Shown: piece by piece, positions 1-64,000 of the stretch | How positions within the stretch are numbered: position 1 is the stretch's first letter | How the letters are laid out: the number at the start of each line of letters is the position of its first letter | Assembly (NCBI RefSeq): GCF_000015825.1 | Contig: NC_009051.1 | Location: 558,001-622,000, forward strand | Length of the DNA: 64,000 nucleotides | Direction of reading: 5' to 3' | From: Methanoculleus marisnigri JR1 | GTDB lineage: Archaea; Halobacteriota; Methanomicrobia; Methanomicrobiales; Methanoculleaceae | Notes under the pieces: generated by a model | Told to the model about the DNA's origin: nothing | The model's input: the letters and a program-made list of their open reading frames with translations, nothing else | Database searches by the model: none | Position numbers and translations under genes: made by a program

Positions 1-173
1 ACCCGGAGACCCAGGCCGTCCGGATCGCCGGTTCCGTAGGCAACAGGAAGCGTGGAGCGATTCAGGAACGGGCTCTGGAACTCGGGCTCAAAGTCCTGAA
101 CGCAAAAGACCTCACTCCCGTGGCTGAGGCACCTGCCGCAACCGAAGAAGAAGAGGTGAACGAGGATGAGTGA
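1..173 (+). CDS. rpl32e: Ribosomal protein L32e, C-terminal part
   Basis: This is the 3' end of a large-subunit ribosomal protein gene cut by the left edge of the window. Read in frame 3 it encodes 56 residues, including GSVGNRKRGAIQ and ALELGLKVLN, which match the conserved C-terminus of archaeal L32e. An acidic tail (EEEEVNEDE) follows. The stop codon lies inside the start of the L19e gene (8-bp overlap). The position directly before L19e is the standard order in archaeal spc-type clusters. The start and N-terminal half are outside the window. Confidence 0.85.
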   Translation, partial: PETQAVRIAGSVGNRKRGAIQERALELGLKVLNAKDLTPVAEAPAATEEEEVNEDE

Positions 174-618
174 TCTCGCCAGCCAGAAGCGAATAGCGGC
201 CGCCATTCTCAAGTGCGGGGTCAACCGTGTCTGGTTCGATCCCGAGCGTCAGGCCGATATCGAGGGAGCGATCTCGAGAAACGACCTGCGCGAACTTATC
301 GGGGAAGGCGCGATCAGCGCGCACCCCGTGAAGGGAAACAGCCGCGGCCGAGCCCGCATCCGGATGGCAAAGCGTTCCTACGGCCACCGGAAAGGTCCGG
401 GGCGGAGGAAGGGTGCTGCCGGAGCACGCGGTTCCAGCAAACGGTCATGGATCAGGAAGATCCGTGCACAGCGCCGCACTCTGCGCGAGATGCGCGAAGA
501 AGGTACAATCGAGAGGAGTCTCTACCGCCTGATGTATCGGCGGGCTTCCGGAGGTCAGTTCCGGAGCGTGGCGCACCTTGAGGCTCAGATTGAGATAACG
601 GCAGGGAGGATGAAATAA
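166..618 (+). CDS. rpl19e: Ribosomal protein L19e
   Basis: This encodes a 150-residue 50S subunit protein. The N-terminus (SDLASQKRIAAAIL) and the basic centre (SYGHRKGPGRRKG, then RSWIRKIRAQRR) are typical of archaeal/eukaryotic L19e, and the length matches the family. The ATG overlaps the L32e stop by 8 bp, and its own stop overlaps the L18 start by one base, so translation is probably coupled. It lies in the order L32e-L19e-L18-S5-L30-L15-SecY seen across euryarchaea. Confidence 0.96.
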   Translation: MSDLASQKRIAAAILKCGVNRVWFDPERQADIEGAISRNDLRELIGEGAISAHPVKGNSRGRARIRMAKRSYGHRKGPGRRKGAAGARGSSKRSWIRKIRAQRRTLREMREEGTIERSLYRLMYRRASGGQFRSVAHLEAQIEITAGRMK

Positions 619-1145
619 TGGCAACCGGCCCAAGATACTTCGTGCCCTTCCGGAGAAGGCACGAGGGCAAGACCGACTACTACAAGCGGATGTCGCTCCT
701 GTCGTCGGGAACACCGAGAATGGTCGTCCGGAAGACGAACCGGCAGATCATCGTACAGCTGGTCGTTCCCGAGGTCGAAGGAGATAGCACCCTGGTGGCC
801 GCATACTCGGCGGAACTCGCCGGCTACGGCTACGAGGGATCGACTGCGAGCACCCCGGCCGCCTACCTGACCGGAATGCTCTTCGCGGTAAAGGCGCTGA
901 ACGCGGGGTATGGCGAGGCAATCCTCGACATCGGGCTCGCCCGGGCAAAACCCGGAGCGCGTGTCTTTGCCGCTCTCAAAGGAGCGGTGGATGCGGGTCT
1001 CGACGTCCCCTACGGCGAATCGATCCTCCCCGATGAAGAGCGGCTCAAAGGTGCCCACATCGCGGAGTATGCTCCCGAGCGGGCGGGCGACCTGGTAACG
1101 AATGTAGAGGCTGTGGCTCTGGCCATCAAGAAGGAGCTGGTGTGA
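618..1145 (+). CDS. rpl18: Ribosomal protein L18 (uL18)
   Basis: This encodes a 175-residue 5S rRNA-binding protein of the large subunit. The N-terminus ([24 protein letters not shown]) and the segment [15 protein letters not shown] are characteristic of archaeal uL18. It starts one base inside the L19e stop. A GGGAGGA Shine-Dalgarno-like stretch lies upstream. The next gene (S5) begins two bases after its stop, so it is part of the same transcript. Confidence 0.96.
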
Positions 1146-1146
1146 C

Positions 1147-1764
1147 ATGGCATACGTACAGGAAGAATGGATTCCGCTCACCGGTCTCGGGCGCATGGTC
1201 GCCGCAGGCGAGATCACCAGTATCGATGAGGTGCTCGCGAGCGGCAGGCCGATCAAGGAGCCCCAGATCGTCGATCTCCTCCTGCCAGACCTGGAGGACG
1301 AGGTGCTGGACATCAACATGGTCCAGCGGATGACGGACTCGGGTCGCCGTGTGAAGTTCCGCACCGTCGTGGTGGTCGGCAACAGGAACGGCTACGTCGG
1401 GTTCGGCCAGGGGAAGGACGTCCAGGTCGGCAACGCGATCCAGAAGGCAATCGTAAACGCAAAACTGAATCTGATCAAGGTCTCCCGCGGCTGCGGCAGC
1501 TGGGAGTGCGGTTGCGAGACCGCTCACTCGATCCCGATCGAAGTGACCGGCAAGGCAGGGAGCGTCAAGGTGACGTTGAAGCCCGCCCCGCAGGGTATCG
1601 GTCTCGTGACCGGGGATATCCCGAAGAAGGTTCTGATGCTTGCAGGCATCAAGGACGTCTGGGCGTTCAACCGGGGACAGACCCGGACGACCATCAACTA
1701 TGCAAAGGCGACGTTTGAGGCGCTGAAGCAGACGAACATGGTTCGGATCGGAGGGACGGAGTGA
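1147..1764 (+). CDS. rps5: Ribosomal protein S5 (uS5)
   Basis: This encodes a 205-residue small-subunit protein. The double-stranded-RNA-binding S5 domain is visible ([22 protein letters not shown], about residues 69-90), followed by the C-terminal fold with [10 protein letters not shown] and the P-x-G-x-G loop (APQGIGLV). The protein sits near the mRNA entry channel and affects decoding accuracy. Length and position after L18 are normal for archaea. The stop overlaps the start of L30. Confidence 0.96.
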
Positions 1765-2225
1765 TGTACGCGGTAGTACAGGTGCGTGGTGTGGTCAAGA
1801 CCAACCACGAGATCAAGGACACCTTGAAGATGCTCCGCCTGCACCACGTGAACCACTGCGTTCTGGTGCCCGACACGCCGGCGTATCTCGGCATGATTCG
1901 CAAGGTGAAGGACTTCGTGGCGTACGGGGAGGTTGACAAGGATACCCTGGCCACCCTCCTGCGCACCCGGGGCAGACTGACCGGGGACGAGAAGCTGACC
2001 GATGAATACGTCCGCGCGCATACCCCGTATGCCGACATCGACGAGTTCGCGGCAGCGCTCTGCGACGGCGAGATGAGTTTCCGTGATCTGGTGGAGATCA
2101 AACCGGTGCTGAGACTGCACCCACCTCGAAAGGGCTATAAAACCATCAAGCGAACCTTTCAGCAGGGTGGAGCTCTCGGCTACTATGGTCCCCAGATCAA
2201 CGATCTCCTCTACAAGATGAGGTGA
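1764..2225 (+). CDS. rpl30: Ribosomal protein L30 (uL30)
   Basis: This encodes 153 residues, beginning [21 protein letters not shown] and then MLRLHHVNHC, the usual archaeal/eukaryotic uL30 N-terminus. An in-frame GTG lies three bases upstream at 1761. The ATG at 1764 is chosen because it forms a TGATG junction with the S5 stop and gives the family N-terminus. The long archaeal form carries an extra C-terminal region, here ending GGALGYYGPQINDLLYKMR. The gene is co-transcribed with its neighbours. Confidence 0.95.
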   Translation: MYAVVQVRGVVKTNHEIKDTLKMLRLHHVNHCVLVPDTPAYLGMIRKVKDFVAYGEVDKDTLATLLRTRGRLTGDEKLTDEYVRAHTPYADIDEFAAALCDGEMSFRDLVEIKPVLRLHPPRKGYKTIKRTFQQGGALGYYGPQINDLLYKMR

Positions 2226-2230
2226 GACAG

Positions 2231-2656
2231 ATGCCCGTAAACAAGAGATCCAAATACAGGGGTTCACGGACCTGCGGCGGCGGTACGCACAAGAACCGGC
2301 GTGGCGCCGGCAACAGGGGTGGACGGGGTAGAGCCGGGCAGCGCGATCACCGCTTCTCTCACTTCTACCTGAAGGGCGAGATAGCCAACGGCAAGCACGG
2401 TTTTGTCAGCAAGACCTCCGAGCCGGTATCTGCTCTCGATGTCGGTGAGATCGATCAGATGGCTGAAGCGCTGCTTCGTGAAGGGCTTGCCACCCAGGAG
2501 GGCGATCTCATCGCCCTCGACGCCGCCGAACTCGGCATCGACAAGGTGCTCGGCGGTGGAAGAGTCACCCACAAAATGAGTATCTCTGCCCGGGAGTTCT
2601 CGGAACGTGCCCGGATGAAAATCGAGGAGATGGGCGGTCAGGCAACGACCGTCTGA
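2231..2656 (+). CDS. rpl15: Ribosomal protein L15 (uL15)
   Basis: This encodes 141 residues. The start at 2231 gives the family N-terminus MPVNKRSKYRGSRTCGGGTHKNRRG; an in-frame GTG at 2222 would add only three residues. The Gly/Arg-rich N-terminal extension (NRGGRGRAGQRDHRF) threads into 23S rRNA in this family. It is the last ribosomal gene before secY, as in most archaea and bacteria. Confidence 0.95.
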   Translation: MPVNKRSKYRGSRTCGGGTHKNRRGAGNRGGRGRAGQRDHRFSHFYLKGEIANGKHGFVSKTSEPVSALDVGEIDQMAEALLREGLATQEGDLIALDAAELGIDKVLGGGRVTHKMSISAREFSERARMKIEEMGGQATTV

Positions 2657-2676
2657 TCTTCTTTTTAGGTGAAACC

Positions 2677-4110
2677 ATGGGAGATCTGCTGGATAGATTT
2701 GAACCCATCCTTGCAGCGATGCCTGCAGTCAGGGGGCCGGAAGGGCACGTCCACTTCAAGAATAAACTCATGTGGACGCTTGCCATCCTGCTTCTCTACT
2801 TCTCATTGACCAACATCGATATCTTTGGACTCTCTCCGCAGTCACAGGATCTTTTCGGAATGTACCGTGCCCTGCTTGCCGGTGCGAGCGGTTCGCTCCT
2901 GCATCTCGGTATCGGGCCGATCGTCACCGCGTCGATCGTGCTGCAGCTGCTCAAGGGTGCCGGACTCCTGCAGATCGATACCAGCGAAGCACGCGGGCAG
3001 GTCATGTATATGGGCCTGCAGAAACTGCTCATCTTCGTGATGATCATCGTCGAAGCGTTCCCCATGGTCGCGAGCGGTATGATGCTGCCCGACCCGTCGG
3101 TGGCAACGCAATTCTTCGGCGGCAATATGCTCACGGTCTCGCTCCTGATCTTCCTCCAGGTCTGCCTCGGCGGGCTTCTGGTGGTGCTGATGGACGAGGT
3201 CGTCACGAAGTGGGGCGTCGGTTCGGGTGTGGGGCTCTTCATCGTTGCGGGGGTCTCGCAGGGTCTCGTGAACGGGTTCCTGAACTGGCAGACGGGCACC
3301 GATCCCTTCCCGATCGGGTTCTTCCCGCGGCTCTTCGCCATAGGGACCTCGGGAGCGAGTTTCCTCGAGTACTTCGGGACGGACCTGCTCGCCCTCGTCA
3401 CGACGATCGCCATCTTCATGGTCATCGTCTACGTGGAGTCGACCCGTATCGAGATCCCGCTCGCGCATACCGCCGTCCGCGGCGCCCGTGCGCGGTTCCC
3501 GGTAAAGCTCATCTATGCGAGCGTTCTGCCGATGATTCTCGTCCGGGTGCTGCAGGCGAACATCCAGATGATCGGGATGTTCCTCTCGAACGCCGGGATA
3601 AACATCTTCGGCGAGTTCCAGGGACAAATGCCGACGAGCGGCCTGATGTGGTATATCGCGCCGATCAACGCCCCGCAGGACTGGATGTGGTGGCTCTCCG
3701 ATCTCGGACACGCCCCCTGGGAGATCATGTTGCGGATGGGCATCGATGTCACCGTTATGGTGGTCGGGGGCGCAATCTTCGCGCTCTTCTGGGTCAAGAC
3801 CGCCGGCCTCGACTCGAAGGACGTGGCCCGGCAGATCCAGAGAAGCGGGATGCAGATCCCCGGCTACCGGCGGAGTGAGCAGGTGCTTGTGAAGTACCTC
3901 GACCGCTACATCCCGCGGATCACCGTCATCGGCGGTGTGTTCATCGGCCTTCTCTCGGTCGTCGCGAACCTCTTCGGTGTGATCGGTGCGGTCGGGGGAA
4001 CGGGTCTGCTGCTTGCGGTGAGTATCACCTACCGCCTCTACGAGGAGGTCGCAAGCCAGCAGATCATGGAGATGTACCCGTTCATGCGGTCGTTCTTTGG
4101 AAAGGAGTAA
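2677..4110 (+). CDS. secY: Protein translocase subunit SecY (Sec61 alpha)
   Basis: This encodes a 477-residue polytopic membrane protein, the channel of the Sec translocon. About ten hydrophobic helices are visible, starting with LMWTLAILLLYFSLTNIDIF, the plug-forming segment with HLGIGPIVTASIVLQLL (about 70-90), and the cytoplasmic loop VRGARARFPVKLIYASVLPMI. The conserved C-terminus is LYEEVASQQIMEMYPFMRSFFG. It lies 20 bp after L15, as expected for the spc operon. A hairpin with a T run follows it, so the transcript may end here before adkA. Confidence 0.96.
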   Translation: MGDLLDRFEPILAAMPAVRGPEGHVHFKNKLMWTLAILLLYFSLTNIDIFGLSPQSQDLFGMYRALLAGASGSLLHLGIGPIVTASIVLQLLKGAGLLQIDTSEARGQVMYMGLQKLLIFVMIIVEAFPMVASGMMLPDPSVATQFFGGNMLTVSLLIFLQVCLGGLLVVLMDEVVTKWGVGSGVGLFIVAGVSQGLVNGFLNWQTGTDPFPIGFFPRLFAIGTSGASFLEYFGTDLLALVTTIAIFMVIVYVESTRIEIPLAHTAVRGARARFPVKLIYASVLPMILVRVLQANIQMIGMFLSNAGINIFGEFQGQMPTSGLMWYIAPINAPQDWMWWLSDLGHAPWEIMLRMGIDVTVMVVGGAIFALFWVKTAGLDSKDVARQIQRSGMQIPGYRRSEQVLVKYLDRYIPRITVIGGVFIGLLSVVANLFGVIGAVGGTGLLLAVSITYRLYEEVASQQIMEMYPFMRSFFGKE

Positions 4111-4157
4111 GTCCGAAGGCCACGCCGGAGGCGGGGCCGGAGGAGTTGCTCCGGGAG

Positions 4158-4181
4158 AAAAAGGTGCATCAGCACCTTTTT
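4158..4181 (+). terminator. Hairpin with flanking A/T runs after secY
   Basis: A perfect inverted repeat has 10-bp arms and a four-base loop (AAAAAGGTGC-ATCA-GCACCTTTTT). It lies 48 bp after the secY stop, inside a 243-bp intergenic stretch. The stem ending in five T residues resembles an intrinsic terminator. Its surroundings (GGAG before, CGACT after) also match the hairpin at 62083-62099, so it may instead be a copy of a dispersed repeat. Confidence 0.55.
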
Positions 4182-4353
4182 CGACTGGGATAATCCCTCT
4201 TTTGACGGGGTTAACCCATTTCTCCTTCCCCTCAAAACCGCACAGAACCCATTTTCTACCCGGGATCACCCGGGCTCGAAGCAATTCCGAAAGGCATTAC
4301 TCTTTCAGGCACGGATTTATCTTACAGAGAATGATACCCTAACGGGAGTGATA

Positions 4354-4932
4354 ATGTTGGGAAAGAAAGTTGTCGTGACGGGGGTTCCCGGTGTCGGAAA
4401 GACCACCGTCATTAATGGTGCGATGGAGAGGCTGGCGACCGAAGGCGTCGCGTATAAGGCCGTCAACTTCGGCACGTTCATGTTTGAGGTGGCCAAAAAG
4501 GAGAATCTGGCCTCGGATCGCGATGAGATGCGCAAGCTCGAGAAAGATGTCCAGAAACGTCTTCAGCAGGCGGCTGCCACGGGAATCGCCGCCATGAGCG
4601 GGGAGGCAAACATCATCATCGACACCCACAGCACTGTCAAGACCCCGACGGGGTTCCTTGCGGGGCTGCCCGAATGGGTGCTCCGCGAGTTGATGCCCGA
4701 TATCGTCGTGCTGGTGGAGACCGACCCCGACCAGATCCTGATGCGCCGGCTCGGCGACGCGTCAAGGGCCCGCGACATGGAAGGATACCGTGCGATCGCC
4801 GAACACCAGGAGTTCAACCGCGCAGTCAGCGCGGCATATGCGATGTATACCGGCTGCACCATCAAGATCGTCCGGAACGAGAACTTCCTGCTCGAACAGG
4901 GCATCGACGACCTGGTGAGTGTGCTGAGGTAA
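4354..4932 (+). CDS. adkA: Archaeal adenylate kinase
   Basis: This encodes a 192-residue kinase that converts ATP and AMP to two ADP. The start MLGKKVVVTG is preferred over a GTG two codons upstream because it matches archaeal AdkA N-termini. The P-loop is GVPGVGKTT (residues 10-18). Family signatures include VNFGTFMFEVA, the IIIDTHSTVKTPTGFLAGLP segment and the late EHQEFNRA motif. AdkA differs from bacterial Adk and is commonly placed just after secY in euryarchaea. A possible TATA element (GGATTTATCT) lies near 4312. Confidence 0.94.
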   Translation: MLGKKVVVTGVPGVGKTTVINGAMERLATEGVAYKAVNFGTFMFEVAKKENLASDRDEMRKLEKDVQKRLQQAAATGIAAMSGEANIIIDTHSTVKTPTGFLAGLPEWVLRELMPDIVVLVETDPDQILMRRLGDASRARDMEGYRAIAEHQEFNRAVSAAYAMYTGCTIKIVRNENFLLEQGIDDLVSVLR

Positions 4933-4938
4933 CCTGAT

Positions 4939-5559
4939 ATGGTCGACCTGAAGAAGCACGGCCCGACGATCGCCCTCCTCTTTACCATGCTCGTGATGCT
5001 CTCGTACAGCGTCGAGTGGATACGGGTGACGGTCGGTTCGGCGATGGATGTAGTGCTGGGCCCGTTCATCGATACTCTCGGCGTGCCGTTCTTCGTCATG
5101 ATCCTGATCCTCTCGAGCATCACGGGCCTCTACTCCTCGCTCGTCCAGAAGTACACCATCGACTACGAGAAGATGCAGGAGACGCAGGCGAAGATGAAGG
5201 TCTTCCAGAAGGAGTTCAGGGAGGCTCAGCTCTCCGGGGACGAAAAGAGGATCAAGAAACTCCAGGGAAGACAGGAGCGGATGATGCAGGACCAGCTCGA
5301 CATCTCCCGGCAGCAGTTTACGCCGATGGCGATCATCCTCGTGCTCTCCGTGCCGATCTTCTTCTGGCTTCTCCTGCGGCTTCCCGAGATCGGTGCATCG
5401 CCCGCCATTGAGACCGGCATCGTGCTGCCGTTCCTCGGTGCGGTCAGCCTCTCGGGCTTTGCGTTCTGGATCGTCCCCGCGTGGATTCTCTGGTACATGA
5501 TCTGCTCGCTGACGATCAGCCAGGTGATCAGAAAGGCCCTCAACATCGGAGGGCTCTGA
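4939..5559 (+). CDS. EMC3/TMCO1-type membrane insertase (DUF106)
   Basis: This encodes a 206-residue membrane protein of the DUF106 family, the archaeal relatives of YidC/Oxa1/EMC3. There is one N-terminal transmembrane helix (TIALLFTMLVMLSYSVEWI), a second around residue 55, a charged coiled-coil loop (about 78-120, rich in K/E/Q with MKVFQKEFREAQ), and two or three C-terminal helices ending in SQVIRKAL. The helix-coiled coil-helices layout is typical. Its place next to secY fits a role in membrane protein insertion. Its stop overlaps the cmk start. Confidence 0.9.
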   Translation: MVDLKKHGPTIALLFTMLVMLSYSVEWIRVTVGSAMDVVLGPFIDTLGVPFFVMILILSSITGLYSSLVQKYTIDYEKMQETQAKMKVFQKEFREAQLSGDEKRIKKLQGRQERMMQDQLDISRQQFTPMAIILVLSVPIFFWLLLRLPEIGASPAIETGIVLPFLGAVSLSGFAFWIVPAWILWYMICSLTISQVIRKALNIGGL

Positions 5560-6104
5560 TGCGGATCACCATCAGCGGCCCGCCGGGGAGCGGCACCACG
5601 TCGCTCGCCCGCTACCTCGCCGGGAAGCACGGGCTCGACCTCATCTCCGCGGGAGAGGTCTTCCGCCAGCTCGCGAAGGAGCACGGCATGGACCTCGCCG
5701 ATTTCGGGAAGTTCGCGGAGAACGATCCCTCGGTCGACCGGATGATCGACGCCCGGCAGAAAGAGATAGGCGAAGCCGCCGAAAACATCATCATCGAGGG
5801 CAGGCTCTCGGGGAGGATGGTCGGGAACGCCGATCTCAGGATCTGGCTTTCGGCATCGCTTTCCTGCCGGGCAAGGCGCATTGCGGGGCGTGACGGGATG
5901 GACGAAGAGGGGGCCCGGGCCTATACCGAGAACCGGCAGCGATCGGAGGCCACCCGCTACCGGAACTACTACGGTATCGAGATTGACGACCTCTCGCCGT
6001 ACGATATCGTCCTCTCGTCCGAGACCTTCGGCGTGGACGCCCTCGGCACTATCGTGGACGCCGCGATCGCGTGCCTTGCACGGCAGCAGGCCGCCGACCT
6101 CTAA
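5559..6104 (+). CDS. cmk: Cytidylate kinase, archaeal type
   Basis: This encodes a 181-residue kinase that phosphorylates CMP/dCMP. The start at 5559 (ATG inside the preceding TGA) gives MRITISGPPGSGTTSLARYL. The P-loop GPPGSGTT has Thr where most kinases have Lys, which is normal in archaeal Cmk. IIEGRLSGRM and RIAGRDGMDE are family signatures. Translation is probably coupled to the DUF106 gene. Its end overlaps by 4 bp the end of the convergent ATPase subunit D gene. Confidence 0.93.
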   Translation: MRITISGPPGSGTTSLARYLAGKHGLDLISAGEVFRQLAKEHGMDLADFGKFAENDPSVDRMIDARQKEIGEAAENIIIEGRLSGRMVGNADLRIWLSASLSCRARRIAGRDGMDEEGARAYTENRQRSEATRYRNYYGIEIDDLSPYDIVLSSETFGVDALGTIVDAAIACLARQQAADL

Positions 6105-6745
6105 AGCCCCCCCGTCCTCTTTGCTTTTATCTTTTTGATGCGCCGGAGCCGCGTCCATTCCTGCCGTTCCATCTCGTCGCGCTGATTCTCGATGAACCGG
6201 CGCGCCTCCTCAAGTTCCGGGATGATCTTGAACTCCAGCGCGTTCACCCGCCGCCGCGTCTTCTCGATATCGTCGAGCAGGTGCTTGATTCCTCCTTCGA
6301 GTTCGGCGGTTGCGATGATCGCTTCGAGGAGTTCCTCGTAGGCGTCGGCCGCGTCGTCGATGACCGACGACGTTCCGAGGATGCCGTAACCCCGCTGATC
6401 GAGCGTCTTTCTCACCATCACCGGTTCGAGGTCCGGGAGCCGCACCCCGAATACGTTCCTGTGTCCGGTCGTATAGGAGGGATAGGCCTCCACCGAGAGC
6501 GCTGCAAGGAGCACTCCCGTCGCCCCCTCCATCATGGCGGCGACCGCTACCATCTCCCGTGCGCCGGCGTACTTCTCTTCGAGTTCCTGACGCTCTCGGG
6601 CTGCCTGCTCGGTGAGCCCGACCAGGTCCAGCATCATGCCGTCGAGTTTCATCGATAAAAGCCGGTGTACCCTCTCTGCGAGCGCCATCCGCCGCCTGAC
6701 GATCAGGAGGCCGGCCCTGGTGGGTTTGATGTCGTCGACCGGCAT
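6101..6745 (-). CDS. atpD: A-type ATP synthase subunit D
   Basis: This encodes 214 residues from the ATG at 6745, which has an AGGAGA ribosome-binding site 5 nt upstream. The N-terminus (DDIKPTRAGLLIVRRRMALAERVHRLLSMKLDGM) and the C-terminal LLDDIEKTRRRVNALEFKIIPEL are diagnostic for subunit D, the central rotor stalk of A/V-type ATPases. It follows the subunit C gene after 10 bp. The catalytic genes (A, B), subunit F and the membrane sector are not next to it, so this is a detached pair. Confidence 0.92.
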   Translation of the reverse strand: MPVDDIKPTRAGLLIVRRRMALAERVHRLLSMKLDGMMLDLVGLTEQAARERQELEEKYAGAREMVAVAAMMEGATGVLLAALSVEAYPSYTTGHRNVFGVRLPDLEPVMVRKTLDQRGYGILGTSSVIDDAADAYEELLEAIIATAELEGGIKHLLDDIEKTRRRVNALEFKIIPELEEARRFIENQRDEMERQEWTRLRRIKKIKAKRTGGL

Positions 6746-6755
6746 GATATCTCTC

Positions 6756-7883
6756 CTACAGGACGATGTACTGCCATATTCGCTCGGGCGCGAGATCGAA
6801 TGCTTTCCCCCGCGCGATTGCCCGCAGGTTCGCGACCTCGTATTTCTTCCGCTCCAGGTAGGCAAGCACCGGCAGAACCGAGAACGGGTGCCGCCGGGAG
6901 AGCGCCTCCAGATGATGGAGCCTGACGCGGGTGACCGCCATCTCGACCTCGTGAACGGGCCGCCTGCGCCGGTGCCATCGCTGCCAGACCAGTTCTGCGG
7001 CATCGGTGCTCGAGAACTCCGGATCCTGCCTGAGTTCGCGCACCGCCTGGGCGAGAACCGGGACGATGTCGGTCGAAAGAAAGGCGTTGACGAACTCGCC
7101 TTCCGTCTCGATGCCGTAGAGCCTTCGGAAGAGGGCGATGGGGATACGGCCGCCGGAGATCATCGTCCGGTCGATGGTCGCGAGATCGCACGCCTCTTCT
7201 GCGCAGTGGAGCCGGAGGAGGTTTCTCATGTTGGTGATGTCGATCTCGAACCGGAGGTAACCGTTCAACTCCTGGCACCCGCTGCACCCGGTTGCGGCAA
7301 GGCCGAGCAGGTCGGCGTAGTATTGCCGGTACAGTTCGTCCTCGATCCGGGCAAAAACCCCCTTCTCACCGCAGACCCGGTAGTACTCCGCGAGAACCGG
7401 GTAGAGCCGCCAGCCCTGGAGTTCCTCGATAGCCTCGCCGCAGTTTGTGACGTTAAGAAGGCGGTCGAGGAGCGTGCCGTCGAGTTCCCCCGCCGGGACG
7501 AGGAGATCGCGGATCTGACGCCGGGGTATGTCGTGAACCGTGCCCCGCAGGATTGCCATGACGTTTGCGATGTCCCACCGGTTGAGGTATTCCCCGGTCA
7601 GGGTATGCAGGTCGCCGGGAGCGGTCGCCATGGCGTGGCGGAACGATTCTGCAAGGTTGTGGTTCACCGCCTCTTCGATGAGCTGGGCGCCGGAAAAGTC
7701 GTGCGCGAGATCCAGAATATGGTGTTTATAATCCTCCCGCCGGCTGAGGTAGCCGATCACCCCCGGGATGCTCATCTGCATGAGCCGCAGGTACTCTTCA
7801 CGGGGAAGGAGCGTCGTCCTCCTGACCCGGAACCGGGTGCAGGCATAGATGCACGAGGGGGAGGTCACGCCCGGCGCGGGCAT
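6756..7883 (-). CDS. atpC: A-type ATP synthase subunit C
   Basis: This encodes 375 residues resembling V-type subunit d / A-type subunit C, the funnel-shaped protein joining the central stalk to the membrane ring. Recognisable segments include IYACTRFRVRRTTLL, MSIPGVIGYL, LNRWDIANVMAILRG and the C-terminal NPFSVLPVLAYLERKKYEVANLRAIARGKAFD-type motif (here HPFSVLPVLAYLERKKYEV). Length is normal. It heads a two-gene unit with subunit D. In other archaea subunit C is followed by F, A, B and D, so three genes appear to be absent between them. Confidence 0.9.
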   Translation of the reverse strand: MPAPGVTSPSCIYACTRFRVRRTTLLPREEYLRLMQMSIPGVIGYLSRREDYKHHILDLAHDFSGAQLIEEAVNHNLAESFRHAMATAPGDLHTLTGEYLNRWDIANVMAILRGTVHDIPRRQIRDLLVPAGELDGTLLDRLLNVTNCGEAIEELQGWRLYPVLAEYYRVCGEKGVFARIEDELYRQYYADLLGLAATGCSGCQELNGYLRFEIDITNMRNLLRLHCAEEACDLATIDRTMISGGRIPIALFRRLYGIETEGEFVNAFLSTDIVPVLAQAVRELRQDPEFSSTDAAELVWQRWHRRRRPVHEVEMAVTRVRLHHLEALSRRHPFSVLPVLAYLERKKYEVANLRAIARGKAFDLAPERIWQYIVL

Positions 7884-8033
7884 GCCCTCCCATTACCGTC
7901 CCCCTGCTATAAATCGCACCCGGTTGACCGGGGATGGGGGGCGGCCCCCTTGGAACGTACCGGCAACGACTCCGGGCGACAGGATAAGGTGTCGGCCTCC
8001 CCCGGGGAACCGGACGGGAGGCATGTTTGAGGC

Positions 8034-8495
8034 TTACAGCAGCGGCATGACGATCATCGTCAACAGTTCGCTCTCCGGGTACTCGGGCCCGTTGTAATAG
8101 TATTCGTAGACGGTGCCGGCAGGCGTAAGCCCGTTCTTCTCTATCCAGTCCGCCATCTCCTCGTAGGTCGACGCCATCTCTCCATACGCGCCGCGGTGCA
8201 TGCAGAAGACGACGTTGCTTTCCGGGATGGAGCCCGATTGGATCTTTCCCTTCTCCGGGAGTATCTTCGATACGGGAAACCCCATCTCCACATCGAGATC
8301 CTGCATGTCCATGTTGTGATATGCCACATACGGGACGTCCGAGAGGAGCTCCCCGAGTTCCTTCAGGTAATCAGCCATTCTGCCGTACCCCTCACCGATC
8401 AGCATCGGCAGATCTTCGACCTTTGCCCGGGTGCGGATCGATATGGTGGGTTGCTCTCGCTTTCGCAACAGTTCGATATTCGATACTCTCGGCAT
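8034..8495 (-). CDS. GyrI-like effector-binding domain protein
   Basis: This encodes 153 residues. The start MPRVSNIELL is chosen because upstream in-frame codons lack a recognisable family sequence. The fold signature is that of the SOUL/GyrI-like small-molecule-binding domain: VYEYYYNGPEYPESELLTMIVMPL at the end, and MHRGAYGEMASTYEEMADWI in the middle. No DNA-binding domain is attached. Such stand-alone domains bind hydrophobic ligands or act as regulators; the ligand cannot be told from sequence. It is transcribed away from the HDAC-family gene, with 167 bp between them. Confidence 0.82.
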   Translation of the reverse strand: MPRVSNIELLRKREQPTISIRTRAKVEDLPMLIGEGYGRMADYLKELGELLSDVPYVAYHNMDMQDLDVEMGFPVSKILPEKGKIQSGSIPESNVVFCMHRGAYGEMASTYEEMADWIEKNGLTPAGTVYEYYYNGPEYPESELLTMIVMPLL

Positions 8496-8662
8496 CTTAC
8501 TCCTCCAACTCTCCCGACGCGCCCCTTTACCCTGCAAGCGTTCCGGGCTCTCTCTGTCGATGATTCTATCTCGCTCTTCAAATACTTTCTGCCGGCGGGC
8601 CGCTCCCCCACCTCCTGCAGATAAGGTTCATATCTTGCGCCGCCAACCCACCATCGAGCACC

Positions 8663-9655
8663 ATGCCCTACTCGGTCGTGACGGGGGATCTCTTCTCGGC
8701 CCACGACGCGCCTGGCCACCCCGAGTCGCAGGCCCGCCTCGACGCCGCCCTCGCGGGGGTGCCGGCCGATGCCCGTCGCATCGCCCCGGAGCGGGCGACG
8801 GTCGACGATCTGGCGCTGGTGCACACAGAGCGGCATATCGAAGGAGTCCGCTCGTTCTGCCGGGAGTGTCCGCCCGGCCGCGCCCGCTACCTCGATCCCG
8901 ATACCTACGTCACGGCCGGTTCGTTCGATGCGGCGCTGTATGCGACCGGAGCCGCATGGCAGGCGGTGGAACGGGCTCTCGACGGCGAGCACTCTTTCGC
9001 TCTCGTCCGCCCGCCGGGGCACCATGCCGCACCCGACCGGGCGATGGGGTTCTGTCTCTTCAACAACGTTGCCGTGGCAACCGCGAAAGCACTGTTATCG
9101 ATCGGCCGGGTGGCGGTCGTGGACTGGGACCTGCACCACGGGAACGGCACAGAGGAGGCGTTCTACACCTCTGATCGGGTGTTCTACTGTTCGGTTCACC
9201 AGGCGGGGATCTTCCCCGGTACCGGATGGCCGGAAGAGCGGGGAGCCGGTCCGGGTGCGGGGTATACCGTCAACGTGCCCCTTGTATCAGGTTCGACCGG
9301 CGCCGACTACGCGCTCGTCTTTAGCCGGGTCTTCGTCCCGATGCTCCGGTGGTTCGAACCGGACGTCGTGGTGGTCTCGGCAGGCCAGGACGCGCTCTTC
9401 GACGACCCGCTCGGTTCCCTCCTTCTTTTGCCCGAAGACTTCGGGGCGCTGGCGGGGATGCTCGTGGACGCGACCCCTGCACCTCTCGCCCTCGTGCTCG
9501 AAGGGGGTTACGGCCGGTCGCATGCAGGGGCGATCGGGGCGATCGTTGCCGCCCTTGACGGCGCCCGCTTCAATCCCGCGGGCGGCGGGGCGAAGGCGAG
9601 CACCCGGCACCTCGTGGAGGCGTATGCCGGCCGCCGGCATGCCGTCCCGCTCTGA
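8663..9655 (+). CDS. Histone deacetylase-family protein
   Basis: This encodes a 330-residue arginase/deacetylase-fold enzyme. Active-site motifs are all present: RPPGHHA (about 115), GFCLFNN, the zinc-binding DWDLHHGNGTEEAF (about 154) and SAGQDALFDDPLG with the second zinc Asp, then EGGYGRS. Archaeal members of this class I/II-like family deacetylate proteins or acetylpolyamines; the substrate is unknown here. It stands alone between a GyrI-like gene and a secreted protein gene. Confidence 0.9.
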   Translation: MPYSVVTGDLFSAHDAPGHPESQARLDAALAGVPADARRIAPERATVDDLALVHTERHIEGVRSFCRECPPGRARYLDPDTYVTAGSFDAALYATGAAWQAVERALDGEHSFALVRPPGHHAAPDRAMGFCLFNNVAVATAKALLSIGRVAVVDWDLHHGNGTEEAFYTSDRVFYCSVHQAGIFPGTGWPEERGAGPGAGYTVNVPLVSGSTGADYALVFSRVFVPMLRWFEPDVVVVSAGQDALFDDPLGSLLLLPEDFGALAGMLVDATPAPLALVLEGGYGRSHAGAIGAIVAALDGARFNPAGGGAKASTRHLVEAYAGRRHAVPL

Positions 9656-9690
9656 CGTCGATCAGGTTCATCTCCTCCCGGGTCGATCGG

Positions 9691-10281
9691 ATGACTATGA
9701 ACTGCATCGCCGATCATATCCTGATTGTAACGGGTGCTCTCCTCCTCATCGCCCTTGCCGCCGCACCGGCGGTCTCCGCCGTTTTGGTGTACCCGGGAAG
9801 TGAGTTAGCGCTCACGGGGACGAGCACGGGGAGCGATACCGTCTACCTCTTCGTGACCGGCCCGAACCTCCCGCCCGCCGGCGGACGGCTTGACAATCCT
9901 CACACGGCCGTCCGCTCGGGCGATCCGGGGAGTTTCACAAGGGTGACGGTCGGTAGCGACGACCGCTGGACCTACCGCTGGAGGACGGGCGAGGCCGGGC
10001 TCGACCCCGGGACGTACACTGTTTACGCCGTGGAAGCGCCTGTCGACCGCCGGAACCTCGCCGGCCACGGCTACATGACCATCCCCGTCACCCTCGGGTC
10101 TCCACCGGGAACCACGGTTACGGGAACCGCCGTGCCCGCCACCCCGCCCGTGGAGACGGCGACCCCGACGGCGACGGTGCCGGTGACGGCGCCCGCTCCT
10201 GAGCCGACGACAGCGGCGCCTCCCCTCGCCGCCCTCATGACGGCCGGTGCGGCGGTTGCTGCGGCGATCCTGCGGCGCTGA
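9691..10281 (+). CDS. Secreted, membrane-anchored surface protein (DUF3821-like)
   Basis: This encodes 196 residues. A hydrophobic signal segment (about 10-30, ILIVTGALLLIALAAAPAVSA) is followed by a small beta-rich domain with VYLFVTGPNLPPAGGRL and WTYRWRTGEAGLDPGTYTVYAVEAPVDR. This resembles the DUF3821-type domain common in Methanomicrobiales surface proteins. A Thr/Pro-rich linker (TATPTATVPVTAPAPEP) leads to a C-terminal hydrophobic helix ending in RR. That arrangement places the domain outside the cell. No function is known. Confidence 0.75.
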   Translation: MTMNCIADHILIVTGALLLIALAAAPAVSAVLVYPGSELALTGTSTGSDTVYLFVTGPNLPPAGGRLDNPHTAVRSGDPGSFTRVTVGSDDRWTYRWRTGEAGLDPGTYTVYAVEAPVDRRNLAGHGYMTIPVTLGSPPGTTVTGTAVPATPPVETATPTATVPVTAPAPEPTTAAPPLAALMTAGAAVAAAILRR

Positions 10282-10308
10282 CCCGCACGGGAGAGGGTTT
10301 CCACTCCC

Positions 10309-10343
10309 ATAAATATATATTCACAGATGTACTATTATGTACA
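10309..10343 (+). promoter_or_regulatory. TATA box and TGTAC-N6-GTACA palindrome before ECF operon
   Basis: A strong AT run (ATAAATATATAT, 10309-10320) is a likely TATA box. Eight bases after it lies an inverted repeat, TGTAC-TATTAT-GTACA (10328-10343), which would cover the transcription start about 25 bp from the TATA box. That is a classic place for an archaeal repressor. The half-site resembles the TGTACA box bound by TrpY in Methanothermobacter. The ECF start codon is about 95 bp further on. Confidence 0.5.
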
Positions 10344-10437
10344 ACGATGTTTAGCGTGGTCGGGTCATCCGGTCTCCGTCCCGCTGCACATACCCTGTCA
10401 ATCGCTCGTAGAACCCTAGTAGTATGAGATTGATACC

Positions 10438-11004
10438 ATGAAATCAAGAGATATTGCAATCGTCGGCATACTCCTTGCCATAGGAGCCATCATCAGGTAC
10501 ATGTCCCTCCTGATCCCCGGCCCCATCGTATCGAACCTCGTGATCGCCTTCTACTGCCTCGCCATCATCCTCATCGCGCCCACGTTCCGTGAGGCGCTCG
10601 GGATCGGCGTCGTGGCCGGCGTCGTCTGTGCGCTTCTCAGCCACTCGATCTTCCCGCCCGCAAACCTCATCAGCGAACCCATCGGTGCGGTCGCCTGTCT
10701 CGGGGTTTACCTGGTGCTGAGAGACCGGTTCGTCCTCGCCCCGGCGGTAACGACGCTTCTCGCCACGTTCGCGAGCGGGTTCTCGTTCATCCTCATCTCC
10801 ATCCTCGCCGTTGCCCCGACGGTTCTTGACAAGTTCGGAACCCTCGAGGCGTTCCTCGCGGTCACCGTGCCGATCGTCCTGATCACGGCGGGGGTCAACG
10901 CCGCCGTCGCCCAGGCGCTCGAGATGCCGGCATCGCGGGCACTGATGCGGGGGGCCCGAGAGAAGGCCCCGGGACGGGATTCGAGGCCGGTCGATGAGTC
11001 CTGA
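10438..11004 (+). CDS. ECF transporter S component (possibly TrpP-like)
   Basis: This encodes a 188-residue, strongly hydrophobic protein with about five or six helices (IAIVGILLAIGAIIRYMSLLIPG, VIAFYCLAIILIAPTF, GIGVVAGVVCALLS). It is the substrate-binding subunit of an energy-coupling factor transporter, as shown by the following fused ATPase and EcfT genes. The overall pattern resembles the tryptophan-type S components, but the substrate assignment is an inference. It overlaps the ATPase start by 11 bp. Confidence 0.75.
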   Translation: MKSRDIAIVGILLAIGAIIRYMSLLIPGPIVSNLVIAFYCLAIILIAPTFREALGIGVVAGVVCALLSHSIFPPANLISEPIGAVACLGVYLVLRDRFVLAPAVTTLLATFASGFSFILISILAVAPTVLDKFGTLEAFLAVTVPIVLITAGVNAAVAQALEMPASRALMRGAREKAPGRDSRPVDES

Positions 11005-12523
11005 GACCGGGGGAGAGATCGCCCTCTCCCTCCGGGGGGTCTCCTACACCTACCCCGGCTCGGAGACGCCGGCGCTTGATAGGATCAGCCTCGAAATAGG
11101 GAGAGGGGAGATCGTCTTCGTCACCGGCCCTACCGGGGCGGGCAAGACGACGCTCTGCCTTGCGGCGTCCGGCATCCTCCACCACGAGTACGGCGGCACG
11201 CTCGATGGCGCGATCGCCATCCTCGGAAAGAGCGTCCGGGACTACCAGAACATGGGCGAGATCGGGCGGCACGTCGGGGTGGTCTTCGACGACGCCGATG
11301 CCCAACTCATCTTCACGACCGTCGAGGAGGAGGTCGCGTCCGGCCTCGAGAACCTCGGCCTCTCCCGGGAGGAGATGCAGCGGCGGCTCCGCGAGGTGAT
11401 GGAGGCGACCGGGATCGCCGATCTTGCGGACCGTGCCCCGCACACCCTCTCCGGGGGGCAGAAGCAGCGGGTCGCCATCGCCGCAACCATCGCTCTCGGC
11501 ACGAAGATCCTGATCCTCGACGAACCCACCGCCGAACTGGACACGGAAGCGACCGGTGCGGTATCCGCCCTTCTCCGGCGGCTCTCCGGCGAAGGTACCG
11601 CCGTGCTCATCGTCGAGCAGAAACTCGGCGACCTAGCCGCCATCGCGGACAGGATGGTCGTCGTCGAAGGCGGAGCGATCGTCAGGGAGGTCCTTCCCGA
11701 GCAGATGGCGGAGGACGCCTGCCTGCAGCACCCGGCAGGCGACGGCGCCCGGCCTCCCGCACCGGCGGCAGCCCCCCCGGGGGCGCCACCCGTCATATCC
11801 GTCCGGGGGCTCGTCCACCGCTACGACGGGGTTGTGGCCGTCCGGGACCTCGACCTCGAGGTCGCTTCCGGAGAGATCGTCGCCGTGGTCGGGGAGAACG
11901 GATCCGGGAAGACGACGCTCGTCAAGCACTTCAACGGGCTGCTCCGTCCGACCGAAGGCAGCGTCACCGTCGACGGACTCGACGCCGCAACCGTCCCGAT
12001 AGCGGAACTCGCGCGCCACGTGGGCCTCGTCTTCCAGAACCCGGACACCATGCTCTTTGCGGAGACTGTGGCGGAGGAGGTGGCGTTCGGGCTCAGGAAC
12101 ATCGACCCCGGCGCTTCGGAAGAGCCGGTCGACGCGGCCCTTCGCGAGGTCGGTCTCATCCACCGGAAGACGGCCTACCCGCGTTCGCTCTCGCGGGGCG
12201 AGCGGCAGCGTCTGGCCATCGCCTGCGTCATCGCCATGAAACCGAACGTGATCGTGCTCGACGAGCCCACGACCGGGCTTGATACCCGCGAATCGGGAAG
12301 GGTCATGGAGATCCTCGGCCGCCTGCGGCAGGACGGCCACACGATCATCATGGTGACGCACGATATGCGTCTTGGAGAGGAGTATGCGGACCGCACCGTC
12401 CGGATGGAGCAGGGAAGAATCATCCATGACAGCGGAATTTACGAGGAGGAACCATGTCCGAAATCATGCAGTACGTCACCCGGGAGAGCGCCTTTCACCG
12501 CCTCCACCCGCTCACCAAACTGA
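10994..12523 (+). CDS. ECF transporter ATPase, two ABC domains fused
   Basis: This encodes 509 residues with two complete ABC ATPase domains. The first has Walker A GPTGAGKTT (about 43), signature LSGGQKQRV and Walker B ILILDEPTAELD. The second (from about 260) has GENGSGKTT, a variant signature LSRGERQRL and VIVLDEPTTGLD. It corresponds to EcfA and EcfA' in one chain. The last 20 or so residues (after GIYEEEPCPK) are read in a frame that overlaps the EcfT gene by 70 bp. That tail is not recognisable and may be a true overlap or the result of a small frameshift. Confidence 0.9.
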   Translation: MSPETGGEIALSLRGVSYTYPGSETPALDRISLEIGRGEIVFVTGPTGAGKTTLCLAASGILHHEYGGTLDGAIAILGKSVRDYQNMGEIGRHVGVVFDDADAQLIFTTVEEEVASGLENLGLSREEMQRRLREVMEATGIADLADRAPHTLSGGQKQRVAIAATIALGTKILILDEPTAELDTEATGAVSALLRRLSGEGTAVLIVEQKLGDLAAIADRMVVVEGGAIVREVLPEQMAEDACLQHPAGDGARPPAPAAAPPGAPPVISVRGLVHRYDGVVAVRDLDLEVASGEIVAVVGENGSGKTTLVKHFNGLLRPTEGSVTVDGLDAATVPIAELARHVGLVFQNPDTMLFAETVAEEVAFGLRNIDPGASEEPVDAALREVGLIHRKTAYPRSLSRGERQRLAIACVIAMKPNVIVLDEPTTGLDTRESGRVMEILGRLRQDGHTIIMVTHDMRLGEEYADRTVRMEQGRIIHDSGIYEEEPCPKSCSTSPGRAPFTASTRSPN

Positions 12524-13239
12524 TCTTTGCGGTCGTCGTCGTGGCCCTTGCGGTGCTGACGAGCGATACCGTGATGCTCACGGCTCTTGCCGGGGCGGTC
12601 GTGGCCATAGCGATCGTGAGCGGGCTCGCCCGCGATCTCCTCCGGCAGGTTCCGCTGCTCATCTCGCTCGCGGCGAGCCTGCTCGCCCTCACCGTTCTCA
12701 CCATCAGGAGCGGGGAGATCGTCTGTTACCTGGTTCCGCAGTCGATCCCGGTCATCGGCGGGGCGCTCCCCGTCACGGCGGGGGCGATCGACCTTGCACT
12801 CGCGATGTCGCTTCGGTTCGCCGCGATGCTCTTTGCGTTCCAGCTCCTGGTCATATCGACCCAGCCGCGCGACCTCGTCCACGTCATGGACCGTCTCAGG
12901 ATGCCGGTCGACTACACCCTCATGTTCCTGATCGCGCTCCGGTTCATCCCGAGCCTGCAGCTCGAGGGGAAGCGGATCCACGAGGCGCAGCTTGCCCGCG
13001 CCTACAACCCGGGGAACGGCCTTGCCGGGAAGATACGGGGGCTCTTCCCCATCATTATCCCCCTGGTCTCGAACTCGCTCGGGAAGGCCACGATCCTCGG
13101 GCTGACGATCGATCTGCGTGGATACCGTTCCGGCAGGCGGACGCCGATGCGCGACCTCTCATTGGGCCGCGCCGACGTCGCCGGGATCTGCTGCATGGGC
13201 GTTGTGGTCGCAGGGTATTTGGCCGTGCTGCTCGTATAG
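12454..13239 (+). CDS. ecfT: ECF transporter transmembrane subunit EcfT
   Basis: This encodes a 261-residue membrane protein coupling the ATPases to the S component. Typical features are the N-terminal FHRLHPLTKLIFAVVVVAL, several helices, and the two coupling-helix motifs with X-R-X triplets (QLARAYNPG at about 185 and TIDLRGYRSGRR at about 222). The start MSEIMQYV has a GAGGAGG ribosome-binding site. It is the last gene of the S-A/A'-T unit. Confidence 0.88.
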   Translation: MSEIMQYVTRESAFHRLHPLTKLIFAVVVVALAVLTSDTVMLTALAGAVVAIAIVSGLARDLLRQVPLLISLAASLLALTVLTIRSGEIVCYLVPQSIPVIGGALPVTAGAIDLALAMSLRFAAMLFAFQLLVISTQPRDLVHVMDRLRMPVDYTLMFLIALRFIPSLQLEGKRIHEAQLARAYNPGNGLAGKIRGLFPIIIPLVSNSLGKATILGLTIDLRGYRSGRRTPMRDLSLGRADVAGICCMGVVVAGYLAVLLV

Positions 13240-13245
13240 CCTGGT

Positions 13246-13644
13246 ATGTGCGGCGGTTCACCTCCGGCGGCGTTCGAGTTCTACATCGGCGGGAGCGCCG
13301 GGCCGTCCCTCTATGTCAGGCTCGCGGACGGCCGGCTCCTCTACGAGTGGGCGAGTGCCGGCGGCTACTCCGGGGTGGTGACGGAGGCGTCGCCGGCACC
13401 GGAGGAATGGGGGCGGTTCCGGGAGGCTGTCGACCGGCTCGGTGTCCGGGAGTGGGAGCAGGAGTACGTCTCCGCACACTCCTGCTGCGACGTCACCTAC
13501 TGGCACCTGCGGATGGAGATGGACGGGTGGAATACCGTCGTCCGGGGTGCAAACGCCTACCCGGGTTCGGATGGCCCGGAGATCTCGAAGCAGTTTTGGG
13601 AGTTCCTCGCGGCGGTGAAGCACCTGATCGGCCGCGAACCGTGA
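13246..13644 (+). CDS. Hypothetical protein, 132 aa
   Basis: This encodes a small soluble protein of unknown function. It begins six bases after ecfT, so it is probably co-transcribed. The sequence is rich in Trp and Tyr with a CCDVTYWHLRMEMDGW stretch (about 84-99). That resembles small beta-sandwich proteins with a W-x-L-x-M-x-x-D/G-W pattern, but no family was recognised. Codon choice is GC-rich like its neighbours, which supports a real gene. Confidence 0.6.
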   Translation: MCGGSPPAAFEFYIGGSAGPSLYVRLADGRLLYEWASAGGYSGVVTEASPAPEEWGRFREAVDRLGVREWEQEYVSAHSCCDVTYWHLRMEMDGWNTVVRGANAYPGSDGPEISKQFWEFLAAVKHLIGREP

Positions 13645-13648
13645 TTGT

Positions 13649-14383
13649 TCAGGGAGAAAGCCCTTTCAGGTGTTCGAGGCTTCGTTCGTAGTCCTGAAAC
13701 GTGTTCGGCTCGACGACTTTCGTGACGCCCGGCGGGAGGGCCGCCATCACGCGGCAAAGATCGATGTTGCCGTCGCCGCAGGCCAGGTGGTCGTCCCGGC
13801 TTCCGCGGTTGTCGTGCAGGTGGACGTGGATTGCTGTTCCCTGTTCAAGAAAAGATGCCAGGTTGCCGTTTGTGTGGGCGTGCCCCACGTCGAGGGCGAA
13901 GCCGAGGTTCCGGTTGGCAAGGCGGTCGAGGAACTCCGGCGACCTGAAGAAGCAGATCTCCCATGCCCCCATGTTCTCGACGGCGAACCGGACGTTCACC
14001 TCCTGCTGAACGGCGGCGAGGTCGTCAAGCGACCGGTCGAGAGCAGCCTGCGCAACCACCCGCATCTCTTCTCCCCAGACGTGCCCCGGGTGGACGACCA
14101 GCCGTTCGGCGCCGATCCGGTCGCAGACCGCTGCGAGATCCAAAAGAACCCTGACGGCCGCTCTTCGAAGGCGCTCATTCTCGGACGCGATGTTGATATC
14201 GGCGACCGGGGCGTGGACGGTGTAGCGGAGATCGAACGAACGGCAGACCTCTTCGAACCGGAAAAGATTGTGGGGGCCGTCGGAGAGGATCTCCGCGAGG
14301 TTCGTACGGCTGGAGATGAGACCAAGCGCCTCCTCGAGCGTCCGGTCCATCAGGCAGCAGGTGGAGCAGCCGATCTCGTTCAC
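13649..14383 (-). CDS. Sugar phosphate isomerase/epimerase-like TIM-barrel protein
   Basis: This encodes 244 residues of the xylose-isomerase-like/AP-endonuclease-2 superfamily. Metal-ligand motifs are visible: VHPGH (about 104), the Glu in FAVENMG (about 142), LDVGHAHTNG (about 175) and HVHLHDNRGSRDDHLACGDGNID (about 200). It starts 9 bp after btuF on the same strand and probably shares its transcript. The substrate is unknown. Confidence 0.8.
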   Translation of the reverse strand: MNEIGCSTCCLMDRTLEEALGLISSRTNLAEILSDGPHNLFRFEEVCRSFDLRYTVHAPVADINIASENERLRRAAVRVLLDLAAVCDRIGAERLVVHPGHVWGEEMRVVAQAALDRSLDDLAAVQQEVNVRFAVENMGAWEICFFRSPEFLDRLANRNLGFALDVGHAHTNGNLASFLEQGTAIHVHLHDNRGSRDDHLACGDGNIDLCRVMAALPPGVTKVVEPNTFQDYERSLEHLKGLSP

Positions 14384-14391
14384 GTTCCGGC

Positions 14392-15456
14392 CTACCTCTT
14401 CTGCAGGAGCAGGACGGCTGCGGATAATGCGCAGATGAGCGTGATCGCGCCGAACCCCGGTGATTGAACCGTCCCGGTCGGCTTCGGCGTGCCCGTCCCG
14501 GTGGTTTCCGGATGGAGGTGGCCCGCCACTTCTTCAAGCGCATCCACGATCCGCGGGCTCCCCCGGCTGACGACGTCGGCGTCGATGACGTAGACGCGGT
14601 CGTTCCTGACCGCATCGAGCCTCTGCAGGCGGGGCTCGTTGATGATGTAGTTGTAGATGGCGTCGTAGCCGTCCCGGTCCATCCCGCTGCCCGAACTGAC
14701 CAGGATGTAGTCGGGATTCGTGGTGATGAACGCCTCGAGGCTGACGATGCTCCAGCCGTCGACCGGGCCGAACGCATTGGTTCCGCCGGCAATCGTGATC
14801 ACCTCGTTCTGGAACGTTCCCTGCCCGCAGACCCAGAGCGGGTCGTGCCAGATGACGTGGGCGACGGACGGTTGTTCGGTCCGGCTCTCGGCCACCTCTC
14901 CGGCAACAACTCCCATGCGTGCCCGGAGTTCTTCGATGAGTCTCGAAGCCTCTTCTTCCTGCCCGGTTGCCCTTCCGGCAAGTTCGATGTCGTGCAGGAC
15001 ACCGTCGATCGTCTGCGGGTCGAGGGTGACGACGGTCATCCCGAGCGATCGCAGGCGGTCGATGACTTCGTCGGTGTTGGCGGGCGCGGCGAAGATCAGG
15101 TCGGGCTCCATAGCGATCACTTTCTCGATGTTGACGGTGCTAAAACCGCCTACCTTCGGCTTATCGGCTGTTGCCGGCGGATAGTCGCAGCGTTCGGTGA
15201 CGGCGACGATGCGGTCATCAAGCCCGAGGGCATACAGGATCTCGGTATTGGAAGGCGCGAGCGAGACGATTCTCTGCGGTGCTCCCCGGATGAGGACGGT
15301 CTTCCCGGAGTCGTCGGTCACCGCCACGGATCGTTCGCCGCCGTCCGCCGTTGCGAGCGGTTCTTCGAGAGGCACGGGTGTCGCACCGGCCGTCCCGGCG
15401 AGCAGGAGCAGCACGACAAGCGATGCAAGAGAGTGTATCAGGCGCGTGGTTTGCAT
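14392..15456 (-). CDS. btuF: Cobamide ABC transporter substrate-binding protein with PGF-CTERM anchor
   Basis: This encodes 354 residues from the ATG at 15456; a GTG at 15507 would add an unlikely N-terminus. The order is a signal segment (LASLVVLLLLAGTAGA, about 11-26), then a BtuF/FepB-type binding domain with QRIVSLAPSNTEILYALGLDDRIVAVTERCDYPP and VWHDPLWVCGQGTF-like loops. A Thr/Pro linker follows, then a C-terminal QSPGFGAITLICALSAAVLLLQKR-type tripartite tail. That Pro-Gly-Phe plus helix plus basic end is a PGF-CTERM archaeosortase signal. It is downstream of btuC-btuD, so the cargo is most likely a cobamide, though a siderophore is possible. Confidence 0.85.
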   Translation of the reverse strand: MQTTRLIHSLASLVVLLLLAGTAGATPVPLEEPLATADGGERSVAVTDDSGKTVLIRGAPQRIVSLAPSNTEILYALGLDDRIVAVTERCDYPPATADKPKVGGFSTVNIEKVIAMEPDLIFAAPANTDEVIDRLRSLGMTVVTLDPQTIDGVLHDIELAGRATGQEEEASRLIEELRARMGVVAGEVAESRTEQPSVAHVIWHDPLWVCGQGTFQNEVITIAGGTNAFGPVDGWSIVSLEAFITTNPDYILVSSGSGMDRDGYDAIYNYIINEPRLQRLDAVRNDRVYVIDADVVSRGSPRIVDALEEVAGHLHPETTGTGTPKPTGTVQSPGFGAITLICALSAAVLLLQKR

Positions 15457-15606
15457 TACTATAGTACACTTGCGTTGAGGTAATAATAACTTACAAATCG
15501 TGATCACGCTATGGCACTGAAGCGCCTGCCGATCGTGTGTTTCCCGTTCCCAAAACGATCCGGCGCATACCGGCGGGTTTGATGGCCGCAGGGTGCGGTC
15601 TGGGGT

Positions 15607-16863
15607 TCAATCGCGATCGGAGCCGTCCCGCGAGAGGCGGGCAAGAAGTTCCTCCGCCCCCTCGACCCGGAGCGCCCCGCGCGCCTCCAGGTTCGCCAGC
15701 ACCGCACCGGCTTCGCCCCCGGTGCAGTCTTCCATCCGGGTGGTATGGTCTCTTGCGTAGAAGACTACGGACTTTGCCGGATAGTCGAGCAGCACCCGGA
15801 GGTTGTCGAGGTTCCCCCTGCCGATCGGCATCGCCGTAACGATGACGGCGTCCGCGCTGTCCAGGCACTTCCTGAGGCCCGAGAGCGATTCCGGGGTGAT
15901 GCCGTGAAACGGGGGCTCTACGACGCAGGGAAGGCCGAGGTGCATGGCCGTCCCGTAGTCGGTGTCGAGGACGTTTAAGACGCCGCAGGTGACCGTGAAA
16001 CCCGCGGCGTGGAGCAGGTGGAGGATGTCGGAGCCCGTTCCCCCGCCGCAGACGACGTGCACCCGCCGGTTCGCTCCCGCACTCGACTGGTGCATGTATA
16101 CCGGCAGGACGTACGGTTTTCCCGTAAGCGGGTGCGGTTTGACGAGCATCTCCATCCCGAAGATCTCGCGGATGTTTTCACGGGTCAGGACCGCCCCGGG
16201 TGCTCCTGCGGCGTAGACCTTCCGGTCTTTGAGAAGCAGGAGCCGGTCGCAGTAGTATGCGGCCAGGTTCAGGTCGTGAAAGACGCTTACGACCGTGATC
16301 TCACCCGCGAGGTCCCTGATGATGTTGAGGATCTCGACCTGGTGGCTGACGTCGAGGTTCGAGGTTGCTTCGTCGAGCAGCAGGATCGTCGGTTCCTGCG
16401 CGAGCGCCCGCGCTATGAGCACGCGCTGGCGTTCCCCGCCGCTGATGTCGTGCACCGAGGCCCCGGCGAGAGCTGCGACGTTTGCAAGGTGCATGGCGTG
16501 GTCGCAGATCTTCACATCCCGGGCCGTCTCGGAGGCAAACCTTCCGATGTAGGGGTGCCTGCCCATCATGACGACGTCGCGCACCGTGTAGTCGAAGCCG
16601 ATCGAGATGTCCTGCGGAACGACCGCAACCCGGCGCGCAAGTTCGCGGTGCCCGAGCGAGTCGAGATCCCGGTCGTCAAGCAGGATCTCCCCGTTATCCC
16701 GGGCGACGACCCGGCTCATCGCTTTCAAAAGCGTCGTCTTTCCCGATCCGTTCGGCCCGACGATACCGAGGATCTCGCCTGCGTCCGCGTGGAACGTGAT
16801 GGCTTCGAGGATCTTCTTTGCGCCGTAGGAGACGTCGATATCGATGATTTCAATCGGTTTCAT
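15607..16863 (-). CDS. btuD: Cobamide ABC transporter ATPase with extra C-terminal domain
   Basis: This encodes 418 residues, versus about 250-260 for a normal BtuD/FepC ATPase. The ATPase domain has Walker A GPNGSGKTT (residues 36-44), a Q-loop VVPQD, signature SGGERQRV and Walker B ILLLDEATS. From about residue 265 an additional 150-residue domain begins RRVHVVCGGGTGSDILHLL and includes ADAVIVTAMPIGRGNLDNL. It looks like a small Rossmann-type domain. Its ATG overlaps the btuC stop (ATGA). The extra domain may sense or bind a nucleotide or ligand; its function is unknown. Confidence 0.88.
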   Translation of the reverse strand: MKPIEIIDIDVSYGAKKILEAITFHADAGEILGIVGPNGSGKTTLLKAMSRVVARDNGEILLDDRDLDSLGHRELARRVAVVPQDISIGFDYTVRDVVMMGRHPYIGRFASETARDVKICDHAMHLANVAALAGASVHDISGGERQRVLIARALAQEPTILLLDEATSNLDVSHQVEILNIIRDLAGEITVVSVFHDLNLAAYYCDRLLLLKDRKVYAAGAPGAVLTRENIREIFGMEMLVKPHPLTGKPYVLPVYMHQSSAGANRRVHVVCGGGTGSDILHLLHAAGFTVTCGVLNVLDTDYGTAMHLGLPCVVEPPFHGITPESLSGLRKCLDSADAVIVTAMPIGRGNLDNLRVLLDYPAKSVVFYARDHTTRMEDCTGGEAGAVLANLEARGALRVEGAEELLARLSRDGSDRD

Positions 16864-17810
16864 GCTTTCATCCGGCTCCGGAGGAGGTATATGAAGAACG
16901 GTGCGCCGAAGCAGGCGGTCAGGATACCGACCGGCATGTCGCTCGTGAAGGTTCGCGTGAGCGCATCCGCCCATACGAGGAGGATGGCGCCTGCAAGTGC
17001 GGCCGCGGGAAAGAGGAAACGGTGGTCGGGGCCGACGATCAGCCGCATCACGTGCGGAGTGATCAGGCCGATGAACCCGATTGAGCCGGCTACCGCAACG
17101 GCTATTCCCGTCACGAAGGCGCTCAGTGCGAGGAGGATCTGTTTCGCCCGCTCGACGTTCACCCCGAGGTGGGTTGCGTCCTCTTCGTTCAGGGCGAGGA
17201 TGTTGAGGTCGCGTGCGAAGAGATAGATCCCTGCGGCTCCGATCAGGATGAGAAGGGCGACGATGACGTCGTTCCACGATATGTTCCAGAATCCTCCCAT
17301 CAGCCAGAACATGATCTGGTGCAGGCTCCGTCCTGCGGTATACATGAGGAAGGAGAGGAGTGCCGACAGGAGCGTCGCGAGGGCGACACCGGAGAGCAGG
17401 AGCGTCTCGACCGGGATCTTGCCCCCTCTGCGGGCGATGAAGTATACGGTAAACGTTGCGATCATCGCCCCGGCGAATGCAAGCACGGTGCGTCCCGTAC
17501 CGGCAAAGAGGACGATTGCGAGGGTAGCCCCGAGCGCCCCGCCCGACGACGTGCCGATGATGTAGGGGTCGGCCATGGGGTTTCGGAACAGCGCCTGCAT
17601 GGCCGTGCCTGCCACGGCAAGCCCGCACCCTACCAGCGCCGCGGCGATCACCCTCGGCAGCCGGATCTCCCAGAGGATCATCCAGGCGTTGTCCGAGGTA
17701 AGCAGCGACCCCAGGGCAAGCCCGCTCGGTCCGAGAGCGACCGCGGAGGCCATGCTGATGAGGAGCGCGCAGATGAGTGTTGCGATGATGATCGGTGCCG
17801 TTCTCCGCAT
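16860..17810 (-). CDS. btuC: Cobamide ABC transporter permease BtuC
   Basis: This encodes a 316-residue permease of the FecCD/BtuC family with about nine or ten transmembrane helices. Family signatures are visible: the N-terminal LWEIRLPRVIAAALVGCGLAVAGTAMQALFRNPMADPYIIGTSSGG (about 45-90) and near the end GSIGFIGLITPHVMRLIVGPDHR. It is first of a three-gene import unit (btuC-btuD-btuF). Import of a corrinoid fits with the corrinoid enzyme operon mtr lying about 2 kb away. Confidence 0.9.
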   Translation of the reverse strand: MRRTAPIIIATLICALLISMASAVALGPSGLALGSLLTSDNAWMILWEIRLPRVIAAALVGCGLAVAGTAMQALFRNPMADPYIIGTSSGGALGATLAIVLFAGTGRTVLAFAGAMIATFTVYFIARRGGKIPVETLLLSGVALATLLSALLSFLMYTAGRSLHQIMFWLMGGFWNISWNDVIVALLILIGAAGIYLFARDLNILALNEEDATHLGVNVERAKQILLALSAFVTGIAVAVAGSIGFIGLITPHVMRLIVGPDHRFLFPAAALAGAILLVWADALTRTFTSDMPVGILTACFGAPFFIYLLRSRMKA

Positions 17811-17958
17811 AGGTGTGTCATAAAATTAAGTTTACTTTGTTAAAATCTATTTGGATTGTCTGCATGGGTTCTCTTGATACCTGGTGTATGCACGAGTTCG
17901 TTTCCTCTAACTGCATGGAGCAAACCTCATTGCCCTGGATAACCAAGAGATCAGGCAT

Positions 17959-18924
17959 ATGGGCAATCTGAATGTTGCCGTGCTGGGACCCGTCGGTTAC
18001 GCAAAAGACCTCGGGAAAAAAGGCACGGAATCCGATATCACCTTTTATAACCTGAAGAAGGGCGAGGACACCGTCACCGTCATCGAGCCTACCCGGTATC
18101 CCGAACGGCTGGCGCCGCTCTTCTACGCCGCATCGATGGCGGATGCGGCTCTCGTCGTGGTGAGCGAGATCACGCCGATGCTCGGGGAGTGGGTGTTGAT
18201 GCTCAATGAGGCGGGGGTGGAGCGGGGCTACATTGTCCTCCGAAACTACCTGACCCCGGAAGACGTCGCGCCGCTCCTGCGCGGGACGGTGCTCGAGCAT
18301 TACGCGTTCGTGGACACCGACCCGATCGCGCTGCGCGATCTCCTGCTTGGCGAGGCGCATACCCGCTCCTCCGTCCCGTCCGCCGCCGGTGTTGTGGGAA
18401 CCATCCCCATCGACCACCACTTCAACGTCCGCGGCATCGGGACGGTCATCCTCGGCGGCGTGGTGCGGGGCGGCATCAGGAAGCACGACACCCTGAAGGT
18501 CTACCCCGGGGAGCAGGCGATCACGGTGCGCTCTATCCAGAAGCACGACGACGACTTCGACTGGGCCGCCGAGGGCGACCGCGTGGGGCTTGCGCTCAAG
18601 AACATCGAGTCCGACGACCTCGACCGCGGGTTCGTCCTCTCCAATGACCCCGCAATCCGGCTGGGTGCGAAGGTTGAGGCACGGGCGACCCTGGTCAGGT
18701 ACTGGCCGGCGCCGCTCACGGCAGGGACGGTGCTCCACCTCGGCCACTGGATGCAGTTCATCCCGGCGCGGGTGGAGGCGGTGCGGGACGACGGGGACTG
18801 GCGGCAACCGACGCTGACGCTCGTGCTCGAGCGGGATCTCGTCTACCTCCCGGGCGACGCGGCGGTGCTCCACTACCTCGAGGGCGGGAAACTCCGGATC
18901 GCCGGGCATATCGAGCTCGCGTGA
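17959..18924 (+). CDS. SelB/EF-Tu-like protein with degenerate GTPase domain
   Basis: This encodes 321 residues. The C-terminal two-thirds look like translation-factor domains II and III: IPIDHHFNVRGIGTVILGGVVRGGIRKHDTLKVYPG (about 153-188) is close to archaeal SelB. The N-terminal third corresponds in place to a GTP-binding domain but lacks the P-loop: the GHVDHGKT position reads GPVGYAKDLGKKG. The DCPGH and NKxD motifs are also missing. It therefore probably does not bind GTP in the usual way. It stands alone between btuC and mtrH. No selenoprotein is apparent in the window. Function unknown. Confidence 0.75.
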   Translation: MGNLNVAVLGPVGYAKDLGKKGTESDITFYNLKKGEDTVTVIEPTRYPERLAPLFYAASMADAALVVVSEITPMLGEWVLMLNEAGVERGYIVLRNYLTPEDVAPLLRGTVLEHYAFVDTDPIALRDLLLGEAHTRSSVPSAAGVVGTIPIDHHFNVRGIGTVILGGVVRGGIRKHDTLKVYPGEQAITVRSIQKHDDDFDWAAEGDRVGLALKNIESDDLDRGFVLSNDPAIRLGAKVEARATLVRYWPAPLTAGTVLHLGHWMQFIPARVEAVRDDGDWRQPTLTLVLERDLVYLPGDAAVLHYLEGGKLRIAGHIELA

Positions 18925-18967
18925 GCGGCCGGCGCGGGGAGCCCTTCGCCTTCCGGCAGGCACAATC

Positions 18968-18974
18968 TTTTTTT
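18968..18974 (+). terminator. T run after SelB-like gene
   Basis: Seven consecutive T residues lie 44 bp after the stop, in the gap between two convergent genes. Archaeal RNA polymerase commonly stops at such U tracts. No strong hairpin precedes it. Confidence 0.45.
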
Positions 18975-19122
18975 CGGGCGTTTTCGGTAAACACCTCTGA
19001 TGCCCGCATTTCCGGGGTGCACCTGATCTCCGCCGCCGCTCCTGGGTTCGCGAGTCAGGAGATCTGCGGTTCCCGCTGAAGGGATGCGACGTTCCGGGAG
19101 AGACTGGACGTAAGGACGGCGT

Positions 19123-19129
19123 AAAAAAA
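19123..19129 (-). terminator. T run after mtrH
   Basis: A run of seven A on the + strand gives a U tract 8 bp after the mtrH stop on the - strand. This is the likely end of the mtr transcript. Confidence 0.5.
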
Positions 19130-19136
19130 GTAGGGT

Positions 19137-20174
19137 TTAGATGAGCCTGAAGAGCGGGTGGGTGTCCACCTGGGGCTCGATGCCGAAGTCGCGTGCCGCT
19201 TCCAGCACGACGATGTCGGTGTAGGCCTGTGCGGTGATCATCGCCTCGACGTTCTCGATCGGGCCGTACATGATCAGGTCGGCACCGAGGGTGCTTGCAA
19301 TCATGTTGCAGCCGATATCGGGCGCAGACCAGGCCGCCTGGCGCAGACCGTCCGTACCACCGAGGTAGTGGTGCAGGAGCTGCTCAACGAGTCCTTCTTT
19401 GCCCTCGAGACCGGCAAGCTGCTGTGAGGGAGTCTTCTTCGTTCCCTTCCAGCGCTTCAGCCAGGTCCAGGAGACGGTCATGTTGTGGTAGGCACCGCCG
19501 GTCGGCAGGCCGTGGATCGCCTTGCAGGCGAGAATCTCACGGTACGAACCGCCGGAACCGAGACCGAGCGGGGTTGCCGCGGTGTCGAGGATCGGGCGGG
19601 TGATGCCGCACTTCTCCGCGATCTCGAGCATACCCATCTCCTGTCCCGCGACGCCGCCCTCGGTCAGGACCTTCTCGCGGCCGGCAACCGACGGGTCGCC
19701 GGGGTTGAAGGCAAGGACGATTGCTGCGTTCACGTCGCTCTTTGCCAGCGCCTCGATGTTCTCGGGCAGGATCGAGCCGTTGATCGAGTTGTAGATCGCA
19801 CGGTCCGCAATGCCGGCCTGGGTGACGTACTCGCACGCGTGGGCGAGCGCCGCCGGGACGGACGAGTCCATCAGGAACGCGGTCTTGTCATCGATGCTGC
19901 AGAACCAGTCGATGTAACTCTCGAAGGCCTCGCCGAACTCCCCGATGATCTGGATGAAGTGCGGAATGCCGGTGATATCCGAGAGTTCCTGGCAGCGGTT
20001 CCAGAGCGCCTCTGCCTTTTCCTTGTCAATCTTTCCAGTGTGGTCATCCAGTACAACTTCGTGCTTGTTGTAGAAGATGGATGCACCGAGCACGGTCGGG
20101 TATTCTCCAGGCTGCCCGCCGATTTTGGTACCGTTGAAGTCGTGTACCGTCTGCTCTTTTTCGAATTTGAACAT
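19137..20174 (-). CDS. mtrH: Tetrahydromethanopterin S-methyltransferase subunit H
   Basis: This encodes 345 residues from the ATG at 20174 (MFKFEKEQTVHDFNGTKIGGQPGEYPTVLG). MtrH is the soluble TIM-barrel subunit that moves the methyl group from methyl-tetrahydromethanopterin to the cobalt of the corrinoid on MtrA. Diagnostic segments include FNPGDPSVAGREKVL, LDTAATPLGLGSGGSYRE and SWTWLKRWKGTKKT. It is the last gene of the mtr operon, 15 bp after the fused mtrA-mtrG gene, with a GGAGG site upstream. Confidence 0.96.
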   Translation of the reverse strand: MFKFEKEQTVHDFNGTKIGGQPGEYPTVLGASIFYNKHEVVLDDHTGKIDKEKAEALWNRCQELSDITGIPHFIQIIGEFGEAFESYIDWFCSIDDKTAFLMDSSVPAALAHACEYVTQAGIADRAIYNSINGSILPENIEALAKSDVNAAIVLAFNPGDPSVAGREKVLTEGGVAGQEMGMLEIAEKCGITRPILDTAATPLGLGSGGSYREILACKAIHGLPTGGAYHNMTVSWTWLKRWKGTKKTPSQQLAGLEGKEGLVEQLLHHYLGGTDGLRQAAWSAPDIGCNMIASTLGADLIMYGPIENVEAMITAQAYTDIVVLEAARDFGIEPQVDTHPLFRLI

Positions 20175-20189
20175 ATTCGTCAATCCTCC

Positions 20190-20927
20190 TTACAGATACC
20201 CAATCAATTTGGGCAGTAATACCAACAACATCATGAATACAATCAAACCTGCGACCAGTCCGTACAGGATGCCGATATCGCGCCCGATCTTTCTTCCAAC
20301 ACGCTGGGCGATCTCGGCATCGACGAACTCGATCCGCTCCTCAATGGCGTTGAGCCGTTCCTCGATCTCAAGGAACTGCGGGTTTGCACCTGCAACGGCG
20401 ACTTCCGCCGCACCGCCTGCTTCCTTGACCTCGACGATCATGGGTTCCGCGCCGAAGGCACCTGGGTCTCTGGCCTTGAGCTCGTCGATCTTGGCCTTGA
20501 TGGCACCCATGTCCTCGCTTTCCATGATGTTGACGATCTCGATCTGTTCCTGGAAGCGGCTGATCGCATCGTCGGAGAGGTTCTCGATGAACGGGATTGC
20601 TCCCTGGGCGCCGACAATCTTTCCGCCGGAGACTCCGCCTTCGTGCAGGGCAATGAAGCTCTGCCCGGACAGATGTCCCTTGACCTCCGTACCGCAGCAG
20701 AGGATGAACCTGATGTTGGGGTTGGAGATGACGTTCGCGATGATCTTCTCAAGGCCGAGATTCTCGGTCTTGCAGGACCCGGCGATTGCCGCTCCGGCAT
20801 CGCAGATGCCCTGCTCGTCGAGGTGGGATCCCATGGTGACGACGCCGACGCAACTCTGTGCATCTCCCGTGTGGAAGTCGCCCTGAACAATCGGCCATCC
20901 GCTGGCCGGTGATTTCTTTTCAACCAT
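20190..20927 (-). CDS. MtrA corrinoid domain fused to MtrG
   Basis: This encodes 245 residues in the operon position of mtrG. Residues 1 to about 173 are the same as the cytoplasmic corrinoid domain of the neighbouring MtrA, including the cobalt-ligand His in VKGHLSGQS (His85). The remaining 70 residues are a typical Mtr[37 protein letters not shown] followed by one transmembrane helix. At DNA level the N-terminal part is a near-perfect copy of mtrA. The product would bring a second corrinoid domain to each Mtr protomer, anchored by the MtrG helix. MtrG elsewhere is only about 70-90 residues, so this is a real fusion. Its start lies one base after the mtrF stop. Confidence 0.92.
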
Positions 20928-20930
20928 GTT
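20407..20930 (-). repeat. Direct repeat, copy in mtrA-mtrG fusion
   Basis: This 524-bp segment matches 21346-21869 in the same orientation, offset 939 bp. By eye the only difference is 20427 (G) versus 21366 (A). It runs from three bases upstream of the ATG to codon 174. Sequence on both sides diverges at once. Confidence 0.95.
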
Positions 20931-21138
20931 AGATCGCCCCCAGCAGCAGTGCCGGAATCACAATCAGAAGCACGGCTACGATGAGCCCAATCGCGAATCC
21001 GAGGATCCCCATGCCCATGATGCCCGACTCAAGTTTGGTCGTGCGGGCAAGGATCTGTGCCTTGTACCGGATGGAGTCCATCATTCTGTTGATCGAGGTC
21101 ATCCGGATGGGGCCTGCCTGTGTAACTTCTTCTGCCAT
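20929..21138 (-). CDS. mtrF: Tetrahydromethanopterin S-methyltransferase subunit F
   Basis: This encodes 69 residues: a short cytoplasmic N-terminus ([32 protein letters not shown]) and one transmembrane helix at the C-terminus ([26 protein letters not shown]). The size, the single helix and the location between mtrA and mtrG match MtrF of the membrane-bound, sodium-pumping Mtr complex. Start 5 bp after the mtrA stop. Confidence 0.93.
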
Positions 21139-21143
21139 TTATC

Positions 21144-21866
21144 TCACCCCAGCAAGATGAACCCCAGAATCACGAACGAGACGATCAGGCCGATCATGAG
21201 ACCCTCGATCTTGCCCGAGTAGACACCGGCGGCAAACTTGTTGCGATAGCCTATGTCGGTGACCATCCGCTCGATGACTTTCATCCGTGCGTGTACCAGT
21301 GCCAGTTCGCCGGAGAGCGGCTGCACTTCACCGGTCGCTTCCTCTGCCGCACCGCCTGCTTCCTTAACCTCGACGATCATGGGTTCCGCGCCGAAGGCAC
21401 CTGGGTCTCTGGCCTTGAGCTCGTCGATCTTGGCCTTGATGGCACCCATGTCCTCGCTTTCCATGATGTTGACGATCTCGATCTGTTCCTGGAAGCGGCT
21501 GATCGCATCGTCGGAGAGGTTCTCGATGAACGGGATTGCTCCCTGGGCGCCGACAATCTTTCCGCCGGAGACTCCGCCTTCGTGCAGGGCAATGAAGCTC
21601 TGCCCGGACAGATGTCCCTTGACCTCCGTACCGCAGCAGAGGATGAACCTGATGTTGGGGTTGGAGATGACGTTCGCGATGATCTTCTCAAGGCCGAGAT
21701 TCTCGGTCTTGCAGGACCCGGCGATTGCCGCTCCGGCATCGCAGATGCCCTGCTCGTCGAGGTGGGATCCCATGGTGACGACGCCGACGCAACTCTGTGC
21801 ATCTCCCGTGTGGAAGTCGCCCTGAACAATCGGCCATCCGCTGGCCGGTGATTTCTTTTCAACCAT
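21144..21866 (-). CDS. mtrA: Tetrahydromethanopterin S-methyltransferase subunit A
   Basis: This encodes 240 residues. The ATG at 21866 is chosen because a GAGGTGA site lies 9 nt upstream; an in-frame GTG at 21878 would add MKKN. The cytoplasmic corrinoid domain (about 1-173) starts [19 protein letters not shown] and carries the cobalt-coordinating His in GHLSGQS (His85). A linker ([21 protein letters not shown]) and the segment [21 protein letters not shown] with a C-terminal membrane helix follow. It carries the methyl group between MtrH and coenzyme M via MtrE. The corrinoid domain is duplicated in the downstream gene. Confidence 0.96.
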
Positions 21867-21869
21867 GTT
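21346..21869 (-). repeat. Direct repeat, copy in mtrA
   Basis: This is the partner of 20407-20930 (524 bp, one visible mismatch). It covers the ATG and the whole corrinoid domain of mtrA but stops before the C-terminal membrane anchor. Confidence 0.95.
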
Positions 21870-21879
21870 CTTCTTCACC

Positions 21880-22164
21880 TCACAGCAGTCCTAATACGAC
21901 GACACCGGCAACCAGAAGGCCGATTGCCATGCCGTACCAGAATGCGGTCACGCCTCCGGCGACGTTGAGAACACCTTCCCTGTTCGGGAACGATGCCAGG
22001 AAGTTGCCCTCTCCGGAGAGCATGCCGACCAGGTCGTCGGTAATCTTCTCAAGTTCCGTCACCTGCTCGAGCACGGGGGTGTACGAGACACCGGCGGTGG
22101 TGACAATGCCGACCATCGGGTCGACGACCAGGCCGAACTCGGGCAGTACCTGAACGTATGCCAT
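21880..22164 (-). CDS. mtrB: Tetrahydromethanopterin S-methyltransferase subunit B
   Basis: This encodes 94 residues. The N-terminus [21 protein letters not shown] and the central [18 protein letters not shown], followed by one C-terminal helix ([20 protein letters not shown]), match MtrB. It lies between mtrC and mtrA in the standard order, abutting mtrC. Confidence 0.94.
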
Positions 22165-23016
22165 TTAGGCACCTCCCTTGGGCTCCATAATGGGCTGAGC
22201 GTCGAGCCATGCGTAGGCGTCACGCTTCGAGAGCGCGATGTACTTCGTGTAGGTGTAGAGCCACCCGATGATGGAGATCACCAGTGCGACGAGAGCTGGA
22301 AGGAGTCCGATGAACGCGAACGAGATGATCGCGACGGTGATCATGGAGAGGAATCCACACTCTGCTGCGAGCGTGAGTGTCCGGTCCTGCTGCTCTCCCG
22401 GCCCGAGACAGGCGTTGAAGGAGTGCTGGATGGCGATAGCGCCGAGCATGAAGATCACGGCGATGATGCTGCCGCCGATGACCGAAGTCTCGTAGGTCAG
22501 CATGGTGAACCCGAGGAAGGATACCGTGCCGGTGATCATGTTGAGGAACTCGAACGACCCGCAGGCCATGGCCGCGAGGCCGAGCACCGTCATTGCACCG
22601 ACGATGGCAAGCTCGATCAGCGAGATGACCATGACGGGGATGTCCATCCGGACAACGTGGTTTGCCATCAGCCCGGCGACCGCGCCGATGATTGCGGCGA
22701 TGATGACCGTCACGATGGGCGCGAGTATGCCGGTCGTGGCTCCGAAGAGCGCGGCGATGACACCGGACCCGAGGGCGATCATACCCGCCGACGGGACACC
22801 GGTACCGAGACCGTAACTGCAAAGGTGCTTGATCGTGTCGGTACCCCAGATGAGTGCGGCGACGGCGGCAAGCCCGCCGAAGAACGCGAAGTACTGGGTC
22901 TGGAAGTACGTGTTCAGGTATGTCAGGTAAATCAGGACGAGCGATCCCACAAGTCCGAAGATCAGGACCTGGTTGTGCGGGATGCCGCCTGCTCCGACTT
23001 CAATTTTCACTGACAT
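22165..23016 (-). CDS. mtrC: Tetrahydromethanopterin S-methyltransferase subunit C
   Basis: This encodes a 283-residue polytopic membrane protein. MtrC, MtrD and MtrE form the membrane core that couples methyl transfer to sodium extrusion. Typical segments are SYGLGTGVPSAGMIALGSGVIAALFGA, LMANHVVRMDIPVMVISLIELAIVGAM and QHSFNACLGPGEQQDRTL. Genes abut on both sides without a gap. Confidence 0.95.
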   Translation of the reverse strand: MSVKIEVGAGGIPHNQVLIFGLVGSLVLIYLTYLNTYFQTQYFAFFGGLAAVAALIWGTDTIKHLCSYGLGTGVPSAGMIALGSGVIAALFGATTGILAPIVTVIIAAIIGAVAGLMANHVVRMDIPVMVISLIELAIVGAMTVLGLAAMACGSFEFLNMITGTVSFLGFTMLTYETSVIGGSIIAVIFMLGAIAIQHSFNACLGPGEQQDRTLTLAAECGFLSMITVAIISFAFIGLLPALVALVISIIGWLYTYTKYIALSKRDAYAWLDAQPIMEPKGGA

Positions 23017-23868
23017 TTAGAATACCCCCACCAGTTCGAGCAGCGCAATCGCGAAGAAACCTGCAATGGCGGATGCCACGGCGGCTGCGATGATCGCTCT
23101 CGGGAACCGCTTGAACTTGGGGTCGTGCGGCCCTTCGATAGTACCGGTGATGTTGTATGCCGCAAGCACGGCGTTGATCAGGAACATAGCGACCGCGAAG
23201 ACGCCGGCAAGCGAGATTGCGACGGGCGCGATCTGCTCGACCGTGGCGTCCAGGATTACGGGCAGCTGTGCCTGGTAAACGTCGAGGAGCTCGAGGTAGA
23301 TGAGCGTGCCGCCGAGACCTCCGAGTGCGCCGCCGATGACGCCGCCGACCCAGGAGATGAACGGGAGGCCGTGCCCCTCGGTACCCTGGCTCTTGTACTC
23401 GGGGAAGGTGTCGCCCGTGATCGGGTCCTTGTCGACCTTACCGGATGCTGCCGGGATGCCCATGCCGAAGATGTAGATGACATTGACCATCGTACAGGTG
23501 ATCGCCATCAACAGTCCGCCGCCGACCGCACCGCCCGCGAGGGCGACTGCGAGTCCGAACGGAGCGGCCCATGCGCCGCCGAAGAGTCCGGCAAGGCCGG
23601 CACCGGCCGCGAGCATCGCGACACCGGTCGCGATACCGGGCGACTGTCCCATTGCAGCGGGGGCACCGCCGACCGGGACGAAGTGGACGCCGAATGCGAC
23701 CAGGACACCGCCGATGATGATGCCGACGAGGGCAAGCACTCCGGCCATCTGTACGAGGTAGTAGGCGAGTCCGAGCGCGACGATGATAAGAACGATGCTG
23801 AGGACGATGCCCATTGCCGTTGGGGGCTGGATGCCTCCTGTCTGTTTAGGTCCGCCGAGTGCGCTCAT
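23017..23868 (-). CDS. mtrD: Tetrahydromethanopterin S-methyltransferase subunit D
   Basis: This encodes a 283-residue membrane protein with multiple Gly/Ala-rich helices. Recognisable segments include VHFVPVGGAPAAMGQSPGIATGVAMLAAGAGLAGLFGG, TCTMVNVIYIFGMGIPAASGKVDKDPITGD and YKSQGTEGHGLPFISWVGG. The ATG overlaps the mtrE stop (ATGA), which points to coupled translation. Confidence 0.95.
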   Translation of the reverse strand: MSALGGPKQTGGIQPPTAMGIVLSIVLIIVALGLAYYLVQMAGVLALVGIIIGGVLVAFGVHFVPVGGAPAAMGQSPGIATGVAMLAAGAGLAGLFGGAWAAPFGLAVALAGGAVGGGLLMAITCTMVNVIYIFGMGIPAASGKVDKDPITGDTFPEYKSQGTEGHGLPFISWVGGVIGGALGGLGGTLIYLELLDVYQAQLPVILDATVEQIAPVAISLAGVFAVAMFLINAVLAAYNITGTIEGPHDPKFKRFPRAIIAAAVASAIAGFFAIALLELVGVF

Positions 23869-24770
23869 GACGATGCCTCCTCAGGAGCCTCGGGAGCCGT
23901 GTACGGGCCGAAGTTCTTCCTTGCCCAGACCTCGATGTAGCGGTCGATGATGGCAAAGATCAGGATAACGACGATACCGACGATGATCGGTCCCCAGATG
24001 TTGAGTTCTTCGAAGACCACGGTACGCCAGAGTTCGAAGAAGACGATCAGGCCAAAGCAAATACCCGACGCGGGGCCGCCGAGTTTGGCGCTGAAGAAAC
24101 CGTTGTCGAGCGAGTTCCGCTGGCCGGCCTCGGCGTAGCGGACGATGTTTCCGGACGCAGAGATCGGAACGCCTGCTCCGAACTTCTGCTCCTGGTACTG
24201 CCGCTCCTTTCCGTAGAACGGGTTACCGGTTGCAGATCCAGCCGCACCGAGTGCGATACCCCAGACGAGACCCAGAAGCGGGAGCGGGAAGGGGTGGCCG
24301 AGTGCGCTGATCATCAGGTGACACATCGCGACGGTGGTGAAGATTGCTACGAACGCGTGTGCCATGGTCACGGTCGTCATCGATTTCAGAATATCGATAT
24401 AGACCGGCTGTCCGAACTTGGCGAGACTTGCAGTACGGCCGAGGTATGCGGTAGTCGCATACACGCCCTGCACGAAGACCGCGAGAGCGCTCCCAAGCAC
24501 GATTGCAAGTATCGGGTTTATCTGCATCGCCATGAATGCCCAAGCAAGGCCTGCACCCAGAGCAACCCATAGGCCGTACGCGGGGGGTTCACCGGCAACT
24601 GCCTTGTTGAAGATGCGGTGAATATATCCCATCTGCGGAGCCAGCTGAACCTGCGAGTTCGGGTCACCCTGTGATCCGATATCAGATTCAGTGTCTTCCG
24701 CAGCGCCGGCGACGGTTGCAAGAGCACCTGCCAATGCGGTAATGCCGATGCCAAATACGATCTCTTCCAT
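23865..24770 (-). CDS. mtrE: Tetrahydromethanopterin S-methyltransferase subunit E
   Basis: This encodes a 301-residue membrane protein, first in the mtr operon. Signatures are IGSQGDPNSQVQLAPQMGYIHRIFNKAVAGEPPAYGLW (about 33-70), FGQPVYIDILKSMTTVTMAHAFVAI and GKERQYQEQKFGAGVPISASGNIVRYAEAGQRNS. MtrE takes part in transfer of the methyl group to coenzyme M and in the sodium path. A GGAGGAGG ribosome-binding site precedes the ATG. Confidence 0.96.
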   Translation of the reverse strand: MEEIVFGIGITALAGALATVAGAAEDTESDIGSQGDPNSQVQLAPQMGYIHRIFNKAVAGEPPAYGLWVALGAGLAWAFMAMQINPILAIVLGSALAVFVQGVYATTAYLGRTASLAKFGQPVYIDILKSMTTVTMAHAFVAIFTTVAMCHLMISALGHPFPLPLLGLVWGIALGAAGSATGNPFYGKERQYQEQKFGAGVPISASGNIVRYAEAGQRNSLDNGFFSAKLGGPASGICFGLIVFFELWRTVVFEELNIWGPIIVGIVVILIFAIIDRYIEVWARKNFGPYTAPEAPEEASS

Positions 24771-24849
24771 TCAGCATCCTCCTCCGGTGCTCATGGCACC
24801 AGAGTATGAGTTCAAAACCTTTTTGGTTCATTTAACAGTTGTTTATGAC

Positions 24850-24870
24850 TTAATTAAAGGTTTCGAAAAG
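24850..24870 (-). promoter_or_regulatory. Likely mtr operon promoter (BRE and TATA)
   Basis: Reading the - strand, CGAAAC (BRE-like) is followed by CTTTAATTAA (TATA-like) about 80-100 bp before the mtrE start. This is the only strong promoter-like element between mcrA and mtrE, and a T run that may end the mcr transcript lies just upstream. The mtr genes may therefore have their own promoter. Confidence 0.5.
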
Positions 24871-24944
24871 TTGCGCCGTTATCGCAACGAAACGTGAAAA
24901 ATCGGCCGGAATGTCTTTTTTAGGCATGTAGGGTTACGCTAGAT

Positions 24945-24952
24945 AAAAAAAA
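24945..24952 (-). terminator. T run after mcrA
   Basis: Eight A residues on the + strand form a U tract on the - strand 13 bp after the mcrA stop. A second shorter run lies near 24915. These probably terminate or attenuate the mcr transcript before the mtr promoter. Confidence 0.55.
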
Positions 24953-24964
24953 GTTGATTTGGGG

Positions 24965-26671
24965 TTACCGGGCCGGGATGATGAGCGAACGCTCGCCGGC
25001 GGGCATGAACTCGCGGATGGCACCCTTCGCGAACTCGCGGCGGGGCTCGGCGAAGTCGAACTTCAGCGCCGGGTCGGCGAAGCAGATCTTCACCCGCGGG
25101 TCGAAAGACCACGCGTCGCCGCGCCCGTAGTGGGCACCGCCGACGATTGCAGCGTACTCGCCCTGGTGGCCGACGTTCATCGCGTAGTTCGGGTAGTTCG
25201 GGCCACGGACCTCGCCTATCGCGCCCTCGTCTCCACGGATGGAGAGAGTGTTCGCGGAACCGCACTGGTCCTGGAGGTCGTAGCCGAAGAAGCCGAGACG
25301 CGACCATCCGTCCTTGTGCAGGAGCATGCAGAGGTACCAGGCGTTCAGGCCGGCGTTGGAGTTTCCGGTTGCGATCGATGAAGAAAGACCGCAGGCGGCG
25401 GCAAGCACACCGGCACGCTGGGAACCGCCGAAGTGGTCCTCCATCATGGTCGGGTACTGCTCGTACTGCTCCATGCCGTTCAAGGCGACCTCGGTTGCGA
25501 TGTCGTTGACGGTATCGTAGGTCGGCTTGACCTTGTCGTCTGCGCTCGGGTTCTTCCAGTCGACCTTGTACTTGTCCTTGATGTAGTCCATACCGTAGTA
25601 GGTGAACTCATCGAGGATGTTGTCGGTGTAGGCCGCGGTTGCGTACTGGGTGAATCCGACACCGCCGGACATGTAGGAGCCGAGCCAGATCTGGTCGAAC
25701 AGCATGGTTCCGGCGCCGACGACCTCAAGGGAGGCCTTCGCGGGGTCGTTCGGGTACTTCCGGTTCGCCTGGACGATATCCGAGAAGAGACCGAATCCGA
25801 TACCACCGGGCTCGTTCGGGCCACGGGCACGCCGGGCGGGCAGGTGGGACGCCATCTGGATGACGCCTGCGTGCTTCGCGGCGTAGGAGAGGTCGGCGAC
25901 GGCCGCTTCTCCGGCGCACATACGGTAGGCACCGATGAAGGACATACCGATCTGCATCGCAGACCACCGGGAGGTCGTTCCACCGTCGCAGGTCCGGGAG
26001 ACCGTGGTCGGGATGTGGATCGCCTGCCAGAGGGACTTTCCTACGGCTGCGGAGAGCGCTTCGGCCTGCTTCGCCGGGAAGAGCTTCTCGACGTCGAGGA
26101 CGAACTGGGGCTCGAGGTCGTCGGCGAGTTCCTGGTCGCCGGTGAAGACCTTGACGTAACAGTCGTCGACGAGGCCGGGGTGAGTCTCGACCATGTGCTC
26201 CTGGACGACGGCCGCGCCGGGCATCGCGTGGTTCAGCACGTGGAGGTACTCGTTGATCGTCTCGGGGGTGACTTCCTTGCCGAGACGCTTCTGCAGGGTC
26301 TGGTGGGCGAGGTCCATGTTGACGATGACGGTCCTCCTGATATCGTCCCACATCTGCTGCATCGCAGCGTTGTTGACGAAGTGCAGGTCGTCACCCTCGA
26401 CGAAGACGCCGGTGCCGGAGACCTCATAGGTCATCAGCTGGCGCTGGCCGAGCGGGATACCGCCCAGGTGGCAGCGTACGGGGTCGTACATGGAGATGCC
26501 GCGGTCCATCTCGACGGCACGGCTTGCCTTCACGAACTCCTCCTTGCGGGGAGACTGGTGGTAGCCGTTGAACTTGTAGAATTCGGTCGTCTCGGACTCG
26601 ACATCCTGGCCCTGGAACTTCTCCTTGAGGGATTTCAGGAACAGCTTCTGGGTTCTCTCAATCTTTGCCAT
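24965..26671 (-). CDS. mcrA: Methyl-coenzyme M reductase subunit alpha
   Basis: This encodes 568 residues of the catalytic alpha subunit that releases methane from methyl-CoM and CoB using factor F430. Sites of the known post-translational modifications are conserved: the N-methyl-His region [18 protein letters not shown] (also holding the methyl-Arg), the thioglycine site in [11 protein letters not shown] and the adjacent Cys in [22 protein letters not shown] and the mcrA marker region [15 protein letters not shown] are present. It is the last gene of mcrBDCGA, five bases after mcrG. Confidence 0.98.
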
Positions 26672-26676
26672 CGTAA

Positions 26677-27441
26677 TCAGGCCTCCTTGGGTAGGAACCC
26701 GTATTTCGTCCGCAGCGTGTGGATGCGCTGGACGTACTCGATGTACTCCTTGTCGTCACGGTAGGCACTGCCGCCGAGCGAGTGGAAGATCGTCGTGTGG
26801 GCCTTGAGCCACTTCTCGTCGAGCGGCTTGCCGACGGCAACCGCACGGTCGAGGGGCTCGCCGATCTGGTTCTTGACGTAGCGGACGATGCCGTCCTCGC
26901 CAAGGACGCTCCTCTGGAGCATATCGAACATCATGCCGTTCTCGGCAAGACGGAGCGAGTGACCGTGCACGGTCGCGCCGCGGATGCCGGTACGGGCCGG
27001 GTCGAGGAGTTCGGTCTCGATGAGTTCCTTCGAGTACTTCTCGAGGTCGCGCTCGCGGCACTCGACGATCTGACGGCCGGAGAGCGTACCGGGGTCGATA
27101 CCGCGGAAGCGGTAGCACTCGGTGTAAGTCCTCTGGTAGGGCTGCGAGGGGGCGAAGAACATCGAGTCCGCAAACTGGATGTAGCGGACGCGGTCGCCGG
27201 CCTTGGCACCCTCCGTCGGGGTTACGATCTTCCTGATGGGACAGTCGGGCTCCTGCTGCTCGGCGAGCGGCGGGTGGGCCGTCGGATAGGCGGCTCCCGG
27301 CGCCCTGTGGCCGAGGATAAGTACGATGTCCTCATCAGTCACATCACGCATTTTCTCAAGCTTCTGGTTGGGGTCCATCTGCTTGCGCCGGTTTGCGGCG
27401 ACCTTGGATGTACCCGGTCCGTATTGGGGCTTGTATGCCAT
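26677..27441 (-). CDS. mcrG: Methyl-coenzyme M reductase subunit gamma
   Basis: This encodes 254 residues from the ATG at 27441 ([24 protein letters not shown]). Further conserved segments are [49 protein letters not shown] and [21 protein letters not shown]. The gamma subunit lines the F430 pocket with alpha and beta. An upstream in-frame ATG (27462) would add MNEVKEN; the chosen start follows a GGTGAAAG site. Confidence 0.97.
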
Positions 27442-27458
27442 GTTTTCTTTCACCTCAT

Positions 27459-28082
27459 TCATGTTGGGCTTTTTAGCACTTTCATAACGGCACGAATGAC
27501 CTCTGCCAATTTTTCCCTGCCCGGTGTCTGACCCCTTGTCACGCCGCTGACGATATCCATCACGATGCCTTTCGTCTTCGTCCGGTCGGGCGGCGGCATA
27601 ACCGCTGCGGTCCTGACCCCCTCTTTTGCGAGATCCTCGAAGTCGATCGGAACCTGGGATACGACGATGGCCCTGATGTCTGTGTGCTCAAGGATAAACC
27701 GGACTTTCTGCACCACATGGGAGCGAACGTTCCCATGATGCAGGATGGCTACCTTGTGCTGCTCGATCTGGGCGATCTCTTTCTCCGTCAGCCCGAAATA
27801 GGCTCCGAGAACGTGACCCGCGACGGGCGAATCCGCCGGAACCCCGCTTCCTGCGTTGAGGACGAGCGTGGTCACGGAGAACTCCGCCCCCTCCCTCCGG
27901 AGACCGGAGGTGATGTCGCAGACCGGTTTCGTCACGTGCCTGCGGCCGGGGGACATTCCAATCACGATCACATCCGGGGACCTGGTCTCGGAGATGGTGC
28001 CCCGCTGGGCAAGACCGCCTCCTTTTCCCATCCCCATGCTCTCGCGGCAATCGACAACCTGGGTTACTCTTCCGATTGGCAT
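27459..28082 (-). CDS. mcrC: Methyl-coenzyme M reductase operon protein C
   Basis: This encodes 207 residues, matching McrC in place and sequence (MPIGRVTQVVDCRESMGMGKGGGLAQRGTISE and GMSPGRRHVTKPVCDITSG). McrC belongs to the ATP-dependent activation machinery that reduces the nickel of F430. It lies between mcrD and mcrG with two-base spacing to mcrD. Confidence 0.94.
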   Translation of the reverse strand: MPIGRVTQVVDCRESMGMGKGGGLAQRGTISETRSPDVIVIGMSPGRRHVTKPVCDITSGLRREGAEFSVTTLVLNAGSGVPADSPVAGHVLGAYFGLTEKEIAQIEQHKVAILHHGNVRSHVVQKVRFILEHTDIRAIVVSQVPIDFEDLAKEGVRTAAVMPPPDRTKTKGIVMDIVSGVTRGQTPGREKLAEVIRAVMKVLKSPT

Positions 28083-28083
28083 C

Positions 28084-28560
28084 TCACTTGTTTCCCTGAA
28101 TGATGACGGGACCGCCTTTCTTCCTGGGATCGACGAGCCCGAGAACTTCTCTGTCGGCGTCAGGTCCGTATTTCGCGTAGTCGGACACCGTCGGGGTGGT
28201 CTTCATGAACCGTCCTTTCTGGACGGCGCAGGAGAAGTCCTTGCTGGCAAAGACTTCGTCGACCGCTTCCTCGATGGCCGGGATGTACGACTCGTCCTCG
28301 AGTTCCAGGATAACAGCTCCTACCTGTACCTCGAGCTGGACTTCCTGGTCTCCGACACGGATGACCTTGCGGTCCGGGTGGGGGTTGGGTTTCCCCCGCG
28401 CCGGGCCGTAGGGAACGGTGGCGGGAAGATTCTGTCCGGTAAGAGACATCCGGAGAATCCCGCCGATCCGAACAAGCCTGTTCAGAAGTTGTTCCACCGT
28501 ATCGGGTCTGAGGAATCGCGCAGAAACGATTCGAACCTGAGGGTATATGGCTTCGGTCAT
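28084..28560 (-). CDS. mcrD: Methyl-coenzyme M reductase operon protein D
   Basis: This encodes 158 residues. The ATG at 28560 has an AAGGA site 6 nt upstream; another ATG two codons earlier is possible. Segments PQVRIVSARFLRPDTVEQLLNRLVRIGGI and GPARGKPNPHPDRKVIRVGD are typical of McrD, a small accessory protein thought to help deliver F430 or assemble the enzyme. Confidence 0.93.
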   Translation of the reverse strand: MTEAIYPQVRIVSARFLRPDTVEQLLNRLVRIGGILRMSLTGQNLPATVPYGPARGKPNPHPDRKVIRVGDQEVQLEVQVGAVILELEDESYIPAIEEAVDEVFASKDFSCAVQKGRFMKTTPTVSDYAKYGPDADREVLGLVDPRKKGGPVIIQGNK

Positions 28561-28577
28561 TAGCATCCTTGTGTTAT

Positions 28578-29882
28578 TTACACACCCTTTGCGATCTGCT
28601 GTATCGGCTTGTTGAAGACGTCAACCTGGCCGAAGGTGTCGCCGTAGACCTTGGATGTGCTCTCCGGCGAGAACATCTGCGTTCCGGCATCGAGTGCCGC
28701 CGCAGCGACCACGCACGGGATAGCCACGCCTGCGGCGTGCCTGGTCACGACGTGGTTACCGTTGAAGATACCGGGGCCGCCGCCACCGTAGATCGAGTGG
28801 CTGAAGAACGAGAACCCGACGGCGGTACCCATGACACGGCCGTAGTCACAGCCGGGGAGACCGGTCTCGTGCTCGAGCAGGTCGTTGAAGTACAGGAGCG
28901 TCGAGGAGACTGCCTGGGCGAACCGTCCGGCACCGCAGTTGACCATGGTGGCTGCCATGGTTCCCGCAGCGGCGTAGGCGTTCCAGAGCATGGGGTCCTT
29001 CGTGTTGTAGAACTGGAAGTACCCGCCCTTCTTGCCCGGGGTGATGACCTTGTCCTCGATGGCGCGCTCGACCAGACTCTGCACGACCGTGCCGATGGTT
29101 CCCGTTGCGCCGTTCTTCTTTACGAGGTCATAGACCAGGTTGTTCGCGTTCAGGCCCTGATAAGCGTAAGTGAGCAGCTGGGCACGCTCGAACGGTCCGA
29201 TGGCGTTACCCATCTCAAACATTCCTGCCTGTTCGAAGGTGGACGAGAGTGCGGCGCCCTGCATAGCGTTCTTGCCGGTGATCATCACGGCGTGGTTGAC
29301 CGGGATGTTCCGGAGCGCGTAGCCGAGACCTTCGTTGTTCTGGGGGATCGACAGAATGGACGTGACGTTGGCACCGGTAAGGTCCATCGTGTGCGGGTAG
29401 CCGCCCCAGACTGCCGCCTTGACCATCGCTGCGTCGAACGCTCCGATGTCGAACTGCTCGACGAGCGAGAAGGTGGTAGCGGATGCGACCGAGGTGATCG
29501 CGGCGTCGTAGGTGGATGCAGCCTCGAGACGGGTCTTCGGGACCTCGACGAGGATGAGCTTGCCGCCGCCGAACTCGCGGATGTTGGTGTCGTCACCCTC
29601 CTCGACCTGGACCATCTCCTTGATCTTACCGATGATGGCATCCTTGTTGCCGATGATGTCGAGGTTCATCTCACGCCCGAGAACATATCCCTTGGCTACC
29701 TTTCCGGTCTTCAGGCCTTCCTGAATACCGCCCAGGTTGACTGCAATCGTCCTCTTGGTGAGGTCGATGAGTTTCCTGGTCGCCGGGTTGACCAGCGGGC
29801 TGATCTTCTCAAGCGGCACACCACTCTTCAACTGCTTGCCTGCATCATCGTACAGGTCAATAGTTTCCTTGTATTTTGCCAT
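28578..29882 (-). CDS. mcrB: Methyl-coenzyme M reductase subunit beta
   Basis: This encodes 434 residues, first gene of mcrBDCGA. Conserved segments include YKETIDLYDDAGKQLKSGVPLEKISPLVNPATRKLI near the N-terminus, YALRNIPVNHAVMITGKNAMQGAALSS, and YGGGGPGIFNGNHVVTRHAAGVAIPC, which contributes to the CoB/CoM channel. The operon has the mcrC and mcrD genes, as in the standard (type I) isoenzyme. A GGAGGAAA site precedes the ATG. Confidence 0.97.
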   Translation of the reverse strand: MAKYKETIDLYDDAGKQLKSGVPLEKISPLVNPATRKLIDLTKRTIAVNLGGIQEGLKTGKVAKGYVLGREMNLDIIGNKDAIIGKIKEMVQVEEGDDTNIREFGGGKLILVEVPKTRLEAASTYDAAITSVASATTFSLVEQFDIGAFDAAMVKAAVWGGYPHTMDLTGANVTSILSIPQNNEGLGYALRNIPVNHAVMITGKNAMQGAALSSTFEQAGMFEMGNAIGPFERAQLLTYAYQGLNANNLVYDLVKKNGATGTIGTVVQSLVERAIEDKVITPGKKGGYFQFYNTKDPMLWNAYAAAGTMAATMVNCGAGRFAQAVSSTLLYFNDLLEHETGLPGCDYGRVMGTAVGFSFFSHSIYGGGGPGIFNGNHVVTRHAAGVAIPCVVAAAALDAGTQMFSPESTSKVYGDTFGQVDVFNKPIQQIAKGV

Positions 29883-30047
29883 AATTTTCCTCCATTACCC
29901 TCTTTAAGTGCATACAATCCGGGACTGTGAAATGAACGCTAAAAGCATCGCTGACTGTGGCTGATGGTGACTACTGCACGTCCTCGTGGGACAAAATGAT
30001 AGTAACCTTCTCTGATGATATAAGCATTGCTATTTATGTCTCTGATC

Positions 30048-30081
30048 AGATATATAACACGAGCCAGATATTAAATATCTG
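30048..30081 (-). promoter_or_regulatory. Likely mcr promoter with upstream palindrome
   Basis: On the - strand a TATA-like GTTATATATC lies at 30050-30060. Just upstream is a perfect palindrome with 8-bp arms and a single central base, CAGATATT-A-AATATCTG (30065-30081). The CAGATAT half-site recurs in the TATA region itself. A second weaker TATA candidate is at about 30015-30025. The palindrome position fits a regulator acting at the BRE/TATA. Confidence 0.45.
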
Positions 30082-30230
30082 CTGGAAATATCCAGATCGC
30101 TCCAAATAGTAAACGTATCTTACCCTGTCTATCGTAACATGAAAATAGTAAAGTTTTGTTATTGCGTGCTACGTTTTCTACACCGATCGCATCCGCTCTC
30201 CGACGATCGGTACTCCGTATGTGTGCTCGC

Positions 30231-30238
30231 AAAAAAAA
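30231..30238 (-). terminator. T run after fwdC
   Basis: Eight A residues on the + strand lie 8 bp after the fwdC stop, giving a U tract at the end of the ten-gene operon. Confidence 0.55.
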
Positions 30239-30245
30239 GAGGATC

Positions 30246-31052
30246 TCAGGCCTCGATCCGCTGGTAGAGTTTAGCGTAGATCGTCTGACCCTTCCGTTTT
30301 CGGTGGCGCTCTCCGAGGTCGCCCTCGTAGAGAGCAAACCGTCCTTTGATGCCGTCCATATCGACGTCGACATCCTCGCGGTATGCAAACCCGGGCATCA
30401 TGACGTCGATGTCGCCGAGGACGTAGATCTCGCCTTCCACCATCTGGCCGCCGAGGCGGCTCTTTGCATTGCCCTTGATGACGATCTTTCCACCCTCGGC
30501 ATGGGTGGCGACATGGACATCGACGTCGCCGCCGATGACGATCTCGCCGCCGTTCATGAAGGTGCCGATATCGCTTCCGGCATTGCCGGTGACGGTGATC
30601 TTTCCGCCCTGCATGCCGCGCCAGTCGCCACGATAGGCGGCGCCGAGGTAGTTCCCGGCGTTGCCGTTGATGACGAGCTCGCCGCCCTTCATGCCGGTTC
30701 CGGCAAAGGCGTCGACGTTCCCGTTCGCCGTGATCTTGCCGCCCTGCATCCAGGCCCCGACGTACATGTCGGCGTTGCCGTTGACGACGACCTCGCCGCC
30801 GGTCATCTTCATGCCGATGTACTTGACCCGGGAAAGATCGCCGTTGACGACGATCTTCGTCTCCTCGGGCGTTGCTCCGGCGTTGCCGGAGACCTCGAAG
30901 AATTCTCCGAGCCGGTGCTGCTCCCTGCCCACGTACACGTGGAGGTCGGCGATCTCTTCGGCCTTCTTACCGGCAAACGCATCGGGGGTGATGTTGTCGG
31001 CCTCGAGGTAGAGATCGGGCTGGTTCTTTATGGTAAGTGTAACAGTTTCCAT
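30246..31052 (-). CDS. fwdC: Formylmethanofuran dehydrogenase subunit C
   Basis: This encodes 268 residues. The middle is a run of parallel beta-helix repeats with the pattern GGxxxxNGNAG (MKMTGGEVVVNGNADMYVG, MQGGKITANGNVDAFAG, MKGGELVINGNAG and several more, about residues 60-210). This is the fold shared by FwdC and the C-terminal domain of glutamate synthase. The subunit is part of the tungsten/molybdenum enzyme that fixes CO2 onto methanofuran. It ends the operon. Confidence 0.95.
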   Translation of the reverse strand: METVTLTIKNQPDLYLEADNITPDAFAGKKAEEIADLHVYVGREQHRLGEFFEVSGNAGATPEETKIVVNGDLSRVKYIGMKMTGGEVVVNGNADMYVGAWMQGGKITANGNVDAFAGTGMKGGELVINGNAGNYLGAAYRGDWRGMQGGKITVTGNAGSDIGTFMNGGEIVIGGDVDVHVATHAEGGKIVIKGNAKSRLGGQMVEGEIYVLGDIDVMMPGFAYREDVDVDMDGIKGRFALYEGDLGERHRKRKGQTIYAKLYQRIEA

Positions 31053-31064
31053 CCTTCTCTCACC

Positions 31065-32771
31065 TCACTCGGTCGCGTCAACCTCAATCACGTACGAGTT
31101 CGGGAGATAGTGCCCGGCGACCTCGTAGTTGTTTAAGTTGACGGTGTAGTAGCGGAGGAACTTCTCCTTGACGTCACGCATCACCTGCGGGTTCTCGTTG
31201 ACCTTTGCGTTCACCCAGAGCGTCCGCTTGTTGCCGTTCGAGGCGATCTCGTGGTCTTTGACGACCTGTACGCCGGCCTTGAAGACGTGCTCTGCGTTCA
31301 GGAACGCCTTCTCGATGTCGTCGGGCACATAGGGCTCGTTCGGGTTGAAGTCGTACACAGCGACATCCGCTTCGAGGCCGGGCGCAAGCCCGCCGTAGAG
31401 GTGCGAAAGACCGAGCGATTTTGCCGTTCCTGCGCGGGTCATCTGCGCGATCTCGTAGAGGCCGAGTTCACGGTCGATACCGGCAAGGTTGGTTGCGTCG
31501 ATGACCTTATCCTTGTGCTTGAAGGCGTCGAACTGCTGCTCACGTGCTTCAGTGCTCATGAGCCACTTCATGATCCGCGGGTAGCGGATAAACAACCCGG
31601 CATTCGGGTGGTCGGTGGTTATGAAGACCCGCATGGGGTCTTTCGCGAGCAGCGCGAGCTCAAGGCCGATAGCCCACTGAATGCCGCAGACCTTGATGTT
31701 CGGACTGTAGACGTATGGCACGACACCTGCGGCGGTCTCGAGTTCCACGTCGGCGTTCGCCCACTTTAAGTGGTTCAGCTCCGTGAGGTGGTGCTCGAAC
31801 GGCCCGTCGGCGGTCATGGTCGTGGTCTCATCGAGCGTCACCTGACCTATGTCGATGGTGATGTTGTCGTGAGAGTTCACGTAGTCCATGATCTCCTTCG
31901 CCTTCGACTCCATGTTCGCCCAGGAGTCGCCTCCGTAGGAGTGGAACTGGACGTGAGTGTGATGCATCACCTGGTCGCGGCCGAACTTGCTGTTCGGCTT
32001 GATGCCCTCCGAGAGCTTGAACGAGTCCAGCGTCGTCGTGTAGTTGCCGGGGTTCCCGAGGTTGTTCGCGTGCATGTGCATCGAGTGCGGGAGACCGAGG
32101 TACTCGTTCGCCTCGATGAGGCCCTTGATGATCTGCGCCGGGGTGATGTCGAAGTAGGGAACCGGGTCGTGAACGTTCTCGCAGTTCAGGCCCCATCCCC
32201 AGGCCTCGGTGCCGCCGGGGTTGACGACCTTGACTGCGTAGCCCTTCGTGACCCTGAGAAGCCAGGCGATGTAGGCGGCGGCGTTCTCAATCTCGTGGTT
32301 CTTGAGGTACTCGAGCACGAACCAGTTGTTCCCGAAGACCGGGTAGGCCCCCTGATCGAGGATCGGCGTATCCCGCATCTCCTCGTGGGTGTGCCGGGCG
32401 TAGAGCGGCGGCATGGCCGCTTCCATCACGGTCGTGTAGCCCATGCGGGCGTAGTTGTAGCCGGTCCGGATCGTCGTCGGGACCGAGAACCCGCCCTGCA
32501 TCCGCTCGATGCCGTTCTTGGGCTTATAGGTGAATAGTTTGTCCTCAGGGCGGAAGTTCCTGCCGGTGTTCACCTTCGGGCCGGCGACATGGGCGTGGAC
32601 ATCGACACCACCGGCCATGACGGTCTTACCCGTGGCGTCGATGACCTTCGGGCTGCTGAGAGCAGTCGTCTCGACGATCTTGCCGTCCTTGATGGCGACG
32701 TCGACTGCATCTCCCTTGATGCCCTGGACCGGGTCGAAGACGAATCCGTTCTTGATAAGATACTCTGCCAT
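31065..32771 (-). CDS. fwdA: Formylmethanofuran dehydrogenase subunit A
   Basis: This encodes a 568-residue amidohydrolase-fold subunit that condenses formate with methanofuran using a dinuclear zinc centre. The HxH motif is in GGVDVHAHVAG (about 56-66), with further ligand regions KVVNPGGTEAWGWG, SMHMHANNLGNPGNY and TTDHPNAGLFIRYP. It begins three bases after the fwdB stop. Confidence 0.96.
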   Translation of the reverse strand: MAEYLIKNGFVFDPVQGIKGDAVDVAIKDGKIVETTALSSPKVIDATGKTVMAGGVDVHAHVAGPKVNTGRNFRPEDKLFTYKPKNGIERMQGGFSVPTTIRTGYNYARMGYTTVMEAAMPPLYARHTHEEMRDTPILDQGAYPVFGNNWFVLEYLKNHEIENAAAYIAWLLRVTKGYAVKVVNPGGTEAWGWGLNCENVHDPVPYFDITPAQIIKGLIEANEYLGLPHSMHMHANNLGNPGNYTTTLDSFKLSEGIKPNSKFGRDQVMHHTHVQFHSYGGDSWANMESKAKEIMDYVNSHDNITIDIGQVTLDETTTMTADGPFEHHLTELNHLKWANADVELETAAGVVPYVYSPNIKVCGIQWAIGLELALLAKDPMRVFITTDHPNAGLFIRYPRIMKWLMSTEAREQQFDAFKHKDKVIDATNLAGIDRELGLYEIAQMTRAGTAKSLGLSHLYGGLAPGLEADVAVYDFNPNEPYVPDDIEKAFLNAEHVFKAGVQVVKDHEIASNGNKRTLWVNAKVNENPQVMRDVKEKFLRYYTVNLNNYEVAGHYLPNSYVIEVDATE

Positions 32772-32774
32772 CGC

Positions 32775-34088
32775 TTACACCCCCTGGATCTCCTTGACGC
32801 GTCCAAGAACGCGTTTCAGGAATTCCTCGTCGGTCATCATGCCCTCCGGGGGCTCGACGACCTTCCTGGTCTCAATCGGCACGTTGTCCATCCGGTATGC
32901 GCACCCGCCCACCTCGACGCCGACGAAGGCGACGGGAACGTGGACCTTGCAAACCTCGGTGGTCGGGGTCTCGTGGGGGTCGATAACGACCGACGGACGG
33001 TTGTAGATCTTCTTCACTGAGCTGAACGGGAAGTGTGCGCCGGGGTCGCTTCCGAGGACAAAGACGGCGTCCACCTCGTCCCTGCGGAGCAGGTCGTTTG
33101 AGGTCGTCTCGCCGGGGTTGTAGCGGGCGAATCCCCGGGAGAGGTCCACTGCATAGGGGAACCCGAAGAGCCAGCCCCAGACCTGGCCGGAGCCGGTGAC
33201 GTTGTAGTGCCCGCGCATCGGCATGATGGCTGCTTTCGTGTACTCGTTTAAGTCACGGGTGACCGCGATAGCCTCGTCGATGTTGTGGTTCTTCCCGAGC
33301 GACTGGGTCACGCCCATGCCGAAGAAGATGATCGCGAAACGGCCGCTCTTGAGCGTCTCGGCGACCTCGTAGATCTTCTCTTTCGGGATTCCCGCGACGA
33401 CGTCGGGGAGTTTCTCACCCTTAAACGCCACGCGGAGCGCGTTCAGGAGCTCGTAGTCGCGCCCCTGCTCGATCTGCAGGTGGACGTCCGCCATGCTCGC
33501 GGTGTCGGTGGGGCGCGGGTCGACGACGATCATCTTACGGCCCGCATGGCCCTTACCGGTGAAGAATCCGCGGGGGAAGATCGAGTAGCGGGACATGTGC
33601 CGCGGGTGGGCGTGTGCCGGGTTGCATCCCCAGAAGAGGATCCGGTCGGCACGGTTCTTGACCTCGCCGAGCGTGCAGCTTGGAATACCGATATCCTGAA
33701 CTGCGATAAGGGATGTTCCATGGCAGACGGTTGCCGTGTTGTCCATGACCGCTCCCACGGCCTCACCGATCTCGGAGCCGACGGCCTGTGCTTCACAGTT
33801 CGTGGAGCTCCAGCCGTACATCAGGGGCTTCTTTGCTTCGGTGAGCATCCGTGCGGTATACTCGATTGCCTCGTCGTAGGAGATCTCTTTCCATGACCCG
33901 TCCTCCTGCCGCATGCGGGGGCGGGTGATACGGTCTTTTGCCTGGGAGTGGAGGAACTTCTCGGCACCTATGGCGCAGGCGTTGTAGACCTCGAGGAGCT
34001 CTTCTCCGTCATCGCTGACGACGACCTCGAGGTCGTCGCAGAGGGTTCCGCAGAACGGGCAGATAACGTCGGTTACAGTCTTGGTCAT
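32775..34088 (-). CDS. fwdB: Formylmethanofuran dehydrogenase subunit B (Cys type)
   Basis: This encodes a 437-residue molybdopterin/tungstopterin subunit that reduces CO2 to formate. An N-terminal [4Fe-4S] binding set is visible (Cys10, Cys13, Cys17, Cys38). The metal ligand is a Cys in TVCHGTS (Cys122), not selenocysteine. NPAHAHPRHMSRYS and VDPRPTDTASMADVHLQI are typical pterin-contact regions. Whether the metal is W or Mo cannot be told. It overlaps the fwdD stop by 4 bp. Confidence 0.95.
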   Translation of the reverse strand: MTKTVTDVICPFCGTLCDDLEVVVSDDGEELLEVYNACAIGAEKFLHSQAKDRITRPRMRQEDGSWKEISYDEAIEYTARMLTEAKKPLMYGWSSTNCEAQAVGSEIGEAVGAVMDNTATVCHGTSLIAVQDIGIPSCTLGEVKNRADRILFWGCNPAHAHPRHMSRYSIFPRGFFTGKGHAGRKMIVVDPRPTDTASMADVHLQIEQGRDYELLNALRVAFKGEKLPDVVAGIPKEKIYEVAETLKSGRFAIIFFGMGVTQSLGKNHNIDEAIAVTRDLNEYTKAAIMPMRGHYNVTGSGQVWGWLFGFPYAVDLSRGFARYNPGETTSNDLLRRDEVDAVFVLGSDPGAHFPFSSVKKIYNRPSVVIDPHETPTTEVCKVHVPVAFVGVEVGGCAYRMDNVPIETRKVVEPPEGMMTDEEFLKRVLGRVKEIQGV

Positions 34089-34486
34089 GCCAGCTCACCC
34101 CTGCATCCCTTGCGCACCAGTTCCAGTGAGCCGAGGACGGGTTCGTTTTTGGCGACTTCCACCTCAACAGGCGTACCCTTAAACGTTGGCATGCCGGTCG
34201 AGTAGGTGTTCGGATTGACCACCATGTTTGCCCATGGCCCCATCGGTATGTATGCCACACCCGGGTGAGGACCCTGGGTTGCATCGACCGCCTTGACGAT
34301 GACACTGCCGTAACTGCTGGTGACGCGTACGTTCGTGTTGCGGTAAACTCCCAGCTTCTTAAAGTCCGCCGGGTCGAGTTCGATGATCCCGCAGGCAGTG
34401 GTGTAGGCGGGTTTTTCCTTCCCCGCCTCCATGGACACCCCCTGCTGGATCGTGCGACCCGTGATCAAATTCACTCTGATTGCCAT
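34085..34486 (-). CDS. fwdD: Formylmethanofuran dehydrogenase subunit D
   Basis: This encodes 133 residues from the ATG at 34486 (MAIRVNLITGRTIQQGVSMEAGK). It is the small subunit homologous to the C-terminal pterin-binding domain of formate dehydrogenase (ELDPADFKKLGVYRNTNVRVTSSYGSVIVKAV and GVAYIPMGPWANMVVNPNTYSTGMP). It sits between mvhD and fwdB. Confidence 0.93.
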   Translation of the reverse strand: MAIRVNLITGRTIQQGVSMEAGKEKPAYTTACGIIELDPADFKKLGVYRNTNVRVTSSYGSVIVKAVDATQGPHPGVAYIPMGPWANMVVNPNTYSTGMPTFKGTPVEVEVAKNEPVLGSLELVRKGCRGELA

Positions 34487-34512
34487 TGTTTGTATCCCCT
34501 GTCTATTGTGTA

Positions 34513-34938
34513 TTATCTGGCAAACTCTTTGAGCGGGCTCGGGCCGAGCTCGTTGATGGTCGTGACGACGTCCGTCATGACCGTTCCCCACTTCGCACCC
34601 TCGGATGCGGAGACGAAGGTCATTCTGAGACGCTTGTCGTCAAGGCCGATGTTCTTGAGGACACTCTTCAAGAGGAACATCCTCTTGGCTGCCTTAAAGT
34701 TGCCCTCAAGGTAGTGGCAGTCGCCGAAGTGACAGCCGGAGACGAGCACGCCGTCCGCCCCATCCTGGAATGCCTTCAGGATGAAGAGGGGATCGATCCT
34801 GCCCGTGCACATCACGCGGACTGCGCGGATGTCGGGCGGATACTGAATGCGGGCGCCGCCAGCAAGGTCTGCACCGGCGTAGGAACACCAGTTGCAGATG
34901 ATGGCGATGATCTTGGGTTTCCAGTTCTCGTCTGCCAT
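34513..34938 (-). CDS. mvhD: MvhD iron-sulfur subunit (electron entry to HdrA)
   Basis: This encodes 141 residues. Cys motifs IICNWCSYAGADLAG, VMCTGRID and GCHFGDCHYLEGN fit the [2Fe-2S] protein MvhD (delta subunit). It passes electrons from a hydrogenase or formate dehydrogenase to HdrA. The start abuts the hdrA stop. No mvhA or mvhG is nearby, so the partner enzyme is encoded elsewhere; in several Methanomicrobiales it is formate dehydrogenase or an F420-type hydrogenase. Confidence 0.94.
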   Translation of the reverse strand: MADENWKPKIIAIICNWCSYAGADLAGGARIQYPPDIRAVRVMCTGRIDPLFILKAFQDGADGVLVSGCHFGDCHYLEGNFKAAKRMFLLKSVLKNIGLDDKRLRMTFVSASEGAKWGTVMTDVVTTINELGPSPLKEFAR

Positions 34939-36957
34939 TTACTGTTCACCTCCGAGGAGGAATGCATCGATCTGTGCAACGATCTGCGGGGTTGCGAAGT
35001 GCTGCATCCAGATTGCGCCGCCGGGGCAGAATCCGCCGCAGGTGCCGCAGCCCTTGCACTTGGCTTCGGTGACCTGCATGACCGTGCGGCCGTCCTTCTC
35101 GACGAGCGAGAGAGCGCTGTAGGGGCACTGGTTGACACACAGTCCGCATCCGGCGCACTTATCTTCGAGACACACGGCAAAGTAAGGCTCGAGCTCCACC
35201 TCTCCCCTGTGGATCGGGATGGATGCCGCGGATGCCGCACCCTCCGCCTGGGCGACCGTGTCCGGGATATCCTTCGGTCCCTGGCAGACACCGGCAAGAT
35301 AGACGCCGGCAGTGGTGGTGCCGCATGGGTTCAACTTCGGGTGAGCCTCAAGGAGCCAGCCGTCCTGCGAGCAGGAGACGCCGAAGAGTCTCCGCGTCTT
35401 CTCGGTCTCGGCGGCGGGCTCGATGGCTGCCGCGAGCACGACCATGTCGACTTCCATGTCGATCGGCCGGCCGAGGAGCGTGTCCTCCGCGTTGACGTGG
35501 AGGTTCTTGGTCACCGGGTCTTCGGTGATGTTTGCTACCCTGCCGCGGATGAACTTCGCACCCTCATTCTGGATGCGGTAGTAGAACTCCTCGTACATCT
35601 TCCCGAAGGACCGGATGTCCATGTAGAAGATGTAAGGTACCGCGCCGGGGATCTTCTCGATGATCTGGTGGGCGTGCTTGAGCGAGTACATGCAGCAGAA
35701 CCGCGAGCAGTACGGCTTGCCGACGCCGGTGTTGTCACGGGAGCCTGCACAGAGCACGAACGCGATCCGCTTCGGGGTGTCGCCGTCGCTCGGGCGGATG
35801 AGGTGGCCGCCGGTCGGGCCGGACGCACAGATCAGCCGCTCGAACTCGAGCGACGTGATGACGTTGTCGTAGTTCTTGTAACCCCACTCGAACTTCTTCT
35901 CGATGGGGAAGATATCATATCCCGTGGCAAGGATGGCGGTACCGACCTTGACGGTGATGAGTTCGTCCTCTGCCTCGAGGTCGATCGCCTTCTTCTCACC
36001 GCATGCCTCGACACAGAGACCGCACTTGACGCAGGCGTCGAAGTCGACGGTGTAGATCAGCGGGGAGACCTGCGGGTGGTAGATGTAGACTGCCTTCCTC
36101 GGTGCCATGCCGAGCTCGAACGGGTTCGGCTTGATGACCGGGCAGACCGTTGCACAGTCGCCGCAACCGGTACAGCCGCCGCCGACGATACCGCGGGCTT
36201 CCGCCTCGGCCGGGGTGAGGACACCGCGTGCCTTCTTCCGGAGGGTCACGTCGAAGTTGCCGATGTAGCCCTCGACCGACTCGACCTCGGTGTAGGTGAG
36301 GAGTTCGATGTTCTCGTTCCGGTAGACATCCACCATCTTCGGGGTCAGGATACACTGCGAGCAGTCCAGCGTCGGGAAGGTCTTGTCGAGCTGGGACATC
36401 CTGCCGCCGATCGTGGGGTTCTTCTCCACGAGGTAGGTCTTGATGCCTGCGTTCGCAAGGTCGAGTGCTGCCTGCATGCCGCCGACACCACCGCCGACGA
36501 CCATCGCCGCTTTCTCCACGGGGACGCTCTTCGGGATGAGGTCTTCGAGCAGGGACGCCTTCGCTACGGCGATCCGGATTGCATCTTTCGCCTTGTCGGT
36601 GGCCTCTTCGGGCTGGTGCATGTGCACCCACGAGTTCTGGTCACGGATGTTCGCCATCTCGAACCGGAAGGGGTTCAGGCCACCCGCCGCGGTCGCGTTA
36701 CGGAATGTGGGCTCGTGCAGACGGGGCGTACAGGCCGCGACGACGACTCCGGTCAGGTTGTGCTCCTTGATGGCATCCGCGATCATGTTCTGACCGGGGG
36801 TCGAGCACATATACGCGTAATTGTCGGCGACGACAACGTTCGGGATCGTCCTGGCGTATTCCTTTACTGCCTCGACGTCGATGGTGCCCGCGATGTTGGT
36901 ACCACAGTGGCACACAAAAACGCCAATTCTTGCCTCTTTGTTCTTGACTTCTGCCAT
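34939..36957 (-). CDS. hdrA: Heterodisulfide reductase subunit A
   Basis: This encodes 672 residues from the ATG at 36957. It is the FAD-dependent bifurcating subunit. Features in order are an N-terminal cluster region (IGVFVCHCGTNIAG), an FAD-binding GxGxxG-type motif (VVGGGVGGMQAALDLANAG, about 150), the LDCSQCILTPKMV region, ferredoxin-like sets CTGCGDCATVCP and CVKCGLCVEACG, a thioredoxin-reductase-like core, and two C-terminal sets CAGCGLCVNQCP and CKGCGTCGGFCP. It has no selenocysteine. It couples ferredoxin reduction to CoM-S-S-CoB reduction. Confidence 0.96.
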   Translation of the reverse strand: MAEVKNKEARIGVFVCHCGTNIAGTIDVEAVKEYARTIPNVVVADNYAYMCSTPGQNMIADAIKEHNLTGVVVAACTPRLHEPTFRNATAAGGLNPFRFEMANIRDQNSWVHMHQPEEATDKAKDAIRIAVAKASLLEDLIPKSVPVEKAAMVVGGGVGGMQAALDLANAGIKTYLVEKNPTIGGRMSQLDKTFPTLDCSQCILTPKMVDVYRNENIELLTYTEVESVEGYIGNFDVTLRKKARGVLTPAEAEARGIVGGGCTGCGDCATVCPVIKPNPFELGMAPRKAVYIYHPQVSPLIYTVDFDACVKCGLCVEACGEKKAIDLEAEDELITVKVGTAILATGYDIFPIEKKFEWGYKNYDNVITSLEFERLICASGPTGGHLIRPSDGDTPKRIAFVLCAGSRDNTGVGKPYCSRFCCMYSLKHAHQIIEKIPGAVPYIFYMDIRSFGKMYEEFYYRIQNEGAKFIRGRVANITEDPVTKNLHVNAEDTLLGRPIDMEVDMVVLAAAIEPAAETEKTRRLFGVSCSQDGWLLEAHPKLNPCGTTTAGVYLAGVCQGPKDIPDTVAQAEGAASAASIPIHRGEVELEPYFAVCLEDKCAGCGLCVNQCPYSALSLVEKDGRTVMQVTEAKCKGCGTCGGFCPGGAIWMQHFATPQIVAQIDAFLLGGEQ

Positions 36958-36968
36958 GTATTTGCACC

Positions 36969-37871
36969 TCACAGGATCTTCTTCAGGAACGGCTCAACAT
37001 CGATGGCATGAAGGTCGAGTGCAAGCTCGTCCGGGTTCATGCCCTGAGCCAGTCCCAGGAGTTCGTTGTAGTGCAGGACCGGGAGTCCCCAGGTGATGCC
37101 GAACTTGTCCTGGATCTCGACCTGTCCTCTGTCGTACTGGAGCTGGCAGAACGGACAGACCTCGGTCAGCGCATCCGCGCCCACTTCCTGCAGGTTGATC
37201 AGTTTTTCGTTCGTGATGTCGAGCGCATGCGTCAGGTCGTACCCACGGACACCGCCGCCGGCACCGCAGCACTGCATCTTGTTGCGGTACTGGACGGGCT
37301 CGGCTCCGAGAGCGGCGACGAGTTCTTCGATCCACATCGGGTTCTCGGTGTCGCCGAAGTGCCGTTCCTTGCCGGGTTTCATCAGGTGGCAGCCGTAGTG
37401 GACGGCGATCTTCGCGCCGGTCAGGGGGCGCTTGACGCTTTCTGCAATCTTCTTGACGCCCACGATCTTGGGGTCGTAGTAGAGCTCGGCGAGGTGCCAG
37501 ACGTCGATGGTCCCCTTGAACTCCATGTCGATCTCTTTGAGCACCTCGTTGACTCCGTCGCGGAGTTCGTCGTTGTGCTTCAGTTTTTCGTTGACTTCAT
37601 AGATCGACTTGTAGCACCCGTTGCAGATCAGGGTGATGTCCATGCCCATCTGTTCAGCGAGGACGACGTTTCTGGCTGCCATCGCATACCAGATGTTCAG
37701 GTCGATCGAACCGAACGCACCCGGTGCCGGGCAGCAGCTTGCGCCCTTCAGGGGCAGGAGGTCGATGCCGACGTTCTTGCTGGTCCGGATGGCCGCCGCC
37801 TCGATGCCGGGGTACCGGTTCGGGGCGATGCACCCGAGGAAGAATGCGTACTGGTGGTTGTTTCCGCTCAT
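36969..37871 (-). CDS. hdrB: Heterodisulfide reductase subunit B
   Basis: This encodes 300 residues with two CCG domains that hold the non-cubane [4Fe-4S] clusters where CoM-S-S-CoB is cleaved. First set: FLGCIAPNRYPG, ASCCPAPGAFGS, CNGCY. Second set: HYGCHLMKPG, MQCCGAGGGVRG, CPFCQ. The start is 4 bp after the hdrC stop, with GGGAG upstream. Confidence 0.96.
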   Translation of the reverse strand: MSGNNHQYAFFLGCIAPNRYPGIEAAAIRTSKNVGIDLLPLKGASCCPAPGAFGSIDLNIWYAMAARNVVLAEQMGMDITLICNGCYKSIYEVNEKLKHNDELRDGVNEVLKEIDMEFKGTIDVWHLAELYYDPKIVGVKKIAESVKRPLTGAKIAVHYGCHLMKPGKERHFGDTENPMWIEELVAALGAEPVQYRNKMQCCGAGGGVRGYDLTHALDITNEKLINLQEVGADALTEVCPFCQLQYDRGQVEIQDKFGITWGLPVLHYNELLGLAQGMNPDELALDLHAIDVEPFLKKIL

Positions 37872-37875
37872 GGTT

Positions 37876-38457
37876 TCACTCTCCCTCCGACAGAATCTTG
37901 TCTGCGCGATCCTTCAGTCCGTAGTGGTCTATGATCTTCCTGATGCCGGGCAGGTACTCGGGGTACTTGTGCGTCGTCTCAGGCTCCTCCTCGAGTCCCA
38001 GCTTCTTCCTGGCCGCGCGGTTCGCGTCGTTGTTCGGGACGCCGTGGCCGCTCTTGTAGATCAACTGGACGGTCTGGAGGAAGTTGCGCGGAACGATGTC
38101 GCGCCGTGCCGCGAGGTTCCTCATCGCCATGATCGCGTCGGTCGGCGCGAGGTCGCGGGGGCACCGGTCGGTGCAGCTGTAACAGGTCGTGCAGAGCCAG
38201 AGGTCCGGGTCGGTAAGGATCTCTTCCTCGAGACCGAGGATTGCCTTGCGCATGAACAGCCGGATGCGGTACGAACTCCGGGGTGCCGAGGGGCACGAAC
38301 CGGTGCAGGTGCCGCACTGGTAGCACATGTGGGCGGCCGTCTGCCCGATCTTCTCAACTTCTTTGATGAACTCGGGGTTGCTGTCAGGAATGTAATACTT
38401 CCTGTCCCGGAGTTTCTCAGCGAGTTTCTGGTCTTTATAGTCTTTCTTTACTGCCAT
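37876..38457 (-). CDS. hdrC: Heterodisulfide reductase subunit C
   Basis: This encodes 193 residues with two [4Fe-4S] motifs, CYQCGTCTGSCPSA and CTTCYSCTDRCPRD. The subunit relays electrons from HdrA to HdrB. It precedes hdrB, forming the usual hdrCB pair, here placed within the fwd operon. Confidence 0.95.
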   Translation of the reverse strand: MAVKKDYKDQKLAEKLRDRKYYIPDSNPEFIKEVEKIGQTAAHMCYQCGTCTGSCPSAPRSSYRIRLFMRKAILGLEEEILTDPDLWLCTTCYSCTDRCPRDLAPTDAIMAMRNLAARRDIVPRNFLQTVQLIYKSGHGVPNNDANRAARKKLGLEEEPETTHKYPEYLPGIRKIIDHYGLKDRADKILSEGE

Positions 38458-38467
38458 TGGCTATCCC

Positions 38468-39637
38468 TCACGCCTCTTCTGCTTCTCCCAGAACTTTGAC
38501 CTCGACTTCTCCGGGGGCGGTCTCTTTCACTCTCGACGTCCTCGGGGTAAGCAGCTTCTCCTTGATCTTCTTGAAGAGGTCAGAATCTTTCTCCTGCATC
38601 CGGATACCCGTCCGCCGCAGGACGAGTGCATCCTCGCTCGGGCAGGCGTTGACACAGGCACCGCAGAGGATACAGAAGTCCTTGTTGATGGCGATGTTGG
38701 CCTCGATCTCTCCCTTCATATCCTTTGCAGGGAGGGGGGAGGGCAGGTAGAGCGCGTTGCAGGGGCAGACCTCGACACAGGTCGAGCAGCCGCCGGGGCA
38801 CTTCTCGGGGTGGATCTCGAGATCTCCCTCGAAGATCTTCTCGACGGTGATTGCCTCCTGTGGGCAGGACTGGACGCACCATGTACAGGTGCAGCAGTTG
38901 TCCTGCTCGATGTCGACCTTGCCGGGCAGCTTGCTGCTGATGACCTCGCGCTCGAGGGTGATCGCATCCTGGGGGCAGGCCTCGACACAGATCGTGCATC
39001 CGTCGCAGGTGGTCTCTTCCCACTGGACATCCCCTTCGACCTTGCCGGTCTCGGGGTTCGCGGGCTTGCGAACGACGGTGATGCTCGGACAGAGTTCGCC
39101 GCAGATGCCGCAGACGTCGCACTTCTCGGTGTCGACGGTAAACGTTGTCCTGGTCTGCAGTGCGGTCTCGCGCGGTTTGCCCGCTTCGTCGCCGCCTTCG
39201 AATGCGGGGACGTCGCGGTTGATGGCGTCCCTCGGGCAGACTTCCTCACAGATGGTGCACCGATCGCACTTCTCCTCGTCGATCGTTGTGACCATGTCGT
39301 AGGTGGGGAATCCCTCCTGCTCAAGGATCGGGAGGCGCTCCTCCCCGTCGATCTTGAGTGTCATCGCATTGAAGGGGCACATGACGACACAAACGCCACA
39401 ATACGAACACTTCTCAGGGTTGACGTCGACGGGTTCTGCGTAGTCGATTGCCCCGCGCCGGGTCGCACCGACGGGTCCGAGAACGATTGCCTCTTCCGGG
39501 CAGGCGTCGACACAGATGCCGCAGCCCGTACAGGTTTCGGCGTTCAGGATCAGGTTGTTGACCGCCTTCAGGAGTCTCTGCTCCATGACGACGTTCTGGC
39601 CATCCCGCGTTTTGGAATACTTTGGAAACAGTGCCAT
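38468..39637 (-). CDS. fwdF: Polyferredoxin FwdF
   Basis: This encodes 389 residues with eight Cys-rich [4Fe-4S] motifs in a row, beginning CTGCGICVDACP and CSYCGVCVVMCP and ending CPGGCSTCVEVCP and CILCGACVNACP. This is the layout of FwdF, the polyferredoxin that wires Hdr to the formylmethanofuran dehydrogenase catalytic subunits. The 50-residue charged C-terminal tail (LFKKIKEKLLTPRTSRVKE) holds no cluster. MvhB-type polyferredoxins are similar, but the neighbours favour FwdF. Confidence 0.9.
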   Translation of the reverse strand: MALFPKYSKTRDGQNVVMEQRLLKAVNNLILNAETCTGCGICVDACPEEAIVLGPVGATRRGAIDYAEPVDVNPEKCSYCGVCVVMCPFNAMTLKIDGEERLPILEQEGFPTYDMVTTIDEEKCDRCTICEEVCPRDAINRDVPAFEGGDEAGKPRETALQTRTTFTVDTEKCDVCGICGELCPSITVVRKPANPETGKVEGDVQWEETTCDGCTICVEACPQDAITLEREVISSKLPGKVDIEQDNCCTCTWCVQSCPQEAITVEKIFEGDLEIHPEKCPGGCSTCVEVCPCNALYLPSPLPAKDMKGEIEANIAINKDFCILCGACVNACPSEDALVLRRTGIRMQEKDSDLFKKIKEKLLTPRTSRVKETAPGEVEVKVLGEAEEA

Positions 39638-39652
39638 ATTCTAGTATCACTC

Positions 39653-39925
39653 CTAGGCTTCCACTTTTCGGGTCTTTGCCCGGCTTTCCCACGGTCCTAC
39701 AAGCTTGATGACTCCATAGGGGCATGCCTGGACGCATACGCCGCAGCCGGCGCAGAGCTCTGAGTTGAAATCAAGGATGACGGCCTTGCCGTCTCTGACC
39801 TTGTAGATCTTCTCCTTGGTTGCTGGATCTTCAGTGTAGAGCTCGAGAGCGTCGACCGGACATGCCACCACGCAGTTGTTGCAGCCTGTACATCGTTCCA
39901 TATTGATGTGCAATGCAAATGCCAT
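39653..39925 (-). CDS. fwdG: Ferredoxin FwdG
   Basis: This encodes 90 residues from the ATG at 39925 (MAFALHINMERCTGCNNCVVACPVDALEL). It has two [4Fe-4S] motifs, CTGCNNCVVACP and CAGCGVCVQACP. It is the first gene of the fwd/hdr operon. The earlier in-frame ATG would run into the promoter palindrome, so the later one is used. Confidence 0.9.
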   Translation of the reverse strand: MAFALHINMERCTGCNNCVVACPVDALELYTEDPATKEKIYKVRDGKAVILDFNSELCAGCGVCVQACPYGVIKLVGPWESRAKTRKVEA

Positions 39926-39945
39926 GGTATCACGCACCAGATCTG

Positions 39946-39971
39946 ATCGATTAAAAATCGATATAAAAAGA
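39946..39971 (-). promoter_or_regulatory. Promoter and palindrome of the fwd/hdr operon
   Basis: On the - strand CTTTTTATAT (39961-39970) is a likely TATA box. A perfect palindrome, ATCGATT-AAA-AATCGAT (39946-39962), overlaps its downstream edge and would lie between the TATA box and the transcription start. The fwdG ATG is about 20 bp further on, so the leader is short. The placement suits a repressor. Confidence 0.5.
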
Positions 39972-40485
39972 ATTGTCAAAGAATATACATAAACTTTCTG
40001 AAATCCGACAGTCTTATATTCCAGAACTATGATTATCCGTCAAATTTTATAAATTAAAACAGTTGCCATGTTAACCCAATGCTCAAAAACTCATTGCTAT
40101 ACGGTCTTCCGGGCATGAGGGCAAAACAAAAACCTTAAATCTTAAATCGGGGTTTTTGATGAAAATCGGTGGCAAATCCGGCCCGGCAGCGTTGGGGACG
40201 TGCAGGATCGCTCACCGGACCGGAGGGGGCGCCCATCCACTCGACCGGGATGACTCGATGCACGTTGCGCGGTGTGAGCGGCAACCGATTCTGTATCCGT
40301 CGACTCTTCACTCTTCGAGTGGAGCCCTGCGCCCGCCTCCTAAAAACTGTTCCTCTTCTGTGCGCGCAGTCTCCGCGCTGTATCGGGGATTGCCCTGCCG
40401 GGCAGGTGGACGGGGCCGCGGGTGCCGCGAAACGTCTCTTCGCATGAAGCCCGGCGCCGGTCGGGTGCGCACGCCCGGGTAAAAA

Positions 40486-40499
40486 AGAAACCTTATTCT
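40486..40499 (+). promoter_or_regulatory. Likely ftr promoter
   Basis: AGAAACC (BRE-like) followed by TTATTCT (TATA-like) lies about 45-55 bp before the ftr start, giving a short leader. A GAGGTG ribosome-binding site is at about 40528. Confidence 0.5.
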
Positions 40500-40541
40500 G
40501 TCCGTATCATAACATTGTAGCAAACGAGGTGTATTCTATCC

Positions 40542-41450
40542 ATGGAACTGAATGGCGTTACTATCGATGATACCTATGCAGAGGCGTTCCCGACCTGGGT
40601 GGCGCGGCCCATCATTACCGCGGTCACCGAGGAATGGGCGTACAAGGCGGCAGTGGAGGCCGTAGGGTTTGCCACCTCGACCATCGGGTGTCCGGCGGAG
40701 GCGGGTATCGACTGCTTCGTCTCCCCCGACGAGACCCCGGACGGCCGCCCCGGCTACGCGATCATGATCTGTGCGAGCAAGAAGAAGCTCAAGGAGCAGG
40801 TCGTGGAGCGTCTCGCCGAGTGCGTCCTCACCGCCCCGACGACGGCGGTCTTCGACGGTCTTTCGGACGTCGTCGCCGAGGTCCCGGAGAAACTCCCGGT
40901 CAAGCTTCACTTCTTCGGTGACGGCTACGAGGAGAAGCGCGAGGTCGGCGGCAGGACTGTCTGGGCCATCCCGATCATGGAGGGTGAGTATATCGGCGAG
41001 GAGGAGTTCGGCGCCGTCAAGGGTGTTGCAGGCGGCAACTTCTTCATCATGGGCGAGAACCAGATGGCCGCCCTGACGGCCGCCCAGGCGGCGGTCGACG
41101 CAATCAGCGGCGTCTGCGGTGTCATCACGCCCTTCCCCGGCGGCATCGTCGCGAGCGGCTCGAAGGTCGGCAGCAACAAGTACAAGTTCATGGGCGCAAG
41201 CACGAACGAGGCCTACTGCCCGACCCTCCGAGATAAGGTCGAGAACAGCAAGGTTCCCGAGGGCGTCAAGGCCATCTACGAGCTCGTCATCGACGGCGTC
41301 GACGAGGACTCGATCAAGACCGCGATGGCCGAGGGCATCCGGGCGGCGACCAGGGTGCCGGGCGTGAAGTTCATCAGCGCCGGGAACTTCGGCGGCAGCC
41401 TCGGGCCGTTCAAGTTCGAGCTGAAGGACGTCCTGGCTGAGTATCTCTAA
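40542..41450 (+). CDS. ftr: Formylmethanofuran:tetrahydromethanopterin formyltransferase
   Basis: This encodes 302 residues of the cytosolic formyltransferase, the second step of CO2 reduction to methane. The N-terminus [27 protein letters not shown] and segments [29 protein letters not shown] and [20 protein letters not shown] match Ftr. The length is normal. It is monocistronic, opposite in direction to the fwd/hdr operon, and ends with a T run. Confidence 0.97.
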
Positions 41451-41455
41451 ATCTC

Positions 41456-41462
41456 TTTTTTT
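41456..41462 (+). terminator. T run after ftr
   Basis: Seven T residues begin about six bases after the ftr stop, the likely transcript end. Confidence 0.5.
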
Positions 41463-41672
41463 GTGGTGCGGTCGCTCGGGTTGCTGGGTGTTTGCTCGTG
41501 CTGTTGACGGTGTGGGCTGCTGAAGACTTCCCTCTATCACGCTTCGAACTCCTTCAATCGTGCCTTCGGCCAACTGTCACTACACTCTCGGCACTCAAAC
41601 TCCTGTCCTGAAGCCGGTCGTACGCATATCATTTCCTGGGACATCGCTACCCAGATGCACGGATTTTGTGGA

Positions 41673-41821
41673 GATATCGCCACGCACTGCCCACCCCCCC
41701 AGGGGGGTGGGAGGAGCGCGAAGCGCGGGCGGTGGGGGGGCGTAGGTAAAGCTTTACGGGGTAGAGACAGGAGAGGGGGTTGCACCCCCTCCCCGTCAGC
41801 CCCTCCCCGCGTGGCGATATC
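41673..41821. repeat. Intergenic repeat element with 13-bp inverted ends
   Basis: The 149-bp element begins GATATCGCCACGC and ends with its perfect reverse complement. Inside are a C7/G6 palindrome near 41692-41710 and a GAGGGGG/CCCCCTCC hairpin near 41773-41794. The right half (from about 41764) recurs at 62162-62236, and the left end recurs at 62415-62434. The size and inverted ends resemble a miniature inverted-repeat element. No flanking target duplication was evident. Confidence 0.65.
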
Positions 41822-41908
41822 CGATGGAAAGCCGTGGAAGGGCAAGTGATGGACAGAATATTCCAGGTTCTAGTACTTGTTGTCATCTAAACCTAAAATC
41901 CGACATCA

Positions 41909-41972
41909 CCTTCGCGGCTTCGCGTGAGACTGTACCGCCTCTATACCAAAACCTCACGCGAAGCCGCGAAGG
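41909..41972. repeat. Perfect 20-bp inverted repeat
   Basis: Two 20-bp arms (41909-41928 and 41953-41972) are exact reverse complements separated by 24 bp. A related, imperfect copy of the same TTCGCG-GTGAG motif lies at 42012-42038. They could form a strong RNA or DNA hairpin. It is not followed by a T run, so a terminator role is doubtful. Confidence 0.75.
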
Positions 41973-42313
41973 ACGCGAAGACTGAGCGATACCTGCCGGC
42001 AACTTCACTTCCCGGCTTCGCGCTCTTCGCGTGAGACCATGGTTTCCGTCCTGGTACATGCAAGAAATTTCTATAATAAGATGACACGGTGCACTAGATA
42101 GTTGATTAATCGTCTGAAACTCGAATCTGTTTGCTCCCCGGGTTCCCCTCCCGGCACTTCCACCACCCAGTCGATCTCCACTATGAAAGAACCGCCCTCA
42201 CACTCAACCACCCCCCGCCCGGCTCCCCTCAACTGCGTGGAATAACCGCCCTTTCCCCTCTCGCCACCCCGCCAAATCCCGCTCGGGCTCACCCGCCCCT
42301 CCCGATCGATCCC

Positions 42314-42350
42314 CTTAAATATCGTTATCAACGACATTCTTGTTAACGAT
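42314..42350 (+). promoter_or_regulatory. Promoter and inverted repeat of the CoB-biosynthesis operon
   Basis: CTTAAATAT (42314-42322) is a likely TATA box. An inverted repeat, ATCGTTA (42321-42327) and TAACGAT (42344-42350), surrounds the expected transcription start at about 42341. The first ATG is at 42366, so the leader is short. The repeat is a candidate operator for the nine-gene operon. Confidence 0.45.
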
Positions 42351-42365
42351 TATTTCGGTGACATC

Positions 42366-43322
42366 ATGATTACGCTCACACCCGATGAAGTCAGGGCCCG
42401 GTTCGGGCGGTTGTTCTCGATGAAGTTCCTCGCCATGGTCGACCAGAACGCCGGTCTCGCGGAGATCCGCGAGCACTGCCGGGCCCGGGGGACCATCGAG
42501 TGGGACGCGGCGAACCGGGTGCGGGCGAAGGGCGCGGTCCAGTCCTGCCACGTCGAGGGCACGACGATGACGATGATCGCCCGACTGGGCGTATCGCCGG
42601 CGAACTTCGGGGCTGCCGGCCAGGAGATCGGCGGGCAGGCGCTCGAGGGGGTCGAGGTCGTCGGGGACGAAGTGGTGACGACCTGGGCGGGCATCGCGGG
42701 GGCGGGCGTCGGCGTCGCCGCCTGCCTGCCGCAGGCGCCGGGCGTGATCCGGGCGGAGTATCCTACCGAGGACGATCTCAAGATCGGCGGCGCCCGGGTC
42801 TGCCGGGTGCGGATCGTATCGCCGCTGTACGAGAAGGTGACGATCGGGATCGACGACACCGACACCCGCGAGGAGGGTGCCACGTGGGTCCTCGCGCTCA
42901 AGTGCGCCGAGGGCTGCACGATCCCGGGGGTCGAGTACCTGGACATGCGCCTCGTGCAGCTCAATCCCGCGGTCCCGAAGAAGACCACCAACTGCGTCGG
43001 TTCGGCCCTGAACTTCGCTGTCCGTCCGGGAAAGGTGGACGAACTCCTCGAATACGTCCGCGACTTCATTGAAGCGGAAGCGGTCAGCAACGATACCGGC
43101 ATCGCCGTCTACCGCGGGATTGCGTTTGCAGAAGAGTCCCCGTATCTCAAGCGGGTCAAGACCGAGCTCCTGACGGTCGACGACGCGGAGGCGGAGGCGG
43201 CACGGATGGGTGTCCGGTTCATCGACTCGACCGGGCGGAAGGGCCGAATCGGAGCGCTGGGTGCCGTTCTCTGGGGGAACAAGGGCGTTGAGGCGGCTGG
43301 ACTGTATGGAGAAACTCTCTGA
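42366..43322 (+). CDS. GIDDTDT-motif protein, paralogue of methanogenesis marker 11
   Basis: This encodes 318 residues of unknown function. The core motif VTIGIDDTDTREEGATWVLA (about 160-180) and KKTTNCVGSALNF (about 205) resemble the ATP-binding domain of TiaS, the archaeal tRNA-Ile agmatidine synthetase. The zinc-ribbon and OB domains of TiaS are not apparent. The N-terminal half contains SCHVEGTTMTMIARLGVSPANFG and a Gly-rich GIAGAGVGVAACLPQ. The next gene is a diverged paralogue. Position at the head of the CoB operon suggests an ATP-dependent role linked to methanogenesis. Confidence 0.75.
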   Translation: MITLTPDEVRARFGRLFSMKFLAMVDQNAGLAEIREHCRARGTIEWDAANRVRAKGAVQSCHVEGTTMTMIARLGVSPANFGAAGQEIGGQALEGVEVVGDEVVTTWAGIAGAGVGVAACLPQAPGVIRAEYPTEDDLKIGGARVCRVRIVSPLYEKVTIGIDDTDTREEGATWVLALKCAEGCTIPGVEYLDMRLVQLNPAVPKKTTNCVGSALNFAVRPGKVDELLEYVRDFIEAEAVSNDTGIAVYRGIAFAEESPYLKRVKTELLTVDDAEAEAARMGVRFIDSTGRKGRIGALGAVLWGNKGVEAAGLYGETL

Positions 43323-44199
43323 TCCGTATACGATACGGTATCCTCAGATCGTGGCGGTGGCCGACGAGAGCGGCGGGCTTGTGGAACTCGTCGAGTTCTT
43401 CGACTGCACCGGCGGCGCGATGTGGGTGAAGCGGCACTACGCGCAGAGCCCGCTCGTCCGCTCCGTCCGCACGGTTGGGTCGACCAACCGCTACCTCCTC
43501 TCGACCGGGAGCGCCGACCTCGCGCTCGAGGGCTCGGTCTTTCCGGCGGGGATCGCCGCCGTCGCCGTCGAAGAGGGCGAGATTGCCGTCACCTACCGGG
43601 GGCTCGGCGGCGGAGGCGTGGGGGCGTCGGTCTGCCGTGCCGGGGCCCGCGGTGTCGTCCGCTGCGTGAGCGACCCGGCCGGCGGCGGGCGACTCGCGGG
43701 TTCAACCGTCTGGCTTCCCCGGCTTGAGCGGGTGATCGTCGGGATCGACGACACCGATACCCCCGAAGAGGGCGCCACCTGGACGCTCGCGCACAACATC
43801 GCCCGGGCCGTCGAGGACGACCGTTCGCGCTACCTCTCCCACACCATCGTTCAGCTCTATCCCGTTCCCTACCGGACCAAGAACTGCGTCGCCATCGCCT
43901 GCGAGTTCGCCACTTCCGATCCCGAGGGGCTGATCAGGAACTACCGCGATCTCCTCGAAGAGTACACCCTCTCGGACGAGACCGGGATGGCGGTCTGGCG
44001 GGGGTTCGACCCCTCGCCGCTCGAAGAATTCGGCTGCCGCGTGAAGCGGGGCGAGGTCTCCGCAGACGACCTTGCCGCCCTTGACTCCGAACATCTCTCC
44101 GTCGTCATGGACGGCCGGGGCGTGATCGGGGCGGTTGCGGCGATCCCGTTCTATACACGATACGAGGAGGCGCTGGCGCTATGGAATGGAAGCGGCTGA
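43306..44199 (+). CDS. Methanogenesis marker protein 11-like (GIDDTDT family)
   Basis: This encodes 297 residues, starting MEKLSDPYTIRYPQIVAVADESG inside the end of the previous gene (17-bp overlap). It carries the motif VIVGIDDTDTPEEGATWTLAHNIA (about 144-167) and TKNCVAIACEF. From memory of the family, the N-terminus with VELVEFFDCTGGAMWVKRHYAQSPLV fits methanogenesis marker 11, a protein confined to methanogens and of unknown function. It overlaps the radical SAM gene by 19 bp. Confidence 0.78.
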   Translation: MEKLSDPYTIRYPQIVAVADESGGLVELVEFFDCTGGAMWVKRHYAQSPLVRSVRTVGSTNRYLLSTGSADLALEGSVFPAGIAAVAVEEGEIAVTYRGLGGGGVGASVCRAGARGVVRCVSDPAGGGRLAGSTVWLPRLERVIVGIDDTDTPEEGATWTLAHNIARAVEDDRSRYLSHTIVQLYPVPYRTKNCVAIACEFATSDPEGLIRNYRDLLEEYTLSDETGMAVWRGFDPSPLEEFGCRVKRGEVSADDLAALDSEHLSVVMDGRGVIGAVAAIPFYTRYEEALALWNGSG

Positions 44200-45152
44200 A
44201 AGCCCGGGTGCTCGGGACAGGCTCCGTCCGCCTCTCCGGCGAACCTGCGGACGAATACGTCTCACGCTCCGCCGCGGGCCCCACTGCCGGCACGCCCGGT
44301 TCGCTCTTCTTCTCGCCTGTCGCCGGCCGGCGTGTCCGGGCCGGCATCGATGATACCAGCCCCATCGAGATCGTTCATCTGGGAGACGGCGCGGCCGACC
44401 TCCTCGTCGACGGCGAAGTCGTCGCCGGCCGGCTCGAACCTGCTGCTCTCCACTGTCCCCGCCAGGCCTACATCACGGTCAGCGGGACGTGCATCTTTTG
44501 CTGCCGCTACTGCCCGGTGCCGGCGCTCCCCGGCCGGCGAAAGGAGGTCGACGAGATCGTCCGCATGGTCGGGAGCGTCGCCGACCGGATCGACGCCATC
44601 TCGATCACGAGCGGTGTCGCCTCCTCGATCGAGGAGGAGGAGGCCTACGTCCTCGAGGTCGTTGCGGCGCTCCGCCCGTTCAATCTCCCCATCGGCGTCT
44701 CGATCTACCCCTGCCCCGGGACCCCGGCCCGGCTTCACGCGCTCGGCGTCGCCGAGGTGAAGTTCAACATCGAGGCGGCGACCCCCGAACTCTTCACGGC
44801 AATGTGCCCCGGGCTCTCGTGGGAAGGGGTCTGGGAGTCGCTCTCGACTTCCGTCACGCTCTTCGGGAGGGGAAGAGTCTATTCGAACGTCATCGTCGGC
44901 CTCGGGGAGACCGATGAAGACCTGGAGCGGGTGATGGAAGACCTCGCCGCCATCGGGGTCATCCCGGTTCTGCGCCCCCTCACCCCGGCGGCGTCTCTTG
45001 CGGGGATGCCCCGCCCCTCCGCCGAACGGCTGCTCTCGCTCTTCGAGGTTCACGGGAGGATCCTCCGCCGGGCGGGGCTCGACCCCCGCCGGGCGCTGAC
45101 GATGTGTTCGGCGTGCACCGGGTGCGATCTTACGCCGGGGAGGGACGCATGA
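44181..45152 (+). CDS. Radical SAM protein, biotin-synthase-related
   Basis: This encodes 323 residues. The CX3CX2C cluster motif is in GTCIFCCRYCPVP (about 103-115), preceded by LHCPRQAYITVSG. Downstream are ISITSGVASS, VSIYPCPGTPARL, VKFNIEAATPELF and SNVIVGLGETDEDL, typical of radical SAM barrels of the biotin-synthase-related type. The C-terminus has extra Cys residues (MCSACTGC). It is not Mmp10, whose cluster motif and length differ. Overlap on both sides puts it firmly in the CoB operon. The reaction is unknown; a sulfur-insertion role is conceivable but unproven. Confidence 0.82.
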   Translation: MEWKRLKARVLGTGSVRLSGEPADEYVSRSAAGPTAGTPGSLFFSPVAGRRVRAGIDDTSPIEIVHLGDGAADLLVDGEVVAGRLEPAALHCPRQAYITVSGTCIFCCRYCPVPALPGRRKEVDEIVRMVGSVADRIDAISITSGVASSIEEEEAYVLEVVAALRPFNLPIGVSIYPCPGTPARLHALGVAEVKFNIEAATPELFTAMCPGLSWEGVWESLSTSVTLFGRGRVYSNVIVGLGETDEDLERVMEDLAAIGVIPVLRPLTPAASLAGMPRPSAERLLSLFEVHGRILRRAGLDPRRALTMCSACTGCDLTPGRDA

Positions 45153-46408
45153 AGGGCGCCGAAGCGCTCGCCCGGGCAATCCGGCAGTCGGCTGATCGGT
45201 GCTATGCCGTCCCCGGCTACCCGGTATCGGAGGTTGCCGCTCTGGCAGGGGCCTTAAACACCGTCAACGAGAAGACGGCGCTCGAGTACGCCCTCGGCGA
45301 CTCCCTCTCCGGGAGGAGGGCCGCCGTATTCGTCAAGCACGTCGGCCTCAACGCCTGTGCCGACCCGCTCGTTCACGCCACCGCCCAGGGCCTCCGGTCG
45401 GGCGTCGTGATCGTCGCCGCCGACGACGTCGGCGCGGCGGCTTCAGACGTCGTGCAGGACTCCCGCTACTACGGCGAGGTGGCCCGGGTTCCGGTGCTGG
45501 AGCCCGACGGCGAGACGCTCGGCCTTGCCGTTGAAGCGGCGTTCGAGGCGTCGGAGACCTTCTCAAGGGTCGCCATCGTCAGGGTCACGCCCGACCTCCT
45601 GGACGCGAACGTGCCCGAACCCCTCTCCGCTCCGCGGCGGCGCCGGGAGGGGTGCCTCGCCGACCCCGGACTCACGATGGCCGGCCGGGCGCAGGCTACG
45701 GACCGGCGGACCGCGGCGATGTTTGCCTGGTCGCGTTCCTCTCCCCTCAACCGGTTCTCGGGCGGCAAACACCGTGCCGTCACCGTCTACCCGCCACCGG
45801 CCGCCCCGGACGTGCTCGCCGCGCTCCACGAGACCGGCCGCCCCTTCCTCCGGGAGCACCGGTTGCTCGATCCGCCTGAAGCCGCCGGGGAGCCGGAACG
45901 GTTCTCGGGCCGCGGCTACTACCGGACGTTCTGCCGGAACTGCCCGTTCCACCCGACCCTTGCCATCCTCCGCGAACGCAACCTGCGGGCGGCCTGCGAC
46001 GCCGGGTGCGCGATCCTCGCGATGAACCCGCCCTACCGCATCGGCGTCGCCACCTACGGCCTCGGCTCGTCGGTCGCCGTGGCCGCGACCGGCCCGGGCG
46101 TCGCGCTCACCGGCGACTACGCGCTCCTGCATTCGGGCCTGAACGCCCTCATCGACGTCTACGAACGCAAACTTCCGCTCCTCTGTATCGTCTTTGCGAA
46201 CAACCGGATGGGGATGACCGGCGGTCACCCCGTTCCCGACATCCTTCGCTACATCGCCTGGGCGAACCCGGTCGTCTGCGCCGCAGACGATATCGGGGCG
46301 CTTCGCCGGGCTCTCGTCGTCCCGGATGACGGCCCCCGGACGGTGGTGATCGAAGGCTCCTGCCCTGAAGGTGAGACCCATGAAACCGTGGAATATCGAG
46401 ATCTGTGA
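45149..46408 (+). CDS. TPP-dependent enzyme, IorA-like without ferredoxin domain
   Basis: This encodes 419 residues from the ATG at 45149, overlapping the radical SAM stop (ATGA). An N-terminal pyrimidine-binding-type domain (YAVPGYPVSEVAAL, then EKTALEYALGDSLSGRRAAVFVKHVGLN) and a C-terminal TPP pyrophosphate-binding domain (TGDYALLHSGLNALIDVY, then IVFANNRMGMTGG) match the indolepyruvate ferredoxin oxidoreductase alpha subunit in layout. It is shorter than IorA (about 600) and lacks the two [4Fe-4S] motifs. There is no IorB gene next to it. That suits a non-oxidative 2-oxoacid decarboxylase; inside an Aks operon, 2-oxosuberate is the obvious substrate. Confidence 0.8.
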   Translation: MKGAEALARAIRQSADRCYAVPGYPVSEVAALAGALNTVNEKTALEYALGDSLSGRRAAVFVKHVGLNACADPLVHATAQGLRSGVVIVAADDVGAAASDVVQDSRYYGEVARVPVLEPDGETLGLAVEAAFEASETFSRVAIVRVTPDLLDANVPEPLSAPRRRREGCLADPGLTMAGRAQATDRRTAAMFAWSRSSPLNRFSGGKHRAVTVYPPPAAPDVLAALHETGRPFLREHRLLDPPEAAGEPERFSGRGYYRTFCRNCPFHPTLAILRERNLRAACDAGCAILAMNPPYRIGVATYGLGSSVAVAATGPGVALTGDYALLHSGLNALIDVYERKLPLLCIVFANNRMGMTGGHPVPDILRYIAWANPVVCAADDIGALRRALVVPDDGPRTVVIEGSCPEGETHETVEYRDL

Positions 46409-47510
46409 TGTAACGCTGCGAGACGGGGAGCAGACTCCCGGCGTCTCGTTTACCCGCGATGAGAAGATGACGATCGCGGCATTGCTCGACGAGATCGGCG
46501 TGGAGGTGATCGAGGCCGGGTTTCCCGTGGTCTCCGCGGCGGAGAAGGAGTGCGTCGCGGCCATTGCCCGGGCTGGTCTATCTGCCCGGGTCTGCTGTCT
46601 CGCACGGGCGCTCAAGCCCGATATCGAGGCGGCGCTCGACTGCGACGTGGATATGGTCAGCATATTCTTCGCGACCTCCGATCTTCACATCCGGCACAAG
46701 TACCGAAAATCCCGCGAAGAGGTGCTCGAGGACGCTCTTGACATGGTGGAGTTCGCCGCCGATCACGGCGTGCAGGTGCGGTTCGCCGCCGAAGACGCTT
46801 CGCGAACCGACCCGGCGTTTCTCATCGAGATGTATACCCGTGGCGTCGAGCGCGGCGCGAACCTCGTCAGTTTCGCCGATACCGTCGGCTGCCTCACGCC
46901 GCTCGAGATTCACGCGGTCGTCACCCGTCTCCTCGGCGCGGCCCCCCTTCCGCTCTGTATCCACTGCCACAACGACCTCGGGCTTGCGACGGCAAACACC
47001 GTCACGGCCGCGGCCGCCGGGGCGTTCCAGCTCCACACCACCGTCAACGGCATCGGGGAGCGTGCGGGCAACGCGGCACTCGAACAGGTGCTCGCCGTCC
47101 TGCGGCTGAAGGGCGGCGTCGACCGCTACGATCTTACCCGCCTGCAGGAGATCTCGCGCCTGGTCGCCCGGGCTTCGGGCGTTGCCCCGGAACGCACCCG
47201 GCCGATCGTCGGTGAGAACGCCTTTGCCCACGAGAGCGGGATCCATATCGCCGCGATCCTCTGCGATCCGACGACCTACGAGTACGTCCCGCCGGAACTG
47301 GTGGGCGGCGAACGACGGTTCGTCCTCGGAAAGCATACGGGGCGGCGGGCGCTCGAGCACGTCGCGAAAGCCTACGGGTTCGACCTCTCCGAAGAGGAGG
47401 CGCGGTGGGTGCTCGAGCAGGTGAAACAGAAGAGCGAGGGCAAGTGCAGCGTCACCCGCGAGGTGCTCTGCAGTCTTCTGCGAGCGGCAAAGGAGGGGAT
47501 CGTCCAGTGA
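46380..47510 (+). CDS. aksA: Homocitrate synthase family protein AksA
   Basis: This encodes 376 residues from the ATG at 46380. It is a DRE-TIM metallolyase: CDVTLRDGEQTPGVSFTRDEK (about 8-28), CIHCHNDLGLATANT with the metal-binding HxH (about 198), and GENAFAHESGIHIAAIL (about 282). It lacks the long C-terminal regulatory domain of LeuA. AksA condenses 2-oxoglutarate and its chain-extended homologues with acetyl-CoA in three rounds toward 2-oxosuberate. The aksD, aksE and aksF neighbours support AksA over citramalate or isopropylmalate synthase. Confidence 0.9.
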   Translation: MKPWNIEICDVTLRDGEQTPGVSFTRDEKMTIAALLDEIGVEVIEAGFPVVSAAEKECVAAIARAGLSARVCCLARALKPDIEAALDCDVDMVSIFFATSDLHIRHKYRKSREEVLEDALDMVEFAADHGVQVRFAAEDASRTDPAFLIEMYTRGVERGANLVSFADTVGCLTPLEIHAVVTRLLGAAPLPLCIHCHNDLGLATANTVTAAAAGAFQLHTTVNGIGERAGNAALEQVLAVLRLKGGVDRYDLTRLQEISRLVARASGVAPERTRPIVGENAFAHESGIHIAAILCDPTTYEYVPPELVGGERRFVLGKHTGRRALEHVAKAYGFDLSEEEARWVLEQVKQKSEGKCSVTREVLCSLLRAAKEGIVQ

Positions 47511-48718
47511 GCACGCTCTCCGAAGCGATCCTCGGCGCGCCGGCGGGGGAATACGTGGATCGAGAGGTCGATATAGCCTTTGCCCACGACGGAACCGGCG
47601 TCCTCGCCCGGGAAGCGCTCCGGGAGATGGGGGTGGAGCGGCTCCCGCATCCCGAGCGGCTACGGCTGGTCTTCGATCATATCGTCCCGGCGAACACCGG
47701 GACGACGGCGACGCTCCAGGCCGAGCTCCGCGAGTATGCCGGGGTGTCGGGGATCGCGCTCTCGGATGCCGGCGGGGGGATCTGCCACCAGGTGATGGGC
47801 GAAGGGGTCGTCCGGCCCGGCATGGTCGTCGTCGGCGCCGACTCCCATACCTGCACCCTCGGCGCCTTCGGCGCGTTCGCCACCGGGGTAGGGGCGACCG
47901 ATATGGCGGCGATCTGGGCTTCGGGGGAGACGTGGTTCCGCGTCCCGGAGACGATCGCGGTCAACCTCTCCGGCAGGCTCTCCGGCGCTGCGGAGCCTAA
48001 AGACGTCGCTCTCGCCTACGTCGCGGAACTCGGGATGGAAGGGGCGACCTACCGGGCGCTGGAGTTCGTGGGCGACGGGGCGGCAGGAATATCCATGGAC
48101 GGGCGGCTGACCCTCTCGAACATGGCGGTCGAGACCGGGGCGAAGACGGGCATGTTCTACGCCGACGCGGTCACCGTCCGCTACCTCGCGGACTACGGGG
48201 TTACGGCCTCGCCGCAGGCGCCGGAGGACTGCCGCTACGAACGGACGGTCGAGATCGATCTCGACGATATCGTGCCTCTCGTCGCGGTCCCGCACCGGGT
48301 GGATACCGTCCGCGAGGCCGAAGAGGTCGCGGGCACGCACCTCGACCAGGTCTTTGTCGGAACCTGCACGAACGGCCGCTACGAGGACCTTGCCCGGTTC
48401 GCCCGGATCGTCCGGGGAAAGAAGGTGGCCGTGCGAACCCTGGTGTTTCCCGCATCCCGTTCGGTGCTTGCCCGGGCAATCGCCACCGGCGTCCTCGCCG
48501 ATATCGTGGATGCGGGCTGCGTCGTCGGGTCGCCCGGGTGCGGGCCGTGTCTCGGGGCGCACGCCGGGGTGATCGGGGAGGGGGAGGTCTGCCTCTCCAC
48601 CGCCAACCGGAACTTCAAGAACCGGATGGGCGTGGGCGGCGAGATCTACCTCTCGTCGGTCGCCACCGCCGCAGCGAGCGCGATTACCGGTGTCATAACC
48701 GTGCCGGAGGTGGTATGA
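47507..48718 (+). CDS. aksD: Homoaconitase large subunit AksD
   Basis: This encodes 403 residues starting with GTG at 47507, overlapping the aksA stop (GTGA). Aconitase-superfamily motifs are HIVPANTGTTATLQ, VVGADSHTCTLGAFGAFATGVGATDMA, VFVGTCTNGRYEDL and GSPGCGPCLGAHAG; the Cys residues of the last three regions bind the [4Fe-4S] cluster. It is the dehydratase/hydratase for homocitrate and longer homologues. Sequence alone does not separate it from LeuC, but the small-subunit loop does. Confidence 0.88.
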   Translation: MSTLSEAILGAPAGEYVDREVDIAFAHDGTGVLAREALREMGVERLPHPERLRLVFDHIVPANTGTTATLQAELREYAGVSGIALSDAGGGICHQVMGEGVVRPGMVVVGADSHTCTLGAFGAFATGVGATDMAAIWASGETWFRVPETIAVNLSGRLSGAAEPKDVALAYVAELGMEGATYRALEFVGDGAAGISMDGRLTLSNMAVETGAKTGMFYADAVTVRYLADYGVTASPQAPEDCRYERTVEIDLDDIVPLVAVPHRVDTVREAEEVAGTHLDQVFVGTCTNGRYEDLARFARIVRGKKVAVRTLVFPASRSVLARAIATGVLADIVDAGCVVGSPGCGPCLGAHAGVIGEGEVCLSTANRNFKNRMGVGGEIYLSSVATAAASAITGVITVPEVV

Positions 48719-49188
48719 TGCAGGGTGCCGGACCGGCAATCTGTCTCGGGAACGACATCGACACCGACCTCATCATCGCCGGCCGCTACCTCCGGACGAA
48801 AGACCGCTCGGTCTGGGCGGAGCACGCCTTCGAGGACCTCGACCCGGCGCTCGCCCCCCGCCTTTCGGGATCGGTCATCGTCGCCGGAAAGAACATGGGC
48901 TGCGGGTCGTCCCGCGAGCAGGCGGTGGTCGCCCTCCGCGAGGCGGGTGTCGTCGCGGTCGTCGCGGAGTCGTTCGCCCGCATCTTCTTTCGGAACGCCG
49001 TCAACGTCGGCCTGCCGGTGATCGAGGCCCCCGTCGCCTGCACCGACGGCGCCCGCGTCGCCTTCGACCTCGATGGCGGGTGGGTCGAGGTTGACGGGAA
49101 GCGTTATCCCGCTCGCCCGCTCTCGGAGAAGATGGTCGCCATCCTCCGGTCCGGGGGGCTGGTTCCCTACTGGAGGTCGTGGCGATGA
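48715..49188 (+). CDS. aksE: Homoaconitase small subunit AksE
   Basis: This encodes 157 residues (start 48715 in an ATGA overlap; the next codon is also ATG). The substrate loop reads YLRT (residues 25-28), which as I recall is the motif of the Methanocaldococcus homoaconitase small subunit; isopropylmalate isomerases have a different loop. GSSREQAVVALREAGVVAVVAESFARIFFRNAVNVGLP is the conserved swivelling-domain core. It pairs with AksD. Confidence 0.9.
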   Translation: MMQGAGPAICLGNDIDTDLIIAGRYLRTKDRSVWAEHAFEDLDPALAPRLSGSVIVAGKNMGCGSSREQAVVALREAGVVAVVAESFARIFFRNAVNVGLPVIEAPVACTDGARVAFDLDGGWVEVDGKRYPARPLSEKMVAILRSGGLVPYWRSWR

Positions 49189-50006
49189 TCTTCCCGCCCC
49201 ACTGCAAGTTCGTCGGGTCCGCGAACGGCACCCCGTGCGGGAAGCGGGCCTACTTCCTCTCGCGCTACCTTGTCCGGGAGACCGCCGAAGGCACGGAGGT
49301 CATCGAGGTGGAGACCGACCCGAACGGGACCGGCCTGATGAGAAATGTCCTCTCGGCCCGGGTGGTCGCTTCCGGCGACGATGTCTACCGCTACCCGGAA
49401 CGCGTGAACGTTCAGGATCGAACATTCTTAGTACAGGAAGCAATGCGGTCCGGGTACCGGTGCACCGTGTTCTGCGGCCACGGCGAACAGACCACGTTCG
49501 TGCTCGACCCGGACCTCTCGGCCTTCCTCCGCATCCACGTCTACGACATCACCCCGCCCCGTCCGCACCTCTCGGCAACGCTCGGCGACCTCGAGAGAAC
49601 CGGGCTCTTCGGCGACCTCGAGGTCGTCTTCGAACACCACGTCCGGGACATCCGCGAGATCAAAGCCGACGTCTACCCCTGCCGGGCGGCCGGATTCCCC
49701 CGCACCGTCGACGCGGACCCGCTCCGGCCCGGCGACCGCGTGGCGGGATGCCTGACGGCACGGGAACTGCTGCGGGAGTGCTACGGCGAGGGGGTTCGCG
49801 TGGAGAACATCTGCCCGCTTGAATCGGTGGCGGCCGAGCCGTTCATCGCCCGGTGCTGCCGGAGCGAGCGGGCCGGGCTCGGGCTCAGGAACGGCCTCTT
49901 TGGCGCGGTGGTACACTGGGGGGCGTCGTCGTGGGAGATCGCGGAGGCGGCAAGAGAGGTCGCAACCGCGTGGAGGAAGCAGAATGGTGAAGGTAGCGGT
50001 CGTTGA
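49185..50006 (+). CDS. Uncharacterised protein within the CoB operon, 273 aa
   Basis: This encodes 273 residues from the ATG at 49185, overlapping aksE (ATGA) and, at its end, aksF by 23 bp. No family was recognised. Visible features are an N-terminal CKFVGSANGTPCGKRAYFLSRYLV with two Cys, a central MRSGYRCTVFCGHGEQTTFVLDPD, an IHVYDITPPRPHLSATL stretch, and a C-terminal CCRSERAGLGLRNGLFGAVVHWGASSWEI region. The CPLE motif and repeated Cys/His residues hint at metal binding. The tight embedding between aksE and aksF makes a step in coenzyme B synthesis or its control likely. Confidence 0.7.
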   Translation: MIFPPHCKFVGSANGTPCGKRAYFLSRYLVRETAEGTEVIEVETDPNGTGLMRNVLSARVVASGDDVYRYPERVNVQDRTFLVQEAMRSGYRCTVFCGHGEQTTFVLDPDLSAFLRIHVYDITPPRPHLSATLGDLERTGLFGDLEVVFEHHVRDIREIKADVYPCRAAGFPRTVDADPLRPGDRVAGCLTARELLRECYGEGVRVENICPLESVAAEPFIARCCRSERAGLGLRNGLFGAVVHWGASSWEIAEAAREVATAWRKQNGEGSGR

Positions 50007-50952
50007 GGGCGACGGCATCGGGCGCGAGGTCGTCCCGGTCGCCCGCGACATCCTCGCGGCCGTGCGCCCGGATATCGAGTTCTTCGACGTCGAGGTGGGA
50101 TACGGCCGGTGGGAGCGGACCGGGAGCGCCTGCGACGAGGAGACGATCGCCGCTCTCCGGTCGGCGGACGCAATCCTCTTCGGGGCAATCACGACCCCGC
50201 CCGACCCCGGCTACCGGAGCGTTCTCATGCAGATCCGCCGTGCTCTCGACCTCTACGCGAACGTCCGCCCGATCCGGGGCGAGGGGGTCGACGTCGTCAT
50301 CGTGCGGGAGAACACCGAAGGGCTCTACTCCGGCATCGAGTGGACGGAGCCTGATCGCGCCTGCACCGTCCGGGTCGTCTCCCGCCGGGGGAGCGAACGG
50401 ATCGCCCGCTACGCCTGCACTCTCGCGAAGTCCCGCCGCCACCTCACCGTCGGCAACAAGGCGAACGTCTTAAAGTCGGACTGCCTCTTCGTCGAGGCCT
50501 GCACCGCGGAGGCCGCCCGGGCGGGGGTTCCCTGCACCTTCTGCTACATCGACGCGCTCTGCCTCGATCTCCTGATGCACCCGGACCGCTACGACGTGAT
50601 CGTGACGACCAACATCTTCGGCGACATCCTCTCCGACGCCGCCGCCTACCTTGTCGGGGGGCTCGGGCTGCTCCCGAGCGCCAATATCGGGGAGGGGCAC
50701 GCTCTCTTCGAGCCCGTCCACGGCAGCGCTCCCGACATCGCGGACAAAAACGTCGCAAACCCCATTGCGGCCATCCGGAGCGGAGCGATGCTGCTCTCCC
50801 ACCTCGGCGATCCCGCATCCGCGGCGGCCGTGGAGGAGGCCGTCGACCGGGTGCTTCGTGCAGGCATCCGGACACCCGACCTCGGCGGAGCCGCCGGCAC
50901 CCGGGAGTTCGGGGCGGCGGTGCTCCGCGAGGTCGGGCGGGGGAAGGCCTAA
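49984..50952 (+). CDS. aksF: Homoisocitrate dehydrogenase AksF
   Basis: This encodes 322 residues of the beta-decarboxylating dehydrogenase family. Motifs include VVEGDGIGREVVPVA (N-terminus), LDLYANVRPIRG, VIVRENTEGLYSGIEW, the catalytic Lys/Tyr regions (KANVLKSDCLF), TTNIFGDILSDAAA and PVHGSAPDIADKNVANP. It oxidises homoisocitrate and longer homologues to 2-oxoadipate, 2-oxopimelate and 2-oxosuberate. It is the last gene of the nine-gene operon. Confidence 0.88.
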   Translation: MVKVAVVEGDGIGREVVPVARDILAAVRPDIEFFDVEVGYGRWERTGSACDEETIAALRSADAILFGAITTPPDPGYRSVLMQIRRALDLYANVRPIRGEGVDVVIVRENTEGLYSGIEWTEPDRACTVRVVSRRGSERIARYACTLAKSRRHLTVGNKANVLKSDCLFVEACTAEAARAGVPCTFCYIDALCLDLLMHPDRYDVIVTTNIFGDILSDAAAYLVGGLGLLPSANIGEGHALFEPVHGSAPDIADKNVANPIAAIRSGAMLLSHLGDPASAAAVEEAVDRVLRAGIRTPDLGGAAGTREFGAAVLREVGRGKA

Positions 50953-50977
50953 GCGATTTGGGGTCGAGAGTTACGGT

Positions 50978-51826
50978 ATGGTGCTGGTGGGATGCCACGT
51001 CTCCATCGCCGGCTCGATCGACCGTGCGGTCGGGCGGGCCCTTGACGCGGGCTGCGATACGTTTCAGATCTTTTCCCGAAACCCCCGCGGCTGGAAGGTG
51101 AAAGACCTCGACCCGGGCCTGGCCGGGGCCTTCAGGGCGGCGGTGAGTGCGTCGGGGATCGGCCCGGTCGTCGACCACATGCCCTACCTCCCGAACCCGG
51201 CCTCGCCCGATGCCGAGATCTACGAAAAATCGGTCGCGGCGCTTGCCGGGGAACTCCGGCGGTGCTCTCTCCTCGGGATACCTTACTTGGTGACCCACCT
51301 CGGGCACCACCGCGGCGCCGGGATGGAAGCGGGGCAGGAGCGGGTCGTTGCCGCCATCAACCGGGCGTTTGAAGACGCCGGGGAGAGCGACGTGATGCTC
51401 CTCCTCGAGAACACCGCCGGGGAGAAGAACAGCGTGGGGACGACCGTCGACAACCTCTCGCGGATCGTGGACGGGATCGATGCGAAAGAGAGGGTCGGGA
51501 TCTGTTTCGACACCTGCCACGCGTTCGCCGCCGGCTACGACCTCCGGACCGCGGAGGGGGTCGATGCGGTCTTAGGGGAGATCGACGACGCGATTGATCT
51601 ATCCCGTCTCCGGGTCGTCCACCTCAACGACTGCAAGGGGGATCTCGGGAGCGGGCTCGACCGGCACGAGCACATCGGGCTCGGGAGGATCGGGGAGGAT
51701 GGGTTCCGGCATATCCTCCGCCATCCGGCCGTCCGCCGCCTCCCCCTCATCTGCGAGACGCCGGTCGACGAGCGGCGGAGCGATACCGGGAATATCGCGA
51801 AGGTCCGTGAACTTGCAGGAGCCTGA
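50978..51826 (+). CDS. nfo: Endonuclease IV
   Basis: This encodes 282 residues from the ATG at 50978 (MVLVGCHVSIAGSIDRAV). It is a zinc-dependent AP endonuclease that cuts at abasic sites. Metal-binding motifs are THLGHHRG (about 98), LLLENTAGEKNSVGTT (about 139), FDTCHAFAAGYD (about 173), VHLNDCKGDLGSGLDRHEHIGLGRIG (about 206) and CETPVD. It lies 25 bp after aksF but has no functional link with it. Confidence 0.93.
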   Translation: MVLVGCHVSIAGSIDRAVGRALDAGCDTFQIFSRNPRGWKVKDLDPGLAGAFRAAVSASGIGPVVDHMPYLPNPASPDAEIYEKSVAALAGELRRCSLLGIPYLVTHLGHHRGAGMEAGQERVVAAINRAFEDAGESDVMLLLENTAGEKNSVGTTVDNLSRIVDGIDAKERVGICFDTCHAFAAGYDLRTAEGVDAVLGEIDDAIDLSRLRVVHLNDCKGDLGSGLDRHEHIGLGRIGEDGFRHILRHPAVRRLPLICETPVDERRSDTGNIAKVRELAGA

Positions 51827-52140
51827 GCGCCCCGGGGCATTGCCCCTGACGAGGCCGTGCTGCCGGTTATGGTGCGGCGGCTCCTGCTGCGATTAATATC
51901 TCTCGTTTTTTATAATAGTCTTGAATACTCCCTCCGCCCGCTCAGATTTATGGGAAGATATTTATATTAATAATTCTATCCTGCAACGCGCGAACCCTTT
52001 ATCCTGTGGATCTCCGGTGGTTCTCCGGAATTCCACAGGATCTCCGTTTGCACGCCGGCAGGGGAACCTCGTTTCCCCGGCGTGCGTGCAGACACCATCG
52101 TATGGGACGAAAGGGGCGTTCTCATCGTGGTGATAGAAGA
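51827..52140 (+). other. Intergenic region with structured leader before surface protein
   Basis: These 314 bp contain a short C/G palindrome after nfo (near 51835), an AT-rich promoter-like block (51895-51990) with TATTTATATTAATAATT as the best TATA candidate, and two stable hairpins before the next start codon. No gene was found. Confidence 0.6.
52001..52085 (+). promoter_or_regulatory. Two tandem hairpins in the 5' leader
   Basis: The first hairpin has perfect 10-bp arms, ATCCTGTGGA (52001-52010) and TCCACAGGAT (52032-52041), with a 21-base loop holding an inner CTCCGG repeat. The second has arms GCACGCCG (52050-52057) and CGGCGTGC (52078-52085), extended inward by GGGGAA/TTCCCC. Both lie between the likely promoter and the ATG at 52141, so they would be in the mRNA leader. 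Confidence 0.5.
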
Positions 52141-54450
52141 ATGGCCGAAATTAACGTGCTGATTGTTGTCTGTACCGTCATTGCCGTCGGGCTGCTGGCA
52201 TCGCCTGCCATGGCCGGGGAGAGGGCCCCGGGAGATACAGTTTCGATCTGTATCGATGGAGGATCGCAGGAGCACCCCGACATTGACGGAAATATGGTCG
52301 TCTGGGAGGACGGCAGGAACGGAAAGTCGATCTACTATTCGAGCGGCCCCGGCAGCGCGGGGCGGAAGGTTGCGGGCGAGGGGACGGGGCAGAGGTACCC
52401 GTCCGTCTCGGGGGATTACATCGTCTGGGAGGAGAACCGGAACATGAGCCCGGATATCTACTTCTTCGAGATATCGGGTGGCGTGACGACGGCGCTCACC
52501 GAAGACCCTGCCGACCAGCGGATGCCCGTCGTTCACGGAGAGCATGTGGTCTGGTACGATGCCCGGGGCGGGAGCACGGACATCTGCCTCTATGAGATCG
52601 GAACCGGCAGCGAGACCTTCCTCTCCTGCTCGCCGGTGACCGAATGGAAGCCCGCGCTCTCGGAGAGGTACGTCGTCTGGGAGGAGAACACCGGGAATGG
52701 AGATATCTGGCTGTACGATATCTGGAACGGGGATAAGCAGCCGATTACGCAGGATAACCGGCGGCAGACCTACCCGTCGATATCGGGGAGCCGGATCGTC
52801 TGGGAGGACTACCGGAACGGGGCTCCCGACATCTACCTCTTCGATCTCGACAACCCTGCCGCCGGAGAGCAGAGGATCACCGACGATCCCAGAGAGCAGG
52901 TCTCCCCGGCGATCGATGGTGACCTCATCGCCTGGGAGGACAGGCGGGACGGAACCTGGAACGTTTACATCTGCGACCTCGCCGCAGGGAAGGATAAGCA
53001 GATGCCGGTCGCTCCTTCCGCGACCGAACAGCTCTACCCCGCCGTCAGCGGTGACCGGGTCGTCTGGCAGAACGGCCGTGACAGCGGATCGGATATCTAC
53101 GCCTTCACCTACTTCAGCGGAGCGGTCCCGGTGGCGGAGTTCTCGGCAGACCCGACCGAAGGAGGGGCGGCGCTCAACGTCTGGTTCATCGACCAGTCAG
53201 CCGGCGATCCGGACGCCTGGGAATGGGACTTCGGCGACGGGAACACCTCGACCTCGCAGTATTCGTGGCACTTCTACGAGATCCCGGGGAACTACACCGT
53301 CTCGCTCACGGTGCATAACGCGTTCGGGTCCGACACCGTCACGAAGACCGATCTCATTCACGTAGGTCCCCCGGAACCGCCGGTTATCAGCTTCCGGGGG
53401 GAACCGTTGTCGGGGCCTGCGCCTCTTATGGTCTATTTTTACGGTGATTTACCAGATTACGCGACGGCCTGGCTCTGGGACTTCGGTGACGGCGAGACAT
53501 CGACACACCGGGACACGCGTCACCGTTACGATCGTCCCGGTGTTTACAACGTCTCCCTGACCTGTGACAACGCGGGAGCCAGCGCGACGCACATGGAGTA
53601 CGGCTACATCACCGTCTATTCCGCAACTCCGACCCCGACCGTGACCCCGACTGCAACGGTTAACGTGACGCCGACCGCGACACAGACTGCAACCCCGACC
53701 GCGACGCAGAAGTCCGCGAGCGGCGGCGGAGGGGGAGGAGGCGGTGGGGGTGGCGGCGGCTCCGCCCCGGTCAACCCCGGCTGGAGCACGCAAAAGTCCA
53801 CCCCCACGCCTACCCCCACCGTGACGGCGAAGCCCACTCCCCGTGAAGCCGACTCCGGCCGCCTGCACCTCGGGGAGACCGGCCTCGTCGATCAGGCCGC
53901 CAGGATCGGTTCGGCCGACGGTATTGCGACCCTCACGATCGCGGAGGGTGTCCGTGCTGTCGATGCCGCCGGCAACCCGCTTCGTGCGGTGACCCTTGCG
54001 GCGCTTGGTGCGGCCGACGTGCCCGCGGTGCCCGGCGCGTACGCGTTTGCCGGGTACGCCTGGATCACCGGGCCGGAGGGGGCGATCTTCTCCCCGCCGG
54101 CGACCCTCTCGTTCAACTTCACAGAGGAGCAGTGGGACGCCGTCTACAACGGCAGCGTGCAGGACGGGCTCGTGGTGCAGCGATACGACCGGTCGGCCAA
54201 CACCTGGGAGGAGGTTCCCACCACCGTCCTCCCGGAGACCCGGAGCGTCACAGCCGTTGTCTCTCACTTCAGCATCTACGCGCTCTTTGCCGCGGCACCC
54301 GGAGACGGCGCGGCACAGGCGGTCGCCGCCGATACCGGCACGAAACCCGTGGCCCGCGAGATCCCGTACGCGCATCTCATCCCCGGCCTGCTTGCCCTCG
54401 TCATCGCAGGGGCCGGGGCCTTCCTCTACTTCCGGAAGGAAGAGCCCTGA
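52141..54450 (+). CDS. Large surface protein with beta-propeller and two PKD domains
   Basis: This encodes 769 residues. Order: signal peptide (about 1-25, ending SPAMAGE); six or more TolB-like beta-propeller repeats of the type IVWEDYRNGAPDIYLFD (about 35-325); PKD domain 1 (about 332-410, WEWDFGDGNTSTSQ); PKD domain 2 (about 415-495, WLWDFGDGETSTHR); a Thr/Pro-rich linker and a 13-Gly tract (about 497-560); a beta domain with TGLVDQAARIGSADGIATLTI; and a C-terminal transmembrane helix ending YFRKEEP. It is exported and anchored by the C-terminal helix. The role is probably structural or in adhesion. Confidence 0.85.
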   Translation: MAEINVLIVVCTVIAVGLLASPAMAGERAPGDTVSICIDGGSQEHPDIDGNMVVWEDGRNGKSIYYSSGPGSAGRKVAGEGTGQRYPSVSGDYIVWEENRNMSPDIYFFEISGGVTTALTEDPADQRMPVVHGEHVVWYDARGGSTDICLYEIGTGSETFLSCSPVTEWKPALSERYVVWEENTGNGDIWLYDIWNGDKQPITQDNRRQTYPSISGSRIVWEDYRNGAPDIYLFDLDNPAAGEQRITDDPREQVSPAIDGDLIAWEDRRDGTWNVYICDLAAGKDKQMPVAPSATEQLYPAVSGDRVVWQNGRDSGSDIYAFTYFSGAVPVAEFSADPTEGGAALNVWFIDQSAGDPDAWEWDFGDGNTSTSQYSWHFYEIPGNYTVSLTVHNAFGSDTVTKTDLIHVGPPEPPVISFRGEPLSGPAPLMVYFYGDLPDYATAWLWDFGDGETSTHRDTRHRYDRPGVYNVSLTCDNAGASATHMEYGYITVYSATPTPTVTPTATVNVTPTATQTATPTATQKSASGGGGGGGGGGGGGSAPVNPGWSTQKSTPTPTPTVTAKPTPREADSGRLHLGETGLVDQAARIGSADGIATLTIAEGVRAVDAAGNPLRAVTLAALGAADVPAVPGAYAFAGYAWITGPEGAIFSPPATLSFNFTEEQWDAVYNGSVQDGLVVQRYDRSANTWEEVPTTVLPETRSVTAVVSHFSIYALFAAAPGDGAAQAVAADTGTKPVAREIPYAHLIPGLLALVIAGAGAFLYFRKEEP

Positions 54451-54477
54451 AAAGGTTCAAAAAAGCGATGGAGAGGG

Positions 54478-55695
54478 TTACCCTCTCCGTCTCCTTCCCG
54501 CCAGGAGGAGGAGCAGCGCCGCCCCGGCAGCCGCCGCACCGAAGCCCGGTGCCGCCGTCGGGGCGGGGTTCACCGGCTCCGTGATCCCGGCCAGCCAGGC
54601 GGCGCTGGTGTCGGACGAGAGGAACCGGATGCCCGCGAGGGTGTATCCATCGGGAGCGCTGCTGGCCCCGTAGATCCCGGTAGCGGTGAACGCCGTGTTC
54701 CACAGGATCGTCCCGTCCGCATCGGTTCCGAAGACGAACCCTTCTCCGCTCCGTGCGTCCGTGCCCGCAACCACATACCCGCCTTCGGGCCGCAGGGCGA
54801 CGGCGTATCCGGTCAGCCCCTCCATATTCCGGAGCCAGACCTCCTCTCCTTCTCTGTCGACGAGGCCGTACCAGTAGTTGCCCGAGTAGACGAACCGCCC
54901 GTCATCGGTCTCCTCGACGTCGAAGATGACCGGGACCTGGTAGTTCTCATGCCAGAGCGTGTTCCCGTCGGCGTCGAGGCTGATGAGGAAGCCGTCGCCG
55001 ATGTCGTAGGTGAAGGGCGACGAAGTGCCGCCGAGGACGTAGCCCCCGTCGGCGGTCGCGATTCCTGCGTTCGCGGCAGTGCCGGGGAACGTCCGGTTCC
55101 AGGCGGGCGTGCCGTCACCGTCGGTCTTCACGATGACCGCCGCCGTCTCGTTCTCCGATCCGGGCGGGTTCCAGAGCCATCCTATCGCGACGTAGCCGCC
55201 GTCCGCGGTCTCCTCGACGGACGAGATCTTCATTCCCGGCAGGGACTGCCGCCACTCCTCCGTCCCGTTGGCGTCGGCCCGGATCAGGAACGAGGTGCCC
55301 TCGTAGGCGAGGTCCTGGTCCGACCCTGACGAGGATACGTTGAAGGCGGCAACGATGTAGCCCCCGCCGGCAGTTTCCGCAACGGAAGCGGGCGAAATCT
55401 CCGCGAAAGTCGCGTTCCATACCTCGTTCCCCTCGCCGTCCGTCTTCACGAGGAGCAGGCTCTCGCTCCCCCCGTACCTCTCCGCAAGGGTTGAGCCGAG
55501 AGCGATGAAGCCGCCGTCCGCGGTCGGTTCGACGGCGTCGAACTTGTTGTTGCTCTCCGGCGCGAACGTCACGTTCCAGGCGACCTCCGGTGAGGTCTCG
55601 CTCGCGGAGACGATCCCTGCCGGCAGCACCGCCGCAATCAGCAGTGCCGCGAGGATCGCCCCCGACTTCCAGAAGTCTCGGACATTTTCCGTCAT
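54478..55695 (-). CDS. PGF-CTERM surface protein with beta-propeller repeats
   Basis: This encodes 405 residues from the ATG at 55695. A signal helix (SGAILAALLIAAVLPAGIVSA, about 11-31) is followed by about seven propeller blades with the pattern TADGGYVAIG...KTDGDGTPAWNRTF. The C-terminus reads APGFGAAAAGAALLLLLAGRRRRG-like: Pro-Gly-Phe, a hydrophobic helix and a basic end. That is the PGF-CTERM signal for archaeosortase processing. It is convergent with the preceding surface protein gene, 27 bp apart. Confidence 0.85.
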   Translation of the reverse strand: MTENVRDFWKSGAILAALLIAAVLPAGIVSASETSPEVAWNVTFAPESNNKFDAVEPTADGGFIALGSTLAERYGGSESLLLVKTDGEGNEVWNATFAEISPASVAETAGGGYIVAAFNVSSSGSDQDLAYEGTSFLIRADANGTEEWRQSLPGMKISSVEETADGGYVAIGWLWNPPGSENETAAVIVKTDGDGTPAWNRTFPGTAANAGIATADGGYVLGGTSSPFTYDIGDGFLISLDADGNTLWHENYQVPVIFDVEETDDGRFVYSGNYWYGLVDREGEEVWLRNMEGLTGYAVALRPEGGYVVAGTDARSGEGFVFGTDADGTILWNTAFTATGIYGASSAPDGYTLAGIRFLSSDTSAAWLAGITEPVNPAPTAAPGFGAAAAGAALLLLLAGRRRRG

Positions 55696-55790
55696 GGAAT
55701 CGATCACTGGTGCGGTGCGGCACGCAAAAAGCGTAGTGGTTCGCTCCCGACAATCCATTAATGAACGTGAACTTCCAATATCTCTAGCAC

Positions 55791-56801
55791 GTGTTGGCGA
55801 TATTCGACGGAACCTGGGTACGCCTCGGCGGTGAAGGGCGGGCGCTCTACGAGCAGGGCGGCTACGGCAGGCCCGAGGGACGCGGCCTCCGCCTCTCTCC
55901 CGAAGAGGCGCTCTACCTCATGGAACGAAACAAGATCGACGTGAAAGACTTCGGTTTTGACGCCCTGCTCGGCCTCTTTGCCGGCCAGCCGAACTTCATC
56001 CGCAGGTACCTCGTCTACCGCGACATCCGCGAGCGAGGATACGTGATCCAGCCCGGCCCGCAGGATTTCCGCGTCTTCCGCCGCGGCCACAAGCCCGGCG
56101 CCGGGAAGTCCCGGTACCTGATCCGGGTCCTCTCCGAGCGCGACATCGTCGACTTCGACCGGTTAAGCCAGGACGTGGTCGCTGCGGTCAACATGCGCAA
56201 GCAGTACCTCCTCGCGGTCGTCGACGACGAGGACGAACTGACCTACTACGAGGTGCGGGTACAGGACCTTCCCGGAGTCGGGGAGCCTGCGGGGTGCACA
56301 ACACCGGTGGAGGCCACGCTCTTCGGGACATACGCGCTCGCCCACCTGCCGCCGGGAACCCCGCTCGAGGAGGACTGGTACGGCAAGAGACTCGATACCG
56401 AACGGCTGCTCCTCCGCCCGGTCGAGTCGATCTACCTCATGCGCAGAGGCTGTCTCTCGATCACGCAGGATGAGGAACCGATGGCCGCAGAGCAGTTCCT
56501 CGATGCGGCGGCAGAAAAGGACGTCGAGATACGGGAGAAGGAGCGGGTCTTCTCAGACCTCCGGGAGAAGGGCTACATCCCGAGAACCGGGTACAAGTTC
56601 GGCCACCACTTCCGCGTCTACTCCGGGAAGAAGAGCCATTCCGAGATGCTCGTCCATGCCGTTCCGTCCGGGACGTCCACGCCGATGAGCGCCGTCTCCC
56701 GCTCGGTCAGGCTTGCTCACAGCGTCAAAAAGAAGATGTTGTTTGCCTGCATATATAACACCGATATCAGATACGTCGAATTCGCCCGAATAAAACTGTG
56801 A
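55791..56801 (+). CDS. endA: tRNA-splicing endonuclease
   Basis: This encodes 336 residues starting with GTG at 55791. The length and internal duplication show the double-domain (alpha2) form in which one chain carries an inactive and an active unit. The catalytic triad region is in the C-terminal half: Tyr and His in RTGYKFGHHFRVYSG (about 260-275) and Lys in RLAHSVKKKMLFA (about 312). It cuts introns at bulge-helix-bulge motifs. Downstream of it are three tRNA synthetase genes, so this is an RNA-processing cluster. Confidence 0.92.
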   Translation: MLAIFDGTWVRLGGEGRALYEQGGYGRPEGRGLRLSPEEALYLMERNKIDVKDFGFDALLGLFAGQPNFIRRYLVYRDIRERGYVIQPGPQDFRVFRRGHKPGAGKSRYLIRVLSERDIVDFDRLSQDVVAAVNMRKQYLLAVVDDEDELTYYEVRVQDLPGVGEPAGCTTPVEATLFGTYALAHLPPGTPLEEDWYGKRLDTERLLLRPVESIYLMRRGCLSITQDEEPMAAEQFLDAAAEKDVEIREKERVFSDLREKGYIPRTGYKFGHHFRVYSGKKSHSEMLVHAVPSGTSTPMSAVSRSVRLAHSVKKKMLFACIYNTDIRYVEFARIKL

Positions 56802-56811
56802 GCGTCAGTAC

Positions 56812-58068
56812 ATGCATTCAGAAGTGAACCCGTGGTCGAATAACCAGACCGTTGATGTAGATCGACTGTTCGCCGAGTTCGGCATCGAGCCGGTCAGTGA
56901 GGTCGCACGAAGGCTTCCCGAGGTACCGTCGTTTATGCGCAGGGGTATCGTCGTCGGGCACCGGGACTACAACCTGGTCGCCGACGCCATCCGGAACCGC
57001 ACCCCGTTTCACGTGCTGACCGGGTTCATGCCCTCGGGACTCCCGCACCTCGGGCACCTGATGGTCATGAAAGAGGTCGTCTGGCACGTCCGGCAGGGCG
57101 GGAACGGCTACGTCGCCGTCGCCGACCGGGAGGCGCACGCGGTCCGCGGCATATCGTGGGAGAAGTGCCGCGAGTACGGGAAGGAGTACCTCAAGGCTCT
57201 CTACGCGCTTGGATTCGAGGGTAAGACCTACTACCAGAGCAGGAACGACCGCTTGAAGGATCTCGCGTTCGAGGCGTCCACGAAGGTGAACTTCTCGGAG
57301 CTCGCTGCGATCTATGGGTTCGGGCCGGAGACATCGCTCTCCCACGCCGTGAGCGTCATCACCCAGGTCGCCGACATCCTCTTCCCGCAGCTCGATGCCG
57401 GCCCCGCGCCGACGATCGTCCCGGTCGGCCTCGACCAGGACCCGCACATCCGGCTCACCCGGGACGTGGCCTACAAACTCAGGCAGTTCACGGTCGAGGA
57501 TCGCGGCGACCATATCAGCGTCCGGTCGAAGAACGCTCCCGAGGAGGCTCTCGAGGCCGTGCACCGCACCTTCCCCGGCTCGAAGAAGTACGCGGGCCAC
57601 GTGGACGTCACAGGCCTTCCGCAGGCGCGGGTGGAGGACGCCGTCCGCGAGATCGAGATCGCACACGGCGGGTTCGGGTTCTACCTCCCCTCGTCGACCT
57701 ACCACATCTTCATGCCCGGGCTCCAGGGCGGGAAGATGTCGAGCAGCGTGCCCGAGAGTTCGTTCGGGTTCTACGAGTCCGACAAGTCGATCAGGAAGAA
57801 GGTCATGGCGGCGAAGACCGGCGGACGGATGACGCTCGAGGAGCAGAAGCGTCTCGGGGGCGAGCCGGACGCCTGCTCGGTCTATCTCCTGAATCTCTTC
57901 CACATGCTCGAGGACGACGTGGAACTCGCCGACCTGCGCCGCCGGTGCGAGAGCGGCGAACTCACCTGCGGGCAGTGCAAGAAGGAGACGCTGGAGCGCG
58001 TGCAGGCGTTCCTTTCGGAGTTGCGGGATAAGATGGATTCGGTCGAACACCTTGCAGAGGAGGTGTGA
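56812..58068 (+). CDS. trpS: Tryptophan-tRNA ligase
   Basis: This encodes a 418-residue class I synthetase of the archaeal/eukaryotic type. The HIGH-like motif is in GFMPSGLPHLGHLMVMKE (about 73-90) and the KMSKS motif reads KMSSS (GGKMSSSVPESSF, about 308). VGLDQDPHIRLTRDVA is also typical. It starts 10 bp after endA and ends 2 bp before pheS. Confidence 0.95.
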   Translation: MHSEVNPWSNNQTVDVDRLFAEFGIEPVSEVARRLPEVPSFMRRGIVVGHRDYNLVADAIRNRTPFHVLTGFMPSGLPHLGHLMVMKEVVWHVRQGGNGYVAVADREAHAVRGISWEKCREYGKEYLKALYALGFEGKTYYQSRNDRLKDLAFEASTKVNFSELAAIYGFGPETSLSHAVSVITQVADILFPQLDAGPAPTIVPVGLDQDPHIRLTRDVAYKLRQFTVEDRGDHISVRSKNAPEEALEAVHRTFPGSKKYAGHVDVTGLPQARVEDAVREIEIAHGGFGFYLPSSTYHIFMPGLQGGKMSSSVPESSFGFYESDKSIRKKVMAAKTGGRMTLEEQKRLGGEPDACSVYLLNLFHMLEDDVELADLRRRCESGELTCGQCKKETLERVQAFLSELRDKMDSVEHLAEEV

Positions 58069-58070
58069 TA

Positions 58071-59516
58071 GTGGAACTGACGCTGAACGAGAAGAGGCTC
58101 CTGGTTGCCCTGGGGCCGATGGGATCGGCCGACGCGGCCGTCCTTGCGGAGAAGATGGATACCCGCCGGGAAGCGGTGGTGCAGTACGCGAACCTCGCCG
58201 GTGATCGGGGGCTTGTGGACGTGGAAAAACACGTCGCCCGTCGGTACGTCCCGACAGAAGAGGGACGGGCCTACATGGGCAAAGGCCTCCCCGAGCGGCA
58301 GGTGCTCGAGAGTTTCGAGGAGTCAATCCCGATGCGGGATCTCCAGGGCCACCCGCTTGCAAAGATCGCCATCGGCTGGATGCGCAAGAAGGGCTGGATC
58401 GCGATCACGGGCGGGGTTGTACAGAAGACCGGCAAGACCGCTCCGGGCCCCGACGAAGCCGCGTTTGTCCGGCTCGCCGAAAAGGGCGAGATCGCCGACG
58501 GCGAGGGTGTTGCCGATCTCGCGAAGCGCGGGCTCGCCATTGAGGAGGAAACGGTCGCCTACACCGTCTCGATCACGCCCCGCGGCCGCGAACTCCTCAG
58601 CCAGGGCCTCGACCTGCGGGAAGAGGCGGGCACGCTCACCCGCGAGCAGATCCTCTCCGGCGAGTGGAAGTCTCTCCCCCTCCGGCGCTACGACGTCACG
58701 AAACTCCCGAAACGCGCCTACCCCGGGAAGGTGCATCCTTACCAGCGCATCATCGACGAGATGCGCCGCATCCTCTTCGACATGGGATTCGAGGAGATGT
58801 CGGGCGGGATCGTCCAGAGTTCGTTCTGGAACTTCGACGCCCTCTTCCAGCCGCAGGACCACCCGGCGCGGGAGATGCAGGACACCTTCTTCCTCGGCGA
58901 GCGCCGGCCGCTCCCGGCAGGTTACGAGCGCGTCCGCGATATGCACGAGCACGGCGGCGAGACCTCCTCGACCGGGTGGGGAGGCACCTGGAGCGCCGAG
59001 AAGGCAGAGCAGTGCGTGCTCCGGACCCACACGACGAGCCTCTCTATCCAGCACCTCGCCGCGCACCCGAAGCCGCCGGTCAAGGCCTTCTGCATCGGCC
59101 GGGTCTACCGGCGGGAGGCGATCGATCCCACGCACCTCGCAGAGTTCGAGCAGCTCGAGGGGATCGTCATGGATGAAGACGTCAACTTACGCCACCTCCT
59201 CGGTTTCCTAAAAGAGTTCTACGCCAAGATGGGCTTTGAGAAGGTCCGGTTCCGTCCCGGCTACTTCCCCTACACCGAGCCCTCCGTGGAGCCGGAGGTC
59301 TACGTCGACGGGCTCGGCTGGGTGGAACTCGGCGGGTCGGGCATCTTCCGCCAGGAGGTGACCGCCCCCTTCGGGATCGAACACCCGGTGCTCGCGTGGG
59401 GTCTCGGGATCAGCCGGGTGGCGATGCTCCGGCTCGGGCTGCGCGATCTCCGGCACCTCTACAGAAGCGACATCGAGTGGATCCGGGAGACGCCCGTCTA
59501 CGGCGGGAGGCGGTAA
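58071..59516 (+). CDS. pheS: Phenylalanine-tRNA ligase alpha subunit
   Basis: This encodes 481 residues. The GTG at 58071 is chosen since an AGGAGGTG site ends 5 nt upstream; another GTG at 58065 overlaps that site. N-terminal winged-helix-type repeats (about 1-180) precede the class II catalytic core: [55 protein letters not shown] (motif 2 region) and [32 protein letters not shown] (motif 3). The pheT gene follows directly. Confidence 0.95.
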
Positions 59517-59517
59517 T

Positions 59518-61158
59518 ATGGCAATCATCACGCTACCCTACCGGTACCTGGAACGGCTGGCCGGCACCGACCGGCAGACGATCATCGACCGCGTTCCGAT
59601 GATCGGGGCCGACATCGAGCGGATCGAGGACGACCACGTGGACGTTGAGTTCTTCCCGAACCGGCCGGACCTCTACTCGCCCGAGGGCGTCGCCCGGGCG
59701 ATGCGCGGGTTCCTCGGAATCGAGGAGGGCCTGCCGGCCTACACCGTCCGCCCTTCCGGCATCGCCTTCTCGGTCGATCCGGGCCTTGCCGATATCCGGC
59801 CGTTCCTCGGCTCGGCCGTGATCCGGAACGTCAACCTCGACGAAGAGGCGATCGAGAGCCTGATGGCCCTCCAGGAGGCCCTCCACTGGGCGGTCGGGCG
59901 CGGACGGGGCAAGGTGGCGATCGGCGTCCACGACCTCGATACGGTCACGCCTCCCTTCCGCTACATCGCCTCGCCCCGGAACCGGTCGTTCGTCCCGCTG
60001 GACTTCGAGCGGGAGATGACGATGGAGGAGATGCTCGCCGACCACCCGAAGGGCCGGGACTACGCTCACCTGGTGGAGAACTTCGATACGTTCCCGCTGA
60101 TCGTCGATGCCGAGAACCGGGTGCTCTCCTTCCCGCCGATCATCAACGGCGAGCTGACGAGGGTCACGGCGGCGACGAAGAACATCCTGCTCGACTGCAC
60201 CGGCACCGACAGGAGAGCGGTGATGACGGCGGTCAACATCATCTGCACGGCGCTCATCGAGGCCGGGGCGACGGTCGAGACGGTGACCGTCGAGGGGGAG
60301 GAGATGCCGACGCTCGCCCCCGCAGAAAGGGTCGTCTCGGTAGCGGAATGCTCCCGCCTCCTCGGTCTCTCCCTCACGCCGCAGGAGATGGCGGGGCTCC
60401 TTCGCCGGATGCGCTTTGACGCCGAGCCCGACGGCGACTCACGGGTCCGGATCCTCGTCCCCTGCTACCGCTCGGACATCCTCCACGACTGGGATATCTT
60501 CGAGGACGTGGCGATCGCCTACGGCATCGAGAACTTCGATGCCGCCCTCCCGGCGACCTCCACGGTTGCACAGGAGCACCCGATCCCCGCCGTCGCGGGA
60601 GCGGTCCGGTCGGTGATGACCGGCCTCGGGTATCTCGAAGCGATCCCGTTCACCCTCACAAACGAGCGGGTGCTGTATGCAAACATGCAGCGCGAGCCCG
60701 CGCCCGGAACCCTGCGGCTGCTCCACCCGATCAGCGAGGAGCAGACGGTGGTCCGGACCGACCTCCTCCCCCTGCTGATGGAGATGCTTCTTGCGAACAA
60801 GCACCGCGAACTCCCGCAGCGGCTCTTTGCGGTGGGGGACGTGGTCGAGGACTGCGTCACCTACCTGAAGGTCGCGGCGGTCAGTATCCACCCGGCGGCC
60901 GACTTCTCCGAGGCATACGCGGCGGCGGACGTCCTCTGCCGCGAGCTCTCGCTCTCCTACACGGTCGTCGAGTCGGCCGACCCGGCGTTCCTCGACGGCC
61001 GCCGCGGGGATATCGTCGTCGACGGAAAAATAGTCGGGGTGTTTGGGGAGATCCACCCCGCCGTTCTCGGGGCGTTCGACCTCGAGCACCCGGTCGCGGC
61101 GCTCGCGCTCGACCTTACAGCCGTACCGGGATACCCCGCCCTGCCAGATACTCCTTGA
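59518..61158 (+). CDS. pheT: Phenylalanine-tRNA ligase beta subunit
   Basis: This encodes 546 residues of the archaeal/eukaryotic short form. Segments include [25 protein letters not shown] (about 40-65), the B3/B4 editing domain with [25 protein letters not shown], the B5 domain, and a C-terminal catalytic-like domain ending [27 protein letters not shown]. It begins one base after the pheS stop. Its last 44 bp overlap the convergent hisF gene. Confidence 0.94.
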
Positions 61159-61921
61159 CCTGGCGGACGGTGAACTCGCCGTAGTGGAAGACGCTTGCCG
61201 CGAGGCAGGCGTCGGCCTTTCCTTCCGTGAATCCGTCGTAGAAGTGGTCGAGCGTCCCCACGCCGCCGCTCGCGACCACCGGGATGCCGACCGTCTCCGA
61301 AACCGCTCTCGTGATCGGGATGTCGAACCCCTCTTTCGTCCCGTCGGCCTCCATGCTGGTGAGCAGGATCTCGCCCGCCCCGCGCTCCTCCGCCTCTGTC
61401 GCCCAGGCGACGGCGTCAAGCCCCGTGCCCCGGCTCCCGCCGTGGGTCACGACCTCGTACCAGCACTCCTGGCCGTCGGCGAGTGTTATCGGCGTTTTTC
61501 CCGGTGCCGTCTCGTAGTTGCGCCGGACATCGACGGCGACGACGATGCACTGGGTGCCGAACCGCTCGGCGCCCTGCGAGATCAGGTTCGGGTCGGCGAC
61601 GGCGCTCGAGTTGATGCTCACCTTGTCCGCGCCCGCCCGGAGGATCTGTTTCATATCCTCGATCGTCCGGATGCCGCCGCCGACGGTGAGCGGGAGAAAG
61701 AGCTGGTCGGCCGCCCGCTGCACGACGTCGATGATGGTGCCCCGGTCTTCCCTGGTGGCGGTGATGTCGAGGAAGACCACCTCGTCCGCGCCCTGCTCGT
61801 TGTAGCGCTGGGCGAGTTCGACGGGATCGCCCGCGTCGCGCAGGCCGACGAAGTGCGTGCCCTTGACCACCCGCCCGTCCTTGAGGTCAAGGCAGGGGAT
61901 GATCCGCTTGGTCAGAACCAT
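61115..61921 (-). CDS. hisF: Imidazole glycerol phosphate synthase cyclase subunit HisF
   Basis: This encodes 268 residues, a TIM barrel in histidine synthesis that closes the imidazole ring using ammonia from HisH. Catalytic Asp residues lie in [15 protein letters not shown] (about 7-21) and [17 protein letters not shown]. Phosphate-binding Gly motifs are [13 protein letters not shown] and [12 protein letters not shown]. No hisH or other his gene is adjacent. The region upstream of its start is full of repeats. Confidence 0.94.
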
Positions 61922-61991
61922 GTGTAGTGATTTTGAGGCGGAGGTGATGAGGTTTTGGTATGTGCGACTGGCCGAAGGTGCGATGTTCCTC

Positions 61992-62156
61992 TGGAACAGA
62001 GCTGGAGCACCGGTAGGAACGACGTTCCATGGGAACGGAGTTCGAGCACCGGAGGTGCGAGGTGCGGGGGCAGGAGCAGGAGAAAACGCGTAGCGTTTTC
62101 GACTTGCGACGGGCGGGAGCGGAGCGAGCGGCCGGAGTTCGAACACAGGAGGTGCG
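61992..62156. repeat. Degenerate tandem units of about 40-80 bp
   Basis: Three related units share the pattern GGAAC/GGAGC-GGAG-TTCGAGCACCGG-AGG-TGCG: at 61992-62017, 62031-62060 and 62118-62156. The second unit contains a GCACC-GGA-GGTGC hairpin. Spacing is uneven and identity is moderate. Confidence 0.5.
62083..62099. repeat. Short hairpin inside the array
   Basis: AAAACGC-GTA-GCGTTTT is a perfect 7-bp stem with a three-base loop. Its flanks (GGAG before, CGACT after) are the same as those of the hairpin after secY at 4158-4181, although the stem sequence differs. Confidence 0.55.
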
Positions 62157-62161
62157 GGTTG

Positions 62162-62236
62162 GAGACAGGGGAGGGGGGATGCTCCCCCCTCCCCGTCAGC
62201 CCCTCCCCCAATGGCGATATCCGATGGAAATCCGTG
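62162..62236. repeat. Right half of the dispersed intergenic repeat
   Basis: This is about 75 bp closely similar to 41764-41838. It includes the G-run/C-run hairpin, the CCCCGTCAGCCCCTCCCC block and the GGCGATATCCGATGGAAA end. The copy has CAAT where the other has GCGT before GGCGATATC, so the inverted end is partly degraded. Confidence 0.7.
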
Positions 62237-62414
62237 TCCCCCAGCGCGTTTGCTATAAGTAAGCGTGAGTCTCATCTGTTTCAAGAAAGGCTATCGAAAG
62301 ATAGGGTGTTTGAAAATGGTGAAAGTCCAACTTTGTTGACAATCTTGCAATCTTTGGGAGGAACATTAGGGCAACTCTGTTTCGCCTATGTAACTCCGTC
62401 AACTGATACTCCCT

Positions 62415-62434
62415 GATATCGCCACGCACTGCCC
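62415..62434. repeat. Left end of the dispersed intergenic repeat
   Basis: GATATCGCCACGCACTGCCC is identical to 41673-41692. It lies about 180 bp from the right-half copy, with the order of the two ends inverted relative to the complete element. Confidence 0.65.
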
Positions 62435-62555
62435 CCGCCCCGAGGTGTGGGGTGAACTCCGGTGACCCACTCCCCTACTTTTAAGTACTCACGAAAGACA
62501 CCTTTACAGGCAAACCGGGGAATATCCGGGCAGGATAACCGGTCTGGTGGTTTTT

Positions 62556-63782
62556 ATGGAGTCTGGAGATCTCAAAATTGCGTGGGCGCGGCAGTACATG
62601 CCGGTGCTCTCGTCCATTCGGAAGCGTTTCGTCGAGGAGAAGCCGTTCTCCGGCATGACTATCGGCATGGCCCTGCACGTCGAGGCGAAGACCGCGGTAC
62701 TGGTCGAGACGCTCGCGGCAGGCGGCGCCGAGGTGCACATCACGGGGTGCAACCCCCTCTCGACCCAGGACGACGTCGCGACGGCGCTCGATACCCGGGA
62801 AGGGATTCACTCCTACGCCCGCCGGGGAGCCAGCGTCGAGGAGTACTACGCGGCCATCGACCGGGTGCTCGACGCCCGCCCCGCGATCACTATCGACGAC
62901 GGCATGGACCTGATCTTCCGCATCCACACCGAGCGGCGGGATGTGCTGGACTCGGTCATCGGCGGGTGCGAGGAGACCACGACCGGCATCCACCGGCTCC
63001 GCGCGATGGCACAGGAGGGGGCGCTCAGGTTCCCGGTCGTCGCCGTCAACGACACCCCGATGAAGCACTTCTTCGACAACGTTCACGGCACCGGGGAGAG
63101 TTCGCTTGCGTCGATCATGATCACGACGAACATCCTCATCGCCGGAAAGCGGTTCGTCGTCGCGGGCTACGGCTACTGCGGCCGGGGACTCGCGCAGAAG
63201 GCCCGGAGCCTCGGCGCCCGCGTCATCGTGACCGAGGTCGACCCCAGAAGGGCGCTGCAGGCGCACATGGACGGCTTTGAGGTCATGACGATGGACGACG
63301 CGACACACCTCGGTGACATCTTCGTCACCACCACCGGCAACACGAGCATCCTCACCGAACGGCACTTCCCGAAGATGAAGGACGGGGCGATCCTCGCGAA
63401 CGCCGGCCACTTCAACGTTGAGATCGACGTCGACTGGCTCGCGGCGCACGCGGATTCCACCGTCCACCGGGACGGCGTCGACACCTACGTGCTCGACGGC
63501 AAAGCCGTCCACGTCCTCGCCGAAGGGCGGCTCGTGAACCTCGCGACGCCGAAGGGCATGGGCCACCCCGTCGAGGTGATGGACCTGAGCTTCGCGGTCC
63601 AGGCGCTCTCCGCCGAGTTCATCGCGAAGCACGGCCGCGAACTCGCTCCCGGCGTGCACGACGTCCCGTCCGCCATCGATGAGGGGGTCGCGCGGCTGAA
63701 ACTCGACGCGCTCGGCCTCTCTATCGACCGGCTGACGCCCGACCAGGAGACCTATATGAGCAGCTGGACGATCGGGACGTAA
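62556..63782 (+). CDS. ahcY: S-adenosylhomocysteine (or S-inosylhomocysteine) hydrolase
   Basis: This encodes 408 residues from the ATG at 62556; an upstream GTG would add three residues. Family motifs are [41 protein letters not shown] (about 37-76), [22 protein letters not shown] (about 167), the NAD-binding [21 protein letters not shown] (about 206) and the C-terminal SWTIGT. It removes the product of SAM-dependent methylation. In Methanocaldococcus the homologue acts on S-inosylhomocysteine after deamination, and that may hold here too. A T run follows the stop. Confidence 0.93.
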
Positions 63783-63788
63783 ATCCAC

Positions 63789-63795
63789 TTTTTTT
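63789..63795 (+). terminator. T run after ahcY
   Basis: Seven T residues start six bases after the stop codon, a likely transcript end. Confidence 0.5.
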
Positions 63796-63857
63796 AATAC
63801 AAATCTCTGTGCAATATCCGGGGTGGGAAAAACGGAAGGGCCGGGACCGATACGCCG

Positions 63858-64000
63858 TCAGGTCTGACAGGCGTCTCCGTCACAATTCATTCGTAATATG
63901 AACCCGTGGCCGCACTCGCAGCAGCGGTACTGCGCATACATGCCGCACCCGGGAGCGTTGACATTCCCCAGGAGTTCCCCCGGGGAGCCGCACCGGGGGC
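63858..64000 (-). CDS. Small zinc-ribbon-like protein, partial
   Basis: The last 143 bp read on the - strand give 46 residues ending at a TGA at 63858-63860. Cys residues are arranged as PRCGSPGELLGNVNAPGCGMY and YRCCECGHGF, with a final NCDGDACQT. The spacing resembles a desulforedoxin- or zinc-ribbon-type small protein. The start is beyond the window. Frame and codon use are consistent with a gene, but the family assignment is tentative. Confidence 0.55.
   Translation of the reverse strand, partial: PRCGSPGELLGNVNAPGCGMYAQYRCCECGHGFILRMNCDGDACQT

Follow-up and report, generated by a model that had tools for sequence, protein, structure and literature searches.

An MtrA corrinoid domain fused to MtrG in Methanoculleus marisnigri JR1 and other Methanomicrobiales: a candidate second methyl carrier of the Mtr complex

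Introduction

The Mtr complex carries out the energy-conserving methyl-transfer step of methanogenesis. In canonical Mtr, as seen by cryo-EM in M. marburgensis (8Q3V) and M. mazei (9QTQ), MtrA and MtrG are separate chains and each protomer holds one corrinoid domain. Methanoculleus marisnigri JR1 differs, since one gene of its mtr operon encodes an MtrA corrinoid domain joined to MtrG, beside a normal mtrA. The question raised by this locus is whether the domain borne by MtrG works as a second methyl carrier or merely looks intact. We have analyzed the gene in a stretch of 64,000 nucleotides of the M. marisnigri genome (hereafter the window) and compared it across the order Methanomicrobiales.

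The arrangement itself has a history. The first-pass annotation of the window took it to be undescribed, which is incorrect. Anderson et al. 2009 (PMC2686161) had included the A-G fusion among the signatures of Methanomicrobiales, and the name mtrA-2b was given to it by Wang et al. 2015 (PMC4632066), who analyzed it in detail in a species set including M. marisnigri JR1 and explained the near-identity of the two corrinoid domains by long-running gene conversion. The gene of the window shows no difference from mtrA-2b of Methanomicrobiales: it agrees in domain order and in its position, flanked by mtrF and mtrH, in the presence of a normal mtrA, in the lack of a separate mtrG and in the homogenised corrinoid domain. 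The feature is mtrA-2b, an order-wide trait of Methanomicrobiales that is real, was correctly read and had already been described.

Results

The fusion gene starts with ATG, has no internal stops and encodes, in one open frame, an N-terminal MtrA domain followed by a complete MtrG (Table 1). Pfam recognized MtrA (PF04208) at residues 4-173 (4.2e-84, 280.9 bits for a cut-off of 25) and MtrG (PF04210) at residues 183-236 (6.2e-23, 80.9 bits for a cut-off of 27), and the NCBIfam models TIGR01111 (mtrA) and TIGR01149 (mtrG) scored 289.4 and 78.5 bits, above their curated cut-offs of 249.15 and 50.65, respectively. These matches confirm the earlier reading of residues 1-173 as the MtrA corrinoid domain with MtrG behind it, the identity to MtrA running slightly further, through residue 175. 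The two parts are joined by a Gly/Ala-rich linker, and the first ~10-12 residues of an ordinary MtrG are replaced. When mapped onto the Mtr cryo-EM structures, as had been suggested, each region of the fusion matched the MtrA or the MtrG chain of 8Q3V and 9QTQ.

The key residues of MtrA have been defined (PMC4915002): the cobalt-ligand His84, its partner Glu54 and the GAIPF segment. The motif GHLSGQS is present in the fusion, and alignment to solved MtrA structures places its His85 at His84 of M. marburgensis, so that the cobalt ligand is indeed kept as first claimed. Glu55, equivalent to Glu54, and the sequence GAIPFIENL, which holds the GAIPF segment, are present as well. A PF04208 profile search of the single-contig genome (2,478,101 bp) recovered exactly two MtrA domains, and no separate short MtrG was found elsewhere in it, leaving the fused MtrG as the sole copy. 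The first-pass inference of two corrinoid domains per protomer is sound.

Table 1. Features of the mtr locus of M. marisnigri JR1, in positions of the window. The 5' position of each minus-strand gene is its higher coordinate; residue numbers are those of the fusion protein.
Feature	Positions	Strand	Basis
mtrA-2b, MtrA corrinoid domain + MtrG, 245 aa	20190..20927	-	ORF, Pfam, NCBIfam, alignment to mtrA
Fusion protein layout: corrinoid domain ~1-168, linker ~169-182, MtrG ~183-245			
Homogenised tract of the fusion gene, differing from mtrA by a single synonymous base in 521	20407..20927	-	alignment
Homogenised tract in mtrA, repeat partner	21346..21866	-	alignment
mtrA (mtrA-1), corrinoid domain + own C-terminal stalk/membrane helix	21144..21866	-	ORF, profiles
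mtrF, between the two corrinoid-domain genes	20929..21138	-	ORF, profile
mtrH, methyl-H4MPT:corrinoid methyltransferase	19137..20174	-	profile; start Met from alignment with solved MtrH
mtrB	21880..22164	-	profile
mtrC, mtrD, mtrE	22165..24770	-	size, membrane character and operon order from PMC4632066; no profile scan
321-aa protein beyond mtrH	17959..18924	+	Pfam, EF-Tu domain 2 only (4e-11)

The genes are arranged on the minus strand in the order mtrE, mtrD (5' position 23868), mtrC (23016), mtrB, mtrA, mtrF, the A-G fusion and mtrH. The fusion gene occupies the usual place of mtrG, with mtrF on one side, mtrH on the other and the normal mtrA upstream; the stop of mtrF lies 1 base from the fusion ATG. 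MtrH carries an extra segment of ~30 aa (residues ~253-283, PSQQLAGLEGKEGLVEQLLHHYLGGTDGLRQ), which is found throughout Methanomicrobiales. M. mazei MtrH lacks it, as do four genomes of the Methanocella family, of which three encode an MtrA-F fusion. This segment might relate to the handling of two corrinoid domains. On the opposite strand beyond mtrH, the window holds a gene for a 321-aa protein, possibly a translation-factor paralogue without a recognized GTPase domain.

When mtrA and the fusion gene were aligned without gaps from their ATGs, their DNA was identical for 500 bases, and the encoded proteins were identical through residue 175 and unrelated beyond. The copies of this repeat are 939 bp apart. 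The corrinoid domain of the fusion is closer to mtrA of the same genome (100% over 480 compared bases) than to its orthologues.

The first-pass annotation had called for a survey of Methanomicrobiales mtr operons for proteins with MtrA followed by MtrG, and the same layout was found across the order. The mtrA-mtrF-mtrAG layout is present in public genomes of Methanoculleus, Methanogenium, Methanospirillum, Methanolinea and others. MtrG was detected in 100 of 106 near-complete genomes of the order, in frames of at least 226 aa where the locus was intact. A short mtrG, which would have spoken against the fusion, was not seen at gene level, and neither unfused mtrG nor loss of the fusion occurred in the intact loci of the sampled genomes. 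Among the matches listed, no MtrA-G fusion was found outside the order, MtrG frames from other families of the phylum being unfused and 73-143 aa long.

In draft assemblies (L010, L014, L052, L130 and many contig ends) the mtrA repeat is often broken or interrupted by N runs, so that automated annotation can falsely suggest an mtrG that is short and unfused, or the deletion of a corrinoid domain. All the short MtrG frames that were opened, a subset of the total, were cut short by the edge of a contig or by an N run within the repeat, and were rejected as true unfused mtrG. Likewise, the corrinoid domains of L130 and L052 that seemed to lack the cobalt ligand have N runs and broken frames at that very point, and were rejected as assembly gaps.

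Concerted evolution was studied in 59 distinct genomes with both corrinoid domains complete. The DNA identity of the two copies within a genome had a median of 98.3%, while mtrA identity between genomes was 75.8%; the closest sequence was the own paralogue in 50/59 genomes, and the two copies were sisters in the tree in 49/59. These counts are in agreement with the conclusion of Wang et al. His85, Glu55 and the GAIPF segment (GAIAF in five genomes) were found in both copies of all 59 genomes. As gene conversion copies one domain over the other, near-identity and kept residues are by themselves no proof that the second domain is used.

A different pattern was observed in Methanospirillum. Six genomes of the lineage have copies whose DNA identity is just 80-84%. 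The tree groups the Methanospirillum sequences by gene and not by genome, with supports of 100/97 for the fused copies and 89/93 for the mtrA copies, and forcing the two copies of a genome together was rejected in both genomes tested (AU p of 3e-6 and 1e-10, for groups picked after seeing the tree). Seven positions (3, 5, 6, 24 and 159-161) separate the two copies with no overlap. By simple counting, with synonymous sites near saturation, dN/dS was 0.042-0.115 between the copies, 0.048 among fused copies and 0.066 among mtrA copies. Unlike in the order as a whole, gene conversion has lapsed or is rare in Methanospirillum, and purifying selection continues. The species set of Wang et al. included one Methanospirillum species, so that separate paralogue clades could not show, and no description of this exception was found in the literature searched.

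Discussion

We propose that the corrinoid domain of mtrA was duplicated in an ancestor, that the duplicate became joined to the N-terminus of MtrG within the mtr operon to give mtrA-2b, and that gene conversion with mtrA holds the two copies nearly identical in most genomes. The fused domain would act as a second methyl carrier beside that of MtrA, and we give this reading as a whole a probability of roughly 0.7. In the Mtr structures (PMC10998594) the N-termini of the MtrA anchor helix and of MtrG lie next to each other at the cytoplasmic end of the stalk. The linker of the MtrA corrinoid domain is disordered, and the domain has to travel between MtrH and the cavity of MtrCDE. Because of the proximity of these N-termini, the MtrG helix would carry the second corrinoid domain beside that of MtrA, and the MtrG-linked domain, on a flexible Gly/Ala-rich linker similar to that of MtrA, would set out from almost the same place. 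Each trimer would then probably have six mobile corrinoid domains and not three, both types taking the methyl group from MtrH and delivering it to coenzyme M at MtrCDE. That both domains are loaded with cobamide and shuttle is what we infer, and a gain in turnover would be a further step along the same line. In the literature searched, no biochemistry or structure of a Methanomicrobiales Mtr complex was found.

The idea of extra methyl-carrier capacity, put forward in the first-pass annotation, finds indirect support in the catalytic residues kept in all 59 genomes and in the independent purifying selection of Methanospirillum. Divergence of the copies together with low dN/dS in Methanospirillum indicates that the MtrG-borne domain is under purifying selection of its own, and this makes it probable that the stalk of Mtr bears a second methyl carrier that works; the argument rests on one genus. 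A stronger version, a double-carrier Mtr with two active corrinoid domains per protomer, the second under its own selection and with matching changes in MtrH, has in our view about an even chance of being right.

A comparable solution has been described in mtrA-2a, the mtrA-F fusion of Methanococcales and Methanocella arvoryzae (PMC4632066), in which a second homogenised corrinoid domain is likewise placed on another stalk helix. It differs from mtrA-2b in being fused to MtrF and not to MtrG, and is of independent origin according to Wang et al. In one family of the same phylum (f14), three genomes encode MtrA-MtrF fusions with near-identical corrinoid domains, adjoining a normal mtrA, and a fourth has one corrinoid domain only; M. 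arvoryzae was one such MtrA-F species known to Wang et al. (PMC4632066). The cobalt-ligand motif of Methanocella MtrA is GHISGD. The MtrF route taken in other lineages fits the idea that any stalk N-terminus may serve.

The fused domain might instead bind corrinoid and have a specialised role, docking MtrH, acting as a reserve carrier or regulating the complex. Copy-specific features do exist, as illustrated by the seven non-overlapping positions of Methanospirillum, and the ~30-aa segment of Methanomicrobiales MtrH is absent from the Methanosarcina and Methanocella proteins. However, both domains have the same protein sequence in most genomes, where only the anchor and the linker can differ, and we regard such a role as unlikely. 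Nor do we expect the domain to be a passenger, intact through conversion from mtrA and without part in methyl transfer. Conversion alone accounts for the near-identity in most genomes (our 59-genome data; PMC4632066), but the Methanospirillum fused domain keeps all the key residues at a dN/dS of ~0.05 though conversion has lapsed or is rare, the fusion was never lost among the intact loci sampled, and Wang et al. (PMC4632066) cite earlier work in which both mtrA paralogues were essential. A passenger domain is thus quite improbable.

It could also be argued that the fusion gives rise to a short MtrG, through an internal start or proteolysis. An in-frame ATG at codon 163, 20 residues before MtrG, is common across the order; yet this Met163 is part of the MtrA domain and is also present in mtrA, and codons 156-205 of the window's fusion gene hold no other in-frame start, which leaves this explanation very little weight. 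Finally, an artefact of assembly, or a duplication that arose very recently in this one strain, to which the near absence of DNA differences and the breaks or N runs inside the repeat in several draft genomes could point, is refuted by the recurrence of the layout in many independent assemblies, which span all the main lineages of the order and include several single-contig genomes, and by a divergence of the copies that reaches 20% in the DNA of some genomes.

Taken together, these data lead us to favour the MtrG-borne domain as a second methyl carrier. The gene arrangement is not news, and its interest lies in the effect that it may have on the stoichiometry and rate of Mtr. Methanospirillum is the best organism in which to test this effect, since its two copies can be distinguished by sequence. 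The fusion offers a natural test of the number of corrinoid carriers that an Mtr trimer can use, and of the way in which these carriers are shared by MtrH and MtrCDE.

Follow-up and report, generated by a model that had tools for sequence, protein, structure and literature searches.

Near-identical corrinoid domains in the mtr operon of Methanoculleus marisnigri JR1 and their probable homogenisation by gene conversion

Background

The mtr operon of Methanoculleus marisnigri JR1 encodes the MtrA corrinoid domain twice, once in mtrA and once in an in-frame fusion of mtrA to mtrG, and the two copies are separated by a single base difference. How two genes that share nothing else come to carry almost the same 524 bp is the question addressed here. 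A preliminary description of this DNA had offered two readings, either a very young duplication or older copies kept alike by gene conversion, the second being taken to imply selection for identical corrinoid domains.

Mtr represents the sole energy-conserving step of hydrogenotrophic methanogenesis (PMC12774963), and published structures of the complex portray the MtrA corrinoid domain as a shuttle that moves between MtrH and the MtrCDE pump (PMC10998594). The combination of an mtrA-1 gene with an mtrA-G fusion has been described in Methanomicrobiales by Wang et al. (2015), alongside mtrA-F fusions in Methanococcales, and the same study showed that gene conversion homogenises the MtrA domains, with M. 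marisnigri JR1 named in the data set of its Figure 2 (PMC4632066). Similarly, mtrA has been listed among the long-lasting cases of concerted evolution (PMC6053082). Both the arrangement and its gene conversion have therefore been known since 2015, JR1 included, and the locus described here differs in no respect of kind from the published mtrA-1/mtrA-2b pair, sharing its operon, fusion and conversion (PMC4632066). The present analysis adds a comparison of 79 genomes, the lapse of conversion in some genera, the location of partial tracts and one tract in which the fused copy has overwritten the other.

Organisation of the mtr operon

The window, that is, the whole stretch of 64,000 nucleotides of contig NC_009051.1 that was analysed, holds the operon on its minus strand in the transcribed order mtrEDCB-A1-F-[A2-G]-H, where A1 and A2 are the corrinoid domain copies of mtrA-1 and of the fusion, and mtrD, mtrE and mtrF are assigned by position and the published order. 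The mtrA-G fusion sits between mtrF, recognised by position and translation, and mtrH, with an ordinary mtrA-1 upstream.

23865 to 24770, minus strand: mtrE, by position in the mtrEDCB order; ORF of 301 aa
23017 to 23868, minus strand: mtrD, by position in the mtrEDCB order; ORF of 283 aa
22165 to 23016, minus strand: mtrC (PF04211)
21880 to 22164, minus strand: mtrB (PF05440; TIGR04166 above cut-off)
21144 to 21866, minus strand: mtrA-1, 240 aa, corrinoid domain with its own C-terminal anchor helix (PF04208; TIGR01111 above cut-off)
21346 to 21869, minus strand: mtrA-1 copy of the repeat, covering codons 1-174 of the corrinoid domain and 3 bp 5' of the ATG
20929 to 21138, minus strand: mtrF, 69 aa, between the two repeat copies (from its translation, its place in the operon and the published order of genes, PMC4632066)
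20190 to 20927, minus strand: mtrA-2/mtrG fusion, 245 aa (PF04208 and PF04210; TIGR01149 above cut-off)
20407 to 20930, minus strand: repeat copy in the mtrA-mtrG fusion, corrinoid domain
19137 to 20183, minus strand: mtrH, TIM-barrel methyltransferase loading the corrinoid (PF02007; TIGR01114 above cut-off)

The start of mtrA-1 was placed at the ATG at 21866, the GTG at 21878 given in the ORF list being judged less likely. Upstream of mtrE, ORFs at window positions 24965-28082 (minus strand) resemble an mcr operon by eye, with the alpha subunit at 24965-26671, such that mcr and mtr would lie head to tail. A further group of minus-strand ORFs near this corrinoid enzyme operon, at 14392-17810, resembles by eye a metal-chelate or cobalamin-type ABC transporter comprising binding protein, permease and ATPase.

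Extent and authenticity of the repeat

Letter comparison upheld the report of a direct repeat of 524 bp with one visible mismatch: the copies, at an offset of 939, differ only where 20427 is G and 21366 is A, a synonymous change at the third position of Val codon 167, giving 1.0 synonymous and no nonsynonymous differences across 172 codons. Chance is no explanation for such similarity. Each copy extends from 3 bp 5' of the ATG to approximately codon 174; lengthening the repeat by 3 bp, to 527 bp, raises the number of mismatches to two, and identity drops immediately to background beyond the edges on both sides, as the earlier remark on unrelated flanks had indicated. The repeat had also been said to run exactly from the translation start to the end of the corrinoid domain, and this holds give or take a few bases, the Pfam MtrA match covering residues 4-173. 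These were the sole two places found when the whole M. marisnigri JR1 genome was searched for a third copy.

Repeats of this sort can be collapsed or falsely expanded in assembly, and assemblers do have trouble here: drafts of related genomes have contig ends inside the repeat (G012, G015, G022, G024, G025, G031 and others), and a run of N lies within it in locus L042. For JR1, such an artefact is nevertheless vanishingly improbable. Its genome, a single contig of 2,478,101 bp, was taken to finished quality using Sanger libraries of 3, 6 and 40 kb, with less than one error per 50 kb (PMC3035220), and clones from each of these libraries exceed the 1.46 kb overall span of the repeat pair, making misassembly unlikely; furthermore, the copies differ in their flanks and at one base, and the same two places are present in other one-contig genomes. 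The run of N in L042, at 2466-2829, is a scaffold gap in a draft Methanoculleus genome and falls exactly within its mtrA-1 copy of the repeat. In G009, an apparent truncation of mtrA-1 was rejected, a scaffold gap of N being present instead. As many drafts end contigs inside the repeat, the copy number of mtrA is easily misjudged in MAGs.

The fusion protein

The fusion ORF contains PF04208 at residues 4-173 followed in frame by PF04210 at 183-236, and can be divided into a corrinoid domain (1-170), a disordered linker (170-182) and the MtrG helix (183-244). The MtrA and MtrG parts of the fusion align to the corresponding chains of the Mtr complexes from Methanothermobacter marburgensis (8Q3V) and from Methanosarcina mazei (9QTQ), the phmmer matches in the former being 8q3v_A and 8q3v_G. 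The best of five AlphaFold models, which varied in quality, has a mean pLDDT of 77.5 and comprises a folded corrinoid domain, a disordered linker with pLDDT < 50 and a single long helix spanning 183-244; with Foldseek, this model matches the MtrA crystal structures 5l8x and 5laa (TMt 0.92 to 5l8x_A).

Comparison of the two copies in 58 genomes revealed that the cobalt-ligand histidine, position 85 here and equivalent to HisA84 in PMC10998594, is present in both throughout. The contact residues next to it likewise agree between the two copies. Across the same genomes, 96 of 172 residues never differ between the copies, the segments with modelled contacts to MtrH and MtrCDE are either invariant or vary alike in both, and no residue difference between A1 and A2 was found to be consistent across the order. 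On the basis of these sequences and the model, both corrinoid copies should work.

Age of the fusion

Matches were found in 130 of 135 Methanomicrobiales genomes of at least 90% completeness, representing 28 of 28 genera, typically at two places. In a survey of the phylum, mtrG lay within fusion frames of 244-319 aa in Methanomicrobiales among the matches listed, or in shorter ones where the gene is cut off by a contig end, and among those listed from outside the order it was a free gene of approximately 73-143 aa. Among 27 fusions taken from across the order, the junction residues A179, P183, Q184, F185, E187 and E189 are invariant, a pattern that points to a single ancient fusion event. The duplication and fusion that gave rise to mtrA-G thus appear to be older than the order Methanomicrobiales.

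An identical pair considered alone fits a young duplication as well as it fits recent conversion, and the single difference in 524 bp could mean that the copies arose very recently in M. marisnigri and have lacked time to diverge. The presence of a fusion with the same junction residues and operon position across the order makes this highly improbable, as dozens of independent, identical duplications and fusions would be demanded; nor would partial mosaic tracts, described below, be expected. The young duplication suggested in the preliminary description is consequently wrong.

Gene conversion between the copies

Both copies were extracted from 80 Methanomicrobiales genomes, of which 79 were usable. 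When 117 domains were placed in a DNA tree, the copies mostly paired by genome, with the copy label switching 55 times, and a single A1 clade was rejected by an AU test covering Methanoculleus and its sister genus (p-AU 0.0002). Likewise, 49 of 59 genomes have a lower dS (calculated by NG86) between their paralogues than to the nearest orthologue, median values within Methanoculleus being 0.045 between paralogues versus 0.339 between species. The comparison of copies in related species therefore bears out the gene conversion that had been put forward alongside young duplication, with an old fusion and yet copies that are closer within than between genomes in most lineages.

Strong purifying selection in the absence of exchange, whether on the protein or on the DNA or RNA sequence, might be considered sufficient given how highly conserved the protein is, as judged from the positions that never differ between copies. 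We give this virtually no credence, since it is synonymous sites that are near-equal within genomes while diverging freely between species, and since the paralogues of Methanospirillum have reached dS values of 0.8-1.4.

Partial mosaic tracts with sharp edges show gene conversion directly. Mean codon identity between the copies is approximately 0.8-0.9 along the domain and at background beyond residue 171, and identical runs of codons lie beside diverged stretches in a number of genomes: 68 codons in G131 and G132, 96 in G056, 77 in G128 and 37 in G111, with P values from simple shuffles of about 0.0005-0.001 that are nominal for each genome and uncorrected for the number of genomes. The copies in G037 (L077) are identical over a 96 bp patch at codons 77-108, covering the region of the cobalt-ligand histidine, and approximately 21% different elsewhere; those of its sister G092 (L076) have 12 differences within the same patch. 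Here the A1 of G037 has 4 differences in 96 positions to the A2 of G092 and 11 in 96 to its A1, and so in this patch A1 has been overwritten by A2. Whereas mtrA-2 has been described as overwritten by mtrA-1 (PMC4632066), conversion may hence occur in both directions, from A1 to A2 and from A2 to A1.

Lapsed conversion and the question of identity

In all seven genomes of the Methanospirillum group (g28), the copies cluster by copy type, with paralogue dS of 0.78-1.44, and two genomes of genus g4 have values of 0.93-1.20, in a range where NG86 estimates become imprecise as they near 1. In genus g21, which includes M. petrolearius, paralogue dS is 0.46-0.53 versus 0.08-0.10 between species. Clustering by copy type, or divergence exceeding that between species, in these three groups indicates that conversion is neither universal nor obligatory, and it has lapsed in Methanospirillum and at least one other genus. 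At the g28 loci L085, L088, L089 and L091-L094, A1 and A2 evolve as separate lineages. Free divergence of the copies in relatives, which the preliminary description had held to speak against continuing exchange, is thus encountered in Methanospirillum and g4, and is absent from most lineages, where copies pair by genome.

Across 21 genera, the copies are more diverged where GC3 is low (Spearman -0.82 for GC3 of the domain and -0.78 for that of neighbouring genes); phylogenetic contrasts gave no support for a relationship between GC3 and copy divergence (r = -0.19, p = 0.10). GC-biased conversion was set aside as unproven, there being no GC3 excess in the domain tied to it.

It has been proposed that direct selection for identical domains maintains conversion, because all other Mtr subunits must fit both copies (PMC4632066). 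Homogenisation does recur in most genera, and it extends to the mtrA-mtrF fusions that three genomes, out of four sampled from a family taken as Methanocellales, were found to carry (L111, L112 and L113, in G156, G171 and G177), in which the mtrA-F domain is 99.6-100% identical to mtrA-1 within genomes and 77-84% identical between them; in the remaining genome, G164 (L114), an mtrA of this kind is present once. However, Methanospirillum, g4 and others persist with copies that are only 80-84% identical, and at matched dS of 0.7-1.0 the median dN of paralogues (0.072) resembles the value for same-genus orthologues (0.064), a level indicative of ordinary constraint on each copy with no detectable extra constraint for likeness. 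Selection for identity, which the preliminary description had regarded as implied by conversion, is therefore unsupported and seems rather unlikely; identity seems to be a by-product of conversion and of purifying selection on each copy, with function alone being required.

Discussion

These results are best explained by an ancient duplication, continuing conversion and purifying selection, together with a putative two-carrier function, a reading to which we assign a probability of roughly 0.93; the same conclusion has been reached independently in print (PMC4632066, PMC6053082). The duplication would have placed a second MtrA corrinoid domain before mtrG in the ancestor of Methanomicrobiales. 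Thereafter, in most descendants including JR1, intragenomic conversion between copies approximately 0.9 kb apart in one operon would rewrite one with the other, halting at the start codon and the linker because it acts only where homology exists. The corrinoid domains would thereby be left near-identical and the membrane anchors, the MtrA helix and the MtrG helix, distinct. Purifying selection on each copy probably completes the picture, with identity as such dispensable.

Related arrangements are known. The mtrA-2a genes (mtrA-F) of Methanococcales and Methanocella arvoryzae likewise carry an additional corrinoid domain on a different stalk helix and are homogenised within the genome, differing in being fused to mtrF rather than mtrG and, according to the same authors, in their independent origin (PMC4632066). 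In that study the Methanocellales fusion was known from one species. Concertedly evolving prokaryotic paralogues such as tuf are also subject to long-lasting homogenisation by conversion (PMC6053082). Unlike these, the mtrA pair has one domain per gene homogenised, because the remainder of the two genes is not homologous.

By analogy with the published complexes, the most likely function of the arrangement is to provide two tethered corrinoid arms per Mtr protomer, not one. The carriers, flexibly tethered to the MtrA helix and the MtrG helix, would both be able to pick up methyl groups at MtrH and deliver them to the MtrCDE Na+ pump. The 8Q3V and 9QTQ complexes have one corrinoid domain per protomer, as against the two encoded here, and published Mtr structures come from species without the mtrA-G fusion (PMC10998594, PMC12774963). 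The MtrH dimer has two active sites facing in opposite directions, of which the outer is thought unlikely to be reached, and in M. mazei the membrane-near site alone is thought to be served (PMC12774963). We tentatively raise the possibility, which we hold to be somewhat less than even, that two swinging arms per protomer, and hence six per trimer, match both sites of the MtrH dimer in Methanomicrobiales, with the same layout achieved through MtrF in Methanococcales and Methanocellales.

The doubled corrinoid domain would represent a natural change in the stoichiometry of Mtr that has been reached more than once, and the repeat provides a clean example of conversion restricted to a single domain. 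Lineages in which conversion has lapsed suggest that identity is dispensable, and it is there that the function of each copy may be separately testable.
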